64,000 nt of DNA from an uncultured Lachnospiraceae bacterium. GTDB taxonomy: Bacteria; Bacillota; Clostridia; Lachnospirales; Lachnospiraceae. Where the stretch lies: assembly GCA_947173495.1 (NCBI GenBank), contig CAMWFQ010000010.1, positions 62,001 to 126,000 on the forward strand, written 5' to 3'. Below are positions 1 to 64,000 of the stretch, one piece after another; the stretch's first letter is position 1, and every line of letters begins with the position of its first letter. The notes beneath the pieces were generated by a model. It had not been told where the DNA came from and made no database searches. It saw nothing but the letters and a program-made list of their open reading frames with translations. Both the position numbers and the translations under genes were made by a program.

Positions 1-1691
1 GTCTGATAATCGCCCTGAAAGCCTTCCGCCAGACTTTCACAGAGCAGAGAGGCTCCCTGATAGCAATGATAATGAATACGGGCCTGCAAAAGAAGCGTAT
101 CCCGGAACAACTCCCGTGTCCTTCCTGTAAGATGCGCATCCACAAGTGTACACTTACGAAGATATTCCTTACAGGAAGATGCTGCCCTGCGGCAGACACC
201 CTGATACCACTGCATCTGCTCCTCAAGTGTGTCGCCCTTCGTTGCCCAGAGCAGCTCTTCACTCCTCTCTTTTCGATTTTTCATATATTGTGTGACTAAA
301 ATTCTCGCCACATGGTTCGTAAATTGCTCCCCTGCATGTTCGTCTTCTTCTTTTCCATATGCCGCCGCATATCGCGGATATTCTTTCAGGCAGTCTGCGA
401 TCTGTTCACTGCTGTCAGAGCCGTAATATTTCTCTATATATTCCTTTCTGTGTTTCTCAATATCCACATCCCCTCTCTGCCACAGCTGCGCTATAAAATC
501 CAGATAATACACATGAGGCTTTACGTTCGAGCAGTTGATAATCCAGAAATCGTCTCCCCCCCTTTCCAGTACCTCTGACAGCTCCCTCTTTACAAATTCC
601 GGTGTGTTAGGCAGCATGGTGATATGGTTTGCCGCCTGCAGGTCATAAAAAGATACATGATAATAAATGCCGTTTGCCTCATCCTTTTTTTCGGGAAGCG
701 AACAAACCCTTGGATTCTCATTTCCCTGCCTTCGGCTGACCATCTTGCCGTACCCGTTATCCGCCCGGATTTTGATCACATCATCCGGCAGCTGCAGACA
801 TCCCTTTTGATACAACTCCATTGTCTCTCCGTAAAGATTGGTGCTGCACACGGCAGCTGCATCCATTCCTTTTACCATATCATACTGCTTTTTAATCACA
901 TCTCCCATCAACTTTCCGCGTGCCTCATCCGACTGATACCTCGCGTCTTCAACCCAGAACGGACGGTCTCCCTGTCCGCGGAATCCCAGATTCCAAATGG
1001 TTTTTCTGTTCTCCTGGCGTTTCAGAGCATTCCTCCACAAATCATGAAATTTCTCAGGATACAGATCATAGGATGCAGTCAGTTCCGGATATTCCCTGGC
1101 AAACATTTCCGCTCCCAGAGGTTCTGCATGGTGATGTGTGATGATCAGTCCCATCCCGGATGCCAGAGACGCATATTTTCTGGCATTTTGGTCTGTTCCC
1201 GGTATCACCATATTGCCTCCGCATCTGAGAAGCGACTCAAACACCATTTCCCATGGTTGATCTTTCTCTCCATTTACCTTCCATGTGTGAATTAAGACCT
1301 CGTCATTCACAAACCAGCCCCTGTACTTTACCCGAAAGGGCTCGGAGCTTAAGCGATAACCGTCAGGAATCCGCACAGCTTCCCTGCGCGCAAACGCCTG
1401 ATCATTCCAAAACCAGAATGCATGAACCCCCAGAAATCTCCGGCTGATCTCATACATTCCATAAATAAGCCCGAGCTCATCCGATGCCTGTACCCTGATA
1501 CAGTTTCCTTCTGCCGCTATGCAGAAGCATTCTTTTTCCATTTTCCCTTCTTCCAGCAGAATCTGACATCCCGGTGATGTTGTCTCACAAAACACCTTTT
1601 TCATATCTCTGAGCAGGTGATCTGCGGCATGTCTGACGGCGGCTGTCTGCGCCCCGGCTATTTGTGTGTTATAGTTTAAAATTGTCTCCAT
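1..1691 (-). CDS. GH115-like glycoside hydrolase (3' part cut by window edge)
   Basis: This frame is open from an ATG at 1691 down to base 1, giving at least 563 residues; the C-terminus lies outside the window. GGAGG sits 5 bases before the ATG. The protein has the layout of glycoside hydrolase family 115, whose members remove (4-O-methyl)-glucuronic acid side chains from xylan: an N-terminal alpha/beta domain, then YRGWFVNDE, THHHAEP and NLGFRGQGDRPFW (about residues 230-245), where characterised members have a similar Gly-Asp-rich loop. No signal peptide is visible, so it may act in the cytosol on imported oligosaccharides. It lies downstream of an acetylesterase-like gene in the same direction, which fits debranching of acetylated glucuronoxylan. 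The family call comes from motif recall, not a profile search. Confidence 0.72.
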   Translation of the reverse strand, partial: METILNYNTQIAGAQTAAVRHAADHLLRDMKKVFCETTSPGCQILLEEGKMEKECFCIAAEGNCIRVQASDELGLIYGMYEISRRFLGVHAFWFWNDQAFARREAVRIPDGYRLSSEPFRVKYRGWFVNDEVLIHTWKVNGEKDQPWEMVFESLLRCGGNMVIPGTDQNARKYASLASGMGLIITHHHAEPLGAEMFAREYPELTASYDLYPEKFHDLWRNALKRQENRKTIWNLGFRGQGDRPFWVEDARYQSDEARGKLMGDVIKKQYDMVKGMDAAAVCSTNLYGETMELYQKGCLQLPDDVIKIRADNGYGKMVSRRQGNENPRVCSLPEKKDEANGIYYHVSFYDLQAANHITMLPNTPEFVKRELSEVLERGGDDFWIINCSNVKPHVYYLDFIAQLWQRGDVDIEKHRKEYIEKYYGSDSSEQIADCLKEYPRYAAAYGKEEDEHAGEQFTNHVARILVTQYMKNRKERSEELLWATKGDTLEEQMQWYQGVCRRAASSCKEYLRKCTLVDAHLTGRTRELFRDTLLLQARIHYHCYQGASLLCESLAEGFQGDYQ

Positions 1692-1757
1692 AGCAACCTC
1701 CAATCCAGGCTATTTTGATCTAAAATCCTTTGCAGAAAGATCAGGCACCGGAAATAA

Positions 1758-1787
1758 ATTATACCATATATCTCCTGAAAATTTTAA
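1758..1787 (-). promoter_or_regulatory. Candidate promoter for the GH115-like gene
   Basis: On the minus strand a perfect TATAAT (1758-1763) lies 18 bases from a weak TTAAAA (1782-1787), about 67 bases upstream of the GH115-like ATG. The rest of the 337-base gap (1692-2028) shows no convincing gene or strong hairpin. Confidence 0.4.
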
Positions 1788-2028
1788 TAAAGAAATGCGT
1801 CCTTGTTTCCATAGATTCTTTCGTCCCCGGCATATACATAGAGGAACGAATCCGCGTATTTTAAATCTTTCTTTTTTTTCTCTATCATCTGAGAAATATC
1901 ACTGGTTACAATCACTGTCCCCAACATCCTTTTTTATCCACACACCTGTGTACCATTGTATTTTTCAAAAAACAGCAGTCCGGATCCCTGCACAGGCCGA
2001 AACTGCTGCCATATTAAATTTATTTTTA

Positions 2029-2793
2029 TCATTTCAGTTTTGTTTTTAGATACGTTCCTGTATTTTTCCCGGCCTCCTCACCAACCAGATTATACCCTTT
2101 CTGCAAATAGTGGAATTCATCTTTCATCAGGCCGCGAGCCGCAAATGTTTTTAACTGGCTGCTCACCAGTATGATATCCTCGCATTCTTCTGCCAGCTCG
2201 ATCTGCGCCTGCTGAACAGGTACATATAATGCCCCGTCATCCCGATGATTTCCGATCTGAATCAGGAAACATTTTTCGATGCCGCATTCCCGGCAATAGG
2301 TTCTCACAAATTTTAATGTACATGCCTTGTAGGTATCCGCCGGGGTATGCAAATCCCCGTCTGTGCACCCCTGACACCAGACCATACCCCTGTATCTTAT
2401 TCTGTAATCATGGTGCAGAAGCCATTTTTCACAGCGCATCATCCTCTCTGCCGCATCCATATAATACGCCGTGCCCGGCATCCACTCTGCAATCGAAGAA
2501 CCGCCTTTCGCACAGGAGACACCCACAATGGGAATACCCGCTTCCGTATAACACGCATTTACGAATGCAGAAACCAGAGAGCCCGTCTTCATACCCGGTT
2601 CGGTAACGCCTTTTTCATTATTTTCGTTTTCTCCAAACGGCTCTTTCAGCTCTGAGAGGCAATCCGGCGCTGTCACTGCCCGGTACTCATATCCTGCCCC
2701 CTTTATCAGCGGAGGAGCCTCTTCCGCATTGCCGCGTCCTGCCATGTTGCTCTGCCCCATAAACATCATTAAAAGGATTTCCTTTTGATCCAT
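2029..2793 (-). CDS. Sialate O-acetylesterase-like (SASA/DUF303) carbohydrate esterase
   Basis: A 254-residue SGNH-type esterase. The nucleophile motif MGQSNMAGRG is near residue 12, a second block KGGSSIAEW is near residue 90, and the C-terminal DEFHYLQKGYNLVG carries the usual catalytic Asp and His (DExH). This family (CE6 and sialate O-acetylesterases) removes O-acetyl groups from xylan or sialic acids. No signal peptide is present. The start is supported by GAGGT 7 bases upstream. The gene precedes the GH115-like gene by 337 bases, so an acetyl-xylan role is more likely than a sialate role; that is inference from the neighbour. Confidence 0.82.
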   Translation of the reverse strand: MDQKEILLMMFMGQSNMAGRGNAEEAPPLIKGAGYEYRAVTAPDCLSELKEPFGENENNEKGVTEPGMKTGSLVSAFVNACYTEAGIPIVGVSCAKGGSSIAEWMPGTAYYMDAAERMMRCEKWLLHHDYRIRYRGMVWCQGCTDGDLHTPADTYKACTLKFVRTYCRECGIEKCFLIQIGNHRDDGALYVPVQQAQIELAEECEDIILVSSQLKTFAARGLMKDEFHYLQKGYNLVGEEAGKNTGTYLKTKLK

Positions 2794-3201
2794 TTTCTTA
2801 CCTCAACCCATTCTGCGATTTCAGACGGCCATCCTGTCTATTATAGCAAAGCGGACTCTTTATAGATATACAATTATCCGACTTGTGATTTGAATAAAAC
2901 CGATTTTTGCTTTCCGCATATGCAAAGAACAGAATGGTATCCGAACCGGTCCGGGCCGATTCATCAGCAAGAAAAATTGCCAGGCAAACCCTTCCGGCTG
3001 TTCCTCATCCGCCCTCCCTTTTCAGATCAGCCAGGAAAGATAAAAAACCGTACGGTACAGCCGGCAAGCGCATATTGCTCAAAATTTATCGTCGTCTGCA
3101 ACATCAGGCGCTTTACTTATATTGGTTTCCCGGGTATGATATAATAAACCGCACAGTAACTGTTCGATCCATGCAAAACTTGTATATTTTATGAGGTGAC
3201 T
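2794..3201. other. Divergent intergenic region with candidate promoters
   Basis: About 400 bases separate the esterase gene from the MerR gene. On the minus strand TATAAT occurs at 2840-2845, about 50 bases before the esterase start. On the plus strand TTTACT (3112-3117), a 17-base spacer and TATGAT (3135-3140), overlapping a TATAAT at 3140-3145, precede the MerR gene. No gene is visible. Confidence 0.4.
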
Positions 3202-4032
3202 ATGGATAAAAAAGACAAGCTTCTCACAATCGGCCAGTTTGCAGCCATGCACGGCATTAACAAAAAAACCCTTATGTGGTACGATGAAATCGGGCTGTTC
3301 AAACCGGCTGTTATTAACTCTGAAAACGGATACCGCTGTTATAATTACCATCAAAGTCCTGTCCTTGAGACCATTCTGCTGCTGCGGGAACTGGATGTCT
3401 CCATCGATGAAATACAGGATTTCATGAAAAACCGGTCCGCTGACAGCTTAAAATGCCTTCTGGAAGCAAAAATAGCCGGCCTTGATCTGCAGATCGCTCA
3501 CCTGCAGGCAGTCCGAACCACTTTATGTGCCCATCACCAGAATATGGAAACCCTTCTGACCATGGACTTATCCGAGATCAGCATTGTCGAAAAAGAGGAA
3601 CATTGTCTGGTTACTGTAGAAGTAGACCGGAATACCTCCTTTGAACAGGAAGTGGAGCTGATCACCGCCGAGACCGAAAAATACCGGCTTGGACGTCTGC
3701 ACAAAGCCTCCTATGGCTCCATGATCTCCGTTGCAAGCCTGCAAAGCGGCCTCTTTGACGATTATTGCAAACTCTTTATTGAAATTCCTTTTCTTCCATA
3801 CCAGAATGGCCTGCATATTATGCCCGGCGGAAAATATCTGAAAGCCTTCCATAAAGGGAGATGGGACAAAATCCCGGAACGGTATCAGGAAATCCTCGCC
3901 TATGCCAGAGAACATAGACTGACGCTCCATGGATTTTCCTACGAAATGGGCATCAATGAAAATGTCATTGACCGGATTGACGATTATATTGTACAGATCG
4001 AGATCCCTGTTACCGGTCTTTCTTTTCCGTAA
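3202..4032 (+). CDS. MerR-family transcriptional regulator with GyrI/BmrR-like effector domain
   Basis: A 276-residue regulator. Residues 1-75 form a MerR helix-turn-helix (LLTIGQFAAMHGINKKTLMW, then DEIGLFKPA and GYRCYNY). A dimerisation coiled coil covers about 80-120. The C-terminal half resembles the GyrI-like small-molecule-binding domain of BmrR, so it probably responds to a hydrophobic or cationic ligand. The ATG at 3202 is preferred because GAGGTG lies 4 bases upstream; an in-frame GTG at 3196 is the alternative. The gene is convergent with the EFR1 ferredoxin gene, so its target is not obvious from the neighbours. Confidence 0.85.
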   Translation: MDKKDKLLTIGQFAAMHGINKKTLMWYDEIGLFKPAVINSENGYRCYNYHQSPVLETILLLRELDVSIDEIQDFMKNRSADSLKCLLEAKIAGLDLQIAHLQAVRTTLCAHHQNMETLLTMDLSEISIVEKEEHCLVTVEVDRNTSFEQEVELITAETEKYRLGRLHKASYGSMISVASLQSGLFDDYCKLFIEIPFLPYQNGLHIMPGGKYLKAFHKGRWDKIPERYQEILAYAREHRLTLHGFSYEMGINENVIDRIDDYIVQIEIPVTGLSFP

Positions 4033-4094
4033 TGACAGAAAAGAACTCAGCTATCATTGGGATGCCGTACGATCAGCGAACCTTCTGTATCGCA

Positions 4095-4862
4095 TTATAG
4101 AAAAAGCTCATTCTCTTTTTTTACTGAACAGGCTTTTTTAATCGCAAGCGAAACGGCAGAGACCACTGCGCCATTCACTTTTCTTGCAGATTCGGGACAC
4201 CGTACAACACACCTCATACATGAGATACATTTCCCGGCATCCGCAGTCCTTACATTCTCTTTACTGATTGCCTGTGCAGGACACTCCTTTGCGCACAGCC
4301 CGCAGCCTGTACAATTACTGTCAGCCTTCGGGACCAGACCGGCTCCTCCCGCCTTTTTGTATGGACGGTTCCCCGGGATCTCGGGCGCATCGGACGCCGC
4401 ATCAGAGTCTTTCAGTTTTTCCAGAATCCTTTTTGAGAAGTTATGTAATTCCATACGGTCCTGCTTATCCGGCCTTCCGGCAGCATATTGATGCATGATA
4501 GAGTGTTCTGCCACTGCGGAAATCGCAACCACTACGCGGAAACCGCATTTCTCTGCAATATCCTGCAATTCCACAAGGGTATCTTCATAAGCCCTGTTTC
4601 CGTATACGCAGACAATAATGCACTGTGCATGATTGCCCTGTATCTGTCCGAGCCGTCCTGCGGCAAGTTCCGGAACACGGCCCCCATAAGAAGGGACTGC
4701 CGCCAGTACAACATCCTCTTCCTGAAACATTATTTTTGAAAAATCTTCCCCCGCATCGGTAAGATCAATCCTGTCAACATGGTCTCCCCATACTTCCGTT
4801 ACCGCATCCGCAACCTTCTGCGTTCCTCCTGTCGGACTGAAAACAATCTGCGCAAATCTCAT
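4095..4862 (-). CDS. EFR1-family ferredoxin (flavodoxin domain plus two 4Fe-4S clusters)
   Basis: A 255-residue electron-transfer protein. The N-terminal half (1-150) is a flavodoxin-like fold starting FSPTGGTQKVA, the phosphate-binding loop for FMN. The C-terminal part has two bacterial ferredoxin motifs, CTGCGLCAKECP (about 185-196) and CISCMRCVVRCP (about 213-224), each ligating a 4Fe-4S cluster. EFR1 proteins are common in anaerobic Clostridia; the physiological partner is usually unknown. It stands alone on the minus strand, tail to tail with the MerR gene. Confidence 0.9.
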   Translation of the reverse strand: MRFAQIVFSPTGGTQKVADAVTEVWGDHVDRIDLTDAGEDFSKIMFQEEDVVLAAVPSYGGRVPELAAGRLGQIQGNHAQCIIVCVYGNRAYEDTLVELQDIAEKCGFRVVVAISAVAEHSIMHQYAAGRPDKQDRMELHNFSKRILEKLKDSDAASDAPEIPGNRPYKKAGGAGLVPKADSNCTGCGLCAKECPAQAISKENVRTADAGKCISCMRCVVRCPESARKVNGAVVSAVSLAIKKACSVKKENELFL

Positions 4863-4934
4863 AACCGGTCTCCGTTTCCTGTAATTTTTAATACCACGTT
4901 ATAGCTCCAAGTATACATTTATCCCCGTGTAGTG

Positions 4935-5180
4935 TCAAGATTGCTGCGTCTCCGCCTGAAGCCGGCCAGGAAACCGGAATGGCTCAATGACTTCTGGGTA
5001 AAACGATTTCCTTATCGGATGTCTGATAACAGTTTTACATTTTTCGGGTGTGACCTTTCTTGGGTCTGATAAATAGATTTCGTGGTGGTGTCGTTCATCC
5101 GTGAAATCATTCACATATCCATTTTCTCTCAGATATTTATCCATTATTGCTACTGTTTCAGGCTCATTATCAAATGCCAT
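4935..5180 (-). pseudogene. Truncated GyrI-like domain protein (N-terminus joined to C-terminal quarter)
   Basis: An 81-residue ORF whose ATG directly follows the stop of the upstream gene (TAAATG). Residues from NEPETVAIMDKYL through HHEIYLSDPRK to KTVIRHPI match the C-terminal part of the roughly 200-residue GyrI-like family that often accompanies WYL regulators. The first four residues, MAFD, are the typical start of the full-length protein. The simplest reading is an in-frame internal deletion of about 120-150 codons, leaving start and tail joined. It may still be translated by coupling, but the ligand pocket should be mostly lost. Confidence 0.65.
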
Positions 5181-5807
5181 TTATTTCATCACACTTTCTA
5201 AAATCTCTTTTTGTTTCTTTTTACTGAAACTTCCAAGCACTAGATTATACGATTTTTCCAGCAAATCTTTCAGCAAATCATCTTCAACTGCACCATTGGG
5301 TTTGATTGAATTCCAGTGTTGCTTATTCATGTAATATCCTGGTAGGATATCTTCATACTGCTGCCGCAAAAAACTCCCCTCTGATGGCTCTAATTTCAGA
5401 GTTATATAATATGGTCTGTTTTCTTGGTCAAGACATACTGCTGCAAACATTTTTCCGCCTACTGCATAACGAATCCAGTTCCACTGTGGCGGGAGTTTTG
5501 TCACACCGGCTTTCTCCATAAGGAAATCGTCAATCCAAACATATCTCGTCTGTGTTAATGCAGACCAGATTTTGCACTGATCAAGTCGTACTCCGCAGTC
5601 GCCTTCTTTTTCATCATAAGCAAACTCATTTAATTGTGTGCATGGAAACTCATTACATTCTCCACAATGCTTCAACTTTTTTCCTTCACAACAACTTTTT
5701 ACCGGACAAACTCCCCAAAAAGGATTATCAATATTAGCACACCCCTTACATTTTTCAGTTTTTTGCCAATTACATTTACTACACAAAATGCCGCATCTTG
5801 ATTCCAT
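5181..5807 (-). CDS. DUF3795 zinc-cluster domain fused to MmcQ/YjbR-like domain
   Basis: A 208-residue two-domain protein. Residues 1-75 are Cys-rich (CGILCSKC, CKGC, CPVKSC, HCGECNEFPC), typical of DUF3795 and probably metal binding. Residues 90-205 resemble the MmcQ/YjbR (CyaY-like fold) family, including YAVGGKMFAAVCLD and MNKQHWNSI. The function is unknown. Its ATG abuts the stop of the WYL regulator (TGAATG) and its stop abuts the GyrI fragment, so the three genes form one tightly coupled transcription unit. The DNA is AT-rich compared with the flanks. Confidence 0.78.
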   Translation of the reverse strand: MESRCGILCSKCNWQKTEKCKGCANIDNPFWGVCPVKSCCEGKKLKHCGECNEFPCTQLNEFAYDEKEGDCGVRLDQCKIWSALTQTRYVWIDDFLMEKAGVTKLPPQWNWIRYAVGGKMFAAVCLDQENRPYYITLKLEPSEGSFLRQQYEDILPGYYMNKQHWNSIKPNGAVEDDLLKDLLEKSYNLVLGSFSKKKQKEILESVMK

Positions 5808-6740
5808 TCATATTCCGCCTTTGCTATCCATTGTATTGTCATATTTTTTCTTCATTTGAAGAATGCTTTGCCGCAATTCTTCTCTTATTGCTTTGGGTTC
5901 CAGCAATTCCGCCTTATCTCGAAAGGTTAACAGCCATGTAAGCAGATTTTCTTTATTCGTATAATCTGCCTGAAACAGAAGCGTTCCATCGTTTTGTTCT
6001 CTAAAACAATTCGGTCCAAATTCTTCTACCAATCTCCACTTACAGTCTGCCTCAAACACAGCTTTTACTTTAATTCCGCCTGAAAATATTCGTTCATCTT
6101 TCAAATCCGGGAACGGAGCTATTCTCTCCGAATAGTAGTTTTCAGACAAATATACTTTATCCATACGATTCAATTTAAAAAGTCGATAATCCCTCCTGCT
6201 TTTACACCACCCCCACACATACCAGCTCGACCATCGAAAAATTAAATAGTATGGTTCAATTATGCGCTGTGACTCACCATTTGGAGCATAATAAAGGAAT
6301 GCCATCTCTCTGTGTTGTTCTATTGCACTTCTTATAATTTCAATCTTAGGTGCAAGAGAGTCTTTATACCATGACGATAAATCAATCAATACCGACTGAT
6401 TTCCAACAAAAAAATCAGATGATCCTGTTGATAATTTTTCCATTAACTGTCCATATCTGTTCGTACCATTCACACTATCCAGACCACGTAATCCAACAAT
6501 AATGTCCTGCATTTCACCTTGTGTCAGCATAGTCTTATCAATTTTATAGCCGTCTATAATTGAAATTCCGCCATTTTTTCCTTGTCTTGTTACAATTGGT
6601 ATACCTGCTTTACATAGATCTTCAATGTCCCTGTTTATTGTTCTTCTAGACACTTCAAATATCTCCGACAAATATGGAGCTGTAGCGGATTCCGTCTGTA
6701 ATAGTATGGATAAAATTCCTAATTGTCTGTCTATCTTCAT
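5808..6740 (-). CDS. WYL-domain (YafY-type) helix-turn-helix regulator
   Basis: About 310 residues: an N-terminal winged helix (QLGILSILLQ, then YLSEIFEVSRRTINRDIEDL), and a WYL domain around residues 135-220 (YLIFRWSSWYVWGWCKSRR). WYL regulators often sense nucleic-acid or small-molecule signals. The start at 6740 is preferred because AAAGGA lies 7 bases upstream; an ATG at 6758 would add six residues. It heads the operon with the DUF3795/MmcQ gene and the GyrI fragment. A large inverted repeat just upstream suggests autoregulation. Confidence 0.88.
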   Translation of the reverse strand: MKIDRQLGILSILLQTESATAPYLSEIFEVSRRTINRDIEDLCKAGIPIVTRQGKNGGISIIDGYKIDKTMLTQGEMQDIIVGLRGLDSVNGTNRYGQLMEKLSTGSSDFFVGNQSVLIDLSSWYKDSLAPKIEIIRSAIEQHREMAFLYYAPNGESQRIIEPYYLIFRWSSWYVWGWCKSRRDYRLFKLNRMDKVYLSENYYSERIAPFPDLKDERIFSGGIKVKAVFEADCKWRLVEEFGPNCFREQNDGTLLFQADYTNKENLLTWLLTFRDKAELLEPKAIREELRQSILQMKKKYDNTMDSKGGI

Positions 6741-6772
6741 AATCATTCCTTTACACATTTCATATTATCACA

Positions 6773-6808
6773 GGAAACACGACAACTGTATGTCATGTTT
6801 CCATTATA
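6773..6808 (-). promoter_or_regulatory. Inverted-repeat operator next to the -10 box of the WYL operon
   Basis: Arms GGAAACACGACA (6773-6784) and TGTCATGTTTCC (6791-6802) match at 11 of 12 positions around a 6-base spacer. A perfect TATAAT on the minus strand (6803-6808) adjoins the repeat, so the expected transcription start lies inside it. This placement suits a repressor operator, most simply for the WYL regulator itself. Confidence 0.6.
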
Positions 6809-6842
6809 CTATAAAAAGTAACGTAGATAAACAGCTCTCTAT

Positions 6843-7120
6843 TTAACGATATCCTCTGGCCTTCCGCCAGCCTTTTACATACCATCTAATGCCAGCATAA
6901 ACTGCCTGAACAAGTATCAAGAGAAATATGACCCGGCCAGTAATGGTCTGTATGAAGGTTCCTATTGTATAAAGAATACCACGCAATCAGAAATAAATAT
7001 TTTTGACTGTATCATCTGAAAAATAGTAGTCGATACAGAATACCATACCAGTAGAAACATCAATGCTTCGTACATAGTCGTTTTTGCTTTATATCTGCCT
7101 TCCAGTTTTTCTCTCTGCAT
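6843..7120 (-). pseudogene. DUF6040-like membrane protein remnant from a conjugative element
   Basis: Reading leftwards from an ATG at 7120, one frame gives MQREKLEGRYKAKTTMYEAL, then a membrane segment ending ISDCVVFFIQ and a stop. A +1 shift near SDCVV continues with GILYTIGTFIQTITGRVIF and a second membrane segment ending GWRKARGYR at 6843. The order (basic region, membrane helix, SDxxxFF, second helix) resembles DUF6040 proteins of Firmicutes integrative and conjugative elements. The frame break marks it as a decayed remnant. The family call is by memory. Confidence 0.5.
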
Positions 7121-7149
7121 ATCATACTTTATCTATTTTGCAGCAAACT

Positions 7150-8043
7150 TTAACCTCCCATAAGCTCCTGGATGGCTTCTTCCCAATATATTTCGGGGAT
7201 ATTGTACCAGTCGCATTGCCCGGTTTCTTCCCTGCAAAGCTCCATTGCCCTGCCCAATACCGTTCCGTGGGATATCTCCCCTCCAAACATCCCGTATTTT
7301 GTCACCCGGCACCAGTACGGTGCCGCATCCCAAAGCCCCGATTCTTCCATTTCCTTTATCGCTTTTTCCTTATCGTAATCAAGGCTTATAAACTGATGCC
7401 TCCATTCTTCCCCGTTCTGGTGCAGAATCATAAACTGGGCTTTTCCCCCGCTATATAAAGAAACACCTGTGGAGCCGGGATTTAACAAAATCTTTCCTTC
7501 ATGGGAAAAGCTTCCCTGAACATGGGTATGCCCGCATAGGATATACCGCCCTGCGCACCTCTCCATGATCTCTTTTGTATTTTCGCCATCCGGAAACATT
7601 TTTTCATTATTCTTCCCCGGCGAACCATGGCACGCCAGGATTGAGCCCGCCCCGTCAAATGTGATTTCACGGCAGATCGGGAGACCTTCAAAGAAACTGA
7701 TATCCTTATCCGTCAGGTTTTCATAGCAGTACTTCATTACGCCTACCGTTGAATTACCGTTTTTCCATACGCAATTTTCATCGTATTTCCGGCTGATCCA
7801 GTAGTCTTCTTTATTTCCCCGCAGGAAAAAGCAGGTGTATTTTTCTTTCAAAGAATACAGGATTTCCATCGTTTTTTGCGGGTAGGGAAATTCTCCCAAA
7901 TAATCCCCCAGAAAAATGAATGTGCGGATTTCCAGGCCCAAAGCATATTCCAGGCACTTTTGGAACGCTATGTAATTACCGTGTATGTCGGAGAGAACGG
8001 CTATTTTCTCATTTGTCATTTTCTCATTTGCTATTTTTTTCAT
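7150..8043 (-). CDS. Calcineurin-like metallophosphoesterase
   Basis: A 297-residue phosphoesterase with the two-metal motif set in order: SDIHGN (near 15-20), GDYLGEFP, GNKED, CHGSPG and GHTHVQ. The substrate is unknown; the family includes cyclic nucleotide phosphodiesterases and protein phosphatases. The ATG at 8043 is chosen because GGGGAG lies 5 bases upstream; the frame is open upstream but lacks a better start. It overlaps an acetyltransferase fragment and sits in a region of mobile-element debris. Confidence 0.85.
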   Translation of the reverse strand: MKKIANEKMTNEKIAVLSDIHGNYIAFQKCLEYALGLEIRTFIFLGDYLGEFPYPQKTMEILYSLKEKYTCFFLRGNKEDYWISRKYDENCVWKNGNSTVGVMKYCYENLTDKDISFFEGLPICREITFDGAGSILACHGSPGKNNEKMFPDGENTKEIMERCAGRYILCGHTHVQGSFSHEGKILLNPGSTGVSLYSGGKAQFMILHQNGEEWRHQFISLDYDKEKAIKEMEESGLWDAAPYWCRVTKYGMFGGEISHGTVLGRAMELCREETGQCDWYNIPEIYWEEAIQELMGG

Positions 8044-8128
8044 ACGCTCTCCCCGGGTAATTATCCTCCGCCACATGCCCCATTCCGCAGTGGACAAAAC
8101 CGCATTTTTTCAACAGATAATCATTCAT
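8024..8128 (-). pseudogene. C-terminal scrap of a GNAT-like acetyltransferase
   Basis: A 34-codon ORF with a good ribosome site (AGGAGA, 7 bases). The peptide reads LLKKCGFVHCG then PGRAYEK, which resembles the last strand-helix of GNAT acetyltransferases (KKCGFxxCG ... RxAYEK). The acetyl-CoA-binding core is absent. It overlaps the start of the metallophosphoesterase gene in another frame. It could serve as a leader peptide; most likely it is a deletion remnant. Confidence 0.35.
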
Positions 8129-8154
8129 AACTGTCTCCTGCAAATTCCGTTTTT

Positions 8155-8368
8155 CTATTTGTCTGTCAACTCTGCTCTTGCTCCAAACCTTTTAAATCGA
8201 TTGTTTTGGAGCTGCGTATCAGCAACAGGCAGGAAACCCTGCTCACACGCTATGCGGCTGTAGACAGCCGCTTTTCTGTCATGCTCCTCTTGCGGCTTCA
8301 TAGGCTTCCACTTCCTTCCCGATCTGCACCGGCTTGGCGGCGAGGCGTTTTGCTATTGTTATGTCCAT
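8155..8368 (-). pseudogene. Possible serine-recombinase N-terminal fragment and leader ORF
   Basis: From 8368 a 29-codon ORF (MDITIAKRLAAKPV..., preceded by GAGGAG) overlaps a second ORF running from 8301 to 8155 (48 residues, containing DRKAAVYSRIACEQ). The second resembles the first strand of serine recombinases (KAAVYxRxA), but the catalytic Ser and everything after it are missing. Short ORFs of this kind occur beside recombinases of clostridial conjugative elements. The call is tentative. The rest of 8129-8404 shows no gene. Confidence 0.3.
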
Positions 8369-8404
8369 TTCAATCTTCTCCTCAATCTGCTGGAAAGTAA
8401 CTAT

Positions 8405-9055
8405 TCATGAACATAATATTGTCAAAAGCGACTTATACCTCTCCGTCTCATTTTTTATATCTTCGGCGGTGACTCCATAATACAGATAGATCTCTTTAAA
8501 CAGCTTCTCCAACTGCTTCCTGGTTTTCTTGTCCCCGCTGAATGAGCCGTCAAGCACCTGCCAGACCGTTTCCACCCCTATCCGCATACGGTCCTTCTCT
8601 GACCATTTAATCTCATATATGTGGAAATCTATGGGAAAAATATCATCTGCAATTTTTGCTGCTATCTTCTCCCGTTCCTGAATCTGCTCACAGAATGCCT
8701 TTAAGGCTTCCACATCCTCCCCTTCTGGCGGCTTCAAATCCACCCATTCACCAAGCAAATCCGGGCGTTGGCGCATGATAAGGGATGCCTTTAAGCTGTT
8801 TCTCTGTTCCAGATAATTATGAGACTGCTGCGAAACCTCCTCAGCGCCATATTCCCGTTTCAGCCATTGCACGACTTCATCCAGCGTATGGGGATTAGCG
8901 GTAATCCGCCTTTTTATCCTGTTCCTTTTTATTCTTTGGAAATAATTCTTTATGCGTGTTGTCAGCTTCACCTTACCGCCTTTTCCGGCGATAAAAATGC
9001 TTGTCGGCCCGTCTGCCCCGCCTATAATAGATACGCTGCCCGCTCCCTTTCCCAT
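8405..9055 (-). CDS. Unknown protein with OadB-like GGADGPTSIF N-terminal motif
   Basis: A 216-residue protein preceded by AGGAGGTG 5 bases from the ATG. Residues 7-24 read SVSIIGGADGPTSIFIAG, which is almost the signature loop of the membrane beta subunit of sodium-pumping decarboxylases (OadB/GcdB). Here it is followed by a basic linker and a soluble, helical, charged domain (KLTTRIKNYFQRIKRNRIKR, then YGAEEVSQ and YYGVTAEDI). There are no membrane helices, so it is not a decarboxylase subunit, although automatic annotation may name it so. The function is unknown. Confidence 0.7.
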   Translation of the reverse strand: MGKGAGSVSIIGGADGPTSIFIAGKGGKVKLTTRIKNYFQRIKRNRIKRRITANPHTLDEVVQWLKREYGAEEVSQQSHNYLEQRNSLKASLIMRQRPDLLGEWVDLKPPEGEDVEALKAFCEQIQEREKIAAKIADDIFPIDFHIYEIKWSEKDRMRIGVETVWQVLDGSFSGDKKTRKQLEKLFKEIYLYYGVTAEDIKNETERYKSLLTILCS

Positions 9056-9187
9056 ATCTTCACCTCCTCTCCCTGCTCTCCGATTCCCCGATCTGCTGAA
9101 AAACTGAAATGCCTGCCCTGCCTTGTCAGGCTGTGGCTTATTGGCATATCAGTCGGCTTCCATTGGATGCTCCCTTGTCACATGTTG

Positions 9188-9919
9188 CTATTTTAAAGGA
9201 ACGCCATTCATTGCTTTATACAGTTCTTCGGTTTTTTGGATGTATTCAGCCTTCGCTGCCCTGTACATTGTGCAGTTATGGAAAATAAGAAATTCCTCGT
9301 CACTTATTGATATTTTCGCTCCATCAATGATATTTTTGTATATGTCATATGCTTTCTTTGTATCTCCCGTCATCTTTTCAATCAGGCTGCTTCCGTTTTC
9401 CGAATGGTAAGCATCATATGCCGTTTTGTATTCTTCGTACTCCTCGGCTGCGGTTTTTGCCGTTCCGTCAGCAATCATAGCTTTTTTCTTTTCTATCAAT
9501 GCATCAATCTTTTCCTTTGCGTAAGCCTCTGCGGCCTTCTCCATATCCTCATCTTTATGAGAAGCCGCCGGGTCTGCCAACTGCTTCAGGCGGGCCTCCA
9601 CTTTAGCCAGATCTGTAATCGTATTGTACGGGTCAACCATTGCCTTCCAGCTAACGGGCAGTTTTTCATTCATAGAGCATACGGCGTTCCTGAATTCATC
9701 ATAATCAGAAACGATATGTATCAATTCCATATCAGTACCTGATTCCATCTTTTCGGCTAAAAACTGCTGTCCTGCAACAGAAATTAATACAGTATCCCTG
9801 TTTGCGCCAGACTTCGTTCCACTTTCAACCCTGCCGTCAGCATGAGGCTCTGGCTCTCTTCCGCCTGCTGTCGCCGTATATGATGCCTGCTTCATATAGT
9901 GATTCATTTTAATATCCAT
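9188..9919 (-). CDS. Lachnospiraceae protein of unknown function
   Basis: A 243-residue soluble, charged, mostly helical protein preceded by AAGGAG 8 bases from the ATG. The N-terminus has a disordered stretch (residues 15-40) leading into DTVLISVAGQQFL, a short motif seen at the start of several uncharacterised Lachnospiraceae proteins. The middle (about 120-165) is rich in Ala, Glu and Lys and probably forms a coiled coil. It runs in the same direction as the GGADGPT gene with a 132-base gap. No function can be assigned. Confidence 0.6.
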   Translation of the reverse strand: MDIKMNHYMKQASYTATAGGREPEPHADGRVESGTKSGANRDTVLISVAGQQFLAEKMESGTDMELIHIVSDYDEFRNAVCSMNEKLPVSWKAMVDPYNTITDLAKVEARLKQLADPAASHKDEDMEKAAEAYAKEKIDALIEKKKAMIADGTAKTAAEEYEEYKTAYDAYHSENGSSLIEKMTGDTKKAYDIYKNIIDGAKISISDEEFLIFHNCTMYRAAKAEYIQKTEELYKAMNGVPLK

Positions 9920-10266
9920 AAAACCTACTCCTTTTTTACTTAATCCAATTGATTATAGCTGTTCCAACCGGTATACGTTTGCGCTTTCCTCCGGCTTTCA
10001 CTTTTTATATCGTAAAAAACAGCATATTATCTAACACCGATAGCTGGAATAGCGGTTAACTTTTATATATTTTCTGCATGATGTAAACTGTAAAAAACGG
10101 CAGTAATAAAAATAGCCGGGAGTTCTCCAAATGCTCTTTCCAATTCATAACGCAGAAATCCATATATACGGAAACTCCCAGCTGGGATCCACTGGCGCTG
10201 CATATAGGATTTCAGATTTTCAGTACTCTGCCGATACGCCTCACAAGCCGCCTGCGGGTTATAAAG
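9920..10266. other. Intergenic region, no gene seen
   Basis: About 350 bases. An imperfect repeat (CCGGGAGTT near 10110, AACTCCCAG near 10174, in inverted order) could pair over a long loop. Nothing coding is convincing on either strand. Confidence 0.3.
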
Positions 10267-11145
10267 CTACCCCCTTTTCCAGAGCAGCATACTGTCCTGA
10301 AATTCAGCCGACACTTTCCCTGTATCTTTCAGCCATGAAAGGTAAGACCGCACCGTGCTGCCAACCAACACATACTGCTCAAAGTTCATGGTAAGCCCAT
10401 AGCCTTTGAACACTTCCTGTAAAATCCGCTCAAAGCACATTGTCTCCCCACAAATGGATAAAATCCTTTCCGCGATGCTCTGCACCTTATCCCTGTTATA
10501 GCGGACAAGCTCCTTCACATCTGCAGAGGCATCCGCATGGGCCGGGACGAACATGGCCGCTTCCATCTGCTCCACTTTATCCAGCGTCTCCAGATAAGCG
10601 CCCACGTCATAAATGAAGGGAACCGCATATTTATCCAGGGTCTCCCTGCTGCTGATGCAATCCGCAAGGAACACCACATTGTCCGGCATTCGGAATCCTA
10701 CCATATCAAAGAAATGCCCCGACAACGGTATCACTTCAATCTCCTTCGGAAAGCTTTTATCTGAAAAATCCGTCACATCGCTTTCCTGCGCCATCAGGAA
10801 CTTGTGCCGCAAATCCTTACACGGATAACCCCCGTAAAGGAAGGACGGCTCCAGTACCGGATATTTCGTAAAAGCCGCCTCTATGCCGCCAGAATAAACC
10901 TTGCATCCCGTCTGCCCCTGCAGGTATCTGTTCCCGCCGATATGGTCTGCATTGGAGTGGGTATTCAATATTGCCGCCAGATGCCACCCGTTCTTATCCA
11001 GTATCTGCCGAATCTTCCTCCCCGCATCTTTGTCATTCCCGCCGTCAACCAGATAGGCATTCTCCCCGTCCGCCACATAGATGCCTATCTTCGCCGGGCA
11101 GTTTATGTAATAACATTTCTCACTGACCTGTACCAATTCGTACAT
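10267..11145 (-). CDS. MBL-fold metallohydrolase
   Basis: A 292-residue metallo-beta-lactamase-fold hydrolase. The metal motif is THSNADHIGG (near residue 60), with a substitution in the canonical HxHxDH (first two ligands read H-S-N-A-D-H). Further ligands are in LSGHFFDMVG and FLADC. A C-terminal helical region follows (GYGLTMNFEQYVLVG). The ATG at 11145 has AAGGAGG 8 bases upstream. It probably hydrolyses a thioester or lactone-type substrate. It follows the XRE-cupin regulator by 88 bases in the same direction and may be its target. Confidence 0.82.
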   Translation of the reverse strand: MYELVQVSEKCYYINCPAKIGIYVADGENAYLVDGGNDKDAGRKIRQILDKNGWHLAAILNTHSNADHIGGNRYLQGQTGCKVYSGGIEAAFTKYPVLEPSFLYGGYPCKDLRHKFLMAQESDVTDFSDKSFPKEIEVIPLSGHFFDMVGFRMPDNVVFLADCISSRETLDKYAVPFIYDVGAYLETLDKVEQMEAAMFVPAHADASADVKELVRYNRDKVQSIAERILSICGETMCFERILQEVFKGYGLTMNFEQYVLVGSTVRSYLSWLKDTGKVSAEFQDSMLLWKRG

Positions 11146-11233
11146 TTTATAATCCTCCTTGTTTTCCGAAGGAAAATGTCTGCCATGCCTGCATGGCATG
11201 CGCCCTTGCAGGAGCAGAGGATTTTTCCTCTCT

Positions 11234-11803
11234 CTAATTCCCAGGATAAAAAATCACATTATAGGCGGCGCAGGCTTTATCTGAAACATTGTGATATGCG
11301 TGGAAAATATCAGCTCCAAACCGTATGGACTGTTTTTCCTGCAGCGTCACTTCTTTCCTGCCTATTGTCATTTTCAGTGTTCCCTGCACCATAAGAACAT
11401 ATTCCTCCACGCCTGCCACATGGGGAAGCGATTCATGGCGCACTCCTGCATCAAACTCGATATAAAACGCCTCTACATTCCGAACAGGGTCAAAAGGAAA
11501 CAGCGGGTATGCCCGCATCCCACCATTTTCCTCCGTGATTACATTTTCCTCCCTAAGCCCGGTAACCGTATATTCCGCTTCTTCCTGTCTGCAGAAAAAG
11601 GATAACGGTATTTTCAGCCCTGTTGAAATTTTCCATAATACATTGATGGTGGGCGAGGACTGCCCACGCTCGATCTGGCCTAACATGGGCTTGCTCACAC
11701 CAGTCAATTCCGCAACATCATCCAGCGTAAGCTGCCTTGTATTCCGTACTTCTTTCAGCCGTTCGCCTATCTTTAATGAAATTTGTTCCATACTTAACCC
11801 CAT
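11234..11803 (-). CDS. XRE-family regulator with C-terminal cupin domain
   Basis: A 189-residue protein. Residues 12-68 form an XRE helix-turn-helix (LTLDDVAELTGVSKPMLGQI, then ERGQSSPT). Residues 110-185 are a cupin_2 barrel (HVAGVEEYVLMVQGTLKMTI), as in PuuR/SutR-type regulators of amine or amino-acid metabolism. An alternative ATG lies four codons downstream; neither start has a strong ribosome site. Twin palindromes upstream suggest autorepression. The MBL gene downstream is the likely co-regulated gene. Confidence 0.87.
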   Translation of the reverse strand: MGLSMEQISLKIGERLKEVRNTRQLTLDDVAELTGVSKPMLGQIERGQSSPTINVLWKISTGLKIPLSFFCRQEEAEYTVTGLREENVITEENGGMRAYPLFPFDPVRNVEAFYIEFDAGVRHESLPHVAGVEEYVLMVQGTLKMTIGRKEVTLQEKQSIRFGADIFHAYHNVSDKACAAYNVIFYPGN

Positions 11804-11827
11804 TTCTGCGCTGTTTTGTTACGCAAA

Positions 11828-11857
11828 GCCATAATATGGCTAAAGCATATAATATGC
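11828..11857 (-). promoter_or_regulatory. Twin 13-bp palindromes upstream of the XRE-cupin gene
   Basis: GCCATAATATGGC (11828-11840) and GCATATAATATGC (11845-11857) are both perfect odd palindromes, 4 bases apart (17 bases centre to centre) and rich in TATA-like sequence. They lie 25-54 bases before the XRE start, where the promoter should be. This is a typical arrangement for a dimeric autorepressor. Confidence 0.6.
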
Positions 11858-11899
11858 TTAACAAGTTTGTGGCAAGCAACGCGCAGACCCCAATCTCGC

Positions 11900-11923
11900 G
11901 ATTGAAAATTTTAATTTTCAATC
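11900..11923. repeat. 24-bp AT-rich perfect inverted repeat
   Basis: Arms GATTGAAAATT and AATTTTCAATC match perfectly around TT. The repeat is farther upstream of the XRE gene, in the non-coding stretch 11858-12103, which otherwise holds nothing recognisable. It could be a second operator or part of a mobile-element end. Confidence 0.4.
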
Positions 11924-12201
11924 CTCTTCCTGAATATGTTCTATTAAACAAAATATACTATAACATATACGAAAGTAAAATGAAAGAGCCATTAACAGCC
12001 CTTTTTCTCATTATCATTTATCCATTCAGTTTCCATGTTTGTATATGGGTTTTACCTGCGACTGATTATTTCACCTCAGAAGCACCGGAGCCAGGCTCTG
12101 CTTAGCTCCACTGGTTTTTAGTTGCGAACCACCGGTTCGCCTTTCAGCTCCACCTGATCCTACTTATATTCTGTGTTCGGCACAGTATTTCCGAATATTC
12201 T

Positions 12202-12855
12202 TCAACCCATCTCAATCCAGAAGGAAGTATGAGCGTAGCGGACAACAATGGCTTCGACCTGTACACTTTCATTCAGACGCGTTACCCAGTCTTCCTGGCG
12301 GTACTGGGTGCAGGAAATGGTTGATGTGGTATCCGCTCTGCGTTCAAACAACTCGAAAAGAAAATATAGTTCACTGTCGGGCATATCCGATGCCAGCCAT
12401 TCCTCTATAACAAGAAGCGGGATCTTGCTGTAACCTGCAAGCAGGCGTTTCTGTTTTCCCTGCATGATGGATGCGTCTCCGTATTCCATGAGTAAATCCG
12501 GCAGACATATATATCTTGCCTTGATCTGTCCCAGACAAGCCTGCTTTGTCAATGCACAGTCCAGATATGTTTTCCCTGAACCGGCAGGCCCCTGAAGAAC
12601 AGTGCTCTGATGATGTCCAATGTATTGGCATTGGAACAGGTCCTTTAACAGTGTTTTGTCAAGCTCGTGTCCATCATAATAGATACCGTGCATGTCAGCC
12701 TGTGGGAATCTCAGTCTTGCCGATTGATCAGCCGTTGGATGCGGTCATCAAAAGACCATGCGAGGTCTCCGGCTCTGACTGCTGTATCTCCAGACCGGCT
12801 AGATCTCTGGCATATTTAATTCCCGGAGTTTGCGTTTGGTCTCACCATTGATCAT
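12202..12855 (-). pseudogene. istB: istB, IS21 helper ATPase (frameshifted, internally deleted)
   Basis: The start at 12855 reads MINGETKRKLRELNMPEI and then a stop. Another frame carries DLAWSFDDRIQRLI, and the final open frame (12202-12693) carries Walker A (GPAGSGKT), Walker B region (IPLLVIEEWL) and FCTQ-like SCTQYRQEDW. About 20 codons are missing between RLI and RFPQADMHG compared with intact IstB. IstB is the AAA+ helper that loads the IstA transposase; this copy cannot make a full protein. Confidence 0.8.
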
Positions 12856-13263
12856 TGCTGCCACCTCCCGCATAATAGCTGCTTCCCCTGAGATATCCCA
12901 TAGAGATTCCGGTATCCTTTTTCGCTTTTATGCTTTCCTGATATATCTGGTCTTGATTGGCGGTCAGAATGGAATTAAGAAGTTTAAGCGTCACCCCGAC
13001 ACGTTTAAGTTCCTGATGAACATACTAATAATCCGGCTGCTCATAGAGATTTTCTACCGCAAATTTATCCGGAAAAATCATGCGGTAACTTCGTCTTCCG
13101 AAAGGTGTTTTACCTTTTCATAAGTGATTTCTTTTTCCCTTGCGATATTTATTACATCGCTGACGGAATGTTTAGACATATGTCTGTTTGCGACTATCTG
13201 ATTTCTTGACAGCCCGGATGCCTTAAGTTCCAGAATAAGCTTGGCATTAATCTCATTGGCCAT
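12856..13263 (-). pseudogene. istA: istA, IS21 transposase (N-terminus only, central deletion)
   Basis: The ATG at 13263 follows GGGAGG. It gives the IstA N-terminal HTH: LSRNQIVANRHMSKHSVSD, then SEDEV. A frameshift follows, and MIFPDKFAVENLYEQPDY with KRVGVTLKLL continues in another frame with an internal stop. The DDE catalytic core is absent: sequence jumps to a short C-terminal scrap just before istB. Confidence 0.75.
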
Positions 13264-13363
13264 AGTCACAAGCCTCCCTTCTGTAAAATTTGAGGTGACC
13301 CTCGGATATGATTTTACAAAAAGATTCATCAAAAGTGGAGCTATTGCGTGAATTAGCAGTTAA

Positions 13364-13932
13364 GTGGAGCTTCTACACCTACAGGCGGAGTATACCCTGT
13401 CAGAAGCAGTGCAGATCATACAATCAAAAAATTTCAACAGCCAACGGGAACAACGTTACATAGACGCATTAAAATATGTCAGCCAATGCCACAGTCTGGT
13501 CAAATCGAAATCCTCCTATCAAGGTAATGAACTGATCGCCTTTAAGAAAACTCTGCAAGAATTGGCTGACCTCAATATCAATTCGTTACCATTCCCAGAG
13601 AATGGAATATTAAGCACATATCAAATTTCTTAAGAGCTTATTTTAATGAACTGACAGAAGATTTTTCAAATTTTAATATTCTGAATGAGAATTTGTGTAC
13701 GACACAGGGATATGTGGTTGCGAAAGATATAAGAAGCCCCCTATATAATACTATTGCTCTTATTATATTAATGTATTCCTGTACGTTTTGGTATTATCAG
13801 CTTCATACATGGTCAAAAAATAACATTTTTATGCGAGGTACGACTAACCATTCTCATGTCAAATTCAAAATGATATATCGTATATCAAAAGTAAAAAAAC
13901 GCACAAAAAAGTTGCATACCAGCTATGCTTGA
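13364..13932 (+). pseudogene. Unrecognised plus-strand gene, frameshifted and truncated
   Basis: The first open frame (to 13633) reads YTLSEAVQIIQSKNFNSQRE, then YVSQCHSLVK and LQELADLNINSLPFP. At about 13596 the reading moves to another frame: REWNIKHISNFLRAYFNELT, NENLCTTQGYVVAKDI, then a hydrophobic segment. The two halves read as one helical protein with a frame break. The 5' end abuts the IS21 right end, so the gene was probably cut by that insertion. I do not recognise the family. Confidence 0.4.
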
Positions 13933-13947
13933 TTACTGGTATGCAAC
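13905..13947 (-). terminator. Intrinsic terminator of the Rpn nuclease gene
   Basis: Perfect 12-bp arms GTTGCATACCAG (13911-13922) and CTGGTATGCAAC (13936-13947) with a 13-base loop. On the minus strand the stem is followed by six T residues (13905-13910). It lies about 77 bases after the Rpn stop. Confidence 0.8.
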
Positions 13948-14023
13948 TATTATCACTTTATATCGTTCATTAATGCAAAATTTTCAGCATATTACTTGCA
14001 GATACTATCATATTTGCTGTTTC

Positions 14024-14857
14024 CTATACAGGCTGTAATTCACCTGACAACTCTCTTATCACTTCTATAGGTAAGTTAGAAAACTCTGCCACTTTATCCA
14101 GTGATAATGTACCATCACCTAACATACGTCTTGCTGTATCAATTTTTGAATCATACCATGCATCATGCCTCTCACTTTCAACATACGAACGCATGATTTC
14201 TTCTTCATCATACAATACCATCATAATATCCACAACCTCACTTTCTTTACTGCTCAGATATTCGCTGAGTACATTCCTGTCTTTGCAGATACGGATTGCT
14301 TCCATAACTGCTTTTCTCGTCCTCCCATATTTCTTCATCTGCTCATTGCAGACTTTTGTAAATATGACATACTGATTGATAATATCTCCTTCTTTTCCGT
14401 CATATATCATTTTTACCTTTACATCAACCGCACATTCTTTTCCATTGAAAAATTCCTGTGACAATGATATTTCAGGTGGCTTTGTATTCCTCTCTCCTGT
14501 GAATATGACGTAGACCTCCGGAATAGGCATCTGTACTTTTTTGCTCTTATACAGGTTCTGCTTTGTCCTCTCAAAATAATCATGCCATGTCTGTACCAGA
14601 TACATCAGCGCCCTCACTATGATATTCACCGTCCATACAGAGGACTGTGCTTCCACAAGGATCATCAGCTTATCGCCCACTGTAAACCCAAGGTCATTGT
14701 AAATGTTGTCTGTTAATACATTTTTGATTGTTATATCATTTAGATCATTCTCTGTAACATCAGTATCTTCCGGATGGAGCGATTTATACAGTTGGAGAAG
14801 ATATTTCTTATCCTGAAACAAATCCGTAAATACGCTGTCCTTGATCGTGCGCTTCAT
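14024..14857 (-). CDS. Rpn-family recombination-promoting nuclease / PD-(D/E)XK protein
   Basis: A 277-residue protein. It begins MKRTIKDSVFTDLFQDKKYL and has a PD-(D/E)XK-type core around LMILVEAQSSV (the E-x-Q variant usual in this family), preceded by DNIYNDLGF. Rpn proteins are DNA endonucleases that promote RecA-independent recombination, and the family is greatly expanded in Lachnospiraceae. The ATG at 14857 is chosen for GGAAGG 4 bases upstream; the frame continues upstream to a GTG at 14989 overlapping the truncated tnsC. It occupies the place where the rest of tnsC should be. Confidence 0.82.
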   Translation of the reverse strand: MKRTIKDSVFTDLFQDKKYLLQLYKSLHPEDTDVTENDLNDITIKNVLTDNIYNDLGFTVGDKLMILVEAQSSVWTVNIIVRALMYLVQTWHDYFERTKQNLYKSKKVQMPIPEVYVIFTGERNTKPPEISLSQEFFNGKECAVDVKVKMIYDGKEGDIINQYVIFTKVCNEQMKKYGRTRKAVMEAIRICKDRNVLSEYLSSKESEVVDIMMVLYDEEEIMRSYVESERHDAWYDSKIDTARRMLGDGTLSLDKVAEFSNLPIEVIRELSGELQPV

Positions 14858-14985
14858 GATTCCTTCCTGATCCTTCTTTACATTGTCTACAATCTCAACA
14901 TCGTTTCTTTCCAATCTCTTCACCTGCCTTGTATCTGCTTCTTTTTTTATAGTATCATAAATCGTTGTTTTTTCATAGGTATTTC

Positions 14986-15540
14986 TCACGCTCTCAATGC
15001 GTTCTCATAATACTTACTCTCTATCATTTCATCCACCTTACGCAATATCTCCAACAATAGCCCTTTTACAGAAGAATCAAAAGGACACTGCACACAAATA
15101 CATGGGATAATCTTCGTGTATGGATTCTCAACTTCAATCACCCTATTTTCAGTAATCAACGTAATTGCCCTGCTGATAGCAGAACTTTTGCCAATACCTG
15201 ATGCCCCAATAATCGTAAAGCTATCAGAACCGCCCATGATACCGCTGTACTCCTGCTGGATAATCGCCTTGTAATTCTGATTCTTCTGCTGTACAGCCAG
15301 TTTCGTACCCTTCTTCTGCAATGACCGTAACAATGCCAGATACATTTTGCTGTAAATCTCTAATGACATTTGAGAAGGTACATATATCCTGTAAAGATCA
15401 GAAAGTGCCATAAGACGTGCAGGAACATCAGCACCACGGATTGATTCCTCATACTCCGGTAAAACTTCCAATACAGAAAACAAATCATCCCCTGATTTCA
15501 TTGATGGTAAAATATGTATAATATCTGAAAGATCAGCCAT
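14986..15540 (-). pseudogene. tnsC: TnsC/TniB-type AAA+ ATPase, truncated after Walker A
   Basis: A 184-residue N-terminal part of a Tn7-like target-selection ATPase. The Walker A motif GASGIGKSSAI lies near residue 110, and the frame ends at YYENALRA. Intact relatives continue with a Walker B (VDEIQN-type) and sensor region; none is present before the Rpn gene. Its ATG overlaps the end of tnsB by 8 bases, as in intact tns operons. Without Walker B it should not hydrolyse ATP normally. Confidence 0.75.
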
Positions 15541-17365
15541 GCTTTACTCCCTCCCTCATGTAATCCTGATGGTTCTTCATTTGTTCCTTTTTTCTGGTAC
15601 TACGGATATTCTTCATGTGTACATCCTTATGAGTACCGACACTGCCAGCAATGGCTTCTATATGCTGTGCAAGATCAATCTGTGCCTGTAAATTGTTCCT
15701 CATTTCATTTTTCGTAATAGCCCTCTGGCCATTCTGTAACTCTTGTATTTCAACTAAATCTTTTCCTTTAAATCGTGATTCTATCAGCATAAATTCCACA
15801 TACGAACCATTCTCAATTACCCATACAGAACTTACATCCTCTGGATTATAAGCCACCATCACAGTACCACCCGATAGATATTGCTCTGTATAACCTTCGC
15901 AATGATAACGCAACTTATTTACCTTCAAACCTGTTCGTCCATATTTTCCTGTAGTCCTCGGCAACAATGTCAGCATCAGCTCTCTACTATCCACATTGAT
16001 TAAATTTGCTCCTATCTGTGACTTACCCCACTCCCAGATACAGGACACATAAGGCTTTACCTGATCTGCTATCATAGCTTCTGTATATGGAAAGTTTTCT
16101 ATGATCCGTTGTGAATTATAATAGATCATACAATGTAGAATAATCTTTTCAAAATCCATCATTGTTAAGCAAGCATCTTTCCGGTAATCATGCTCCCCTC
16201 TCTCCTGATAGTCAGGCTCAATCACACCCTTACCTTTCAAATGCTTCTTATATGTCTCCTGTATTAAGTCAAAGAATTTCTCCACCAATCCTTTCAATTC
16301 TGGTCTGTAAGATGGCAGATTTACAACTGTAACACCCAACTCTGCTATCTGTTCAAAGTTCTCCGATTTATATTCGCTCCCCATATCGGTAACAAATGTA
16401 GCTGGTAGCATATCACAATCCCAATCTTCTTTTTGTATGGAAATACCATAACGCTTACACCATGCTACTTTATCAGTAATGATATTCAGCATCAATCCTC
16501 GTAAACTATATACTCCACCTTCCCATGAAAGAGAATATCCACAACACAGACTGCTATAAGCATCAATACACGCAGTAAGAATAGGTCTGCCAACCAAATT
16601 TCCTTCCTCATTAATCAGATAAATATCGCATACCGTAGCATCCAGCATACCTACACCAACTGCACGAGCAAACTCCTGTACTCCTTCACCAGTAAGAGGA
16701 CGGTTATTCCTCTGATAATTCTTCAATCCATCCCTTGAAATATAGAAGTTCTGCATCTTTCTTGTCTTACGATAAAAGTATCGGAACTGATAGAATGATG
16801 GATATTCTTCTGACAATACTCCCATAGCATCACAATATTTCTCTTTGAGCATCATGGTATAAGCAGTCATTAAGGACTGCTTTTTTGTCGTATAGAAAAA
16901 CTTATTTAACGCCCATCTTATATTCTTTTCATCCTGTGTCAGCTCCCGTTCATTCTTATGTTTCTTCGGAGCAAGAACAGCTATATCCAGATAAGATAAA
17001 TAAAGACAGAGATAATTCCTGACCGTCTGCTTTGATACCTCATTCTCTACAGATATGGAACTAATCAGTTTAGAGCGCATCTTATCATCCGATATGAAAG
17101 AAACAATAGGTGCAATCATTGTATACCGCTCATGCATTATCTTCCTCTGGTCTGCATCCAGAGCATCAGTATCTCTTATGACATCAACGCCACTAACCTC
17201 AAATAACTCTCCATCAGTACACCCAACATAAGATTCCAACAACTCTGATTCCACCCATACAGGCATCTTCCTGTTGATACAATCAATCACAAGAACGCTC
17301 TCCTGTTGTATTTCCAACACTCGGATAATGCTATCACCAGAACGCAACAGATCATACTTCTTCAT
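15533..17365 (-). CDS. tnsB: TnsB/TniA-type DDE transposase (Mu C-terminal domain)
   Basis: About 610 residues. After an N-terminal DNA-binding region (winged helices, about 60-200), the integrase core carries the acidic triad in MLDATVCD (near 245), VTDMGSEYKS (near 330) and LKGLVEKFFD (near 363). A Mu-transposase C-terminal beta-barrel follows (about 450-530). TnsB joins the transposon 3' ends to the target. The ATG at 17365 overlaps the end of tnsA. The gene appears intact, so it could act on matching ends in trans. Confidence 0.88.
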   Translation of the reverse strand: MKKYDLLRSGDSIIRVLEIQQESVLVIDCINRKMPVWVESELLESYVGCTDGELFEVSGVDVIRDTDALDADQRKIMHERYTMIAPIVSFISDDKMRSKLISSISVENEVSKQTVRNYLCLYLSYLDIAVLAPKKHKNERELTQDEKNIRWALNKFFYTTKKQSLMTAYTMMLKEKYCDAMGVLSEEYPSFYQFRYFYRKTRKMQNFYISRDGLKNYQRNNRPLTGEGVQEFARAVGVGMLDATVCDIYLINEEGNLVGRPILTACIDAYSSLCCGYSLSWEGGVYSLRGLMLNIITDKVAWCKRYGISIQKEDWDCDMLPATFVTDMGSEYKSENFEQIAELGVTVVNLPSYRPELKGLVEKFFDLIQETYKKHLKGKGVIEPDYQERGEHDYRKDACLTMMDFEKIILHCMIYYNSQRIIENFPYTEAMIADQVKPYVSCIWEWGKSQIGANLINVDSRELMLTLLPRTTGKYGRTGLKVNKLRYHCEGYTEQYLSGGTVMVAYNPEDVSSVWVIENGSYVEFMLIESRFKGKDLVEIQELQNGQRAITKNEMRNNLQAQIDLAQHIEAIAGSVGTHKDVHMKNIRSTRKKEQMKNHQDYMREGVKHG

Positions 17366-17699
17366 CAATAACCAACCCCCAATCCGTTACTCCATGCCTG
17401 ATCCAATACTCCCTTGAAGCATCCAGTAACTTCACCGTCAATGGCTTCATCAGGAACTTACGGAATACACACTCCCGTACCATCAAGTCACCATCTGCTT
17501 TAGTGCAGACAAAGTCTGATGTATACTCCCCAACATCCAATCCATCCAGCAGAACATTACATCTGATTTCCTTAACCTCATCACTCTCCTGCAACAAATC
17601 AGCATAAGCATACTGAATGGCATCATACGTCCTGCATACACCAGAACACTTTCCAAGCATCCTCTTTTCGCATCTTCCCTTGAAATTTTTCTTCCGCAT
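17352..17699 (-). CDS. tnsA: Short TnsA-like endonuclease subunit
   Basis: About 115 residues from the ATG at 17699 (upstream ATGs at 17735 and 17828 are in frame but poorly supported). It contains TYDAIQYAYADLLQ, VGEYTSDFVCTKADGD, then MVRECVFRKFL and HGVTDWGLVIDEEV, in the order of the TnsA catalytic domain. TnsA cuts the 5' ends, so Tn7-like elements move by cut-and-paste. The usual [E/Q]-x-K catalytic pair after the Asp is replaced by E-C-V. It is shorter than Tn7 TnsA and lacks its C-terminal winged helix. Its 3' end overlaps tnsB. Confidence 0.7.
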   Translation of the reverse strand: MRKKNFKGRCEKRMLGKCSGVCRTYDAIQYAYADLLQESDEVKEIRCNVLLDGLDVGEYTSDFVCTKADGDLMVRECVFRKFLMKPLTVKLLDASREYWIRHGVTDWGLVIDEEV

Positions 17700-17732
17700 C
17701 CTTCGCAAAACCTCCCATCCGGGAACATCCTG

Positions 17733-17867
17733 CATTTTCCCAAAAACGCTCCCAAAAATGAAACCATACCACTTTTGGGGATTTGGGGAATCCCTTTTTG
17801 GGGAAATGAAAAACCAGAAATCCAGCATTTACAAGGCTTCCAAGCATTCCACCATTTTCCCAAAAAC
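17733..17867. repeat. Two 15-bp repeats in and upstream of tnsA
   Basis: CATTTTCCCAAAAAC occurs at 17733-17747 and at 17853-17867, 120 bases apart in the same direction, flanking a C/A-rich stretch with further CCCAAAA-like runs. They could be protein-binding sites controlling the tns operon. Confidence 0.4.
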
Positions 17868-17880
17868 ATCATAAACAAAT

Positions 17881-17988
17881 ATCACCATGTCGTAGGGCAT
17901 TGCAATTTATTCTGTATAAGGCATATAAAAGGCACTCTCGTTTATCCACTTTAACAAGTGAAAGCATGCCCCTACTCCATGGTGATTC
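17881..17988. repeat. Imperfect inverted repeat upstream of tnsA
   Basis: ATCACCATG followed by a CGTAGGGCAT-like segment (17881-17904) returns inverted as GCATGCCCCTACTCCATGGTGAT near 17966-17988 (about 20 of 23 positions pair), enclosing an AT-rich loop. It may be a regulatory hairpin or a nested mini-element end. Confidence 0.4.
17888..17922 (+). repeat. Tn7-like end repeat, inward-facing copy
   Basis: Starts TGTCGTAGGGCATTGCAATT and continues TATTCTGTATAAGGC. It matches the repeat at 18113-18148 in the opposite orientation at most positions. A shorter related box, TGTCGTAGAATAAATG, starts at 18092. Together they look like TnsB-binding sites. Confidence 0.55.
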
Positions 17989-18047
17989 TTTTGCAGTACG
18001 TTCCTAAAAATCCAGTATTTATGCGGGGAAAGGATAGTCCGGAGGAC

Positions 18048-18088
18048 AAAAATAAGACCCGCATCCTTCGATGCAAGGTCTTATTTTT
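18048..18088. terminator. Strong bidirectional terminator-like hairpin
   Basis: Arms AAAAATAAGACC (18048-18059) and GGTCTTATTTTT (18077-18088) are perfect, with an inner GCATC-CTTC-GATGC stem. U-runs flank it on both strands. It lies about 75 bases past the ppdK stop, inside the presumed transposon end, so it may now terminate ppdK transcription and shield the tns genes. Confidence 0.8.
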
Positions 18089-18112
18089 CTATGTCGTAGA
18101 ATAAATGTGTTT

Positions 18113-18148
18113 GCCTTAGTATAGAATAAATTTCAATACCTTACGACA
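18113..18148 (-). repeat. Tn7-like terminal repeat beside ppdK
   Basis: On the minus strand this begins TGTCGTAAGGTATTGAAATT and continues TATTCTATACTAAGGC. It ends 14 bases before the ppdK stop codon and pairs with the inward-facing copy at 17888. Confidence 0.6.
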
Positions 18149-18162
18149 ACGACACCAGTGTA

Positions 18163-20784
18163 CTACTTCTGAGCGATTGCCGCCTGTGCTGCCGCTAATC
18201 TTGCGATCGGCACTCTGAACGGTGAGCAGGACACGTAGCTCAGCCCGATCTTGTGGCAGAACTCAACGGTGGACGGATCGCCGCCGTGCTCACCGCAGAT
18301 GCCCAGTTTGATATCCTGTCTGGTCTTTCTGCCTTTTTCGACAGCCATCTGTACCAGCTGTCCTACGCCGTTCTGATCCAGTCTTGCAAACGGATCGGAC
18401 TCGTAGATTTTCTTCTTGTAATATTCGTTCAGGAACTTGCCTGCGTCATCTCTGGAGAATCCAAAGGTCATCTGGGTCAGATCATTGGTTCCGAAGGAGA
18501 AGAACTCTGCCTCTTCGGCGATCTCATCTGCAAGGAGAGCTGCCCTGGGGATTTCGATCATGGTTCCGATGTGGTAATTGATATCGGAATTCTTTTCCTT
18601 TTTCACCTGTTCCGCCGTTTCAACTACTACGTCCTTAACGAATTTCAGCTCCTTCTTCTCTCCTACCAGAGGGATCATAATCTCAGGAACAATGTCAAAT
18701 CCTTTCTCAGCCTTCACCTCTATTGCCGCCTCGATCACTGCTCTGGTCTGCATCTTTGCAATCTCAGGATAGGTAACTGCCAGACGGCATCCTCTGTGTC
18801 CCATCATGGGATTGAACTCATGAAGCTCGTCGCAGACTGCCTGCACCTCTTCCGCCGTCATCATCATCTCAACTGCCAGATCGTCGATATCCGCCTGCTC
18901 TGTGGGAACAAACTCATGAAGAGGGGGATCAAGGAAACGGATGGTCACCGGTCTGCCTTCCATTACTTCATACAGTGCTTTAAAGTCGCTCTTCTGGAAA
19001 GGAATCAGTTCATTTAATGCTTTTTCTCTTTCCTGGACGGTCCTTGCCAGAATCATTCTGCGGATCTTGGGAATCCTGTCAGGGTTAAAGAACATATGCT
19101 CCGTCCGGCAAAGTCCGATGCCTTCAGCCCCATACTTCACTGCGTTGGCAGCATCTTCCGGCGTATCTGCATTGGTACGTACTTTCAGTTTGCGGAAGGA
19201 ATCCGCCCATTCCATAATTCTGCCGAAGTTTCCGCTTATGGTTGCTTCCTGGGTCTTAATGTCTCCGTCATAGATCTTTCCGGTAGAGCCATCCAGAGAG
19301 ATGTAGTCTCCCTCATGGTAGGTATGTCCGCCCAGTTCAAATACCTTCTCGTCTTCATTAATAGAAATATCGCTGCATCCTGATACACAGCAGGTGCCCA
19401 TACCTCTTGCCACTACTGCGGCATGGCTTGTCATACCGCCGCGTACGGTCAGCACGCCTTCCGCCGCATGCATTCCTTCGATATCTTCCGGAGATGTTTC
19501 CAGACGTACCAGAATCACTCTCTCTCCTTTTTCATGAGCCTGTTTTGCTTCCAGTGCGGTAAAATAAACCTTTCCGGCTGCTGCACCGGGGGATGCGGGA
19601 AGAGCCTGTCCGATCACGTTGCCTGCTTTAAGCGCATCCGGATCAAAGGTGGGATGCAGGAGCTGATCCAGGGACTTCGCCTCTATACGGGATACTGCCT
19701 CCTCCGGTGTAATCTTTCCTTCATCCACAAGGTCACATGCGATCTGCAATGCAGCCTGGGCGGTACGTTTGCCGTTTCTTGTCTGCAGGAAGAACAGCTT
19801 GCCGTTCTCAATGGTGAACTCCATATCCTGCATATCCCGGTAATGTTCTTCCAGTCTGTTTGCAATTTCAATAAACTGCTTGTAGCACTCCGGCAGATCC
19901 TCTTCCAGCCTGGTGATGGGCTGAGGGGTTCTGATCCCGGCAACCACATCCTCGCCCTGTGCATTAATCAGGTACTCTCCATAAATGCCTCTGGCTCCTG
20001 TGGAAGGATTACGGGTGAAGGCAACGCCTGTTCCGGAGGTATTTCCCATATTTCCGAATACCATTGCCTGTACATTTACTGCTGTTCCCCAGTCGCCGGG
20101 GATATCATTCATTCTGCGGTATACAATGGCTCTCTCATTGTCCCAGGAACGGAATACTGCTTTCACAGCTTCCATCAACTGTGTTTTGGGCTCCTGAGGG
20201 AAATCTGTTCCCATTTTTTCTTTATAGACTGCTTTGAATCTTTCTATTACTTCCTTCAAATCATCGGCGTTTAACTCTGTATCGAACTTAACGCCCTTTG
20301 CTTCTTTCATTTCGTCCAGAATTCTTTCAAAAAACGACTTGGGGATTTCCATAACCACATCTGAAAACATCTGAATAAATCTGCGGTAGGAATCATATGC
20401 AAAACGGGGATTTCCCGTCCTGGAAGCAAATCCTTCCACTGCCACATCATTAAGTCCAAGATTCAGGATTGTATCCATCATACCCGGCATGGATGCTCTT
20501 GCACCGGAACGAACTGAAACAAGAAGCGGATTCTCTGTATCACCAAATTTCTTACCCTGCTTTTCTTCCAGCGCTGCCAGCGCCGTAAAGATCTGTTCTC
20601 TGATCTCGTCCGAAATCTGTTTCCCTTTTTCATAATAGTCTGTGCATGCTTCCGTGGTTACGGTAAAGCCCTGAGGAATCGGCAGACCCAAGTTGGTCAT
20701 TTCTGCCAGATTAGCGCCTTTGCCTCCCAGCAGGTTACGCATGTCGGCACTTCCCTCTTCAAAAGAATAAACCCATTTTGCCAT
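18163..20784 (-). CDS. ppdK: Pyruvate, phosphate dikinase
   Basis: An 873-residue enzyme of the usual length that interconverts pyruvate, ATP and phosphate with PEP, AMP and pyrophosphate. The N-terminal ATP-grasp part carries LLGGKGANLAEMT and GSGARASMPG-like VRSGARASMPGMMDT. The swivelling domain has the phospho-His loop GGMTSHAAVVARGMG (near 455). The C-terminal TIM barrel binds pyruvate/PEP and ends with GICGEHGGDPSTVEF. The ATG at 20784 fits the family start (MAKWVYSFEEG) and has GGGAG upstream; an in-frame upstream start would add ten residues. In anaerobic Clostridia it works in glycolysis or gluconeogenesis. A TATAAT is present at 20862-20867. Confidence 0.97.
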   Translation of the reverse strand: MAKWVYSFEEGSADMRNLLGGKGANLAEMTNLGLPIPQGFTVTTEACTDYYEKGKQISDEIREQIFTALAALEEKQGKKFGDTENPLLVSVRSGARASMPGMMDTILNLGLNDVAVEGFASRTGNPRFAYDSYRRFIQMFSDVVMEIPKSFFERILDEMKEAKGVKFDTELNADDLKEVIERFKAVYKEKMGTDFPQEPKTQLMEAVKAVFRSWDNERAIVYRRMNDIPGDWGTAVNVQAMVFGNMGNTSGTGVAFTRNPSTGARGIYGEYLINAQGEDVVAGIRTPQPITRLEEDLPECYKQFIEIANRLEEHYRDMQDMEFTIENGKLFFLQTRNGKRTAQAALQIACDLVDEGKITPEEAVSRIEAKSLDQLLHPTFDPDALKAGNVIGQALPASPGAAAGKVYFTALEAKQAHEKGERVILVRLETSPEDIEGMHAAEGVLTVRGGMTSHAAVVARGMGTCCVSGCSDISINEDEKVFELGGHTYHEGDYISLDGSTGKIYDGDIKTQEATISGNFGRIMEWADSFRKLKVRTNADTPEDAANAVKYGAEGIGLCRTEHMFFNPDRIPKIRRMILARTVQEREKALNELIPFQKSDFKALYEVMEGRPVTIRFLDPPLHEFVPTEQADIDDLAVEMMMTAEEVQAVCDELHEFNPMMGHRGCRLAVTYPEIAKMQTRAVIEAAIEVKAEKGFDIVPEIMIPLVGEKKELKFVKDVVVETAEQVKKEKNSDINYHIGTMIEIPRAALLADEIAEEAEFFSFGTNDLTQMTFGFSRDDAGKFLNEYYKKKIYESDPFARLDQNGVGQLVQMAVEKGRKTRQDIKLGICGEHGGDPSTVEFCHKIGLSYVSCSPFRVPIARLAAAQAAIAQK

Positions 20785-20941
20785 ACTCTTTTCTCCCTCT
20801 TGATTTCCGGACATAAGAAAATACAGCTACAGGAACTGTTTTTCCCATGACCTTTTTTTTTATTATAGCATAAAATTGTATATATTGCATCATTTTTCCA
20901 AAAAATACAGATTATTTTATTCTATTTTATAACTGCTGCCC

Positions 20942-21778
20942 TTATCTGTTCCCTCCGTCCGCCGGAACAAATGAATCAAAAATAAAAAGATCAAATTCCT
21001 TTCGCGCTTTTTCCAGCTCTTCCTGGCTTTTGATCGTCCAGGCGGCCGCCATGTTTCCATACAGCCTGCGGCAGATCCTTCTTGCCGGCACACTGGCATA
21101 CTTATGATTATACGCCACAAAATCGGGCCAGGTCACCCAGTTCAGGAGAAGATTCTGCAGGATCACATACAAAAGTCCATGGAATTCTCCTGATTTTACA
21201 AAGCCATCGGAAAGCTGTCCTCTCACTACAGAGCCATGATGCTGTCTGTACCACCACAGAACCAGCGGATTGAAGGATTCGATACAATACAGCCCTCCGT
21301 AATTTCCGAGCAGATGATCCACTGTGGGACACAGCCTGAGATCCGTCCGCTCCACCTTAAGCTCCACGATCAGCGGCACTCTGCCTCTCACCATATTCAG
21401 GACATCCGCAAAGCCCGGAATCGTCTCTTTGCTGCCGCAGAGCCGGAACGTTCTCAGCTCCTGCCAGGTATAATCGCATATTTTTCCTTCTCTGCCGCAG
21501 ATCCTTTTCAGTGTAAAATCATGAAAGACCACCGGAATCCCATCTTTGGAAAGCTGTACATCCATCTCGATCCCATATCCCTCCTCCACTGCCTTCCGAA
21601 AAGCAGCCATAGAGTTTTCCGGGGCCTCAGAGGTATTGTCGTGGAGCCCTCTGTGGGCATAATAGACCCCAAGGAATTCCTTCCGCTCTTTTCTGCGTCC
21701 CGGCCGCGGCATAATTGCCAGAAAATAGAGAGCTGCCACCGCTGCCACTGTCACAGAAGCCACATATAAAACAGACAT
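20942..21778 (-). CDS. Membrane-anchored glycerophosphodiester phosphodiesterase
   Basis: A 278-residue GDPD-family enzyme with one N-terminal membrane helix (about 4-22). Catalytic motifs appear in order: AHRGLHDN (near 42), PENSMAAF, IEMDVQLSKDG and VFHDFTL; a further acidic metal ligand is in LIVELKVE. It hydrolyses glycerophosphodiesters to glycerol-3-phosphate and an alcohol. The anchor suggests action at the membrane face. It follows the MFS gene by 31 bases, probably in one operon. Confidence 0.9.
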   Translation of the reverse strand: MSVLYVASVTVAAVAALYFLAIMPRPGRRKERKEFLGVYYAHRGLHDNTSEAPENSMAAFRKAVEEGYGIEMDVQLSKDGIPVVFHDFTLKRICGREGKICDYTWQELRTFRLCGSKETIPGFADVLNMVRGRVPLIVELKVERTDLRLCPTVDHLLGNYGGLYCIESFNPLVLWWYRQHHGSVVRGQLSDGFVKSGEFHGLLYVILQNLLLNWVTWPDFVAYNHKYASVPARRICRRLYGNMAAAWTIKSQEELEKARKEFDLFIFDSFVPADGGNR

Positions 21779-21809
21779 TTTCCTATCACTCTTTTCTTAA
21801 AGTATTTTT

Positions 21810-23219
21810 TCAGTCATCCACATCAAAGTTTTCAAGCATGCTCTTTTTCCTGTCCGGTCTCACATCCCCGTGCCTTACCTGCGTCATGGTAAAAAATGCC
21901 AGAACAGAAAATGCCAGTGCATAGGGAAACAGCGTTCTGTAGGAAACGTTTTCCAGAAGAAATCCTGACAGGACAGGGGTAAAGATCTGCGCTGTCATGG
22001 AAAACGTATAATAGGTTCCGGTAAATTTCCCAATATCGCTTCCCTTTCCCATCTCCACTATCATGGGATAAGAATTTACATTGATGGCCGCCCATCCAAT
22101 CCCGATCAGGGCAAACGCCGCATTGATCACAGGATGATAGGCATTTGCAAAAATCGCCGCGAAATAGCACAGGCTCATCAGCACGATACCGCCCAGAATG
22201 GTCTTCTTCCTCCCGATCCGGCTGGCAATGTTTCCGATAGGGATATAGCTGATGATAGCGGCCACAGTGGCAACCATCAGACAGTCGGCGAACCCGCCTC
22301 CCTCCAGCTTCCAGACTACTCTCGTATACCGCGAAAACGCTGTCGTCACAGCATTATAAGCCATAAACCATAAAAAGACGGATGCCAGGAGAAGGGCAAA
22401 GCTTCGTTTTACTTCCCGGGGCATGGAAGCCTGTCCGTCAGAGCTGTCGAACACTTTTTCCGTATCTTTTCCGGATGCCTTTCCGGATTCTTTCTCCTGA
22501 AGTACCTTTCCGCCGCTTTCTCTCTTCTGATCTCCGCCGCCTGCCGTATCGCCTTTCTCCGCCGCCCCTGCAGATGCTTCCATACTCTTCTCGTATGATT
22601 TAACCTCCGCTTCTATCTGCGCCTTCACCTTATTCTCACGGATCGTCACAAAAAGGACTCCCACTGCCAGAAGCATCAGAAGCGCCACACTCAAAAACAA
22701 TGGCATGTAATCCGGGTGCTCTCCTTTTCCTACCAGAAGCTTGATCATAATCAGCGTATAGACGCCGCCTACTGCTCCCATCAGATTAATCACCGCATTG
22801 CCTTTGCTGCGCAGCCGGTTCGGCGTCAGATCCGGCATCAGCGCCACAGAGGGAGAACGGTATAATCCCATGGAGATCAGAAGTGCAAACAGAGCCGCCA
22901 CAAAAAAAAGCAGGTTCGTCCTTCTTTCCGCAACCGGAAGCAGAAGCAGGAAAATCACCGCCAGTATCGTACCCGCTATGATAAAAGGCATTCTTTTTCC
23001 CAGCCTGGTATCCACCTTATCCGAAAGGCTTCCGAACAGCGGCAGCAAAAACAATGCCAGTACATTGTCCATTGCCATTAAGACACCCGTGACAGTCTCT
23101 CCCAGTCCAAAGCTCCCCTGCAGCATCAGAGGTATGATATTGTCGTACATCTGCCAGAACGCAGATATGGACAAAAACGCCAGTCCGATCAAAAATGTTC
23201 TTCTGTAATTCAACTTCAT
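21810..23219 (-). CDS. MFS transporter (GPH-like sugar/solute carrier)
   Basis: About 469 residues with 12 predicted membrane segments in two halves. A long hydrophilic loop (about 205-270, rich in Glu, Lys, Gly and Ser) splits the halves. LFGSLSDKVDTRLGKRMPFI matches the MFS loop 2-3 motif, and NIASRIGRKKT its counterpart in the second half. The ATG at 23219 has GGAG 6 bases upstream. The substrate is unknown; linkage to GDPD suggests a phosphodiester or sugar-alcohol product. Confidence 0.85.
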   Translation of the reverse strand: MKLNYRRTFLIGLAFLSISAFWQMYDNIIPLMLQGSFGLGETVTGVLMAMDNVLALFLLPLFGSLSDKVDTRLGKRMPFIIAGTILAVIFLLLLPVAERRTNLLFFVAALFALLISMGLYRSPSVALMPDLTPNRLRSKGNAVINLMGAVGGVYTLIMIKLLVGKGEHPDYMPLFLSVALLMLLAVGVLFVTIRENKVKAQIEAEVKSYEKSMEASAGAAEKGDTAGGGDQKRESGGKVLQEKESGKASGKDTEKVFDSSDGQASMPREVKRSFALLLASVFLWFMAYNAVTTAFSRYTRVVWKLEGGGFADCLMVATVAAIISYIPIGNIASRIGRKKTILGGIVLMSLCYFAAIFANAYHPVINAAFALIGIGWAAINVNSYPMIVEMGKGSDIGKFTGTYYTFSMTAQIFTPVLSGFLLENVSYRTLFPYALAFSVLAFFTMTQVRHGDVRPDRKKSMLENFDVDD

Positions 23220-23301
23220 ATCGCTCTCCACACCTTTCCCTTATAACAACTGCATTGTATCACCAAACCATAAGTATTTCCATAAATTCTGTTCAAATTC
23301 C

Positions 23302-23329
23302 TTGCAAATTCCTTATTTTCTTGTAAAAT
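23302..23329 (+). promoter_or_regulatory. Promoter of the ABC-F gene
   Basis: TTGCAA (23302-23307), a 16-base spacer and TAAAAT (23324-23329), about 52 bases before the ATG at 23382. AAAGGAG precedes the ATG. Confidence 0.5.
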
Positions 23330-23381
23330 AGGTAAATGTAATGCTTAAAAGTATTTTCCTGTTGAAAGGAGTTTATCGAAC

Positions 23382-25019
23382 ATGATCAGTGCAAACAATG
23401 TAACCTACAGAGTCGGAAAGAAAGCCCTGTTTGAGGATGTGAATATTAAATTTACAGAAGGGAACTGCTATGGGCTCATCGGCGCCAACGGCGCCGGAAA
23501 ATCAACCTTCCTGAAAATTCTTTCCGGGCAGCTGGAGACCACCAACGGAGATATCTCTATCACCCCCGGTCAGCGTCTGTCCGTGCTGGAACAGGACCAT
23601 TTTAAATATGATGAATATCCTGTCATGGATGTGGTCATCATGGGAAATGAAAGGCTCTACCAGATCATGAAAGAAAAGGATGCCATCTATGCCAAGGAGG
23701 ACTTCACCGATGAGGACGGAATCCGTGCCAGTGAGCTTGAGGGCGAATTTGCGGAGCTGGACGGCTGGGAGGCGGAATCAAATGCCGCCATGCTGCTCAA
23801 CGGTCTTGGAATCGACACCTCTCTTCACTATTCTGTGATGAAGGACTTAAACGGCAATGAAAAAGTCAAGATCCTGCTGGCCAAGGCGCTTTTCGGCAAT
23901 CCGGATATTATGCTTCTGGATGAGCCCACCAACCATTTGGATCTGGATGCCATCGCATGGCTGGAGGAATTCCTCATCGGATTTGAAAACACGGTCATCG
24001 TGGTATCCCATGACCGTTATTTTCTGAACAAGGTGTGTACCCACACTGCAGATATTGATTATGGAAAGATCCAGCTTTATGCCGGCAACTATGATTTCTG
24101 GTACGAATCCAGCCAGCTTCTGATCAAGCAGATGAAAGAAGCCAATAAGAAGAAAGAAGAAAAGATCAAAGAGCTGCAGGAATTTATCTCCCGCTTCTCC
24201 GCCAACGCTTCCAAATCCAAGCAGGCCACCTCGAGAAAGCGTGCCCTGGAAAAGATTGAACTGGATGAGATCAAACCCTCCAGCCGCAAATATCCCTACA
24301 TCGATTTCAGGCCCGACAGAGAGATCGGCAACGAGGTCCTGACTGTGGAGGGAATTTCCAAAACCATAAACGGAGAAAAGGTCCTTGACAATATTTCCTT
24401 TATCATGGGGCATGAGGACAAGATCGCTTTTGTGGGCGGAAATGAGCTGGCCAAGACCACTCTGTTCCAGATCCTTATCGGTGAGATAGAGCCGGATGAG
24501 GGACATTACAAGTGGGGCGTCACCACCTCCCAGGCTTATTTTCCCAAGGACAGCACCTCGGAATTTGACAACGATTATACCATCGTGGACTGGCTCACCG
24601 GCTATTCTCCCGTGAAGGATGTCACCTATGTGAGAGGCTTTCTGGGACGGATGCTCTTTGCCGGAGAAGATGGCGTCAAGAAAGTAAAGGTTTTGTCCGG
24701 AGGGGAAAAGGTACGTTGTCTTCTGTCCAAAATGATGATCAGCGGCGCCAACTGCCTGATTTTGGATGAGCCCACCAATCATCTGGATATGGAAGCTATC
24801 ACGGCTCTCAACAACGGACTGATCAAGTTCCCCGGAGTTGCGCTCTTTGCCTGCCATGATCATCAGTTTGTCCAGACCACAGCCAACCGGATTATGGAAA
24901 TTCTTCCGGATGGTTCGCTGGTGGATAAAATCACTACCTATGACGAATACCTGGCAAGCGATGAGATGGCCAGAAAACGTACCGTCTATACCAAACAGGC
25001 TGAAGAGGACGAAAATTAA
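23382..25019 (+). CDS. ABC-F family ATPase (YbiT-like)
   Basis: A 545-residue protein with two ABC domains and no membrane segments. Domain 1 has Walker A GANGAGKST and Walker B IMLLDEPTNHLDLDA, with its signature degenerate (LNGNEKVKILL). Domain 2 has GGNELAKTT, signature LSGGEKVRCLL and LILDEPTNHLDME. The interdomain linker (about 245-300, Lys/Glu-rich) is the tRNA-interacting P-site motif region. ABC-F proteins act on the ribosome to relieve stalling or antibiotic inhibition; this YbiT-type member is more likely housekeeping than resistance. The next gene starts one base after its stop. Confidence 0.92.
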   Translation: MISANNVTYRVGKKALFEDVNIKFTEGNCYGLIGANGAGKSTFLKILSGQLETTNGDISITPGQRLSVLEQDHFKYDEYPVMDVVIMGNERLYQIMKEKDAIYAKEDFTDEDGIRASELEGEFAELDGWEAESNAAMLLNGLGIDTSLHYSVMKDLNGNEKVKILLAKALFGNPDIMLLDEPTNHLDLDAIAWLEEFLIGFENTVIVVSHDRYFLNKVCTHTADIDYGKIQLYAGNYDFWYESSQLLIKQMKEANKKKEEKIKELQEFISRFSANASKSKQATSRKRALEKIELDEIKPSSRKYPYIDFRPDREIGNEVLTVEGISKTINGEKVLDNISFIMGHEDKIAFVGGNELAKTTLFQILIGEIEPDEGHYKWGVTTSQAYFPKDSTSEFDNDYTIVDWLTGYSPVKDVTYVRGFLGRMLFAGEDGVKKVKVLSGGEKVRCLLSKMMISGANCLILDEPTNHLDMEAITALNNGLIKFPGVALFACHDHQFVQTTANRIMEILPDGSLVDKITTYDEYLASDEMARKRTVYTKQAEEDEN

Positions 25020-25020
25020 C

Positions 25021-26715
25021 ATGAATATGGTTGATCTGCACGTTCATTCCAATAAATCCGATGGAAGCTTTACCCCTTCCCAGCTGGTAGCCTATGCGCT
25101 GGAAAAGGGGCTTTCCGCCTTTGCCCTCACGGACCATGATACCACCGACGGAATTGCGGAGGCCATGGCCGCGGCTGAGGCGGCAGCCAGGGGCGGTCGG
25201 GCAGTTCAGGTGATACCCGGCATTGAGTTTTCCACAGAATATCACGGACGGGATATTCATATTGTCGGGCTGTATATCGACTGCGACAGCGAATTTTTCA
25301 AACGCCGTCTGGTCAATTTTGTGAAAGGGCGTGATATCCGCAACAGAGAAATGTGCCGCAGGCTTACCGAATGCGGCTTTCCCGTTTCCTACGAAGAACT
25401 GACTGCCGAATTTCCGGGCTGTGTGATTACCCGGGCTCATTATGCCAGGTTTATGTTAAAAAAGGGCTATGTCAAAACCCTGAAAGAAGCCTTTGACCGT
25501 TATATTGGCGACGGGTGTCCCTGCTTTGTTCCCCGCAAAAAAATAACGCCTATGCGGGCAGTGGAAATCATCTTAAAGTCCGGCGGCTTTCCTATCCTGG
25601 CACATCCTCTGCTCTACCATATGAGCAGCTGCGAACTGGAGGAACTGGTGGCCACATTAAAGGAAATCGGGCTGCAGGGACTGGAAGCTCTCTACAGCAC
25701 CTATTCCGCCCAGGACGAGCGCACCATGCGCGCCCTGGCAGCAAAATATGATCTGTGTATCAGCGGCGGCTCTGACTTTCACGGCACGGCAAAGCCTGGC
25801 CTGGATCTGGCGACCGGTTATGGCAGGCTTTTCGTTCCGGAAGAAATTCTCGATCATATCAACGAGCGCAGGAAATGGATGCTTTCTCATCCCGGAGCGC
25901 TGCGCAAGACCAAAATTCTTTTCACCGATCTGGACGGAACCCTGCTGGACAGCAAGAAACAGATCAGCAGCTACACCAGAGAAGTCCTTCATGCCTGGGC
26001 GGATGCGGGGCACAAGCTTGTCCTTTGTTCCGGCAGAGATATCAACAGTGTAACGGACGTTAAAAATGACCTGGCCCTTGATCTGCCCGGTATGTACCTG
26101 ATCGGCTATAACGGTGGTCAGATTTATGACTGCCAGAAGAAGAAAACCATCTACAAAACTGCCCTGACCATCCCTCAGACCCTTCATATCCTGCATATGG
26201 CAGCTCAGGCCGGCGTCCACGTCCATACCTATTCGGACACCCACATTCTCGCCTCGAGGGACAATGAGGAAATGCATTATTACCGGAGAGTCATCAAGAC
26301 CCCTGTGCTCTTTTCGCCTGATATGGAAACGCTGGTCCGGACAGAGCCCTGTAAATGTCTTGCCATTGAGCTTAAGGATGCCCAGAAGCTGGAGAATTTC
26401 CGTTTGAGCCTTGTACCCTGGGCCGAAGAAAACAAAATCTCCATGATCTACTCCAATCCTTATTATCTGGAATTCTTCCCCGCCGCATCCGGAAAAGGCG
26501 CCGCTGTTCTTAAGCTCTGTGAGCTTCTGGGCATTCACCCTTACTTTTCGGTGGCTGCCGGCGACGCTCAGAACGATCTCTCCATGATCGAGGCTGCCGG
26601 AATGGGAATTGCCATGTGCAACGGCTCTGAAGACGTAAAAATGGCGGCAACCACCGTTACCGCCTGTGACAATGATCATGACGGGCTGGCGCAGGCTCTT
26701 GTGGATCTGATATAA
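25021..26715 (+). CDS. Fusion of a PHP phosphoesterase and a Cof-type HAD phosphatase
   Basis: About 564 residues. Residues 1-285 are a PHP domain (VDLHVHSNKSDG, LTDHDTTDG, PGIEFSTE, THAH-like ITRAHYARFM, AHPLLYH, GGSDFHG), similar to YciV/TrpH-type 5'-nucleotidases. From about residue 298 a complete Cof-type HAD hydrolase follows (LFTDLDGTLLDS, CSGRD, GYNGGQIYD, then AAGDAQNDLSMIEAAG). Both active sites look intact. The ATG at 25021 is one base after the ABC-F stop, so translation is probably coupled. A dual nucleotide-sugar or nucleotide phosphatase role is inferred. Confidence 0.88.
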   Translation: MNMVDLHVHSNKSDGSFTPSQLVAYALEKGLSAFALTDHDTTDGIAEAMAAAEAAARGGRAVQVIPGIEFSTEYHGRDIHIVGLYIDCDSEFFKRRLVNFVKGRDIRNREMCRRLTECGFPVSYEELTAEFPGCVITRAHYARFMLKKGYVKTLKEAFDRYIGDGCPCFVPRKKITPMRAVEIILKSGGFPILAHPLLYHMSSCELEELVATLKEIGLQGLEALYSTYSAQDERTMRALAAKYDLCISGGSDFHGTAKPGLDLATGYGRLFVPEEILDHINERRKWMLSHPGALRKTKILFTDLDGTLLDSKKQISSYTREVLHAWADAGHKLVLCSGRDINSVTDVKNDLALDLPGMYLIGYNGGQIYDCQKKKTIYKTALTIPQTLHILHMAAQAGVHVHTYSDTHILASRDNEEMHYYRRVIKTPVLFSPDMETLVRTEPCKCLAIELKDAQKLENFRLSLVPWAEENKISMIYSNPYYLEFFPAASGKGAAVLKLCELLGIHPYFSVAAGDAQNDLSMIEAAGMGIAMCNGSEDVKMAATTVTACDNDHDGLAQALVDLI

Positions 26716-26783
26716 ATCCGCCATCCCGACAGATAATATGCGCGCTCGTGCAAATGGAAGATGTCACTGCGTGACCGCACTTG

Positions 26784-27404
26784 TCACCGGATAAAGTTCG
26801 TCCTCTGAGCGGGTTCTTTTTCCGGCAGACCGTATTTCTCTTTTCCGAGGGCAATGCTCTTCATCAGAAAGCTCATATTTTTCGCCAGGGTGCGCATGGT
26901 CTGCAGCCCTTCCGCATCCTGCGCTGCCTCTCCCGGCGTGCGTCCATGGACGCTGTTCCAGTACTGGCTGGAGGCCACCGGCATACCGGAAATGGTGAAA
27001 AACTTGTTGAGCTCATCAAAGGTGGCGGAGAGTCCTCCTCTTCTGGCCACTACCACACTGGCTCCCACCTTCATGGATTTGTCAAAGGATGTACTGTAAA
27101 ACAGCCGTGTGAGAAACGCCACCAGGGTCGCATTGGCGGAGGCGTAATAAACGGGGCTCCCCACCACCAGTCCGTCACATGCTTCAAATTGAGCAGCCGC
27201 CTCATTCACCGCATCCTCAAACACACATTTTCCTGTCTTCGCACAACTCCCGCAGGCAATGCATCCCCGGATATTCTGGCTGCCGATGTGCAGCGTCTCC
27301 GTCTCAATCCCCTCCCGGCGGAAAATTTCCTTCATCTCCCCCAATGCAATGGATGTGTTTCCATTGGGTCTTGGGCTTCCGTTGATCATCAGAACCTTCA
27401 TCAT
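26784..27404 (-). CDS. Flavodoxin-family NAD(P)H-dependent FMN reductase-like protein
   Basis: A 206-residue flavoprotein. It starts VLMINGSPRPNGNTSIAL (FMN phosphate loop). CIACGSCAKTGKC near residue 50 gives a Cys motif like that of iron-sulfur flavoproteins (CxxCxxCxxxxxC type). GSPVYYASANATLVAFLTR binds the flavin ring. It probably reduces quinones, metals or drugs. GGAAGG precedes the start, and an inverted-repeat operator lies 57 bases upstream. Confidence 0.88.
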   Translation of the reverse strand: MMKVLMINGSPRPNGNTSIALGEMKEIFRREGIETETLHIGSQNIRGCIACGSCAKTGKCVFEDAVNEAAAQFEACDGLVVGSPVYYASANATLVAFLTRLFYSTSFDKSMKVGASVVVARRGGLSATFDELNKFFTISGMPVASSQYWNSVHGRTPGEAAQDAEGLQTMRTLAKNMSFLMKSIALGKEKYGLPEKEPAQRTNFIR

Positions 27405-27460
27405 TTATTCCCTTCCTTTTTTCTTTTCATATATTTTTTCATATATTTATCATAAGCGAC

Positions 27461-27482
27461 AAATATGTTATCAAACATATTT
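27461..27482 (-). promoter_or_regulatory. Palindromic operator upstream of the flavodoxin-like gene
   Basis: Perfect 9-bp arms AAATATGTT (27461-27469) and AACATATTT (27474-27482) around ATCA, in an AT-rich stretch with repeated CATATATTT just downstream. Spacing suits a MarR/HxlR-type repressor site. The cognate regulator is not identified. Confidence 0.45.
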
Positions 27483-27550
27483 CGAAATCAGCTGCTGACT
27501 CGCCAACGCCGCCCGGTCCGCCTGTAAAAAGCAGCTGAGCCCCTGCCCTG

Positions 27551-28492
27551 TCAGCACAGCGCAAAATACTTCAGCAGGGCAATCCACAAAAACAGCGTAA
27601 AAAGGCAGACCACATTGTTCACTGCAATCCCCAGTCCGGCCAGCTCCCCGTTTCCGCCCAGCTCCTTGGCCATTGGGTAAGAGGAATTTGCGGTAGGCGC
27701 GGCATAGATCAGGAACAATGCCGCCAGCTCCACTCCTTTAACCCCCAGCAGAACAGCTATCCCTACAAAGACTGCCGGCACCAGAACCAGACGCCCGAAG
27801 GTTACCCAGAACAGCTCTCTTCTGTATTTTTGCAACGCGCCAAAGGACAGGGTGGCTCCCACGCACAGAATCGCCAGCGGCGTAGCTATGGCACCCAGAT
27901 CCGCCAGCGGCTCCGCCACCATCTCCGGCAGCTCTATGTGCAGTCCGTGTGTCAAAAGTCCCAGCACGCTTCCGATCACCAGACTGTTTTTGGCGATCCC
28001 CTTTAAAAGATGCCTCACGGAAAGCTTCTCTCCTCCCCGGTACACCTCAAAAAGGATCACTGCCAGAATGTTGAACAGGGGCACGATGAACGCCGCCATC
28101 ACTGAGATTACACTGATATTGGTATCCGGATACATGCTCTCCGCGATAGACATCCCGAAAAGCACGTAATTACTCCTGTATATCGTCTGAATCATGGTGG
28201 GGGCATTCCGCCTGTCTTTTTCAAAGCGGCTGACGATCCACCATGTTCCGGCATAGATGATCAGCACGCTGACCAGTCCAAAGGTGATCAGACCGGGCTG
28301 AAAGGTGCTGCTGAAATCTGATTCGTAGATTTCAAGAAACAGCTTGATGGGCAGAAATACTCTGAACACCAGACGGTTGATCTGGGTGAACGCCTCATCG
28401 CTTAAAAGCTTCGTCCGCCGGACCAGCAGTCCCACTGCCATATAAAAAAGGATGGGAAAGATAATCCGGAAAGACACCAGAAAAACCTGCAT
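27551..28492 (-). CDS. AEC (auxin efflux carrier) family transporter
   Basis: A 313-residue membrane protein with about ten helices in two inverted halves. Typical features are LSDEAFTQINRLVFRVFLP after helix 1, a poorly conserved central loop, and the C-terminal APTANSSYPMAKELGG motif of the AEC superfamily. Members export organic acids or amino-acid derivatives. It starts 3 bases after the amidohydrolase stop, so the two are one operon and the substrate may be the amidohydrolase product. Confidence 0.9.
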   Translation of the reverse strand: MQVFLVSFRIIFPILFYMAVGLLVRRTKLLSDEAFTQINRLVFRVFLPIKLFLEIYESDFSSTFQPGLITFGLVSVLIIYAGTWWIVSRFEKDRRNAPTMIQTIYRSNYVLFGMSIAESMYPDTNISVISVMAAFIVPLFNILAVILFEVYRGGEKLSVRHLLKGIAKNSLVIGSVLGLLTHGLHIELPEMVAEPLADLGAIATPLAILCVGATLSFGALQKYRRELFWVTFGRLVLVPAVFVGIAVLLGVKGVELAALFLIYAAPTANSSYPMAKELGGNGELAGLGIAVNNVVCLFTLFLWIALLKYFALC

Positions 28493-28495
28493 TGT

Positions 28496-29707
28496 TTATT
28501 TCTCCCTTTCATTCCCTTCCCTGCCAGTTACTTCTTTTCCGTCAATGAAGACATATTTTACCCGGGTGGAAACTTCAAAAGGGCACCCGTCCGTGATCAC
28601 GATATCTGCATCTTTTCCCACCTCCAGGGAGCCAACTCTGTCCTCAATTCCCACATGTCTGGCCGGATTGATGGTGATGGCCTGAAGCGCTGCAAAAGGA
28701 TCCATTCCTGCCTGGACTGCCAGAGCCGCACATAACGGCAGATATTCCTGGGGAATCACCGGAGAATCTGTGATAATGGACACCTGACACCCTGCCGCCG
28801 CCAGCACGCCGGGCGTAATCCAGCTCTTATTGCGCAGTTCAAATTTAGTTGCACTTCCAAATGTCGGCCCTACTGCCAGCGGCACATTTTCCCCGGCAAG
28901 CTCCTCTACGATGAGATGTCCTTCCGTCACATGCTCCAGGGTGATTCTCACATCAAATTCCCTGGCGATGCGCAATGCTGTAAAAATATCCTCCGTGGCA
29001 TGAGCGTGGGCCTTTAAGGGAATCTCTTTTTTCAGCACCGGAATCATGGCCTCCAGCTTTATATCAAAGGCAGGCCTTTTGGAGAGGTCGTCCCCTGCCG
29101 CCTCCTTTTTCTCCAGATATTCTCCGGCCTTATACAGCATCTCCCGCAGCAGCGCAGCAGTGGTCATACGGCTGGAATCCTTTTTGTCCCGGTAGACCCT
29201 TTTGGGGTTTTCCCCGAAGGCACATTTCATGGCCACGTTATCCCGCACCACCATATCATCCACTCTCCTGCCCACCGTCTTGATAGTCGTAAAGGTTCCG
29301 CCCAGCACATTGGCGCTTCCCGGACCTGTGCACACGCAGGTAACGCCTGCCGCCGCTGCCTTGGCAAAGGCCGGATCAAAGGGCTTCACCCCATCGATTC
29401 CTCTCATCTGAGGGCTGATGATATCGTTCATCTCATTATAATCTTTCCCTTCATACCCGATCCCGTAGCCGTCAAGGCCGATATGACCGTGAGCCTCCAC
29501 AAAGCCCGGATATATCTGAAGCCCTTCGGCGTCCACAAGCACCGTCTCCTCTTTTGTCTCCAGACCTTCCCCTATGGCTCTGATCTTCCCGTTTTCCACT
29601 AAAATATCCGCCCGGAACGGCTCTCTGCGGACAGCGTCGTGGATCAATCCGTTTTGAATCAATAAGCTGTTTTTCGAAGCGTAACAGCGTTTGGTACACA
29701 GCATCAT
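28496..29707 (-). CDS. Metal-dependent amidohydrolase
   Basis: A 403-residue TIM-barrel amidohydrolase starting at the ATG at 29707, which has AAGGAGG 5 bases upstream. Metal-site elements: VEAHGHIG (near 64, the HxH strand), KAHAHAT, LEHVTEGH and ITDSPVIP (terminal Asp). The last 50 residues give the usual N/C-terminal beta-sandwich (ITINPARHVGIEDRVGSLEVGKDADIVI). Resembles imidazolonepropionase/prolidase-type members annotated only as amidohydrolase. Substrate unknown. Confidence 0.9.
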   Translation of the reverse strand: MMLCTKRCYASKNSLLIQNGLIHDAVRREPFRADILVENGKIRAIGEGLETKEETVLVDAEGLQIYPGFVEAHGHIGLDGYGIGYEGKDYNEMNDIISPQMRGIDGVKPFDPAFAKAAAAGVTCVCTGPGSANVLGGTFTTIKTVGRRVDDMVVRDNVAMKCAFGENPKRVYRDKKDSSRMTTAALLREMLYKAGEYLEKKEAAGDDLSKRPAFDIKLEAMIPVLKKEIPLKAHAHATEDIFTALRIAREFDVRITLEHVTEGHLIVEELAGENVPLAVGPTFGSATKFELRNKSWITPGVLAAAGCQVSIITDSPVIPQEYLPLCAALAVQAGMDPFAALQAITINPARHVGIEDRVGSLEVGKDADIVITDGCPFEVSTRVKYVFIDGKEVTGREGNEREK

Positions 29708-30137
29708 CCTATCCTCCTTATTCTGTCTGTCATGTATCAGTATGTATCGTGAATGCCAGACATTTTGGTTTTTAGCACCCGCCGCACCGGTTCTGCGCTG
29801 CAATAAGCGCAGCACCTACCCTGCGAAATCGGCGCTTACGATATTTACAGGCAGAGACAGACATTTTGCCGCAGCTGCCTGTTTCCAGTATAACACAGTT
29901 TCAGCATTGTCGGAAGAATATGGATCTATTTATTGCTGAGATTGCGGCCGGTCAGGCCACGAGCTGTAACGGGACCTCAGAATAAACGTGCTCCTTTCCC
30001 ACCTCTTACTTTAAAAGCACCGGACAGCGGCTGTGGTGCGCCGCGCCAGCGGTGCATGTAAGTTTACTTGCACAGTATATCCCTTTAGCGGTATAATGTA
30101 CGGGAAATACTCACTATTTTACGCTATGGAGGAATAT
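29708..30137. other. Divergent regulatory region between amidohydrolase and phosphodiesterase
   Basis: On the plus strand TTGCAC (30068-30073), 18 bases and TATAAT (30092-30097) precede the phosphodiesterase. On the minus strand a weaker TATACT (29887-29892) could serve the amidohydrolase, whose leader then contains a 10-of-11 inverted repeat (GGTTCTGCGCT at about 29792, AGCGCAGCACC at about 29809). No gene is visible. Confidence 0.4.
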
Positions 30138-30683
30138 ATGAAACTGCTGATTGCATCCGATATTCACGGCTCTGCACACTACTGCCGCAAGCTCCTTACG
30201 GCCTTTGAGAGGGAATGGGCCGGGCGTCTGCTGCTTCTGGGAGATCTTCTCTACCATGGTCCCAGAAATGATCTGCCGGAAGAATATAATCCAAAAGAAG
30301 TAATCTCTCTGTTAAATTCCTGTAAAGAGCGGATTTTCTGCGTCCGCGGGAACTGCGATACGGAGGTGGATCAGATGGTGCTTGCTTTTCCCATTATGGC
30401 AGACTATTGCATTCTCACTGCAGGAAGCCGTCTGGTCTATGCCACCCACGGGCACCACTATCACATGCAAAAGCTGCCGCCCCTGCAGCCGGGAGATGTT
30501 CTGCTCCAGGGCCATACCCATATTCCGGCCTGGGAGCCTTTCGGGAATCATAATCTCTGCCTGAATCCCGGCTCCGTATCGATTCCCAAGGAACATTCAC
30601 CCCACAGTTATATGATCCTGGATGGGTCTGAGATCTTCTGGAAGGATTTTGAAGGAAATGTTTATCATTCGCTTATACTCTGA
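30138..30683 (+). CDS. YfcE-type phosphodiesterase
   Basis: A 181-residue metallophosphodiesterase. Motifs: ASDIHGS, GDLLYHGPRN, RGNCDTEVD, ATHGHHYH and GHTHIPAWE, followed by NPGSVSIPKE. This is the MJ0936/YfcE pattern, a manganese-dependent phosphodiesterase of unknown natural substrate. GGAGG lies 4 bases before the ATG at 30138. Confidence 0.92.
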   Translation: MKLLIASDIHGSAHYCRKLLTAFEREWAGRLLLLGDLLYHGPRNDLPEEYNPKEVISLLNSCKERIFCVRGNCDTEVDQMVLAFPIMADYCILTAGSRLVYATHGHHYHMQKLPPLQPGDVLLQGHTHIPAWEPFGNHNLCLNPGSVSIPKEHSPHSYMILDGSEIFWKDFEGNVYHSLIL

Positions 30684-30717
30684 CAGGAAAGGACAGGGCT
30701 TGGCCTGTCCTTTCCTG
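30684..30717. terminator. Perfect 14-bp hairpin between convergent genes
   Basis: Arms CAGGAAAGGACAGG (30684-30697) and CCTGTCCTTTCCTG (30704-30717) with loop GCTTGG, starting right at the phosphodiesterase stop. It lacks a T-run on either strand, so it may act as a transcript-end stabiliser instead of a classical intrinsic terminator. Confidence 0.6.
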
Positions 30718-30732
30718 CAATGGAGAGCTGCT

Positions 30733-32820
30733 TCAACGCTCCGACATATCTTCCCATTGGATGTCCTTTAAGCGGTATACCTTCGTCTCGTAAGGAGCAA
30801 GCGTCACGGTTCCTTTTTGCTTCTCTCCCGAATCCATATCTGCCATCTCCTGAAGCAGGCTTATCTCCTGCTCCTTTGCCGAATAATTCAGTACAAAGAA
30901 ATATTCCTGATCTCCTTTCCGGCGAAGCGCAATCTCACATTCCGCCGGGACGCTGATCCTTCCTGCAAAGGGTTCCAGAACGCCTGTATAAGACAGGAAT
31001 TCCCGTACATTGCTTCTGGTAAAGGTACCACCGAAGTGAAGGATCCTTCCTGCTCCCAGCTGTGTTTCGATCAGCGCCGGACTGCCCTTATAGTAATTGC
31101 CGCTGTAGGAAGCCAGCACCTTCGCTTCTACGCCCGTTGTCTCCAGAATATCATTGAAAACACCTGTCTCCACTTCTTTTCCGTTCCAGTTCATGGTTAC
31201 CGCATCGTCTCCCGGTCCCACCAGGGTAAACTCCCTGACTGCCGACTGTGTAAGAGGAGAAAGCAGCCCCGGCATCCGTCTCATCACACATTGACCATTT
31301 GCATCCTTCTGTCCCGTCCGCGCTCCAATAATCAGCGTTCCTCCCTGACGGACATATTTCTCCAGCACCCGGCAGGCATTCTCCGTCAGGATCTCCCCGT
31401 GAGGATAAATCAGCACCTGATAGCCCTCCAGATCCCCGGCCTCCGTATTTTCCCGCAGATAAACGGAATCCATGGGCGTATGATTCAGCTGGGACGCTAC
31501 AAAGATCTCCATCTCGCTGCTGTCCGCGATCCTTCCATGCCAGATATCCTGCTGGGCATCAAAAATATTGTCATAATCACGCAAAAGCCCCAGAGGCGCC
31601 GCATAATCCGCACCTGTGATCTCCCGGATCCTCAGAATTCTTTCCTGTATTCTTTTTACTTCCGCCAGCTTTCTGTTATCGCAATTATCGTAATCCAGAA
31701 TGCCGTGCCAGTACATCTCCGTCCCCTTCGTTGCTGTCCGCCATCGGAAGAAGCTGATAAAGTCCGCGCCATGCATGATGCTCTGCATGGCCCAGAGCAT
31801 CATTTGTCCAGGCTTTGGCGCCGGCGCATCCATGCGGCCATTCCAGCCGTTTGCGCCTGACTGCTGCTCCATGATCCCGAAATGAGGGCATATTGAACGC
31901 ACCTCCATCAGATTCCTGCTCCACTTCCTGTCGTTGAGGGTGCGGCAATTTCCGGGATCCTCCCCCATGCACCAGGCAAAGTTGGGATAGCTGTCATAGG
32001 TATAAACATCCAGACAGGTATCCTTCATCTTATGGTTGTCCAGATTCCCAAACATTCCATTGGTCGTGATGAAGTCCCCTTCCTTTCTATATTCCCGCAG
32101 GATATCGCTCTGCATTCTGCAGAACCGAATGGCACTCTCTGAAACAAATCTTGTATAATCCAGCATCTGATGAGGGTTCACCTGGTCATTGATGGTGGGT
32201 CTGGGAACATACACCTGATTCCAGTCATTATAGGTCTGATTCCAGAATACCGCTCCCCAGGCTTCGTTCAAATTCTCCAGCGTACCGTATTTCTCTTTCA
32301 AATATTCCCTGAAAGCAAGGGTATCGCTTTCCGAATAAAATTCATTTACCTCGCAGTTAAGCTCATTGTCGATCTGCCACCCCACAATACAGGGCCTTTT
32401 TGCATAGCGCTCCGCCAGGCGGCGCACAATCCTGCCGGAAAACCTGTGATAGGTTTCAGAATTGTAATTATAATGCCGCCTCATACCATGCCGGAGCAGC
32501 ACACCGTCCTTTCTGCTGTTCAACACTTCGGGATACTTTTCCGTGAGCCACGCAGGAGGCGTCGCCGTAGGGGTCCCAAAGATCACTTTCATTTCCTCCC
32601 GCTGCGCCAGATCCAGAAACGCGTCGAACAGTTCGAAGTCAAACACGCCCTCCTCCGGCTCAAAAATACTCCATGCAAACTCTGCCACCCGCACAGTACC
32701 GATCCCGCATTCCTTCATCCTGCGAAGATCTTCCTGCCAGAGGCTCCTGTCCCAGTGCTCCGGGTAATAGCACACCCCCAGAGAAAGCCTGTCCCACTTA
32801 AAATTCTGATTTCTGTCCAT
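30733..32820 (-). CDS. GH42 beta-galactosidase
   Basis: About 695 residues, the usual GH42 length: an A domain TIM barrel, B trimerisation domain and small C-terminal domain. It begins LSLGVCYYPEHW. The acid/base Glu is in WQIDNELNCE (near 155) and the nucleophile Glu in FGIMEQQSG (near 320). No signal peptide, so it acts on imported galactosides. The ATG at 32820 is preferred (GGGGATT upstream) over one four codons earlier that directly abuts AAGGA. Confidence 0.95.
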   Translation of the reverse strand: MDRNQNFKWDRLSLGVCYYPEHWDRSLWQEDLRRMKECGIGTVRVAEFAWSIFEPEEGVFDFELFDAFLDLAQREEMKVIFGTPTATPPAWLTEKYPEVLNSRKDGVLLRHGMRRHYNYNSETYHRFSGRIVRRLAERYAKRPCIVGWQIDNELNCEVNEFYSESDTLAFREYLKEKYGTLENLNEAWGAVFWNQTYNDWNQVYVPRPTINDQVNPHQMLDYTRFVSESAIRFCRMQSDILREYRKEGDFITTNGMFGNLDNHKMKDTCLDVYTYDSYPNFAWCMGEDPGNCRTLNDRKWSRNLMEVRSICPHFGIMEQQSGANGWNGRMDAPAPKPGQMMLWAMQSIMHGADFISFFRWRTATKGTEMYWHGILDYDNCDNRKLAEVKRIQERILRIREITGADYAAPLGLLRDYDNIFDAQQDIWHGRIADSSEMEIFVASQLNHTPMDSVYLRENTEAGDLEGYQVLIYPHGEILTENACRVLEKYVRQGGTLIIGARTGQKDANGQCVMRRMPGLLSPLTQSAVREFTLVGPGDDAVTMNWNGKEVETGVFNDILETTGVEAKVLASYSGNYYKGSPALIETQLGAGRILHFGGTFTRSNVREFLSYTGVLEPFAGRISVPAECEIALRRKGDQEYFFVLNYSAKEQEISLLQEMADMDSGEKQKGTVTLAPYETKVYRLKDIQWEDMSER

Positions 32821-32877
32821 AATAATCCCCATTCCTTATTTATCCGGCCGATTCCAAAAACCTGTACAGATTTCATT

Positions 32878-33912
32878 TTATGGGATCAGGGTTTCATCGT
32901 CAATCCTTCTATGACATTTTTTACAGACCAACAATACTGCGCCTGCAAGGGCAGGACAGATCCATGTCACAAAGCGAAAGATCAGGATAGCCGGGACAGC
33001 AACCTCCGCTCCGCTGAAAGATGTAAAAAACAGAAGAAAAACAAATTCCAGAGAACCGGCTCCGGAGGGCGCGGGAATCACCCCCGACAACATATAGCAC
33101 AGCGCCATAAGCATCATACTTTCTCCTGCCGTCAGCGTTGTCTTCCCTGTCAGAAGATATGCCGGAACAGAATAAAATAACGCAAGTTTTCCGATTTGAA
33201 AGATCAGTGCTTCAGTCAGTTTCGCTTTCTGTCTCAATACACTTTTTCCGCACCAGTTCAAAAGCAGGATCTGTTCCTCCCATTTTCTGCAGCTCTGCCC
33301 CAATGCCGGGAACCTTTTTTCCAGTTTTTCCAGTATCCATACGGTTCCTTCCGCCACACGGCAGGAGAGTACAAGGCACAGGAAGAACAATAAAATAATA
33401 CACGTTATAGTACATCCAATCCCCATAAACACAGCGTATTCCCTGCAAAGCTCCCAGGTTTCTTCCTTTCGGGTCAGGTATCGGAAAGCAAATACGGCAA
33501 ATAATATAATAGCCGTTCTCTTTATCATATATTGAATCATGGTGAGGACCGTGGCGCCTGCCGGCTCTATTCCGCTTTCATGAAGATAATGGATCTCCGC
33601 CAGCCCTGAACCGTTTCCCAGCGTTGTGAGACGATAAAACTCACATACAAAAGCGATCCACACTCCTCTTTTCGCCAACGCCGCCGGTACAACCGTCTGC
33701 ATCATTGCAGTTATCGTCATCCCCTCCAACAGATATCCCAGTCCTGCAAGAGCTGCTGCTGCTGCCAGCTCCCGCCCGGCAGCCTGCCGGATCCCATCCC
33801 ATATTTCCTCCAGGGATTCTCTGTAGATCCAGAGAGAAAGGATCAGCAGCACTGCCAGAAAAAGGGAGATCCACTTCTTTTTGTTTCCCCTTACGGCTCT
33901 GTTTTTCTTCAT
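32878..33912 (-). CDS. Lysylphosphatidylglycerol synthase-type (UPF0104) membrane protein
   Basis: A 344-residue protein with about eight membrane helices, matching the flippase-like integral membrane domain of MprF (LPG_synthase_TM); the soluble aminoacyl-transferase domain is absent. Family hallmarks include LGNGSGLAEIHYL and the late SGVIPAPSGAGSLEFVF. The ATG lies one base after the radical SAM stop (TGAAATG), so the two are translationally coupled. It may move or modify a lipid made with the radical SAM enzyme; that is inference. Confidence 0.85.
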   Translation of the reverse strand: MKKNRAVRGNKKKWISLFLAVLLILSLWIYRESLEEIWDGIRQAAGRELAAAAALAGLGYLLEGMTITAMMQTVVPAALAKRGVWIAFVCEFYRLTTLGNGSGLAEIHYLHESGIEPAGATVLTMIQYMIKRTAIILFAVFAFRYLTRKEETWELCREYAVFMGIGCTITCIILLFFLCLVLSCRVAEGTVWILEKLEKRFPALGQSCRKWEEQILLLNWCGKSVLRQKAKLTEALIFQIGKLALFYSVPAYLLTGKTTLTAGESMMLMALCYMLSGVIPAPSGAGSLEFVFLLFFTSFSGAEVAVPAILIFRFVTWICPALAGAVLLVCKKCHRRIDDETLIP

Positions 33913-33913
33913 T

Positions 33914-35332
33914 TCACGGTTTACCGCTTTCACAGCTGCTCTTTCGATGCGCTTCTTCCTGCCATATTTGATCTGCAGCAGACGCCCATTCTCTCGCATA
34001 TTCATGACATTTTCCACACAGATGCTCCACAGGCTCCGGCGACTGCAGATCCGTGGATTTTGCACCGCTCTTTCTCACCATTTCCTCCAGGATCTCCGGA
34101 TTCTCCAGCATGGGACAGGGGCGCAGATGATTGTCGTTGAAAGGCTGACGATCTCTGTATGCCATAAATAACGGCTGTTTTAATATTTCAAGAAGCGTAT
34201 GGGTTCTGATGTTTGCACCTGAATAATGAATGAACACGCAGGGTTCCGCATCTCCGTTTGCATTGATGTGAAAATAGTTTCTTCCTCCGGCAATGCATCC
34301 TCCTACAAATTCGCCGTCATTCTGGAAATCCATGGTGAACAGCCCTTTTCCGGTGCTCATATTGCGGATCTCTCTCACTCTGTCCTTGATATAAATACGC
34401 TGCTCTGTGGTTGGCAGAAGCTCCGTCGCCGCATTGTTGCCCACCGGCATATAGTGGAAGTACAGTGCGTACCGGCACCCCTTTTCCACGATCAGATCCA
34501 CGAATTCATCACAGGTTACCGTCTCAATATTCTGAGACGTATAGCAAATAGAGGTTCCGAAGATCAGCCCGTTTTCCTTGAGCAGATCCATGGCATTCAT
34601 AACCTTTCCAAATACGCCGTCTCCGCGTCGGATATCATTAACCGCCTCAAATCCCTCCAGGCTGATGGCCAGATAGAGGTTTCCCACCCGTTTCATTTCC
34701 TGGCAGAAATCTTCCTCTACCAGAGTAGCGTTGGTATAGGCCAGGAATGCGCAGTCATTATGCTTTTCACAAAGCCTGATAATATCCGCTTTTCTTACCA
34801 GAGGCTCGCCGCCGGTAAACATATAGAAATAAATTCCCAGCTCCTTTCCCTGACTGATCAGATCATCCATCTCCTCAAAGGACAGGTTCAGCCTGTTTCC
34901 GTATTCCGCCGCCCAGCATCCGGTACAGTGCAGATTGCAGGCGCTGGTGGGATCCATGAGGATCAGCCAGGGCACATTACACTGATGTTTTCTGCGCATC
35001 CTCCGGATAGTCTTTGTCCCGTAGAAAAAGGCCTCAAATCCCAGGTTCAGCGCAGTTGTCCGCAGTACATGAGGGTCAACCTCACTCAGAATCCTGCGGA
35101 TATATCGGTTCAGCGTCCCCTCCCTGTCGCAGATCATTCTTTTCGCCTTCTCATAATCAACATCCAGCCTTTCACCACTCATATAGTTTTCCATCAGATC
35201 CATCAGCCTGCTCACATCTTTTTCCCAGTCTTTCTCTGTATTCTTATCGCCGGAAACATTGGCAAGCGCCAGATCTATGGCCTTCCCGAAGGCCGCTCTT
35301 GCCGCTTTGTGTGTCATTTCATTCGTCTTCAT
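33914..35332 (-). CDS. Radical SAM/SPASM-type protein
   Basis: A 472-residue radical SAM enzyme. A helical N-terminal region (1-110) precedes the cluster motif CNLHCTGC (near 132-139), FTGGEPLV and the barrel strands. The C-terminal region has further Cys residues (GGCIAGGRNYFHIN, EPCVF, RPCPML, CGKCHEY) suggesting an auxiliary SPASM cluster. The GGRNYFHINANGDAEPC segment is typical of hopanoid- or lipid-modifying radical SAM relatives, as well as peptide-maturation enzymes. Coupling to a UPF0104 membrane protein favours a membrane-lipid substrate. GGAGG precedes the ATG by 9 bases. Confidence 0.85.
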   Translation of the reverse strand: MKTNEMTHKAARAAFGKAIDLALANVSGDKNTEKDWEKDVSRLMDLMENYMSGERLDVDYEKAKRMICDREGTLNRYIRRILSEVDPHVLRTTALNLGFEAFFYGTKTIRRMRRKHQCNVPWLILMDPTSACNLHCTGCWAAEYGNRLNLSFEEMDDLISQGKELGIYFYMFTGGEPLVRKADIIRLCEKHNDCAFLAYTNATLVEEDFCQEMKRVGNLYLAISLEGFEAVNDIRRGDGVFGKVMNAMDLLKENGLIFGTSICYTSQNIETVTCDEFVDLIVEKGCRYALYFHYMPVGNNAATELLPTTEQRIYIKDRVREIRNMSTGKGLFTMDFQNDGEFVGGCIAGGRNYFHINANGDAEPCVFIHYSGANIRTHTLLEILKQPLFMAYRDRQPFNDNHLRPCPMLENPEILEEMVRKSGAKSTDLQSPEPVEHLCGKCHEYAREWASAADQIWQEEAHRKSSCESGKP

Positions 35333-35415
35333 CTGTTCGTACCTCCATGTGCTTATCTATACCTTATCGTAGCAAAAAAGGAAGGCGGAAAAAACAGACA
35401 CCACGGCGCCTCTGC

Positions 35416-35453
35416 AAAAAAAACAGACACTTCAAATGAAATGTCTGTTTTTT
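35416..35453. terminator. Bidirectional intrinsic terminator
   Basis: A stem of AAACAGACA-CTTC pairs with GAAA-TGTCTGTTT around AAAT (35421-35450), with T-runs on both strands. It lies about 65 bases after the TetR stop and terminates TetR transcription towards the radical SAM gene. Confidence 0.8.
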
Positions 35454-35514
35454 ACAATCAAAATAGTTTTCATATATGAAATAAGCAGATGAAATTCGTA
35501 TATCGGATCCTCTC

Positions 35515-36090
35515 TTATCCTGCTTCTCCGCAAATACTTCGGCGGATCATTTCTTCCAGCATTCCCTTTCGCAGCTGTCCCATCCGGTAAAAGAACGCCT
35601 GAATATCCTCCTTCATTCCGCCTCTGAGCCAGTCGATAATAGCCCCAAAGCAGCACCACTTATAATAGCGGATTATGATTCCTTTATCCTCTTCCCCTAC
35701 AGGCTCTGCTGCAAAAGCCGTATTGATATAGGTACTCACCACATGCTCGCACACCCTCCACAGGTACCTCTCAAACAAATCCCTGTTAGCTGAGTGGTAC
35801 AGATGAAGCGCTGCCCGCCTGTTCTCAAGTGCAAAAGAGACCGCCACATCCATCCCCTCTTCCAGAGATTCCACCGTCGGGTGATCTCTGATAATCTCAT
35901 CCGCATACTCCAGGATAATCTCCTCAATCATAGAGGGAAGGTCTTCATAATGGTAATAAAAAGAATTACGGTTAATGCCGCAGTCCTCAACAATATCTTT
36001 AATAGTGATCTTACTTACAGGACGCTCATTCAAAAGCTTTATGAAGGAATCTCTGATGGCCCGCTTTGTAAATCCCGGCAAGCTCCGCAC
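35515..36090 (-). CDS. TetR/AcrR-family regulator
   Basis: A 191-residue regulator. The N-terminal HTH reads TKRAIRDSFIKLL, then ITIKDIVEDCGINRNSFYYH, and the ligand domain is helical with a TetR_C-like WLRGGMKEDIQAF near the end. It sits upstream of the radical SAM/UPF0104 pair and is separated from it by a terminator, so it could regulate those genes or itself. No clear operator was seen in the short upstream AT-rich gap. Confidence 0.88.
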   Translation of the reverse strand: MRSLPGFTKRAIRDSFIKLLNERPVSKITIKDIVEDCGINRNSFYYHYEDLPSMIEEIILEYADEIIRDHPTVESLEEGMDVAVSFALENRRAALHLYHSANRDLFERYLWRVCEHVVSTYINTAFAAEPVGEEDKGIIIRYYKWCCFGAIIDWLRGGMKEDIQAFFYRMGQLRKGMLEEMIRRSICGEAG

Positions 36091-36159
36091 CTCCCTGCGT
36101 TTTCTCTCTTTTCTGTAAATATTGCCCTACCATTAATATATTGATTTTATTTTGAATAG

Positions 36160-36306
36160 TCAAGCCTTTTTATGTCCACAGCCTGCGCAGCGGGCGCAAT
36201 CACATCCGCATTGGAAAGACTTCCCGCTTTTCTTATCACGTATCATTTTTCTTATGGCAATCCCTGCTGTACCGGTCAGGATTACCGCCGTAACGATGGT
36301 TCCCAT
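36160..36306 (-). CDS. FeoB-associated Cys-rich membrane protein
   Basis: A 48-residue protein with GGGAGG 6 bases before the ATG. One N-terminal membrane helix (IVTAVILTGTAGIAI) is followed by a basic RKMIRDKKSGKSF stretch and the Cys-rich tail CGCDCARCAGCGHKKA. This is the layout of FeoB_associated proteins, small partners of the ferrous iron transporter FeoB. feoB itself is about 27 kb away at the right window edge. It is divergent from a DtxR-type regulator, consistent with metal control. Confidence 0.85.
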   Translation of the reverse strand: MGTIVTAVILTGTAGIAIRKMIRDKKSGKSFQCGCDCARCAGCGHKKA

Positions 36307-36527
36307 GAATATCCTCCCTTTTTTCAGTCATGGTGCAAGCTGTTTTTCCTGCCGCCTGTTATAAGCTTATTCTGTTTTTAGCCGCTTGTAAATAACTAAT
36401 GTAAATTTTTTATAAAGCTTCCCTAAAGCAAAACGAAAGTAGCTGTTTTTTACTCTGTATTTATGTTATAATCTGAAAATACAGCAAAGACTGTAGAAAA
36501 TCTGAAGTCAGAATAGAGGAAACAGAG
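36307..36527. promoter_or_regulatory. Shared regulatory region of the FeoB-associated gene and DtxR-type gene
   Basis: An AT-rich 221-base divergent region. On the plus strand TATAAT (36467-36472) lies 56 bases before the DtxR start with a weak -35. A strict DtxR or Fur box could not be fixed by eye. Confidence 0.4.
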
Positions 36528-36893
36528 ATGCACATAAATGAATCTGCAGAGAACTATCTGGAAACAATATTAATATTAAGCAAATCCCGTCCTGTAGTCC
36601 GCTCAGTTGATGTGGCAGAAGAACTCGGCTTCAAAAAGTCAAGCGTCAGCGTTGCCATGAAGAATCTGCGCGAGAAGGAACACATCACCGTCACCAGAGA
36701 AGGATTTATCTATCTGACGCCTTCTGGAAGAGAAATTGCTGAAATGATCTACGAACGCCATGAGCTCTTTACCAAATGGCTGGTCCATCTGGGTGTGGAC
36801 GAAAAAACCGCCGCCCGGGATGCCTGCAAAATTGAACATGACCTCAGCAAAGAAAGCTTCGAGGCGATTAAAAACCATATTAAACTGCCATGA
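36528..36893 (+). CDS. DtxR/MntR-family metal-dependent regulator
   Basis: A 121-residue protein: winged helix (ESAENYLETILILSKSRPVV, then SVDVAEELGFKKSSVSVAM) and the metal-binding dimerisation domain (YERHELFTKWLVHLGV, CKIEHDLSKESF) with conserved Glu, His and Cys ligands. No SH3 domain, as in MntR/IdeR short forms. AGAGGA precedes the ATG. It probably represses iron or manganese uptake genes, likely including the divergent FeoB-associated gene. Its stop overlaps the next start (ATGA). Confidence 0.92.
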   Translation: MHINESAENYLETILILSKSRPVVRSVDVAEELGFKKSSVSVAMKNLREKEHITVTREGFIYLTPSGREIAEMIYERHELFTKWLVHLGVDEKTAARDACKIEHDLSKESFEAIKNHIKLP

Positions 36894-37900
36894 AACCAAC
36901 ATCAAACGAAACCAGATTTACTATCATACCGGATGAACTGCTGAAGGAGACTATGGACCGGGATGTTCTTCCTTTTCTCACCGCTATCGGCTCCGCCGGC
37001 TACGTAACCGTCAGACGCCGCAATGCAGGTACGGGAAAGAGCCGACTTTATTATGAAGCATACCGTCCTCAGGCTCCCCGCGGCGCTATTGTGATCAGCC
37101 ACGGATACAGTGAATCGGTTGAAAAATATAAAGAAGTCATTTACTATTTTACACAGGCCGGATATCAGGTCTATTTAGCGGATCACAGGGGGCATGGACG
37201 GTCTGTCCGCGATACGGATCATCCCTGTATGGTTCACGTAGCGCATTTCAAAGATTATGTCCGTGACCTGCATACCTTCATTGCAAAAGTGGTAGAACCC
37301 TCCGTGAACGGCCAGCTGCCCCTGTATCTGTATGCTCATTCCATGGGCGGAGCCATTGGCGCACTTTATCTGGAAGCCTGGCCCGATACCTTCCAAAAGG
37401 CTGTTCTCTCTGCTCCTATGCTGAGCCTTTCCATGGGTGCGCTCCCCATTCCCTGTGCCAGGGCTCTGGGACGGATCATGATCAGAATGAACAGAGGCGC
37501 CACCTACCCTCCCGGCCAGCATCCTTTCACGCCCGGAGACGCCTTTGAAACCAGCTGCTCGTCCTGCCGCCAGCGATATGATTACTATCGGGAGAAAAAG
37601 GAAGCCAATCCCCTTTTTCAAACCTGCGGTTCCAGCTACGGATGGGCTTATGAAGCCTTAAATGCCTGTCGCCATGTCACACAAAAAAAGAACTGCCGCA
37701 GGATCACAGTTCCCGTTCTTGTATTTCAGTCCATGAACGATACCACTGTCACATCGTCCGGTATAGAACGCTTTGTGGCGAACACACCTTCCGCCGCCCT
37801 GGTAAAGGTAGATCAAAGCAAGCATGAAATTTACAACAGTACCGCCAGCGTACTGAAAGAATATTACCAGCGTATTTTTGATTTTCTGCAGCCGGAATAA
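36890..37900 (+). CDS. Alpha/beta hydrolase (lysophospholipase/monoacylglycerol lipase-like)
   Basis: A 336-residue Hydrolase_4-type serine hydrolase. Motifs: oxyanion ISHGYSES, DHRGHGRS, the nucleophile elbow YAHSMGGAIG (near 150), and late catalytic Asp (SMNDTTV) and His (SKHEIYN). No signal peptide. It overlaps the DtxR-type gene by 4 bases, so the two are co-translated; a metal link is not obvious. Confidence 0.9.
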   Translation: MKPTSNETRFTIIPDELLKETMDRDVLPFLTAIGSAGYVTVRRRNAGTGKSRLYYEAYRPQAPRGAIVISHGYSESVEKYKEVIYYFTQAGYQVYLADHRGHGRSVRDTDHPCMVHVAHFKDYVRDLHTFIAKVVEPSVNGQLPLYLYAHSMGGAIGALYLEAWPDTFQKAVLSAPMLSLSMGALPIPCARALGRIMIRMNRGATYPPGQHPFTPGDAFETSCSSCRQRYDYYREKKEANPLFQTCGSSYGWAYEALNACRHVTQKKNCRRITVPVLVFQSMNDTTVTSSGIERFVANTPSAALVKVDQSKHEIYNSTASVLKEYYQRIFDFLQPE

Positions 37901-37939
37901 ATTTCCTGTAAAATGCGTTTTCCTGAAAGGAGTTTTCCT

Positions 37940-38209
37940 ATGAAGAAAAAACCAAAACAGATCGCCGCTCTTATTTGCATCATCCTGCTTGCCCTGCTGT
38001 ATATTGCCACCCTGGTAGTCTCCCTGCTCGATTTCCCGGGATCAGAAAGACTCTTTGCGGCATGTCTGGTCGCCACCATCGGGCTGCCTATTCTTCTGTG
38101 GATCTATATCTGGCTTTATGGACGCTATACCGGCAAATCCACTATGGCCGATCTTTTCCCTGAAGAAAAGGCCGGTACGGAAGAAACAGATTCCTCCCCT
38201 CATGCCTGA
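37940..38209 (+). CDS. Small membrane protein, two helices
   Basis: An 89-residue protein beginning MKKKPKQIAALICIILLALL. Two membrane helices (about 8-30 and 38-62) precede a short acidic tail. AAAGGAG lies 7 bases before the ATG at 37940, which is better than an in-frame ATG at 37913. It follows the hydrolase by 39 bases and overlaps the convergent HAD gene by 10 bases. The function is unknown. Confidence 0.7.
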   Translation: MKKKPKQIAALICIILLALLYIATLVVSLLDFPGSERLFAACLVATIGLPILLWIYIWLYGRYTGKSTMADLFPEEKAGTEETDSSPHA

Positions 38210-38808
38210 GCGCCCAGCAGTCCTCCCAGCTCTTTTTGGGTCTGCGCAAGTGTGGAAAATCGGATTCCCTGCATTCCTGCTCTTCTTGCCGCCTCCACAT
38301 TTTCCTCCACATCGTCAATAAAAACACATTCCTGTGGTTCCAGCCCGTACCGGCTGCACAAAAGCTGATAAATCTCAATCGCAGGTTTGATCAGCTCCAC
38401 CTGATAAGAAAGAATTGCTCCGTCCACTTCGCTCAGGAAATCAAGGGCGTCGCTACATTGCGCATGTGCTTTTCTGGCAAAGTTGGAAATCACATAAATC
38501 CCAAATCCCTTCTCCTTCAGTTCCCGGATCCAGGGAATCGCATACTCATAGCGCACCACCATTCCCTTCACATCTGTAAAAACTTCTCTGATCTGCTCCT
38601 CTATGGATGGATCGTTGGCAATAAAGGCTGATAAAAGCTCTTCATCACTCATCTTTCCTCTGTCCATTTCGTTCCATACACTGCTTCTCACAGTGGCATC
38701 CGCCAGCTTATGAAACACCTCATCCGAATAACCAAAACTGTGGAAAAACTCCTGCCACTGAAATCCCGCCAATACATTTCCAATATCAAATACAATATTT
38801 CTGATCAT
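38200..38808 (-). CDS. HAD-IA family phosphatase
   Basis: A 202-residue haloacid dehalogenase-like hydrolase. Motif I is VFDIGNVLAGF (Asp nucleophile present), motif II ISNFARK, motif III Lys in LIKPAIEIY, and motif IV FIDDVEENVEAARRAGM. YihX/epoxide-hydrolase-like members are closest by layout, probably sugar-phosphate phosphatases. It overlaps the small membrane protein gene tail to tail. Confidence 0.92.
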   Translation of the reverse strand: MIRNIVFDIGNVLAGFQWQEFFHSFGYSDEVFHKLADATVRSSVWNEMDRGKMSDEELLSAFIANDPSIEEQIREVFTDVKGMVVRYEYAIPWIRELKEKGFGIYVISNFARKAHAQCSDALDFLSEVDGAILSYQVELIKPAIEIYQLLCSRYGLEPQECVFIDDVEENVEAARRAGMQGIRFSTLAQTQKELGGLLGAQA

Positions 38809-38868
38809 TTTCAGACCTCCTGCTTCGTTTTTTCTCTGCCTAAAAATCGTATTTACTGCCCTCCGCGT

Positions 38869-39747
38869 TTACACTTCCTTCAGAAATTCCTCTGCGGCTC
38901 TGGACAAAAATCCCTTTGTATCCCGCACCACACAGATCTCCCTTTTCGGAATAATCTTGTTAAAACGCAGTTCAAACAGCCTTCCTTCTTCCAGATATTC
39001 TCCGGCGAAATCCTTGACCACACTTCCCACTCCCAGTCCCTGCAGCGCGAACTGGACAATCATATCGCTGGTGGCAAGCTCAAATTCCGGATGTAATTTC
39101 ACTCCGTTCTGCTCAAGGAAGTGATCCATAAAGTTCCTGGTACTGGTATTCCCCTCCAGGGAAATAATCGGAAGCCTCTCCAACTCCTGCAAATCCAGCA
39201 TACGGTTCTTATACTGAATGAATTTCCGCCCGGCCACAAAAATATCCTCAATCTCTCTCACCGGCGTCATCATAAGCTCCTGAGAGGCTATGACCGGCGT
39301 GCTCACCACCCCGAAATCAATTTTCCCCTCCTTCAGAAGCTTAATCGTCTCCGGCGTGGGCGCATTGGTCACCATCACCTTAATGCCCGGAAACCGCTCA
39401 TGATATTTTTGCAGCAGGGGAAGCAGGTAAAATTTAAGCGTCATGTCACTGGCGCCGATCCTCAGCTCGCCCCATTCCAGATTCAGCATGGAAGAGAGTT
39501 TCTTTTCTCCCAGCAGAATCTCTTCATATCCTCTCTTTACGTGCTCATACAACACCTGTCCCTCAAGAGTCAGTCTGATCCCCCGCGTCGCCCGCACAAA
39601 CAGCTTTACGCCAAGAGACGCCTCCAGCTGCTTCAGGCTCTGGCTCACAGCAGGCTGCGAAATCGAAAGCTCTGTGGATGCCGCCGTCAGACTGCCGCTC
39701 CGGGCCGTGTAATAAAACACCTTATAGTATTCCAGATTCTCTGCCAT
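38869..39747 (-). CDS. LysR-family regulator
   Basis: A 292-residue LTTR. HTH at residues 4-62 (YYKVFYYTARSGSLTAASTE, LSISQPAVSQSLKQLE) and a periplasmic-binding-like effector domain (95-290). Reading direction is the same as the upstream uncharacterised gene (45 bases away). No divergent target is present, so its regulon cannot be inferred. Confidence 0.93.
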   Translation of the reverse strand: MAENLEYYKVFYYTARSGSLTAASTELSISQPAVSQSLKQLEASLGVKLFVRATRGIRLTLEGQVLYEHVKRGYEEILLGEKKLSSMLNLEWGELRIGASDMTLKFYLLPLLQKYHERFPGIKVMVTNAPTPETIKLLKEGKIDFGVVSTPVIASQELMMTPVREIEDIFVAGRKFIQYKNRMLDLQELERLPIISLEGNTSTRNFMDHFLEQNGVKLHPEFELATSDMIVQFALQGLGVGSVVKDFAGEYLEEGRLFELRFNKIIPKREICVVRDTKGFLSRAAEEFLKEV

Positions 39748-39792
39748 ACTGCCGTTTCCTCATTAAGCCCATTGACTGGAGCTGAAAGCCTC

Positions 39793-40299
39793 TTAGAGGT
39801 GAAAGCCTCTTATCCACTTCATTCCCGGAGTATTTCTTAAGAAAAAAAGACTCTTCTTCCCAAGAAACGGCTGCATCTCTCTTTTCATAACATCTCTGTC
39901 CCGGATCAACAGCTTTTCCTCTCCGAGAACCAGGATCAGCTTCGACCGTGCATGGAACAGCTTCAGATTTTTTAAGAGCTCCTCCAATGCTTTCTCCTCC
40001 GGCGTTGCAGGATACTTCTCAAAACATCTGCCCGTCTGGACAATGGACAGCGGCACAATCCGGTTCTCCATCCTCTGATCGCTCTCCCAAAAAAGAAGGT
40101 TCATCCTCACATTCCGGAAGATTTCGCTGTGGGAGCGAAGAACGGCCGCCACATCCGCCGCTGTCTCTCTTACATATTCCTCCGGCAGGGCACAGTCCAC
40201 CACAATCGTCATCTCAAGAATTCCACCAGTATAGTTTCCCGGTACATGAAGCACCCTCTCCACTCCGTTTTTCAGGCTCATTTTCCCAAGAAGCTCCAT
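39793..40299 (-). CDS. Uncharacterised protein, formerly next to carB
   Basis: A 168-residue soluble protein, GAGAGGAG before the ATG. It has an N-terminal beta-rich part (VLHVPGNYTGGILEMTIVVD) and a C-terminal part with RSKLILVLGEEKLLIRDRD. I do not recognise the family. Before the defence cassette inserted, its start would have been about 60 bases after the carB stop, so it was probably the third gene of a carAB operon. The tail region contains a GAAAGCCTCTTA repeat at 39783-39810. Confidence 0.6.
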   Translation of the reverse strand: MELLGKMSLKNGVERVLHVPGNYTGGILEMTIVVDCALPEEYVRETAADVAAVLRSHSEIFRNVRMNLLFWESDQRMENRIVPLSIVQTGRCFEKYPATPEEKALEELLKNLKLFHARSKLILVLGEEKLLIRDRDVMKREMQPFLGKKSLFFLRNTPGMKWIRGFHL

Positions 40300-40360
40300 T
40301 TACTCTCCTCTCTTTGGCCTCTATCCATCCTGCTCCTCCGGATTCCCACCGGCCTGGTAT

Positions 40361-40429
40361 CTTAGATCGAAGCCACATCGATCAGCGTAAACTCATCGTT
40401 TGCATTTTCCAGACTGGTCACCAGCGCTC
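40361..40429 (-). repeat. 69-bp direct repeat, copy A (carB 3' end, non-coding copy)
   Basis: Identical over all 69 bases to 42659-42727, offset exactly 2298. It encodes the last 22 codons and stop of carB, but here it lies outside any carB frame. Its left side joins the native-looking downstream sequence; its right side overlaps the stop of the DUF3226 gene. It is an att-like repeat marking one edge of the inserted cassette. A further CTGG is shared 4 bases to the left. Confidence 0.95.
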
Positions 40430-41207
40430 AGGTCAGTTGAAGCATGCTGCATAATTCAGCATTCAGCTTTTGAAGCATATGGCATGCCTTCAGCGTTTCC
40501 TCCGAGACCCACCTATCATCTGCAATGGATACCTGATTTGCCTTTCCTGGTTTCATGGCATTTGCAATACATCCCACCGTTGCTTTTCTGGCGTACTGCT
40601 CCTTTTTCAATCCCTTACAGATATCTGATGCCTTTGCAACATACTCCTCCGCTATTTTCAACAATCCGGGATATGCCGCTTTTGCTGTCTCAAGCAACAG
40701 CTTTTCCAGATCCCCTTCATTCTCATTATCCGGAAACACATAGGAAAAAACCGGTATTTCTTTCATACCTGTATCCAGAACAAGCATTCCCTGCTTTCGT
40801 CCAAGCTTAAAGTCTTCCTTCTCACTGTAAGTGCCAGTCACTTTTCCGATCTTTGATTCTGCTTTTTCCTGATCCGCATCGCAGAGCAACATAATGCCGC
40901 TTAACTGATCCTTCTCGCTGATCTGCATGGCACTCATGATCTGCTGCAGCACCCTCATGATCTCTGTATCGCCGTTTGCACATTTAATCGCCACAGATAC
41001 TTCCTCATTCATCAGAAAACTGGGAATGGGTGTAATCCTCTCCAGCCTGCCCTCTCTGAATGGAAATCTGGCCGGTATTGTACGTTTCCATACCAGAGGC
41101 ACTTTTTCCAGCTCATGGATCTGTTCATTTACTCCGTTTAACCTCAACAGCTTTTCCATCATGGCAATATCATGCGCGCCTTCTACTATTATCAGATAAT
41201 TTCTCAT
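40428..41207 (-). CDS. DUF3226/TOPRIM-like protein, partner of the AAA ATPase
   Basis: A 259-residue protein. The N-terminal IIVEGAHDIAMMEKLL gives the TOPRIM-type conserved Glu, and GIMLLCDADQEKAE the DxD pair. The C-terminal half is helical. TOPRIM nucleases paired with AAA ATPases are found in OLD-family, Gabija and PARIS (AriB) immune systems, where the ATPase senses a phage protein and the nuclease cuts nucleic acid or tRNA. Its ATG overlaps the ATPase stop (ATGA), showing translational coupling. Its TGA lies exactly at the repeat junction. Confidence 0.78.
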   Translation of the reverse strand: MRNYLIIVEGAHDIAMMEKLLRLNGVNEQIHELEKVPLVWKRTIPARFPFREGRLERITPIPSFLMNEEVSVAIKCANGDTEIMRVLQQIMSAMQISEKDQLSGIMLLCDADQEKAESKIGKVTGTYSEKEDFKLGRKQGMLVLDTGMKEIPVFSYVFPDNENEGDLEKLLLETAKAAYPGLLKIAEEYVAKASDICKGLKKEQYARKATVGCIANAMKPGKANQVSIADDRWVSEETLKACHMLQKLNAELCSMLQLT

Positions 41208-42325
41208 AAAATGTCCATTCCCTGATCGGCTTTTAACCAGTGTATCTCTTCTCCCTGAAATCTTTTCACATAAATGCTGCTCTTATAGTGTTCCAGCCGA
41301 TACGCGTTGATGTTTTCAAAATACCCCTGTGCTTCCACCAGAGCATCTATTGCATCTCCGCTGTGTGTTGTAAGAAAAACCTGCACATCATACCGCTCTG
41401 TAGCAGCCGCCATCCATTTGGCGACCTGTATCAGGGCATGCTTATGAATCCCCGTCTCAAATTCATCAATCAGCAGAATTCCGCCGCGCATTTTCACCAC
41501 GGCGCTGGCCAGAGTCAGAATCTTTTTCAAGCCATCTCCGAACGCTGAAACCGGCACCAGGCCGCAGTCTTCCATCTCAATCAGCGTCGCAGGCCTTCCG
41601 TACTGTATCCCCGTCTCCACACCGATGATCCGTTCGTCAAACATCCGCAACAACTCTGTCAGACGGCGTCTTTCTTCTGCAAGCATTCCTTTATATAAGC
41701 TGGCGCTGAGAATTCTGCCGGTATAAATATCAAAGGGTGAAACGTACTGTATTTTATGATTTCTGCTTGAGAACGGCATCCTTGCTCCGGCAGCATGCGT
41801 ATCCCTCCCCTTCGTCTGAGGCATGCGCTGTACTTCATCGAAATAAAATTCTTCCCCATGAGTTTCCCCGCACCGGCAGGTATATTCTCCATCCATCATT
41901 CGAATGGTTCCGTCCGCGTCACAGCAGCTTTCATATCGTCTCCGTTCCTCTGGAGAACAGTCTTCTTCCAGAATCCACCCTCTTTCGATTTTTCCCCTTA
42001 TCCCGACCCTGCACTCACCATATCTGTCGCTCTCCGCCTGGATGTAAATCTCTTTTTCCTTCTCCTGCATTGGAAAAGAATACAGCAGCATATCAAAGGG
42101 AAGCAGTCTGTCCTTCATAATGGACGCTCCCAGCTGTGCCTCTCTTCTTCTTGCAATGTTAATGGCATTCGCCAGCACATCACCGCTGTCCAGCAGCTGG
42201 ATTGCTTCCAGAACAGAGGTTTTTCCGGAATTGTTTTCTCCGATGATAATATTGATCCTTCCCAGCCCCGACATGGTAAGGTTCCTCAATCCCCTGAAAG
42301 ATTCAATTCTAAGTTCTCTTAACAT
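41204..42325 (-). CDS. OLD/AriA-like AAA ATPase (AAA_15/AAA_21)
   Basis: A 373-residue SMC/ABC-type ATPase. Start MLRELRIESFRGLRNL leads to Walker A IIGENNSGKTSVL (near 28-40). A Cys-rich insert occurs in the middle (CSPEERRRYESCCDADG, YTCRCGETHG). The signature-like FGDGLKKILTLASA, Walker B GGILLIDEFETGIHK and H-loop FLTTHSGDAIDAL follow. This is the ATP-binding half of two-gene OLD/PARIS-like systems. A strong promoter lies 42 bases upstream and GGGTGA precedes the ATG. Confidence 0.85.
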   Translation of the reverse strand: MLRELRIESFRGLRNLTMSGLGRINIIIGENNSGKTSVLEAIQLLDSGDVLANAINIARRREAQLGASIMKDRLLPFDMLLYSFPMQEKEKEIYIQAESDRYGECRVGIRGKIERGWILEEDCSPEERRRYESCCDADGTIRMMDGEYTCRCGETHGEEFYFDEVQRMPQTKGRDTHAAGARMPFSSRNHKIQYVSPFDIYTGRILSASLYKGMLAEERRRLTELLRMFDERIIGVETGIQYGRPATLIEMEDCGLVPVSAFGDGLKKILTLASAVVKMRGGILLIDEFETGIHKHALIQVAKWMAAATERYDVQVFLTTHSGDAIDALVEAQGYFENINAYRLEHYKSSIYVKRFQGEEIHWLKADQGMDIL

Positions 42326-42366
42326 ACTTTCACCCGTTCTGAATACCCTTTCTTTCTATGGTACAT

Positions 42367-42396
42367 ACTATAAACTAAAGCAGTATTCATTGTCAA
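42367..42396 (-). promoter_or_regulatory. Promoter of the AAA-DUF3226 cassette
   Basis: A consensus TTGACA (42391-42396), 18-base spacer and TATAGT (42367-42372) on the minus strand, about 42 bases before the ATPase ATG. The cassette therefore has its own promoter, independent of carAB. Confidence 0.7.
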
Positions 42397-42407
42397 AAGG
42401 AGCTTTG

Positions 42408-42488
42408 ATGGCAGACGCAAATATGAGCTTTACATTGCTCCGCCGCGTAATCGACCGGAAAGGAGCCTTTTATGTGCCTTCACGCTGA
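42408..42488 (+). CDS. Possible 26-residue peptide in the cassette
   Basis: AAAAGGAG lies 5 bases before the ATG. The peptide starts MADANMSFTLLRRVIDRKG and overlaps the next small ORF by 17 bases. It is divergent from the ATPase gene. No family is recognised. It could be a regulator or a chance ORF. Confidence 0.35.
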   Translation: MADANMSFTLLRRVIDRKGAFYVPSR

Positions 42489-42663
42489 AATCATCCTCTC
42501 TCCCACTCCCGAAAATTCCTGGGGAATAGCAGATACCTGTGATGTCAGGTGCGCACAATGTGGTATACCACTGCTTTCCCGGGCCAGTCAGAAGGAAATC
42601 TGCGATCTGATCGCCCGCTCCGCCTGTCGTATCGTTTCCGGAGAAAAATATCTGGCTCCTTAG
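42472..42663 (+). CDS. Possible 63-residue CxxC protein in the cassette
   Basis: AAAGGAG lies 6 bases before the ATG at 42472. The product contains VRCAQCGIPLLSRASQKEIC, a CxxC plus later Cys suggesting a zinc ribbon. Its stop falls inside copy B of the repeat, so the ORF lies wholly on the inserted segment. Unknown function; a regulator or accessory factor is possible. Confidence 0.45.
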   Translation: MCLHAEIILSPTPENSWGIADTCDVRCAQCGIPLLSRASQKEICDLIARSACRIVSGEKYLAP

Positions 42664-42727
42664 ATCGAAGCCACATCGATCAGCGTAAACTCATCGTTTG
42701 CATTTTCCAGACTGGTCACCAGCGCTC
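42659..42727 (-). repeat. 69-bp direct repeat, copy B (functional carB 3' end)
   Basis: The coding copy: it supplies the last codons (VTSLENANDEFTLIDVASI) and TAA of the intact carB. It is identical to copy A at 40361-40429. Confidence 0.95.
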
Positions 42728-45700
42728 TCGCCGTATCCATCGCTGTGATACAGTTCACACCGGTCTCGATGGCCGTTCTCCTGATCAGGAAGCCGTCCCT
42801 GGATTTATCCCGTCCCTGGGTCGGCGTGTCGATCACCAGATCAATCCTGTGTCCCAGGATCAGATCCATGACGGTGGGCGACTCCTGCGAGATCTTATTG
42901 ACCTTACGCGCTTTCACGCCCGCTTCTCTCAGGGCCGCCGCCGTACTTCTGGTGGCGTAAATGGTATAGCCCAGCTTCTCAAATCTGCGGCCAATCTCCA
43001 CTGCCTCGCCCTTATCTGCATCTTTCACTGTGATGATCATCTGCTTATGTCTGGGCAGATCCACTCCTGCTCCTAAAAAGGCTTTGTAGAGCGCCTCATT
43101 AAAGGTCCTGGCAATACCCAGACACTCTCCCGTTGACTTCATCTCAGGCCCCAGGCTGATCTCCGCCCCCCGTATCTTCTCAAAAGAAAATACCGGCATT
43201 TTGATGGCGAAATAGTCCGCTTCCGGCTGAAGCCCCGGCTCATATCCCAGCTCCCGGATCGTCTTTCCAATGATCACCTCCGTGGCAAGATCCACAATGG
43301 GAATACCTGTCACCTTACTGATATAGGGTACGGTACGGGAAGAACGGGGATTTACTTCTATTACATATACCTCCTCGCCTATGGCGATAAACTGAATATT
43401 GATCAGCCCCTTTACATGAAGCGCCTTAGCCAGTCTTCTGGTATATTCCGCAATTTTCTCCTTTACGGTATCAGAAATCGTAGGAGCCGGATAAACAGAA
43501 ATACTGTCTCCCGAGTGAACGCCTGTCCTTTCTATGTGCTCCATAATGCCCGGTATCAGAATATCCTGTCCGTCACAGACTGCATCCACTTCAATCTCCT
43601 TACCCTGAAGGTACTTGTCAACCAGAATCGGGTGATCCTGTGCGATCCGGTTAATGATATTCATAAATTCTTCGATTTCTTCATCGGAAATGGCGATCTG
43701 CATTCCCTGCCCGCCCAGTACATAGGAAGGCCGTACCAACACCGGATACCCCAGTCTGTTGGCAACTTCCTTTGCCTCCTGCGCCGTATAGACGGTACCG
43801 CCTGCTGCCCTGGGGATCTGCGTCTGCTCCAGAATTCGGTCAAACAGCTCCCGATCCTCGGCGGCATCCACATCCTCCGCCTTTGTCCCAAGAATGGGGA
43901 CTCCCATCTTCATCAGGCTCTCCGTGAGCTTGATGGCTGTCTGGCCGCCAAACTGCACTACCGCTCCGTCCGGCTTTTCCAGATTGACGATGCTCTCCAC
44001 ATCCTCCGATGTCAGGGGTTCAAAATACAGCTTATCCGCAATATCAAAGTCCGTACTGACTGTTTCCGGATTATTGTTTACGATAATGGTCTCATAGCCT
44101 GCCCTGGAAAAGGCCCAGGTGGCATGTACGGAGCAGTAGTCAAACTCGATCCCCTGTCCGATTCTGATGGGCCCTGACCCCAGCACCAACACCTTTTTCG
44201 CCGGTGTCGTGACAGATGCTTCATTTTCACTTCCGTATACGGAATAATAGTAGGGAGTCGCCGCCTCAAACTCTGCCGCACAGGTATCTACCATTTTATA
44301 GGCCGCCACAATACCGTTCTCATAGCGAAGCTTTTTGATCTCTTCTTCCGTCATGCCGGTCAGTCTGGCAATCACATTGTCCGGAAATTCGATACGCTTT
44401 GCCTCCTTTAACAGCTCAACAGTGAGAGGTCCTTTTACAAGCGCCTGCTCCATTTCCACAAGTATCGCGATCTTATCGATAAACCAGTGGTCGATCATGG
44501 TAATCTCATGAATGGTGTCATAATCCATTCCCTTGCGCAGCGCTTCCGCAATCACATAAATCCTCTGATCATCCACTTTCTTAAGCCGCATCTTCAGCTC
44601 TTCCGAAGACAGGGCGCTGAAATCATAACTCAACAGACAGTCCACATGCTGTTCCAGAGAACGAATGGCCTTCATGAGCGCTCCCTCAAAGTTATCGCAG
44701 ATACTCATCACCTCGCCGGTGGCTTTCATCTGAGTCGTCAGTGTTCTCTTGGCTGTGATAAACTTATCAAAGGGGAGTCTGGGAAGCTTTACCACACAAT
44801 AATCAAGGGTGGGTTCAAAGCTGGCATAGGTCTTTCCGGTAATCGCATTTCTGATCTCATCCAGAGTGTACCCCAGCGCGATCTTGGCCGCCACCTTGGC
44901 TATGGGGTAGCCGGTAGCCTTACTGGCCAGCGCTGAAGAACGGCTTACACGGGGATTGACCTCGATTACACAGTATTCAAAGCTGGTGGGGTGAAGCGCA
45001 AACTGTACATTACACCCGCCGGTAATTTCCAGCTCATTGATGATATTCAGGGCGGCGCTTCTGAGCATCTGGTATTCCTTATCCCCAAGCGTCTGTGAAG
45101 GCGCCACCACGATGCTGTCTCCCGTGTGGACGCCGACCGGATCGATATTCTCCATATTGCAGACGGTAATGCAGTTTCCTGCGCTGTCCCGCATCACCTC
45201 GTATTCGATCTCCTTCCATCCCGCAATACAGCGCTCCACCAGAACCTGCCCCACTCTGGAAAGACGCAGGCCGTTTTCCAGAATGCTTTCAAGCTCCGCC
45301 TGATTATGAGCGATTCCTCCGCCGGATCCTCCCAGGGTGTAGGCCGGCCGCAGAACCACCGGATAGCCGATGGTGCCGGCGAAGGCCACGCCTTCCTCCA
45401 CGCTCTCCACCACTGTAGATGCAGCACAGGGCTCCCCGATCTTTTCCATTGTATCCTTGAACGCCTGACGGTCTTCCGCCTTCCTGATGGTCATGGCGCT
45501 GGTTCCCAGAAGCCTGACATTATGAGACGCCAGAAATCCCGACTCCTCCAGTTCCATCCCAAGATTCAGTCCGGCCTGTCCTCCTAATGTGGGCAGGATA
45601 CTGTCCGGCTTTTCCTTTTCAATGATCTGCTCCAGAACCCTTGCCGTTAAGGGCTCGATATATACCTTGTCTGCAATATTTTTATCCGTCATGATCGTTG

Positions 45701-45854
45701 CCGGATTGGAGTTGACCAGAATAACCTCGACTCCCTCCTCCTTCAGAGAACGGCAGGCCTGGGTTCCCGCATAATCAAATTCCGCCGCCTGTCCGATCAC
45801 AATAGGACCGGAGCCGATCACCATCACACGTTTTACATTAGGATTTTTAGGCAT
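42660..45854 (-). CDS. carB: Carbamoyl-phosphate synthase large subunit
   Basis: A 1064-residue protein of full length. Two homologous ATP-grasp halves are visible: N-half KRVMVIGSGPIVIGQAAEFD and LGGSGGGIA, C-half KVLVLGSGPIRIGQGIEFD and LGGQGMQIAI. The C-terminal MGS-type allosteric domain ends ARALVTSLENANDEFTLIDV. With CarA it makes carbamoyl phosphate from glutamine, bicarbonate and ATP for pyrimidines and arginine. It overlaps carA by 8 bases. Its last 22 codons lie in the direct repeat. Confidence 0.98.
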   Translation of the reverse strand: MPKNPNVKRVMVIGSGPIVIGQAAEFDYAGTQACRSLKEEGVEVILVNSNPATIMTDKNIADKVYIEPLTARVLEQIIEKEKPDSILPTLGGQAGLNLGMELEESGFLASHNVRLLGTSAMTIRKAEDRQAFKDTMEKIGEPCAASTVVESVEEGVAFAGTIGYPVVLRPAYTLGGSGGGIAHNQAELESILENGLRLSRVGQVLVERCIAGWKEIEYEVMRDSAGNCITVCNMENIDPVGVHTGDSIVVAPSQTLGDKEYQMLRSAALNIINELEITGGCNVQFALHPTSFEYCVIEVNPRVSRSSALASKATGYPIAKVAAKIALGYTLDEIRNAITGKTYASFEPTLDYCVVKLPRLPFDKFITAKRTLTTQMKATGEVMSICDNFEGALMKAIRSLEQHVDCLLSYDFSALSSEELKMRLKKVDDQRIYVIAEALRKGMDYDTIHEITMIDHWFIDKIAILVEMEQALVKGPLTVELLKEAKRIEFPDNVIARLTGMTEEEIKKLRYENGIVAAYKMVDTCAAEFEAATPYYYSVYGSENEASVTTPAKKVLVLGSGPIRIGQGIEFDYCSVHATWAFSRAGYETIIVNNNPETVSTDFDIADKLYFEPLTSEDVESIVNLEKPDGAVVQFGGQTAIKLTESLMKMGVPILGTKAEDVDAAEDRELFDRILEQTQIPRAAGGTVYTAQEAKEVANRLGYPVLVRPSYVLGGQGMQIAISDEEIEEFMNIINRIAQDHPILVDKYLQGKEIEVDAVCDGQDILIPGIMEHIERTGVHSGDSISVYPAPTISDTVKEKIAEYTRRLAKALHVKGLINIQFIAIGEEVYVIEVNPRSSRTVPYISKVTGIPIVDLATEVIIGKTIRELGYEPGLQPEADYFAIKMPVFSFEKIRGAEISLGPEMKSTGECLGIARTFNEALYKAFLGAGVDLPRHKQMIITVKDADKGEAVEIGRRFEKLGYTIYATRSTAAALREAGVKARKVNKISQESPTVMDLILGHRIDLVIDTPTQGRDKSRDGFLIRRTAIETGVNCITAMDTARALVTSLENANDEFTLIDVASI

Positions 45855-47079
45855 CTTTTTCTCCTTTCACGGTTGCTGATCCGCTCGTAATCAGGGATTT
45901 CTTCCTAATCATTGCGATAAATCTGTCAAACAGATAGCCGGAATCCTGAGGACCGGGACATGCCTCCGGATGAAACTGCACCGTAAAGATATTCTTGCCG
46001 GTGTAGATAAGTCCCTCATTGGTTCCATCGTTGACATTGACGAAAGCCGGGCGGGCAACTGCCGGATCCATTCTGTCCGTATCTACCACATAACCATGAT
46101 TCTGTGAGGAAATGTAGACCCTTCCTGTCTCCAGATCCTTCACGGGATGATTCCCGCCTCTGTGGCCGTATTTCATTTTGAAGGTGTCCGCCCCTGTGGC
46201 AAGGGCCATCAGCTGATGCCCCAGGCATATGGCAAAAACAGGAATCTCCGTGTCATAAAGCTTCCTGATCTCCGCAATAATCTGCGTGCATTCCTTGGGA
46301 TCTCCCGGTCCGTTGCTCAGCATGATGCCATCCGGCCGGTCTGCGATGATTTCTTCAGCTTTCGTAAAAGCCGGATATACCGTTACATCGCAGCCTCTCT
46401 GTGCAAGGGATCCTGCAATATTGTCCTTCGCCCCGAAATCCAGCAGCGCAATCCTTTTACCTGCCCCGTTTAAATTTCTTACAAGACTGGGCCGCATTTC
46501 TCTTTTACCTGCTGCATAATCCTCCGGCACGAACCGGGCGCTCCCCGAGAGAGGCCCGTTCTGCGAAAGATTCGCCGCTCCCTTTATCTCGTATTTATGA
46601 GAACAAGTTACTTTTTCAACGACTCTGCCTGTCTTATATTGTTTTAACTGAGGGAGAATTGAAGTGAGATCATAATTTTCGCTGGTGGTGATCATACCAT
46701 TCATGGTACCTTTTTCCCGAAGAATTTTGGTAAGTGCCCGCGTATCGATACCGGAGATACCGGGAATATTCTGTCCGGTCAGAAACTCCTGAATTGTTAT
46801 ATCTTTTCGAAAATTGCTTGCTGTCCGTGACAGCTCACGCACAATGAAGCCATCCGGCCATGCCCTTTTTGATTCCATATCCTCCCGGCAGACTCCGTAA
46901 TTACCGATCAGAGGATACGTCATACAGACTGCCTGTCCGGCATAAGAAGGATCCGTCAGCACTTCCGGATATCCCGCCATAGAGGTGTTGAACACAATCT
47001 CGCTGATAATGTCTCTGTCGGCGCCTATATGCTGCCCTGAAAAAACAGTACCATCTTCCAGAATTAGAAAAGCTTTCAT
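45847..47079 (-). CDS. carA: Carbamoyl-phosphate synthase small (glutaminase) subunit
   Basis: A 410-residue protein, somewhat longer than the typical 355-380 because of an extended segment around residues 165-200 (SQNGPLSGSARFVPEDYAAG). The N-terminal domain has FNTSMAGYPEVLTDPSYAGQ. The class I amidotransferase triad is present: Cys in FAICLGHQLMALA, and His and Glu in TVQFHPEACPGPQD. It supplies ammonia to CarB. Confidence 0.97.
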   Translation of the reverse strand: MKAFLILEDGTVFSGQHIGADRDIISEIVFNTSMAGYPEVLTDPSYAGQAVCMTYPLIGNYGVCREDMESKRAWPDGFIVRELSRTASNFRKDITIQEFLTGQNIPGISGIDTRALTKILREKGTMNGMITTSENYDLTSILPQLKQYKTGRVVEKVTCSHKYEIKGAANLSQNGPLSGSARFVPEDYAAGKREMRPSLVRNLNGAGKRIALLDFGAKDNIAGSLAQRGCDVTVYPAFTKAEEIIADRPDGIMLSNGPGDPKECTQIIAEIRKLYDTEIPVFAICLGHQLMALATGADTFKMKYGHRGGNHPVKDLETGRVYISSQNHGYVVDTDRMDPAVARPAFVNVNDGTNEGLIYTGKNIFTVQFHPEACPGPQDSGYLFDRFIAMIRKKSLITSGSATVKGEKDA

Positions 47080-47369
47080 GTCATCTCCGCTCCCTTTCTT
47101 TTTCTTTAGAACTTCTGAGCCTTATTTCACTCTTTGCGCACAGAACACGCAGGCCCACTGATTTATTTCCGCGAGCAACGAGCCAAGCGGACATGCTTGC
47201 ATGTCCATTTGGCGACTGCCGCGAGGTTGATCTGCTCTTCGAAGAAGAGGAGATGCCACCCCGGCGAGGGGTCAAAGACCTTATACATCGAAGATGTATT
47301 ACGCTTTGCTGCGAGGTCTTTGACTGCCATAAATCTACTAATTATAGCATAAGAAAAAAGATGCTTCAA
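47080..47369 (-). promoter_or_regulatory. carAB promoter and long structured leader
   Basis: TTGAAG, a 17-base spacer and TATAAT (47341-47346) give a strong promoter, leaving a leader of about 250 bases before carA. The leader holds an 11-bp perfect inverted repeat (GTCAAAGACCT at 47271-47281, AGGTCTTTGAC at 47314-47324) with an inner TACATC-GAA-GATGTA hairpin, and one copy of the 50-bp dispersed repeat. A 55-codon ORF (MAVKDLAAKRNTSSMYK...) spans it. No PyrR binding loop was recognised. Confidence 0.6.
47162..47211 (+). repeat. 50-bp dispersed repeat, copy 1
   Basis: Contains CGAGCAACGAGCCAAGC and the palindrome GGACATGC-TT-GCATGTCC. It is an inverted copy of 49160-49209 with a single mismatch in 50 bases. 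It lies in the carA leader. Confidence 0.9.
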
Positions 47370-49135
47370 TTGACAGAACGTCCAAAATAGTCCTCCATAT
47401 AATCCTCAATAATATAAAAAGGTGCAGGACCCATGCTAAGCAGGAAATCATGGAACTCTTTTATGTCAAAGGACTCTCCCATCTGCTTTTCCGCTTCCGC
47501 CCTTAGACTTAAAAACTCCATATAGCCTATAAAATAACTCAGATAATTCCCCGGCTCCTCCACGATCAGTTCAAACAGACGATCCACAGTATCCGGATCC
47601 GCAGCCCCGAAACCTGAAAGATATTCCGACACCTCCTCGCGGCCCCATCCTTCATAATGGATCCCCATGTCAACATAGGCATGCATCGCCAGTGTAGCCG
47701 CTCCATTGCCTGCCGAAAGCCCGGCAAGCGCCTCCTCCATTCCGGCATATTGGTAGGAATATTCATGTTCTACATAGGTCGCCCATCCTTCCGTATAGCC
47801 GGGATAAGAAAACAGATTGCGTACCAGAGGTAAATCACAGGCGTTCGTGTAAATATTCTGGTACAGATGTCCCGGATATCCCTCATGAGCAAGCGTGGGA
47901 TACAGATCCGTCTCCTCTCCGTTTTTCTGATTGATATAGATCACATTATTCTGTATATCGTCAACAGGTGTAATCAGATAAAAGGCCGGGCTTAAATGCT
48001 CCTGCATGGAAGGATGAACATACTTGACCCTGTAATTCACCTGAGGCGGCTCCGGAAAGTCCTCCTTTGACTTTTCTCTCAGATCCTGCAGAATTTCATC
48101 CGGTTCTGTGATCGGAAACTGATAATCCATAAATTTACGATACAGATCCGGATCTTCCAGAATCTGCATCTGCATATCATAAATAAATGTATCAATAAAA
48201 TTCTCCGTCTTAATCATCAGATCCCTGACGGAATCATCCGACCCGGTACCGGTGCGCACCAGATACTGATAATATTCCTTTCCATCTTCATAATAGCACA
48301 GGCCCAGCTCATTGGTTCCGCTTCCCTTGAGGCCTTCCAGCCCTTCTATGAGCGTTTCATATCCTTCTACAACTTCTGTGGTGATAATCGCGTGATTCCT
48401 TTCCCGGTATTTCCGCCTGTCTTCTTCGGACAGCCCTTCAAAGGCCCCGATCTTATCGTCAAAGACCTCGATCATATAATTCTCTTCCGGATCCGCTATA
48501 AATTCCTTACACTGTTCAATGATCGCATCCGCAGCAAAATCAGGCATAAACAATCCGGCTTTTGCCTTTTCCTCCTCAAATCCGATGATCTCCTCCGCCA
48601 CATCATCCACCTGGGAGACCAGCGTCAGATAATCCTCTATATCCTGTTCCGTACGGAAGGTATATTCTGCAAGGATAACGGGCAGCTGTGCCTGATATCC
48701 CGTGGACGGTCCCAGCGCTTCCGTATAGAGGGCCAGATCCTCGACTGAAAGCTCTGTCGTCACATAATCCTTCAAAATATCATAGGTGAGCTGCTGACTT
48801 CTGGTCAGCCTGGATCTGTTTATGCCGGAAAGCTCCTTCTCCAGTTTCCTGATCTCCTCACCGCTTTCTTCCAGACTCTCATAAGAATAATCCCCCAGAG
48901 AAACTTCATAATCCGTAATTCCATAGTTTTCCGGATATGCCAGAATATAGTGCAGATTAATGGTACTCTCTATGACCTCTTCCCTAAAAAACGTATCAAT
49001 AAAGGCTTCGAATCTCTCCGACGCTGATTCTCTGCTTTTTTCCACTGCGATCCCGATACCTGCTGTCAGGATACAGGCTGCCAGAAGGATTCCGGCGATC
49101 CATTTCCATAATTTCTTTTTTGCGGTTTTTTCCAT
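47366..49135 (-). CDS. DUF885-family membrane-anchored metallopeptidase
   Basis: A 589-residue protein. A positively charged start and a hydrophobic helix (about 12-31, IAGILLAACILTAGIGIAV) give a signal anchor, so the enzyme faces outside. DUF885 spans the rest. The zinc motif TLAHEGYPGHLYQN (near 415, HExxxGH-like) and a later Glu in YTEGWATYVEHEY are those of the family. The natural substrate is unknown; peptides are likely. It is flanked by inverted dispersed repeats. Confidence 0.88.
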   Translation of the reverse strand: MEKTAKKKLWKWIAGILLAACILTAGIGIAVEKSRESASERFEAFIDTFFREEVIESTINLHYILAYPENYGITDYEVSLGDYSYESLEESGEEIRKLEKELSGINRSRLTRSQQLTYDILKDYVTTELSVEDLALYTEALGPSTGYQAQLPVILAEYTFRTEQDIEDYLTLVSQVDDVAEEIIGFEEEKAKAGLFMPDFAADAIIEQCKEFIADPEENYMIEVFDDKIGAFEGLSEEDRRKYRERNHAIITTEVVEGYETLIEGLEGLKGSGTNELGLCYYEDGKEYYQYLVRTGTGSDDSVRDLMIKTENFIDTFIYDMQMQILEDPDLYRKFMDYQFPITEPDEILQDLREKSKEDFPEPPQVNYRVKYVHPSMQEHLSPAFYLITPVDDIQNNVIYINQKNGEETDLYPTLAHEGYPGHLYQNIYTNACDLPLVRNLFSYPGYTEGWATYVEHEYSYQYAGMEEALAGLSAGNGAATLAMHAYVDMGIHYEGWGREEVSEYLSGFGAADPDTVDRLFELIVEEPGNYLSYFIGYMEFLSLRAEAEKQMGESFDIKEFHDFLLSMGPAPFYIIEDYMEDYFGRSVN

Positions 49136-49158
49136 TTTCTCTCCTCATGAAAGCGAAG

Positions 49159-49650
49159 TCAAATGGACATGCAAGCATGTCCGCTTGGCTCGTTGCTCGC
49201 GGGAATAAACGTTAACTCTTTTTCAGCATCGTCTCTGGTATTATAAAAGACAATCCCTTCATATCTTTCCAGCCGGCTTCTCCAGTCAGGAGCCCGTTTG
49301 AGAAACTCTGCTCCGTTTGCGGCAAGCAGATAACAGTTTCTGTTTCTGTCAATATAACAGATCGGCGCGTCACTTTCCAGATCACAGCCGGCTCCTATCG
49401 TTCCTATATATCCTCCCCGGCTGTCCGTTGCCATAAGATCTACCCATGGAACGGTATAAAACGGCAATGCCGGGATATGATCGTCAAAGATAAAACAAAT
49501 ATCGTATTCTTCTGCGTATTTCTGATATTCCCTGTTTTTCATTTTAACCGGCATGGACGAAATGGTGGTGCCGGCAGGCACCACCTCCGCATCTTTCACA
49601 TATACCGCAGTACATCCGTTCGATGCCGCATCCAGATACAGCTTTTTCAT
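49159..49650 (-). CDS. Uncharacterised protein whose C-terminus is encoded by the dispersed repeat
   Basis: A 163-residue soluble protein (start MKKLYLDAASNGCTAVYVKD). It has alternating beta strands (DICFIFDDHIPALPFYTVPW, GGYIGTIGAGCDLESD) reminiscent of SMI1/immunity-like folds, which is not a firm call. The last 13 residues (ASNEPSGHACMSI) and the stop are read from repeat copy 2, so its original end was probably overwritten by the repeat. It lies 14 bases after the DUF2264 gene in the same direction. Confidence 0.6.
   Translation of the reverse strand: MKKLYLDAASNGCTAVYVKDAEVVPAGTTISSMPVKMKNREYQKYAEEYDICFIFDDHIPALPFYTVPWVDLMATDSRGGYIGTIGAGCDLESDAPICYIDRNRNCYLLAANGAEFLKRAPDWRSRLERYEGIVFYNTRDDAEKELTFIPASNEPSGHACMSI
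49160..49209 (-). repeat. 50-bp dispersed repeat, copy 2 (inverted)
   Basis: The reverse complement of copy 1 at 47162-47211, with one mismatch. It contains the same GGACATGC palindrome and supplies the stop codon of the uncharacterised gene. Copies in both orientations around a gene suggest a REP-like mobile or structural repeat. Confidence 0.9.
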
Positions 49651-49664
49651 TCCGTTCTTCCCTT

Positions 49665-51794
49665 TCAGAAGGCCGCTTCCAGTCCCTCGAAATTGATTTT
49701 TTTCACATCTCCGTTTTTCAGACAGATCGTAGTGGTGCCGTAAGCGCCGGTCCGGGGAACATCCTCGTAAATAATTTCCCTGACAGGAAACAATTCTTCA
49801 TCTGTAAACACACATTCCTCACCATTCCGAACCGGTGTCTCCGCTGTGATCACCTGTGAGATCAGAAGGTAGGGCTCGCTGCTTCCGTACTGCTTCCGGC
49901 TTGTCATCGAGGCGTACACCACGATAGAATCTCTGGAGTCCGGATTCGTTCCAGTGCTGTGTACCAGATCCATGTTCTCCCATCCCCGGTAACAGGTCAT
50001 AGCCATCTGTCTCGGTCTGCCCGTGTGATCGAATCCCGTCAGAATAACGGCCTGAGCCAGACTGCCGTCCGCAAGAGTCTCTTCTTTCCGGATGATCTTC
50101 GTTTCGCTTCCCTCCGGTCCCTGATTATCCGGGAAACCGTAGGCTCCCAGCGTCACGCGTGTCGGCCTGCAGAACAGGCGCAGCTTATCCACCCGCATGA
50201 TGCCCCTTGCCACCGGGAAATCCGCCAGGTTGATTCCCTGGATCCAGTGCATTTCCGTCTCCAGCCCGGCATTGAAAAATTGTCTTCGATAGAGAACGCC
50301 TTCCCTCTCACCGCACCAAATGGTAAGATTGGCCCTGGACGGCTTATCGGCTCCCGGGTCAAAGAGCAGATACTGCTGGGCCTCGCAAATCTCCTTCTGC
50401 TCCCCGCCTCCCCTGACATCCACAGGGGTAGACTCCCAGGGATATTTGGTATTGTAATTCAGCTTGCCATAATTCCATATTCCGTGAACATCCTTCGCCT
50501 CTTTATAAACCTTGCCGCTGCGCAGTATCGTTTCTCCGTTCGCGCCATGATTGGTAAAACAAAGGGCCGGTCCCTGCAGTACCGTCTCCTTCACTTCATC
50601 TCCCTTAAGCTGTTCCCAGGTCCCGTTATTTTCAACCGCACTCCAGAAGGGATGTTCCGGAGGCAGCTCCAGACACAGAAAGGCTTTCCCAAGCCATAAA
50701 GGAGATTCCGCACAGGAATATCCCTGAACAAGAGGGGTAAACTGATCATAAAATCCCAGTGTGGGAACTCCCTCATGCAGGAAATCATCCCTTGTCAGGA
50801 ACTGAAGAAGGCTGCCGGAGGCTATACGCCTCGCCCGTCCCGGATCCGCAGCCGGATTTTGTAAAAAGAAGTTCGCACCAAGGGGACCTGTCGCACCATT
50901 TCTGTAAATACAGCTTCTTCCCCACATGTTGGTAAAGCCATCTCTGTCAAAGAAATCGGGATAAGTCCTCATCAGCTGATTAGAGCATTCTTCAAACCGC
51001 TTTGCCAGATAAGGTTCATTCTCATATCCGTACCACTTGTTCCAGATCGGTCCGTAAATGTTAAACGCCCAGCAGGAATAATAGTCAAAGCTGTGTCCGT
51101 CCCTGAACCAGCCATCGCCGACAGTATAATGCAGAATTGCCTGGGCGTGATCCACCATAATCTCCCGGTCAATTTCATAGCCCTCCTGATGTAAAAATGC
51201 AAGATCCAGCATGTTAAACATCCGCCAGTTCTGAGGGACCGTATTCCCATGGGCAAAGCCGGACAAAAGCTCTGCAATCCGGTCCTTCTCCTCCTGCGTA
51301 TAAGCCATCCAGATCTGCTCCCGGCAGGCCTGCAGACCAATCACCAGCGCGCAGGTCTCCACCGTCTGCTGAAAAGTCTTAAAAGGATCTGCTTCCCCGG
51401 TAAGTCTGCGCATATCCTCATAGCTTCCCACATACACCTCGTCTTCCTTCGTGCAGGCGCGCAGAATATGCTTTTTATAATAGTCTCTCAGCCTGATCCC
51501 GCATATTTCAATATCCGGTTCATTTCTTATCATCACGGAAGCAATAAAAAAGGAACGGGTAAGCCCTTCAAAAATTTCCGCCTTCCGCTCCGCCTCCTGC
51601 TGCTGTATGGGAGCGTCCAGATGCGGATATGTCACCTTTGTTTCCTTTCTGGGCATCACCAGCGGATCTTCCATGCTTCCAATATTTCTGAAAATTCCCT
51701 CCAGCAAATACCGGCCCGCATCAAGCCAGTGCTTTCTCGTCATTCCCGTATAGGGGCTTAAGCGATAATCCGGATTTTCAACTTTAAATACCAT
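49665..51794 (-). CDS. DUF2264 protein, GH154-like glycoside hydrolase
   Basis: A 709-residue protein without a signal peptide. The N-terminal two thirds are an (alpha/alpha)-barrel (QNWRMFNMLDLAFLHQEG, DGWFRDGHSFDYYSCWAF), followed by a beta-sandwich (about 440-700). DUF2264 proteins were assigned to GH154, with beta-glucuronidase activity reported for one member; the substrate here is unknown. It is likely co-transcribed with the downstream uncharacterised gene. Confidence 0.82.
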   Translation of the reverse strand: MVFKVENPDYRLSPYTGMTRKHWLDAGRYLLEGIFRNIGSMEDPLVMPRKETKVTYPHLDAPIQQQEAERKAEIFEGLTRSFFIASVMIRNEPDIEICGIRLRDYYKKHILRACTKEDEVYVGSYEDMRRLTGEADPFKTFQQTVETCALVIGLQACREQIWMAYTQEEKDRIAELLSGFAHGNTVPQNWRMFNMLDLAFLHQEGYEIDREIMVDHAQAILHYTVGDGWFRDGHSFDYYSCWAFNIYGPIWNKWYGYENEPYLAKRFEECSNQLMRTYPDFFDRDGFTNMWGRSCIYRNGATGPLGANFFLQNPAADPGRARRIASGSLLQFLTRDDFLHEGVPTLGFYDQFTPLVQGYSCAESPLWLGKAFLCLELPPEHPFWSAVENNGTWEQLKGDEVKETVLQGPALCFTNHGANGETILRSGKVYKEAKDVHGIWNYGKLNYNTKYPWESTPVDVRGGGEQKEICEAQQYLLFDPGADKPSRANLTIWCGEREGVLYRRQFFNAGLETEMHWIQGINLADFPVARGIMRVDKLRLFCRPTRVTLGAYGFPDNQGPEGSETKIIRKEETLADGSLAQAVILTGFDHTGRPRQMAMTCYRGWENMDLVHSTGTNPDSRDSIVVYASMTSRKQYGSSEPYLLISQVITAETPVRNGEECVFTDEELFPVREIIYEDVPRTGAYGTTTICLKNGDVKKINFEGLEAAF

Positions 51795-51949
51795 TCTCTT
51801 CTCCTTCCCCGGCCAATATCCGGTCCTGTGAAACTACTGATCCTGACAACTGATGTATCATTTCCATAAATAACCATACCATATTCAACATCAAAAAGCG
51901 AGGATTAAAATACACTCACGTTTTTCAATGAAAAAAGGACAGATATAAA

Positions 51950-52189
51950 ATGAACATGATTTACGCAACATACAATATCCTCCATAACAGCATTGACGTA
52001 TACACCGATGCAGGTTACTTCTTACGGATAGACTGCAATAAGGCAGAAGAAGGATTAAAAACCACTCCCTGCTCTGAATGTGCCTTAAATGCCTTGGCAA
52101 TAGATGAGTCTCTGGAATATGCAAGATTATATCTTGATGAAAATATGCAGATGTGGGTGGATGCGGAAGATTCGTTAGAATTATGGTAA
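51950..52189 (+). CDS. DUF6061-like small protein
   Basis: A 79-residue acidic protein (ATYNILHNSIDVYTDAG, then EYARLYLDENMQMW). The short beta start and YARLxLxE-type end resemble DUF6061, a small family of unknown function found mostly in Clostridia and often on mobile DNA. AAAAGGA precedes the ATG by 10 bases. It starts the AT-rich accessory stretch. Confidence 0.6.
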   Translation: MNMIYATYNILHNSIDVYTDAGYFLRIDCNKAEEGLKTTPCSECALNALAIDESLEYARLYLDENMQMWVDAEDSLELW

Positions 52190-52206
52190 TCCTTATAAAG
52201 AGAGGT

Positions 52207-52728
52207 CTATTTTGTTGAATTATATTTTTTACATTCCGATTCTAATTTGGGGAAATTCAGGCAACGGTTTCTGCCGGCAAACGGCTCGTTAGATATGTAT
52301 TTTTTATACAATACATTGGCTTTATTGCAAATCACTTCACTATTTGCCTGACACCATTCTAACTCTTGGACGCATAGTTTCTTGTAATACCTGATGTTTT
52401 CCCTGTCTCTCTTGAATATGGTTGTATCAACATACTGTAATTGTTCTTCTTCAATGGGTATCATCAGATTGAAATTTAAAACGCCTAATAATTTTCCATT
52501 TACTTCAATCTTGGAAAAATCCATAGAGTTTTTCATATTCTTATGCTTTTCCTTTGGCGATGAAAGCGGTATGCAGTATTTGTGACTTCCACAAACGATA
52601 ACAATTCCTATAAAAACCCTGTTATCCTTTCCTGCCTGTGGCGAAACAGAAAGCACTTTATCATCTATATTATGTAGATTACGGATATATTTCATATCCA
52701 CCTTGTATAATTTAAAACCCGTCTGCAT
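52207..52728 (-). CDS. Type III toxin-antitoxin system toxin, ToxN/AbiQ family
   Basis: A 173-residue endoribonuclease. The family signature is clear: FKLYKVDMKYIRNLHNIDDK, VLSVSPQAGKDNRVFIGIVI and KYCIPLSSPKEKHKNMKN, the last with the conserved SSPKxKH segment. ToxN cuts cellular and phage RNA and is inhibited by a repeat RNA transcribed just upstream. GAGGAG precedes the ATG. The upstream terminator and promoter have the type III arrangement. Confidence 0.92.
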   Translation of the reverse strand: MQTGFKLYKVDMKYIRNLHNIDDKVLSVSPQAGKDNRVFIGIVIVCGSHKYCIPLSSPKEKHKNMKNSMDFSKIEVNGKLLGVLNFNLMIPIEEEQLQYVDTTIFKRDRENIRYYKKLCVQELEWCQANSEVICNKANVLYKKYISNEPFAGRNRCLNFPKLESECKKYNSTK

Positions 52729-52741
52729 ATGTCTCCTCGTG

Positions 52742-52773
52742 AAAAATGGCTATGCGTTTCCGCATAGCCATTT
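52742..52773 (-). terminator. Terminator between the RNA antitoxin and toxN
   Basis: A 13-bp stem (AAATGGCTATGCG pairs with CGCATAGCCATTT) with a 4-base loop, followed by TTTTT on the minus strand. In type III systems such a terminator limits toxin mRNA relative to the antitoxin RNA. Confidence 0.85.
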
Positions 52774-52840
52774 GTGTAGTAACTCCATTAGAGTTGCTAA
52801 CGCTTTTAGCAGTCCACTTTGCGGTAGGACTCACCACAAA
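52742..52840 (-). ncRNA. Putative ToxI-like RNA antitoxin
   Basis: Transcribed from TTGACT-N16-TACTAT (52867-52872, 52845-52850) towards toxN. The roughly 100-base RNA folds into GTCC...GGAC, GCTAA-AAGCG-TTAGC and AACTC-TAAT-GGAGTT stems. The first half (GAGTCCTACCGCAAAGTGG) is loosely repeated as GAGTTACTACACAAATGG, so the tandem repeat is short and degenerate. It ends at a terminator 13 bases before the toxin start, as in type III systems. Confidence 0.6.
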
Positions 52841-52950
52841 TAGTATAGTACCATATTTTTGGATTTAGTCAATAGATTTTTTGTTTACAAGATAGCTTTT
52901 ACAAGATGGCTGGTTTATAATATACTCTACTTTGAATTGGACATAATAAT

Positions 52951-53324
52951 ATGAAATATATGAGAATACAGGGAAGAGAAACTTCCTATATTACAAAGTA
53001 TCCCAAAGGGATATTTAGCCTTTGTTGGAATCTGATAAGAGATGAGCAATTAACCAACGAAGAAAAAGAACTATTCATATCTATTGATGACTGGTTTAAG
53101 GATAATCTTCCTGAACCGAAACCTTGTAAGAACCATGAAAAGGTCATTACCTTTTTAAATGTGAAAGTACAGTAGAATTGATTGAGAAATTAAAACCTGT
53201 TATTGCACTTTTAGATAGATATCAAAAACCTTATGATGTGGTTTATACAAATTTTGTAGGAACTATCGTTTATGAAGATGACTGGCAAATCGCTGTGCAG
53301 GTTGAGAATGGAAAAATGATTTAA
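52951..53324 (+). pseudogene. Uncharacterised protein gene with a frame break
   Basis: Frame 1 starts MKYMRIQGRETSYITKYPKG and stops at 53175 after ITFLNVKVQ. A -1 shift at the T5 run near 53151-53155 continues FKCESTVELIEKLKP, ALLDRYQKPYDVVYTN and ends QVENGKMI at 53324. One lost T would explain it. The joined protein would be about 124 residues. Family not recognised; often such proteins accompany toxin-antitoxin or immunity loci, which is only a guess. Confidence 0.6.
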
Positions 53325-53371
53325 AGTGTAATTGACAATAAAGTACGAATTGGAATAATGGAGGAACATCA

Positions 53372-53812
53372 ATGCGATATGGTTCAATTTATTTAATTGT
53401 TAGGGACTTTGATAAATCTGTTTCATTTTATGAGAAGGTATTTGACATGAAAGTAAGCGCCACTAACGGAAAGCGTTTCGCCCAATTTAATAATAAAGGG
53501 CTTAACCTCTGCCTCATGAATGGTTATTATGACAGTGAAAACCCTGGTCAAGTAGTAACTAAAGGCGAATATTGGGAGATATATGATAATCAGAGTGAAA
53601 TTGCGGATAATATAAATACCCGTAAGGTATTTATTAACTTAGGAGTCGAAGATTTAAAGGCAGAATATGATAGGATAAAAGAATTAGGTATTGCAGCGCA
53701 GATGACTGAAATTCGATTTATAAATGTTTTTTCACCATACTGGTACTTTACATTTATGGATCCTGACGGAAATCCCATTGAGATTACAGGCAGCTATGCA
53801 GAAGAACTATGA
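53372..53812 (+). CDS. VOC-family (glyoxalase/bleomycin-resistance-like) protein
   Basis: A 146-residue vicinal oxygen chelate protein with two beta-alpha-beta-beta-beta units: SIYLIVRDFDKSVSFYEKVF at the start and YFTFMDPDGNPIEITG at the end. GGAGG lies 7 bases before the ATG. The metal ligands are only partly conserved. It is one of a small AT-rich group of plus-strand genes and overlaps none. Confidence 0.88.
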   Translation: MRYGSIYLIVRDFDKSVSFYEKVFDMKVSATNGKRFAQFNNKGLNLCLMNGYYDSENPGQVVTKGEYWEIYDNQSEIADNINTRKVFINLGVEDLKAEYDRIKELGIAAQMTEIRFINVFSPYWYFTFMDPDGNPIEITGSYAEEL

Positions 53813-53824
53813 CAGGAGCATCAA

Positions 53825-54499
53825 ATGGATAAAATTGTCGAAGAAGCGATAAGGAAGATTAAAGAGTTGGAAGAAAACACTCCCTGTGGAAAACATATCA
53901 TCACAGGAGATGTGCGAAAATTATCATCTAAATTATTCCGTCAAATTGAAGATAAAAGCATTGAAAATGTTTTTATCCTGTGTGAAGAACTGTTAAATCA
54001 ACACTCATGGGCATTGGGAGTAATTGCGTTTGATTTTGCATATCGAATGAAAAATCATTATAACGAATCAACTTACGATATTTTTTATCACTGGCTGAAA
54101 GATTATGTAAGGGGATGGGGTGACTGTGATGATTTTTGCACACACGCATTCGGAGAGCTGATAAGGCAAAAGAAATCATTATTTGAGAAGATAATCGCGT
54201 GGACGGAGGATAATGATTTTTGGGTAAGAAGGGCTTCCGCAGTTATCCTGATACCTGCCATAATGAAAAATGATTATGAAGGAATGGAGCCATTTACAAT
54301 ATCAGATCGTTTAATGTCGGATTCAAATGATTTGGTTTTAAAAGGATATGGTTGGATGCTGAAAGCCTTATCACAAATAAATCCCAGTTGCGTAAAAGAA
54401 TACTTGATAAAAAATTGTAAAAAAATGCCGCGAGTTGCATATCGTTATGCGCTCGAAAAGTTTGATAAAGAAACAAGAAATATGCTTATGCAAATGTAA
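53825..54499 (+). CDS. AlkD-like DNA alkylation repair protein
   Basis: A 224-residue all-helical HEAT-like protein. The conserved core YDIFYHWLKDYVRGWGDCDD, then FCTHAFGELI and DNDFWVRRASAVILI, matches the AlkD family, DNA glycosylases for N3- and N7-alkylpurines. It follows the VOC gene by 12 bases, so it is likely co-transcribed. Confidence 0.85.
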   Translation: MDKIVEEAIRKIKELEENTPCGKHIITGDVRKLSSKLFRQIEDKSIENVFILCEELLNQHSWALGVIAFDFAYRMKNHYNESTYDIFYHWLKDYVRGWGDCDDFCTHAFGELIRQKKSLFEKIIAWTEDNDFWVRRASAVILIPAIMKNDYEGMEPFTISDRLMSDSNDLVLKGYGWMLKALSQINPSCVKEYLIKNCKKMPRVAYRYALEKFDKETRNMLMQM

Positions 54500-54566
54500 T
54501 GATATTGGTAATGAATATGTAGTAAAGGGGCGATTATCTCGCCAACTGTAACCAATTATTCCAGTA

Positions 54567-54602
54567 AATCGAGTAGAGAAGGCTTTTTCTCCCTACTCGC
54601 CG
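54567..54602 (+). repeat. 36-bp hairpin repeat, copy 1
   Basis: AATCGAGTAGAG...CTTTTTC...CTACTCGCCG with self-complementary CGAGTAG/CTACTCG ends. A closely similar copy lies at 56982-57017. Further stems follow (GGGGCGCA ... TGCGCCCC). It lies after the AlkD gene and may serve as its transcript end. Confidence 0.7.
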
Positions 54603-54652
54603 TGCGGGGCGCATACTGCGTCAGCAGTAAATCTCCCTGTGCGCCCCAGCAC

Positions 54653-54690
54653 AAAAAAAGGGGAAACCTCAATAAAATCAAGGTTTCCCA
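54653..54690 (-). terminator. Terminator of the tRNA-Leu gene
   Basis: GGGAAACCTTGA and TTGAGGTTTCCC arms with a TTTTA loop, followed by seven T residues on the minus strand. Confidence 0.85.
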
Positions 54691-54703
54691 CACTTTAACC
54701 CAC

Positions 54704-54788
54704 TGCGGAAGATGGGACTTGAACCCACACGTGCGCAATGCACACAAGATCCTTAGTCTTGCTCGTCTGCCAGTTCCGACACTTCCGC
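54704..54788 (-). tRNA. tRNA-Leu (anticodon AAG)
   Basis: An 85-base class II tRNA. Acceptor stem GCGGAAG pairs with CTTCCGC, anticodon loop CTAAGGA gives anticodon AAG (positions 34-36), there is a long variable arm (TGTGCATTGCGCAC) and a T arm with GGTTCAAGTCC. CCA is not encoded. A promoter TTGACG-N17-TAGTAT (54832-54837, 54809-54814) lies upstream. Confidence 0.95.
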
Positions 54789-54917
54789 ATCCCCTAACCA
54801 CAAGCTATATACTACCATTCATAATTCGATTCGTCAATACTTATTTTTATTTTTTTACAAGCGCGTTTTTGTCATTGTTACAATCAGGTATATTCCCTGT
54901 GTGATCGAAAATGAATC

Positions 54918-54946
54918 TTGAAATCATTCCAAATCCCATGTAAAAT
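54918..54946 (+). promoter_or_regulatory. Promoter of the chemoreceptor gene
   Basis: TTGAAA (54918-54923), a 17-base spacer and TAAAAT (54941-54946), about 58 bases before the chemoreceptor ATG. Confidence 0.65.
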
Positions 54947-55003
54947 AAATATGGAAAAACTATAAAGGAGGGGACGCCGCAATGAAAAATGCGGCAATGA
55001 AAT

Positions 55004-56977
55004 ATGAAGAAAATACAAACGAAGATCATGATCCTTGTGATCCTTGCGACCATGGGCGTCGCTTTTTTCAACGTGGTATTGAGTACGCTGATTTCCCGGA
55101 ATTCTACCATATCTGCCATCGAGCAGAACCTGACTGAAACGTCAGAGCTGGCAGCTCTTGCCGCTCAGAATATGATATCCACTTATACGCTGACCATTTC
55201 CGAGGTCGCTTCATACCCGGTTCTTACGGACCCGGAGGTATCGCCTTCCGAGAAGCAGGCCTTTTTGCAGTCAAAGGTAGACGCCTACTATATGCGGTTC
55301 GGAGGGATTGCGGATGCGGACGGCTTTGATTCGTTTCATAATGCAGATATTTCCGGTGAGCCCTTTTTTGAGGCCGCCCTTGCAGGGGAATCCTATTTAT
55401 CCACCCCTTATATGGATGGCAGTGACAGCTTCCTGGTGGTATCCGCACCTGTGATCTCAGACGGCACTGTACAGGGAGTGGTTTATTTTCAATGCGATAC
55501 GACTATTCTGCAGTCTATTATAAACGGAATACAGATCGGCGAGGAAGGAGACGCCTATATTCTGGATAAGGAAGGCACTACCATTGCCGCTATGGAAGCG
55601 GAGGAAGTGCAGAGCCAGGAGAATCTGATCCGGGAAATGGCATCCAGTCCGGACGACCAATACATACAGGAGCTGGGCTCCATTGAACAGAAGATGGTTG
55701 CAGGTGAAAGCGGTGTGGGAAGATATACCTACCCTGAAGATCACGCAAATTACATTCAGGGTTACGCGCCCATTCCCGGTACAGATGGATGGAGCGTGGG
55801 CATAACCATCAGCGAGGATGAATTTTTACACTATGCCTATGTGGGAAATAATGTCCAGCTTATTGTATGTACGATTCTCTGTGTGCTTGTCATACTGCTT
55901 TCCGCACTTGTATGCCGTTCTGTCACAGGCCCTATCGTTAAATGTACCAGACGTCTGCACGCACTTTCCGAGGGCGACCTGAGAAGTCCTCTTCCTCAGG
56001 TGCATGGAAAAGACGAAACCCGCATTCTGGCGGATTCCACTGCTCACCTGGTAAACGCTTTCAGAGTCATGATGGAAGAAATCGGCAGAATATTGAGCAG
56101 CATTGCCGGCGGCGATCTGACTGCAGAGAGTGTTGCAGAACATTATCCCGGTGATTTCAAAGCGCTTCAGGAAGATCTGCAAACCATCAGCGATAAGCTG
56201 AATCAGACCATTGGCGGCATTGCAGATGCATCCGCTCACGTATCCAGCGGCTCTGCACAGGTAGCCTCTTCCAGTATGATGCTCTCCCAGGGCTCTACGG
56301 AACAGGCCAGTGCCGTGGTACAGCTCTCCGCCACCCTTGCAGATATGGATAATGATGCGAAAAAAACTGCTCTTCTCTCGGAACAGACCAAAGCAACTGT
56401 GAACAGTGCAGGCGCGCAGCTCCAGAAAAGCAGAGATCATATCGATGGCCTTAATGAAGCTATGGAACTGATCAATTCTACCTCCAACGAGATTAAGCAT
56501 ATCATAGATACCATTGAAGATATCGCCGCTCAGACCAATATCCTGGCTCTCAACGCTTCTGTGGAAGCTGCAAGAGCCGGCACTGCAGGAAAGGGCTTCG
56601 CCGTCGTGGCCAATGAAGTCCGGGAGCTGGCTTCCAAATCCGATCAGGCTGCAAAGGCAACTATGGATTTAATTCAGCGTTCTATGGCCGCTGTCAGCAG
56701 CGGCAGCAAAGCTGTTACGGAAGTTACCGTGTCTGTCTCTGATGTGGCAATTCTGGCCGGTCAGGTGACAGAGAAAATGGATGCAATGGCCGAAGCGGTG
56801 GAGAGACAGACCAATTCTATCAATCAGGTCAATCTGGCTGTCAGTCAGATTTCCGAAGTGGTTCAGTCCAACTCCTCCACAGCGGAAGAAAGCGCTGCTA
56901 CCAGTCAGGAGCTTTCCAGCCAGGCCGAGGTATTAAACCATCTGGTAGAAGGCTTCACTCTGCGCAGGCAGCGTTAA
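55004..56977 (+). CDS. Methyl-accepting chemotaxis protein with dCache-like sensor
   Basis: A 657-residue chemoreceptor. TM1 at about 8-30 and TM2 at about 283-305 enclose an extracellular double-Cache domain (about 35-275). A HAMP domain follows (about 306-360), with a second HAMP-like segment (to about 410). The signalling domain has the hairpin tip [17 protein letters not shown] and ends with a basic tail. No pentapeptide tether. The ATG at 55004 has a poor ribosome site; AAGGAGGGG lies about 31-39 bases upstream with a CCGCA-TGCGG hairpin between. Confidence 0.93.
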
Positions 56978-56981
56978 AGAC

Positions 56982-57110
56982 AATCGAGCAGAGGGATGCT
57001 TTTTCCCCTACTCGCCGCGCGCCCCATGCGCCGCTTTAGCGGCATGCTTCCTCTGCATGGGGTTGCGCATACTGAAAGCGGGCGGGAAAGACCTCTTTCC
57101 TGCCCGATGT
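56982..57110 (+). repeat. 36-bp hairpin repeat copy 2 and clustered stems
   Basis: 56982-57017 matches copy 1 at 54567 with only a few differences. It is followed by GCCGCT-TT-AGCGGC inside a CCCCATGC ... GCATGGGG stem, then a GGGCGGGAAAG ... CTTTCCTGCCC stem. All lie directly after the chemoreceptor stop, so they likely act in termination or mRNA stability. Confidence 0.65.
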
Positions 57111-57139
57111 ATAAAGTTAAAGTGTATGAAACGTTAACG

Positions 57140-57403
57140 TTAATCTGTGTTCTTATATAATGTATAATAGTCAGACTCCATATTATCCAGCAGTTGCGCA
57201 TACCATCTTTTTGCATCATCAAGCGCTTTATTATAGATGACCGGCGCAAGCCTTTGTTCAAATAATTCCAGCAGCTGCATCTGCTCGATCATTCCGATTT
57301 CTTCTCCCCGCTCATCCAGGTAAAATGCCTTTATTTCATCGTTCAGTTTTTTCTTCTGTGAATCCGATAATCGGATCTGTGACAATATTTCTCTCTTTTT
57401 CAT
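57140..57403 (-). CDS. DUF2164-family protein
   Basis: An 87-residue protein with the DUF2164 pattern: IRLSDSQKKKLNDEIKAFYL, DERGEEIGMIEQMQLLELF and APVIYNKALDDAKRWY. Function unknown. The ATG at 57403 has AAGGAG upstream; the frame is open further but lacks a good start. Confidence 0.8.
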   Translation of the reverse strand: MKKREILSQIRLSDSQKKKLNDEIKAFYLDERGEEIGMIEQMQLLELFEQRLAPVIYNKALDDAKRWYAQLLDNMESDYYTLYKNTD

Positions 57404-57654
57404 TCGCTCTCTCCTTATCATTATCCATTTATCGCGCAATTCAGGCTTCGGATCGGCATATTGCCAGAATAATCCCACAAATTCATGTTTCGCAATTGCC
57501 CGATTCCTTTATACCCACTTCCTTCTCACCACATTATAACCATAAATATTGACTTCTGACTACCAAATCATTGATTTAATCCTTTCAAAACCCTGCCGCC
57601 TCCTTTATAATAAGGGAAGCACTTAGATCATTTACTATTTTCAGGAGGAAAGAA
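57404..57654. other. Divergent region, no gene seen
   Basis: About 250 bases between the DUF2164 gene and the GH4 gene. No clear promoter pair or operator was fixed; AGGAGG lies before the GH4 ATG. Confidence 0.3.
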
Positions 57655-58977
57655 ATGCCGAAAATCACTTTTATGGGAGCTGGCAGCACTGTATTTGCCA
57701 GAAATGTACTGGGAGACTGCATGTGTACTCCCGCACTAAGAGACTCTGAGATTGCGCTCTATGATATCAACCCCAGGCGCCTGGAAGAGTCTGAGATCAT
57801 TCTCAGCGCCATTAACCAAAACACCAATGAAGGACGGGCTGTGATCCGGACTTATCTTGGCGTGGAGAACAGAAAAGAAGCGCTGCAGAGTGCTGATTTT
57901 GTAGTCAATGCCATTCAGGTAGGTCTCTATGACCCCTGCACCATTACCGACTTCGAGATACCGAAAAAGTATGGTCTGCGACAGACGATCGGCGATACAT
58001 TGGGAATCGGCGGTATCATGCGTGCACTTCGCACGATCCCCGTGCTCCGGGATTTTGCCGAAGATATGGATGCCGTCTGTCCAAATGCCTGGTTTTTAAA
58101 CTACACCAACCCCATGGCCATGCTTTCCGGTTATATGCAGCGTTATACCAACATCAAAACCGTGGGCCTGTGCCACAGTGTGCAGGTCTGCTCGGAACAT
58201 CTTCTGAAAGCGCTCGGCATGGAGGAGGCTCTGGACGGCCGCCGGGAAACCATTGCCGGCATCAACCATATGGCCTGGCTTCTGGAGATCTGTGACAGAG
58301 ATGGAAATGATCTTTATCCGGAAATCAAAAAGCGAGCCGCAGAAAAGAATTTATCCGAAAAGCATTCTGACATGACCCGTTATGAATATATCCGCCGCCT
58401 GGGTTATTACTGTACAGAATCCAGCGAGCACAATGCGGAATATAATCCCTGGTTTATCAAAAGCCGCCGCCCGGATCTGATCGAAAAATATAACATTCCT
58501 CTGGATGAATATCCCCGGCGCTGTATCAAGCAGATAGAAGGATGGGAAAAAGAAAAAAATGATATTTTAAAAGATGGGAAAGTCACTCATGAGCGTTCCA
58601 GAGAGTATGCCTCTTACATAATGGAAGCCATGATGACAGATATCCCTTACAAGATCGGCGGAAATGTTCTGAATGAGGGGCTGATCTCCAACCTGCCCTC
58701 AGACGCCTGCGTGGAAGTACCATGCCTTGTCGATAATATGGGTGTACATCCCTGCAAAGTCGGCCGACTTCCGGTACAGCTGGCTGCCATGAACATGACC
58801 AATATCAATCCCCAGCTGATGACCATAGAAGCTGCCGTGACGAAAAAGCGGGAAGCCATTTATCAGGCCGCCATGCTGGATCCTCATACCGCTGCAGAGC
58901 TTTCCGTGGATGAAATTGTAGCCATGTGTGATGAGCTGATCGAAGCTCATGGCGACTATATGAAGGAATATCGCTGA
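57655..58977 (+). CDS. melA: GH4 alpha-galactosidase/alpha-glucosidase
   Basis: A 440-residue NAD+- and Mn2+-dependent glycosidase. N-terminal Rossmann GAGSTVFARN, FLNYTNPMAML, and the CHSVQ motif that contains the metal-binding Cys of alpha-specific GH4 enzymes, followed by NHMAWLL with the metal-binding His. Length and motifs fit MelA-type alpha-galactosidase; alpha-glucosidase (AglA-like) or alpha-glucuronidase cannot be excluded. It acts in the cytosol. AGGAGG precedes the ATG. Confidence 0.88.
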   Translation: MPKITFMGAGSTVFARNVLGDCMCTPALRDSEIALYDINPRRLEESEIILSAINQNTNEGRAVIRTYLGVENRKEALQSADFVVNAIQVGLYDPCTITDFEIPKKYGLRQTIGDTLGIGGIMRALRTIPVLRDFAEDMDAVCPNAWFLNYTNPMAMLSGYMQRYTNIKTVGLCHSVQVCSEHLLKALGMEEALDGRRETIAGINHMAWLLEICDRDGNDLYPEIKKRAAEKNLSEKHSDMTRYEYIRRLGYYCTESSEHNAEYNPWFIKSRRPDLIEKYNIPLDEYPRRCIKQIEGWEKEKNDILKDGKVTHERSREYASYIMEAMMTDIPYKIGGNVLNEGLISNLPSDACVEVPCLVDNMGVHPCKVGRLPVQLAAMNMTNINPQLMTIEAAVTKKREAIYQAAMLDPHTAAELSVDEIVAMCDELIEAHGDYMKEYR

Positions 58978-59030
58978 TCCGCCTCTGTATTTGTAAAAAC
59001 ATTATTAACAGGAAGCTGAAGGAACTGTGA

Positions 59031-59873
59031 TCAGGACTTTCCTGTATCATTTAATCTTTCCTTCAGCATCCTGATCTCTTCTTTATGGCCGGCATCATCC
59101 AGAGGTGTCTCCAGATAAAAAGGAAGCTTCTTAAGATACGGATGGGTGATCACCTTAAGCAGCGTCTCCATTCCCACAGCGCCTCCTCCAAGAACCGCGT
59201 GGCGATCCTTCCGGGAACCAAAGGGCATCAGACTGTCATTCAAATGAACCGCCCGCAGCAGCTCCAGTCCCAGAACACGATCGAATTCTTCGAGAACGCC
59301 ATCCAGATCGCCTGCGATATCATAGCCTGCCGCAAACACATGACAGGTATCCAGACAGATCCCGATTCTCTCCGGATGCGCCACGCCTTCCCGAATTGTC
59401 CTGAGTTCTTCAAAGCTCCTGCCAATCTCCGTTCCTTTTCCTGACATCGTCTCCAGAAGTACCGTTATTGTTTCCTCTCCCGTGATAGCCTGGTCCAGAC
59501 CGGCGATAATATTGCGAATGCCCTCCTGCTCCCCGATCCCCGTATGACTCCCCGGATGAAATACGATATTTTCTATTCCAAGAGCGTCCATCCGGGCGAT
59601 ATCTTCTTTTATGACCATACAGGCAAATTCATAGACGGAATCTTTCGGGCTGGCCAGATTCATTGTATATGGCGCATGAGCAAGAAGCGGTCCGAAATGA
59701 TGTTCCTCTCTGATCTTCTGAAACTTCTCCACCTCTTTGGCGCTATAAGTCCTGTACGTGGACCCTCTGGGATTCCGGCTGAAAATCTGCATGGTATTGG
59801 CTTCCATTTTTACCACATTTTCCGCCGCACGTGCAATTCCATCCGCAATAGACATATGTGTCCCTATTATCAT
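59031..59873 (-). CDS. nfo: Endonuclease IV (apurinic/apyrimidinic)
   Basis: A 280-residue zinc TIM-barrel enzyme that cuts at abasic sites. Start [15 protein letters not shown]; metal and catalytic residues in [52 protein letters not shown] and YLETP. It is followed 53 bases from the GH4 stop in convergent orientation and lies downstream of ogt in the same operon. Confidence 0.97.
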
Positions 59874-59898
59874 TTGTCAACGGCCTCCTGATCTCCTC

Positions 59899-60456
59899 TC
59901 ATGCGTCCTGATCGTTCTGTTTTCTTCCAGCCTGTTCCGGAGACCACAGCCTGGAGAGATCTGCTCCTTCAAGAGCCAGCAGCTTTCGTTTATTAGAGAG
60001 CCCGCCCGCATATCCTGTCAGACTTCCGTCTGATCCAATCACCCGATGGCAGGGAATAATAATGGAAACAGGGTTATGGCTCACCGCGCCGCCTGCCGCC
60101 TGAGCCGACATACTGGCAAGGCCATATTCTCCGGCAATTTTCCGCGCTATTTCCCCATAAGTAGTCACTTCTCCATAGGGAATTTCGCATAAGATCCTCC
60201 ACACATCCTTTCGGAATTTACTTCCGGACGGCGCAAGAGGAATCTCCCGGACAGAAGGTTTTTCTCCCCTGAAATAGCTGTCTATCCACCTTTTGGTATG
60301 TCTCAGAAGTGCAGAATCTGCTTTTTCCTCCATCTCTTCCTTTACGGAACCCAGGAAATATTTTTGTCCTTCTATCCAGAGTCCCGTAAGCGCGCCATCT
60401 TTTTCTGCAAGCAGAAGACGGCCCACAGGAGAATCACAGTACATCGTATACAGCAT
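59899..60456 (-). CDS. ogt: Methylated-DNA-protein-cysteine methyltransferase
   Basis: A 185-residue suicide repair protein for O6-alkylguanine. The active-site PCHRVIGSDG (Cys near 145), upstream YGEVTTYGEIA and VSHNPVSIIIPC are intact. It ends 25 bases before nfo and begins 20 bases after the CmpB-like gene, giving a repair pair in one operon. Confidence 0.96.
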   Translation of the reverse strand: MLYTMYCDSPVGRLLLAEKDGALTGLWIEGQKYFLGSVKEEMEEKADSALLRHTKRWIDSYFRGEKPSVREIPLAPSGSKFRKDVWRILCEIPYGEVTTYGEIARKIAGEYGLASMSAQAAGGAVSHNPVSIIIPCHRVIGSDGSLTGYAGGLSNKRKLLALEGADLSRLWSPEQAGRKQNDQDA

Positions 60457-60476
60457 CCGGCCTGTTTCCTTTCTTT

Positions 60477-61391
60477 CTATTTCTTCCGTCTCTCATTTGC
60501 CGCCTTTTTCAGCTCCTCCAACGCCTCGCCAAAACGCCTGGAGTACATGGTCGGATTGCCCTTTATCAGGCTTCTCTGATAAAGATCCTTCAGTCTCTTA
60601 AACTGCAGGCGCTGCTCCTTTTCCACACTGTATCTGCCTCGCAGTTCTGAAATTTCCTCCTTCACATCATCCATGAATTCCACAGGATTGATCCTGAGAC
60701 GTTCCTTCAGGGAAGAGAATTTCCCTTCGATATTCTCCATCAGTTCATCAATCCGCATACTGTTTTCCTGTCTGCGGTTTTCCAATTCGTCATTGGCAAT
60801 TGCAATAATAACATCCAGACGTTTCTGAATCCGCTCCATCTCTTCTTTCGCCTTTTCCAGACCAATAAGAAGGTCTCTGAGATCCATGGCTGCCTTGAAG
60901 GACAGAGTGAAGTCCACGATCATGCAGACCGTTATAACCATTGTGAGCCCCACAACAATGCTGTAGGGAATCCTGAATACCATACTCTCCACATGTTTAT
61001 GGACAACTTCCGTCATCAATATCGTCAGGAATCCCCATGCGATAGTGGAAGAAAGGCAGATATGCCCTTTATAGTTAAATTTCTGATTGGAATAATCCCA
61101 GTACCGGACCTTGAAAAGCGCTTCCATCCAGATTCCTGTCACCAGTTCCAGCGCTGTAGCGCCGACACACCCTGCCAGATAGGTCAGAAAAATATGATTC
61201 TGAAACGGCATGGAAACCACCAGCATCATGATAGCGCCGCTTCCATAGATCGGAAGAAAAGGCCCCCGCATAAATCCTCTGTTTACCGGCTTTCTGCTTT
61301 TTATGGAAACAAAAGTGGATTCAAAAATCCAGCCGAAAAAGCAGTAAAAATAAAAGAAAAACAGCCATTGTATAATTGAATACTGGTACAT
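60477..61391 (-). CDS. CmpB-like putative ABC transporter permease (PF06541-type)
   Basis: A 304-residue protein. Five to six membrane helices in the N-terminal 180 residues carry the FFGWIFES and NRGFMRGPFLPIYGSGA motifs of the ABC_trans_CmpB family. A long coiled-coil tail follows (about 185-300, rich in Glu, Lys, Arg). Despite the name, no ABC partner is present. Likely a membrane-organising or regulatory protein. Confidence 0.88.
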   Translation of the reverse strand: MYQYSIIQWLFFFYFYCFFGWIFESTFVSIKSRKPVNRGFMRGPFLPIYGSGAIMMLVVSMPFQNHIFLTYLAGCVGATALELVTGIWMEALFKVRYWDYSNQKFNYKGHICLSSTIAWGFLTILMTEVVHKHVESMVFRIPYSIVVGLTMVITVCMIVDFTLSFKAAMDLRDLLIGLEKAKEEMERIQKRLDVIIAIANDELENRRQENSMRIDELMENIEGKFSSLKERLRINPVEFMDDVKEEISELRGRYSVEKEQRLQFKRLKDLYQRSLIKGNPTMYSRRFGEALEELKKAANERRKK

Positions 61392-61402
61392 GATGAATCC
61401 CC

Positions 61403-62332
61403 TTACACAAAACTGATAACCGGCTCCTTCGGCGCTTTCGTCTTTTCTACCCTGAGAGCCTTCAGTATCGGTCCTTCTCCGTTATAGTCTTCAAAATACT
61501 CTTTCGCAATCCTGGCCGTCACCTTCACCCACTGCCGGTCTTCAAGAGAATCACATTGCCCGTATTCACAGGCAAATCCCAGGAAGGCCATATCTTCCGC
61601 ACAACAGGTCATGGCCATACGCCCCGGTACAAAGTAGCCGGCCGGAAAGCCTTCGGGCTTTAATACCATGGCTGTGAACTGTACCGTTTTTCCAATATAG
61701 CGTTCCAGATGATCCAGGCTGTCCAGATACCAGATTCCATAGCCCTCATGGTCAAGCTCAATCACCGGCGCGTCCAGATTATAGGGAAGGTCATCTTCGA
61801 AAATTTCGTTGACCTCTCCCTCCGAGTCCTCAAAAATAATATCCGCCTTCTGGTTAATGGCCTTGACATTTCTTTTGTATACGCTTAAATCCTTCACTCC
61901 ATCGCAACGGTTAAAGATAATCATTTCCGATTTCCGCAGCATTTCAGCCAGCAGTGATTTCATATTGGTAAAATACATGGGAAACGTAGAGGCATCTATG
62001 GTGGTGATCTGCTGCTCAATGCTCCAGTGGAAAGGGAGCTTCATATTCTTAAAGTTCCACATTCCATTATATTCGATGATGATACGTTCCGGTTTATACT
62101 TTTTCTCAAGCTCCAGAAGATTGGAAGACTTAAATTCCTCCTCCTCGCCGAGCAGTACAAGGTCGGTACGGCTCTTTTTCAGAAGCCGTTCTTCATATTC
62201 GTTTTCGCCCTCTTCGCAGACAATCAGAAGTGTCCTGCCCTTAATCTGAAAATAGGGTTGATCCAGCGTATACGTGATAAATTCTGTCTTTCCGCTTTCC
62301 AGAAAACCATTGATAATATAAACTGGTTTCAT
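61403..62332 (-). CDS. G3E/CobW-type GTPase fused to a YcgQ/DUF1980-like C-terminal domain
   Basis: A 309-residue protein. The GTPase part has Walker A INGFLESGKTEF, TTIDAS and the NRCDG base-recognition motif, but no CxCC metal motif. From about residue 215 the sequence changes: GKTVQFTAMVLKPEGFPAGY then FVPGRMAMTCCAEDMAFLGF resembles the C-terminal domain of YcgQ/TIGR03943 proteins (FxxxRxxxxCCxAD). This suggests a metallochaperone-type GTPase joined to a Cys-pair domain. It lies 20 bases after the second G3E gene. Confidence 0.78.
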   Translation of the reverse strand: MKPVYIINGFLESGKTEFITYTLDQPYFQIKGRTLLIVCEEGENEYEERLLKKSRTDLVLLGEEEEFKSSNLLELEKKYKPERIIIEYNGMWNFKNMKLPFHWSIEQQITTIDASTFPMYFTNMKSLLAEMLRKSEMIIFNRCDGVKDLSVYKRNVKAINQKADIIFEDSEGEVNEIFEDDLPYNLDAPVIELDHEGYGIWYLDSLDHLERYIGKTVQFTAMVLKPEGFPAGYFVPGRMAMTCCAEDMAFLGFACEYGQCDSLEDRQWVKVTARIAKEYFEDYNGEGPILKALRVEKTKAPKEPVISFV

Positions 62333-62352
62333 AATCCCTCACCTGCCCTCTC

Positions 62353-63405
62353 TTACTTTTCAAAAAGCTTTTTCAGCTCTTCCTCCTTCAGCTTTGAACC
62401 GATCACACAGAATTTTCCGGTCACATCCGCTCTGCCCTCACGCACATTTGTCTCACCTGGCACATAGTCAAAATAAATCCATCCGCCCTCTGTTCCGGGC
62501 ACCATTCCCTTGGCGCGAAGCACAAATCCATATTGACTTTCCTTCTCCAGTTCCTCCAGAATATGGGAGATCTCGTCCTTGCTATAGGATGTGGGCGTCT
62601 CCATCCCCCAACTGGTAAAGACCTCGTCTGCATGATGATGGTGGTGATGCTCATGTCCCTCTTCCTCATCATGGTGGTGATGGCCATGCTCCCCTTCCTC
62701 ATGGTGATGAGAACAGCCGCACTCTTCTTCATGATGATGGTGATGATGATGCTCATCCTCCTCGTCTCTGCGGGCCATGATCTCCGCCATCATCTCCACT
62801 TCCAGGTCCTTGGCGCCCTCAATGGTCTCAAGGATGTCCTTCCCATCCAGCTCCTCCCAGGGCGTTGTGATGATCGTTGCCCTCTCATTATGCTCTCTGA
62901 TCAGGGCAATGCACTGATTCAGCTTTTCCTCCGAAATATTTCCGGTTCGGCTCAGAACAATGGTCCCTGCATGGGCGATCTGATTGATAAAAAACTCACC
63001 GAAATTCTTAATGTACATTCTGCATTTGGCGGCGTCCACCACGGCGACGGCACTGTTTAACGCAACCTCTCTTGTATCGATGACATCCTGCACCGCCTTC
63101 ATGACATCCGACAGCTTTCCCACTCCCGAAGGTTCTATCAGGATCCTCTCCGGCTCATAGGTATGCATGACCTCCTTCAGAGATGTTCCGAAATCTCCAA
63201 CCAGAGAACAGCAGATACATCCTGAATTCATCTCCCTGATCTCAATGCCGGCTTCCTTCAAAAATCCTCCATCAATGCCGATCTCTCCGAATTCGTTTTC
63301 GATCAGCACCACTTTTGTGTCGCCCAGGGCTTCCGCCAGCAACTTTTTGATCAGCGTCGTTTTACCCGCACCTAAAAAGCCCGAAATAATATCGATCTTT
63401 GTCAT
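62353..63405 (-). CDS. G3E/CobW-type GTPase with a His-rich metal-binding loop
   Basis: A 350-residue GTPase. Walker A SGFLGAGKTTLIKKLL, ENEFGEIGIDG, the metal-binding CICCSLVGDF (CxCC), SGVGKLSDV and SRTGN are present, as in ZNG1/YeiR-type zinc chaperones. A loop at about 216-265 holds more than 25 His residues interspersed with Glu, Asp, Gly and Cys. The C-terminal CobW_C-like domain ends VTGKFCVIGSKL. It probably handles zinc, nickel or cobalt. The promoter upstream drives both GTPases. Confidence 0.92.
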   Translation of the reverse strand: MTKIDIISGFLGAGKTTLIKKLLAEALGDTKVVLIENEFGEIGIDGGFLKEAGIEIREMNSGCICCSLVGDFGTSLKEVMHTYEPERILIEPSGVGKLSDVMKAVQDVIDTREVALNSAVAVVDAAKCRMYIKNFGEFFINQIAHAGTIVLSRTGNISEEKLNQCIALIREHNERATIITTPWEELDGKDILETIEGAKDLEVEMMAEIMARRDEEDEHHHHHHHEEECGCSHHHEEGEHGHHHHDEEEGHEHHHHHHADEVFTSWGMETPTSYSKDEISHILEELEKESQYGFVLRAKGMVPGTEGGWIYFDYVPGETNVREGRADVTGKFCVIGSKLKEEELKKLFEK

Positions 63406-63485
63406 TATAATTCCTTCTTTCTCTCTAAAATTCGATCTAACATAATGAACTGCCCAGGATCCGAAGGGATCCCTGTCACCGTACT

Positions 63486-63514
63486 ATTATAATGATTCAT
63501 TCTCCGGAAGTCAA
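63486..63514 (-). promoter_or_regulatory. Promoter of the G3E GTPase operon
   Basis: TTGACT (63509-63514), 17 bases, TATAAT (63486-63491): near-consensus on the minus strand. The leader contains a GGATCC-GAAG-GGATCC inverted repeat (63459-63474 region), a possible operator or hairpin. Confidence 0.75.
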
Positions 63515-63560
63515 ACGGGAAAAAAGCGGTTCCGCCTGCAGAAAAAACGGTTGTGCCGCA

Positions 63561-64000
63561 TCATGCAATCCCCAGCGCCAGGCCGATCAGACGGACAATG
63601 AAAGCCGCCATCCAGGCGATCACACATTGTCCCGCCACTACGCCCACTGCCCATTTTGCTCCCAGCTCTCTTTTCACTGACGCAACAGCCGCCACGCAGG
63701 GCGTATAAAGAAGACAGAATACCAGAAGGACTGCCGCGGTAAGAGGCGTAAGCACCTGATGCAGCGCGCCTGCCTCCCCGAAAAGCACCGACAGCGTCGC
63801 AACCACGCTTTCTTTTGCCATAAATCCCGTAATCAGCGCTGTGGAGATACGCCAGTCTCCAAGCCCTAAAGGAGCAAGAAGAGGCGCGATAAGCCCTGCC
63901 GCTTTTGCCAGCATACTGGCATGGGAATCCTGCACAATATTCAGGCCGAAATCAAATGTCTGCAGGAACCAGATAATAATCGTTGCAATAAAGATGACGG
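63561..64000 (-). CDS. feoB: Ferrous iron transport protein B, C-terminal part
   Basis: The frame is open to the right edge (64000), so the N-terminal GTPase lies outside. The visible 146 residues are the last membrane helices: IIIWFLQTFDFGLNIVQDS, the Gate motif TGFMAKESVVATLSVLFG, and a final helix VVAGQCVIAWMAAFIVRLIG. FeoB imports Fe2+ with GTP. It is upstream of the G3E operon but separated by its own 155-base gap and promoter. Confidence 0.93.
   Translation of the reverse strand, partial: VIFIATIIIWFLQTFDFGLNIVQDSHASMLAKAAGLIAPLLAPLGLGDWRISTALITGFMAKESVVATLSVLFGEAGALHQVLTPLTAAVLLVFCLLYTPCVAAVASVKRELGAKWAVGVVAGQCVIAWMAAFIVRLIGLALGIA

Follow-up and report, generated by a model that had tools for sequence, protein, structure and literature searches.

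In PARIS, an OLD-type ATPase (AriA) and a TOPRIM nuclease (AriB) are encoded on two genes, whereas the OLD nucleases, such as P2 Old and GajA, carry ATPase and TOPRIM in a single chain; AbiL of Lactococcus consists of AbiLi and AbiLii. The activity of AriB is described, in the accessible part of one source, as abolished in the TOPRIM mutant E26A (PMC12409363). PADLOC-DB 2.0 lists a further candidate anti-phage system, PDC-M38, and in the literature searched neither this term nor the term DUF3226 was found in any paper.

Insertion with long target duplication has reportedly been described for restriction-modification genes by Nobusato et al. in 2000 and by Furuta et al. in 2010, and to our knowledge no mechanism is known for the copying of the target in such insertions. 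In the available parts of three sources, the target duplications that accompany insertion of restriction-modification genes are both long and variable (PMC3031569, PMC1643837, PMC4978471), and genome comparison suggested that restriction-modification systems of all types can insert in this manner, again with long and variable target duplications (PMC3031569). As far as the same parts of these sources go, the described cases compare strains or close genomes, with Helicobacter foremost (PMC3031569, PMC1643837, PMC4978471).

Both subjects meet in the window analyzed here, a stretch of 64,000 nucleotides from the draft genome of an uncultured Lachnospiraceae bacterium: the gene pair that we describe is a known candidate system, and the type of insertion is also known. 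As in PDC-M38, whose A and B genes are their best matches, the ATPase and DUF3226 ORFs are adjacent and overlap by 4 bp; what distinguishes the window and the two closest relatives found, L075 and L076, from PDC-M38 is an additional, divergent small gene. The pair resembles PARIS in placing an OLD-type ATPase and a TOPRIM nuclease on two genes, and it differs from the OLD nucleases in the same respect. The ATPase matches AriA (E = 9.8e-24), but it is matched far better by PDC-M38A (3.3e-74, its best PADLOC match), and the partner here is a DUF3226 protein; AriB is absent from the partner's PADLOC matches, whether or not the library contains a separate AriB model. The ATPase also resembles AbiLi (2e-42, over residues 1-363), whereas all 10 PADLOC matches of the partner at E ≤ 1 are PDC-M38B (best 6.1e-14). 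PF20469, the OLD-like TOPRIM family, is not among the Pfam matches of either protein. The insertion itself is similar to the long-target-duplication type in its long flanking repeat, which is single in insert-free relatives, in the variable length of the duplication and in its defense-type cargo. It differs from the described cases, which concern restriction-modification genes in strains or close genomes, in that the cargo is an ATPase-TOPRIM pair, found in Bacillota and Cyanobacteria and compared across species.

The carB junctions

The 3' end of carB, an essential gene, occurs twice in the window, as a direct repeat with 100% identity and a start-to-start distance of 2298 bp (Table 1). A prior reading of the letters of this DNA, hereafter the sequence-only reading, had reported two identical carB ends 2298 bases apart, and on recheck the identity is exact over 69 bp; the duplicated span, given there as the last 22 codons, comprises the carB stop codon, 65 coding bases (21 codons and 2 bases) and 1 base beyond the stop. 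The insert between the copies is 2229 bp long, and carB is intact. At one end of the insert, the TGA stop of the TOPRIM gene has its last two bases supplied by the distal repeat; at the other, the TAG stop of a 63-aa gene on the opposite strand falls inside the proximal repeat, where it shares bases with the carB stop. The start codon of the 168-aa ORF lies 61 bp from the distal copy, and since this native next gene comes after the distal copy, that copy's location makes it the probable original end of the chromosomal carB.

Table 1. Features of the carB locus, in window coordinates
Feature	Position	Strand	Basis
LysR-family regulator, next gene of the conserved flank	38869..39747	-	Pfam, congener gene order
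168-aa ORF (p168), first gene behind carB in the four empty-site congeners	39793..40299	-	
Distal copy of the carB 3' end, 69 bp	40361..40429	-	Repeat search, exact identity
TOPRIM protein, DUF3226 (PF11536), PDC-M38B	40428..41207	-	PADLOC, Pfam
AAA_21/OLD-type ATPase, PDC-M38A	41204..42325	-	PADLOC, Pfam, motifs
Sigma-70-like promoter of the ATPase-TOPRIM operon	42367..42396	-	TTGACA-18-TATAGT, 11/12, consensus match only
63-aa divergent small protein, C-x-H ... C-x2-C, third cassette gene	42472..42663	+	Homologues in L075, L076
Proximal copy, 3' end of intact carB plus one base	42659..42727	-	ORF list, repeat search
carB, intact, insertion target gene	42660..45854	-	ORF; 3' part matched in genus genomes

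Within its own genome the repeat has these two copies only. Direct repeats of at least 30 bp within 12 kb, searched across the whole window, comprise the 69-bp repeat and one 44-nt pair of 84% identity; by eye, the latter is an ABC-ATPase motif. Repeat pairs with a gap of 1.5-5 kb number five, the 69-bp one included, in 528 kb made up of 31 genus carB-downstream stretches and the window. A search against Rfam gave three matches up to E = 1, each under its gathering score.

Gene content of the cassette

The sequence-only reading had proposed an OLD/PARIS-like ATPase-nuclease pair, and the profile matches of the ATPase (PDC-M38A, AbiLi and AriA) and of the DUF3226 TOPRIM partner point the same way. 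The ATPase is further matched by Pfam AAA_21 (2.1e-21), and its alignment contains GENNSGKT and LLIDE motifs, while the Pfam match of the partner is DUF3226. The TOPRIM fold and motif of the partner are well predicted: compared with solved structures through VIA-align rows, the modeled structure has the OLD-type TOPRIM fold, and the partner alignment covers the window protein and 56 of 70 partners, 11 having been dropped for length and 3 more omitted. By analogy with the systems named above, the cassette is probably a defense unit, and we regard it as a candidate anti-phage unit.

Of the near-consensus promoter noted earlier, the match itself stands (11 of 12 positions around a spacer of 18), although the region has 4 such sites against 2.8 expected by chance. 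Of the two small ORFs noted earlier beside the pair, one, of 63 aa, is conserved in relatives; the other, of 122 aa (42120-42488, plus strand), is partly antisense to the ATPase, with a Pfam match at chance level (E = 0.23).

Homologues of the 63-aa protein lie beside the pair in L075 (43%) and L076 (39%), and C2, H4, C27 and C30 are invariant in all three sequences. By eye, this C-x-H...C-x2-C arrangement would be a small zinc-ribbon-like pattern. A model of the protein built from the three sequences reached a pLDDT of 81.9; a solved-fold search with it returned nothing significant (best E = 0.84), and PF23137 appeared at 0.001, below its cut-off, in the L075 copy only. Among the other PDC-M38 loci collected, the only match to the small protein at E ≤ 1 beyond L075 and L076 was in L110 (0.12), which we take as chance. 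The sole match outside the own genome among 319 family genomes (G853, 9.3e-4) was also set aside as chance, since no ATPase lies beside it and it is antisense in a sugar-binding-protein-like ORF. Because the small gene also accompanies the pair in the two closest relatives found, at unrelated sites, the unit consists of three genes. The suggestion that the DUF3226 pair may be a distinct system is therefore to be divided: the pair already has a candidate entry as PDC-M38, and the third gene is what is new. As far as our literature searches go, this conserved third gene appears not to have been described before.

Closest relatives and wider distribution

Among the best 80 of 337 ATPase relatives in GTDB species genomes, the closest are L075 (a Blautia MAG, 62%) and L076 (an Agathobacter MAG, 55%), and none of the other 78 exceeds 35%. 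Both carry all three genes, arranged as in the window, L075 at a MarR/DUF885 junction and L076 at another site. In L075 the cassette is flanked by MarR and DUF885, two convergent genes whose ends it overlaps by 35 and 17 bp; of 30 DUF885 loci fetched, 8 have an adjoining MarR relative with no cassette between, and the other 22 gave no MarR match. Exact repeats of at least 9 bp near the cassette ends were found in neither L075 nor L076, and duplication is therefore not obligatory. The sequence-only reading had held that relatives with these genes and no repeat would speak against its interpretation; L075 and L076 do so in part, sitting as they do at other sites.

In phage records there was no ATPase match at 1e-5. 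Among 145 plasmid records that match the ATPase, one covers at least 80% of the query (93%, at 26% identity), against 33% for the other matches listed. Three viral contigs that had seemed close relatives (L169, L171 and L172, 55-61%) were rejected, the match being to a short N-terminal piece in ORFs of 143 aa.

The carB site in the genus

The 3' part of carB was matched in 31 of 37 genus genomes, the own genome included, and 31 downstream stretches from the 30 other genomes were examined, of which three (G029, G002 and the first piece of G033) are shorter than 1.4 kb. Empty sites behind carB in relatives, a comparison suggested by the sequence-only reading, were indeed present in four congeners, where the distance from the carB stop to the start of the 168-aa ORF is 115 (G021), 8 (G023), 19 (G025) or 32 bp (G027), with the LysR gene coming next. 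The long direct repeat that flanks the insert in the window is single in these four congeners, which lack the insert and have the same next gene; the empty site is established across species, with one genome per species compared. None of the 31 congener stretches (three of them under 1.4 kb) contains a second carB end, and the window stands alone among 32. Of 30 congener tails, the nearest agrees with the own carB tail at 60 of 68 bases, whereas the two copies here are identical, which fits a copy made in place or from the same species. Of 37 genus genomes, only the own one was found to have the TOPRIM gene, and of 392 order genomes two have the ATPase: the own genome and one other, at 32%.

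The sequence-only reading had also raised the possibility of a hot spot for defense modules at the carB end. Gene order in the 31 stretches does not bear this out, as the congener genes there look ordinary (sugar-transporter-like and others, named by eye) and no other defense cassette was recognized among the genes inspected. In some congeners the translations of the first genes behind carB resemble those of a sugar transporter, of membrane transporters, of a DegV-like protein and the like.

Repeats around other PDC-M38 pairs

Gene ends are also duplicated around the pair at three loci elsewhere. In Tissierella pigra (L111), a repeat of 240 bp (96%), covering the 3' end of a 515-aa HD-domain gene together with adjoining downstream DNA, lies on both sides of the pair; in an Oscillospiraceae MAG (L106), 43 bp (95%) from the end of a 378-aa SLH gene enclose it; and in a Microcoleus MAG (L139), the enclosing repeat is 275 bp long (95%) and covers the end of a 139-aa ORF. 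Counting carB, the target duplications thus concern four different genes and measure 43, 69, 240 and 275 bp.

Ten of the 70 pair loci have a repeat with a gap of 1.5-5 kb, and at 8 of these ten the repeat encloses the pair. Enclosing repeat pairs make up 18 of 29, against 4.04 expected, with 10 of the 18 contributed by L116 alone. Five of the eight enclosing loci (L087, L092, L112, L116 and L126) look by eye like dispersed or multi-copy repeats, so that only three clear gene-end duplications are left; L087 and L139 come from one MAG.

Direct repeats of at least 25 bp were present in the 2-kb flanks of 9 of 68 ATPase loci and of 0 of 55 left-shifted blocks (Fisher 0.004), in a test that set the partner at 780 bp for every ATPase locus, TOPRIM gene found or not, and in which the controls are all on the left, usable right-hand blocks numbering 0. 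Of these nine repeat loci, L089 lacks a TOPRIM partner, and the repeat there falls inside the ATPase gene. Looser settings gave 11/62 against 7/137 (Fisher 0.0067), and 9/62 against 0/137 (Fisher 1.8e-5) when limited to an identity of at least 80%, a limit chosen after seeing the data. The 40 OLD nuclease control loci have one repeat pair, which is enclosing; these controls belong to one class, the PDC-M38 set to many phyla, and flanks of 2 kb on both sides are present at 34 of the 40. Neither comparison with them is significant, whether for all enclosing loci (8/70 against 1/40, Fisher 0.15) or for the clear gene-end duplications (3/70 against 0/40, 0.55). The enrichment of enclosing repeats is clear, therefore, against shifted blocks and not significant against OLD-nuclease loci, and the link to duplication may hold for defense genes in general. 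For PDC-M38, a link to gene-end duplications appears to be new, as far as the literature searches go.

Discussion

The insertion process, the defense role and the role of the small protein are what we infer from the analysis above. The reading that we favor, with a probability of roughly 0.57, is that a three-gene PDC-M38 unit was gained horizontally, was inserted behind carB with long target duplication, and acts in PARIS/OLD-like defense. The unit, made up of an AAA ATPase, a DUF3226 TOPRIM nuclease and a divergent zinc-ribbon-like small protein, would have been acquired horizontally and have lodged directly behind carB without a recombinase of its own; in the process the last 69 bases would have been copied, one copy closing the intact carB and the other coming to sit beyond the cassette. 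By analogy with related systems, the ATPase would probably sense infection and hold or activate the TOPRIM nuclease, which, once activated, would probably cut nucleic acid and halt the infected cell. The small protein probably has a part either in sensing or in control of the divergent promoter region. Insertion of this kind is safe at a gene end, since the duplication keeps the gene complete, and selection may be the reason that the cases observed lie at 3' ends.

If this reading is correct, PDC-M38 would be a second, unrelated defense family associated with long target duplication, in two phyla (Bacillota and Cyanobacteria). The 100%-identical repeat and the 2229-bp unit offer a clean substrate for testing the mechanism of insertion. 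Since the small third gene is conserved, experiments on PDC-M38 that use just the two-gene pair may overlook part of the system as it exists in this lineage.

Site-specific integration at the carB 3' end, which the sequence-only reading had preferred, is the alternative that survives best, and we consider it unlikely. The repeats would then be attL and attR, and the recombinase would have acted in trans or have since been lost, leaving a cis-mobilizable remnant. The repeat does have the look of an attachment site, ending at the carB stop and restoring the gene as repeats do at known gene-end attachment sites, and the own genome, with 20 PF00589 and 15 PF00239 matches, could supply an enzyme in trans. 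The insert itself contains no match to PF00589 or PF00239, in agreement with the earlier remark that no integrase is on board; on the contig of the cassette, the closest match to PF00589 lies at a distance of 61 kb, and PF00239 is unmatched. In 482 kb of downstream stretches, a simple integrase motif, applied with no positive control, had no match, and viral contigs scanned with an exact 33-mer and with a degenerate carB tail of our own design yielded 0 matches each. It also weighs against an attachment site in carB that, among the 32 downstream stretches compared (three of them under 1.4 kb), only the window has a second carB end, and homologous cassettes at other genes, with other repeat lengths or none, would need a different recombinase each time. 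Other genes, other lengths, an insert with no recombinase and close relatives free of repeats together make one carB-specific recombinase less likely, and a long, variable target duplication fits the locus better.

The identity of the two copies would also suit a source within the species, whether homologous transfer from a conspecific donor, by recombination in the flanking carB and p168, or a single-crossover circle carrying the carB end. Transfer of this kind moves an insertion that already exists and leaves the first duplication of the carB end unexplained, and we think it improbable as an account of the locus. It is more doubtful still that the PDC-M38 pair drives its own movement, with its nuclease making nicks far apart at gene ends so that the cassette is sealed in and the 3' end copied; were this so, a defense system would at the same time be an element that moves itself and leaves long, variable target duplications. 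Least credible is a false join made in assembly at the 69-bp repeat: the genome is a draft (G000) of 52 contigs with a contamination estimate of 4.35%, and the end of a contig lies 30 bp behind carB in the congener G033, but the 170-kb contig runs on past the distal copy with p168 and the LysR gene, as behind carB in four congeners, the cassette ends coincide with gene ends, and like structures occur in other species.

Two minor observations concern the composition and folding of the locus. Folded as single-stranded DNA, the repeat gave z values of -1.25 and -1.94, which we do not use as evidence. The G+C content of the insert is host-like, at 47.0% against 46.8% for the window.

Gene-end duplications

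In a Microcoleus MAG, the final 122 bp of an aspS-like gene (a name assigned by eye) are present twice, at 91% identity. Between the copies lie a small ORF and, after it, the gene of a YoeB-type toxin (PF06769, 4.1e-37); the repeat starts where the toxin ORF ends. Here a duplicated gene end encloses a toxin cassette, and the arrangement adjoins a PDC-M38 pair. A further duplication occurs within the genus of the window, in congener G019, where a TraX-like gene (PF05857, 8.5e-14) has its 3' end duplicated over 88 bp at 93%. The copies enclose a Phd/YefM-like antitoxin (PF02604, 6.1e-6, under its cut-off) and a 382-aa ORF that had no match in the Pfam scan.

Coordinates of the additional features
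Locus	Positions	Strand	Feature
Window	42653-42673	-	Terminator-like hairpin
G033 (congener)	C120:48481-49110; C89:1-95		carB end
L053 (congener G019)	16848-19385		TraX-like gene-end duplication
L072	280-3376		PDC-M38A ATPase domain in long ORF
L087 (Microcoleus MAG)	4061-5014		aspS-like gene-end duplication
L111 (Tissierella pigra)	8736-10028		Second AAA_21 ATPase gene

The carB end

In the window, the end of carB and that of the cassette jointly build the hairpin, which is followed by T-rich sequence; the same search for terminator-like sites, which found 3 against 1.8 expected, reported no such hairpin at the distal carB-end copy. In G033, the carB end plus the next 30 bp are common to two contigs. 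This end is an assembly branch point, possibly reflecting strain variation.

Other ATPase genes

At L072, a 750-aa ORF carries the PDC-M38A domain in its C-terminal part, and a 298-aa ORF, TOPRIM-like by eye, lies downstream. ATPase ORFs of similar length, together with a partner match, also occur in viral loci, for example L163 and L166. The additional ATPase gene of Tissierella pigra (AAA_21, 3.5e-16) lies directly past the PDC-M38 cassette's distal repeat, in surroundings that resemble a flagellar gene cluster by eye.
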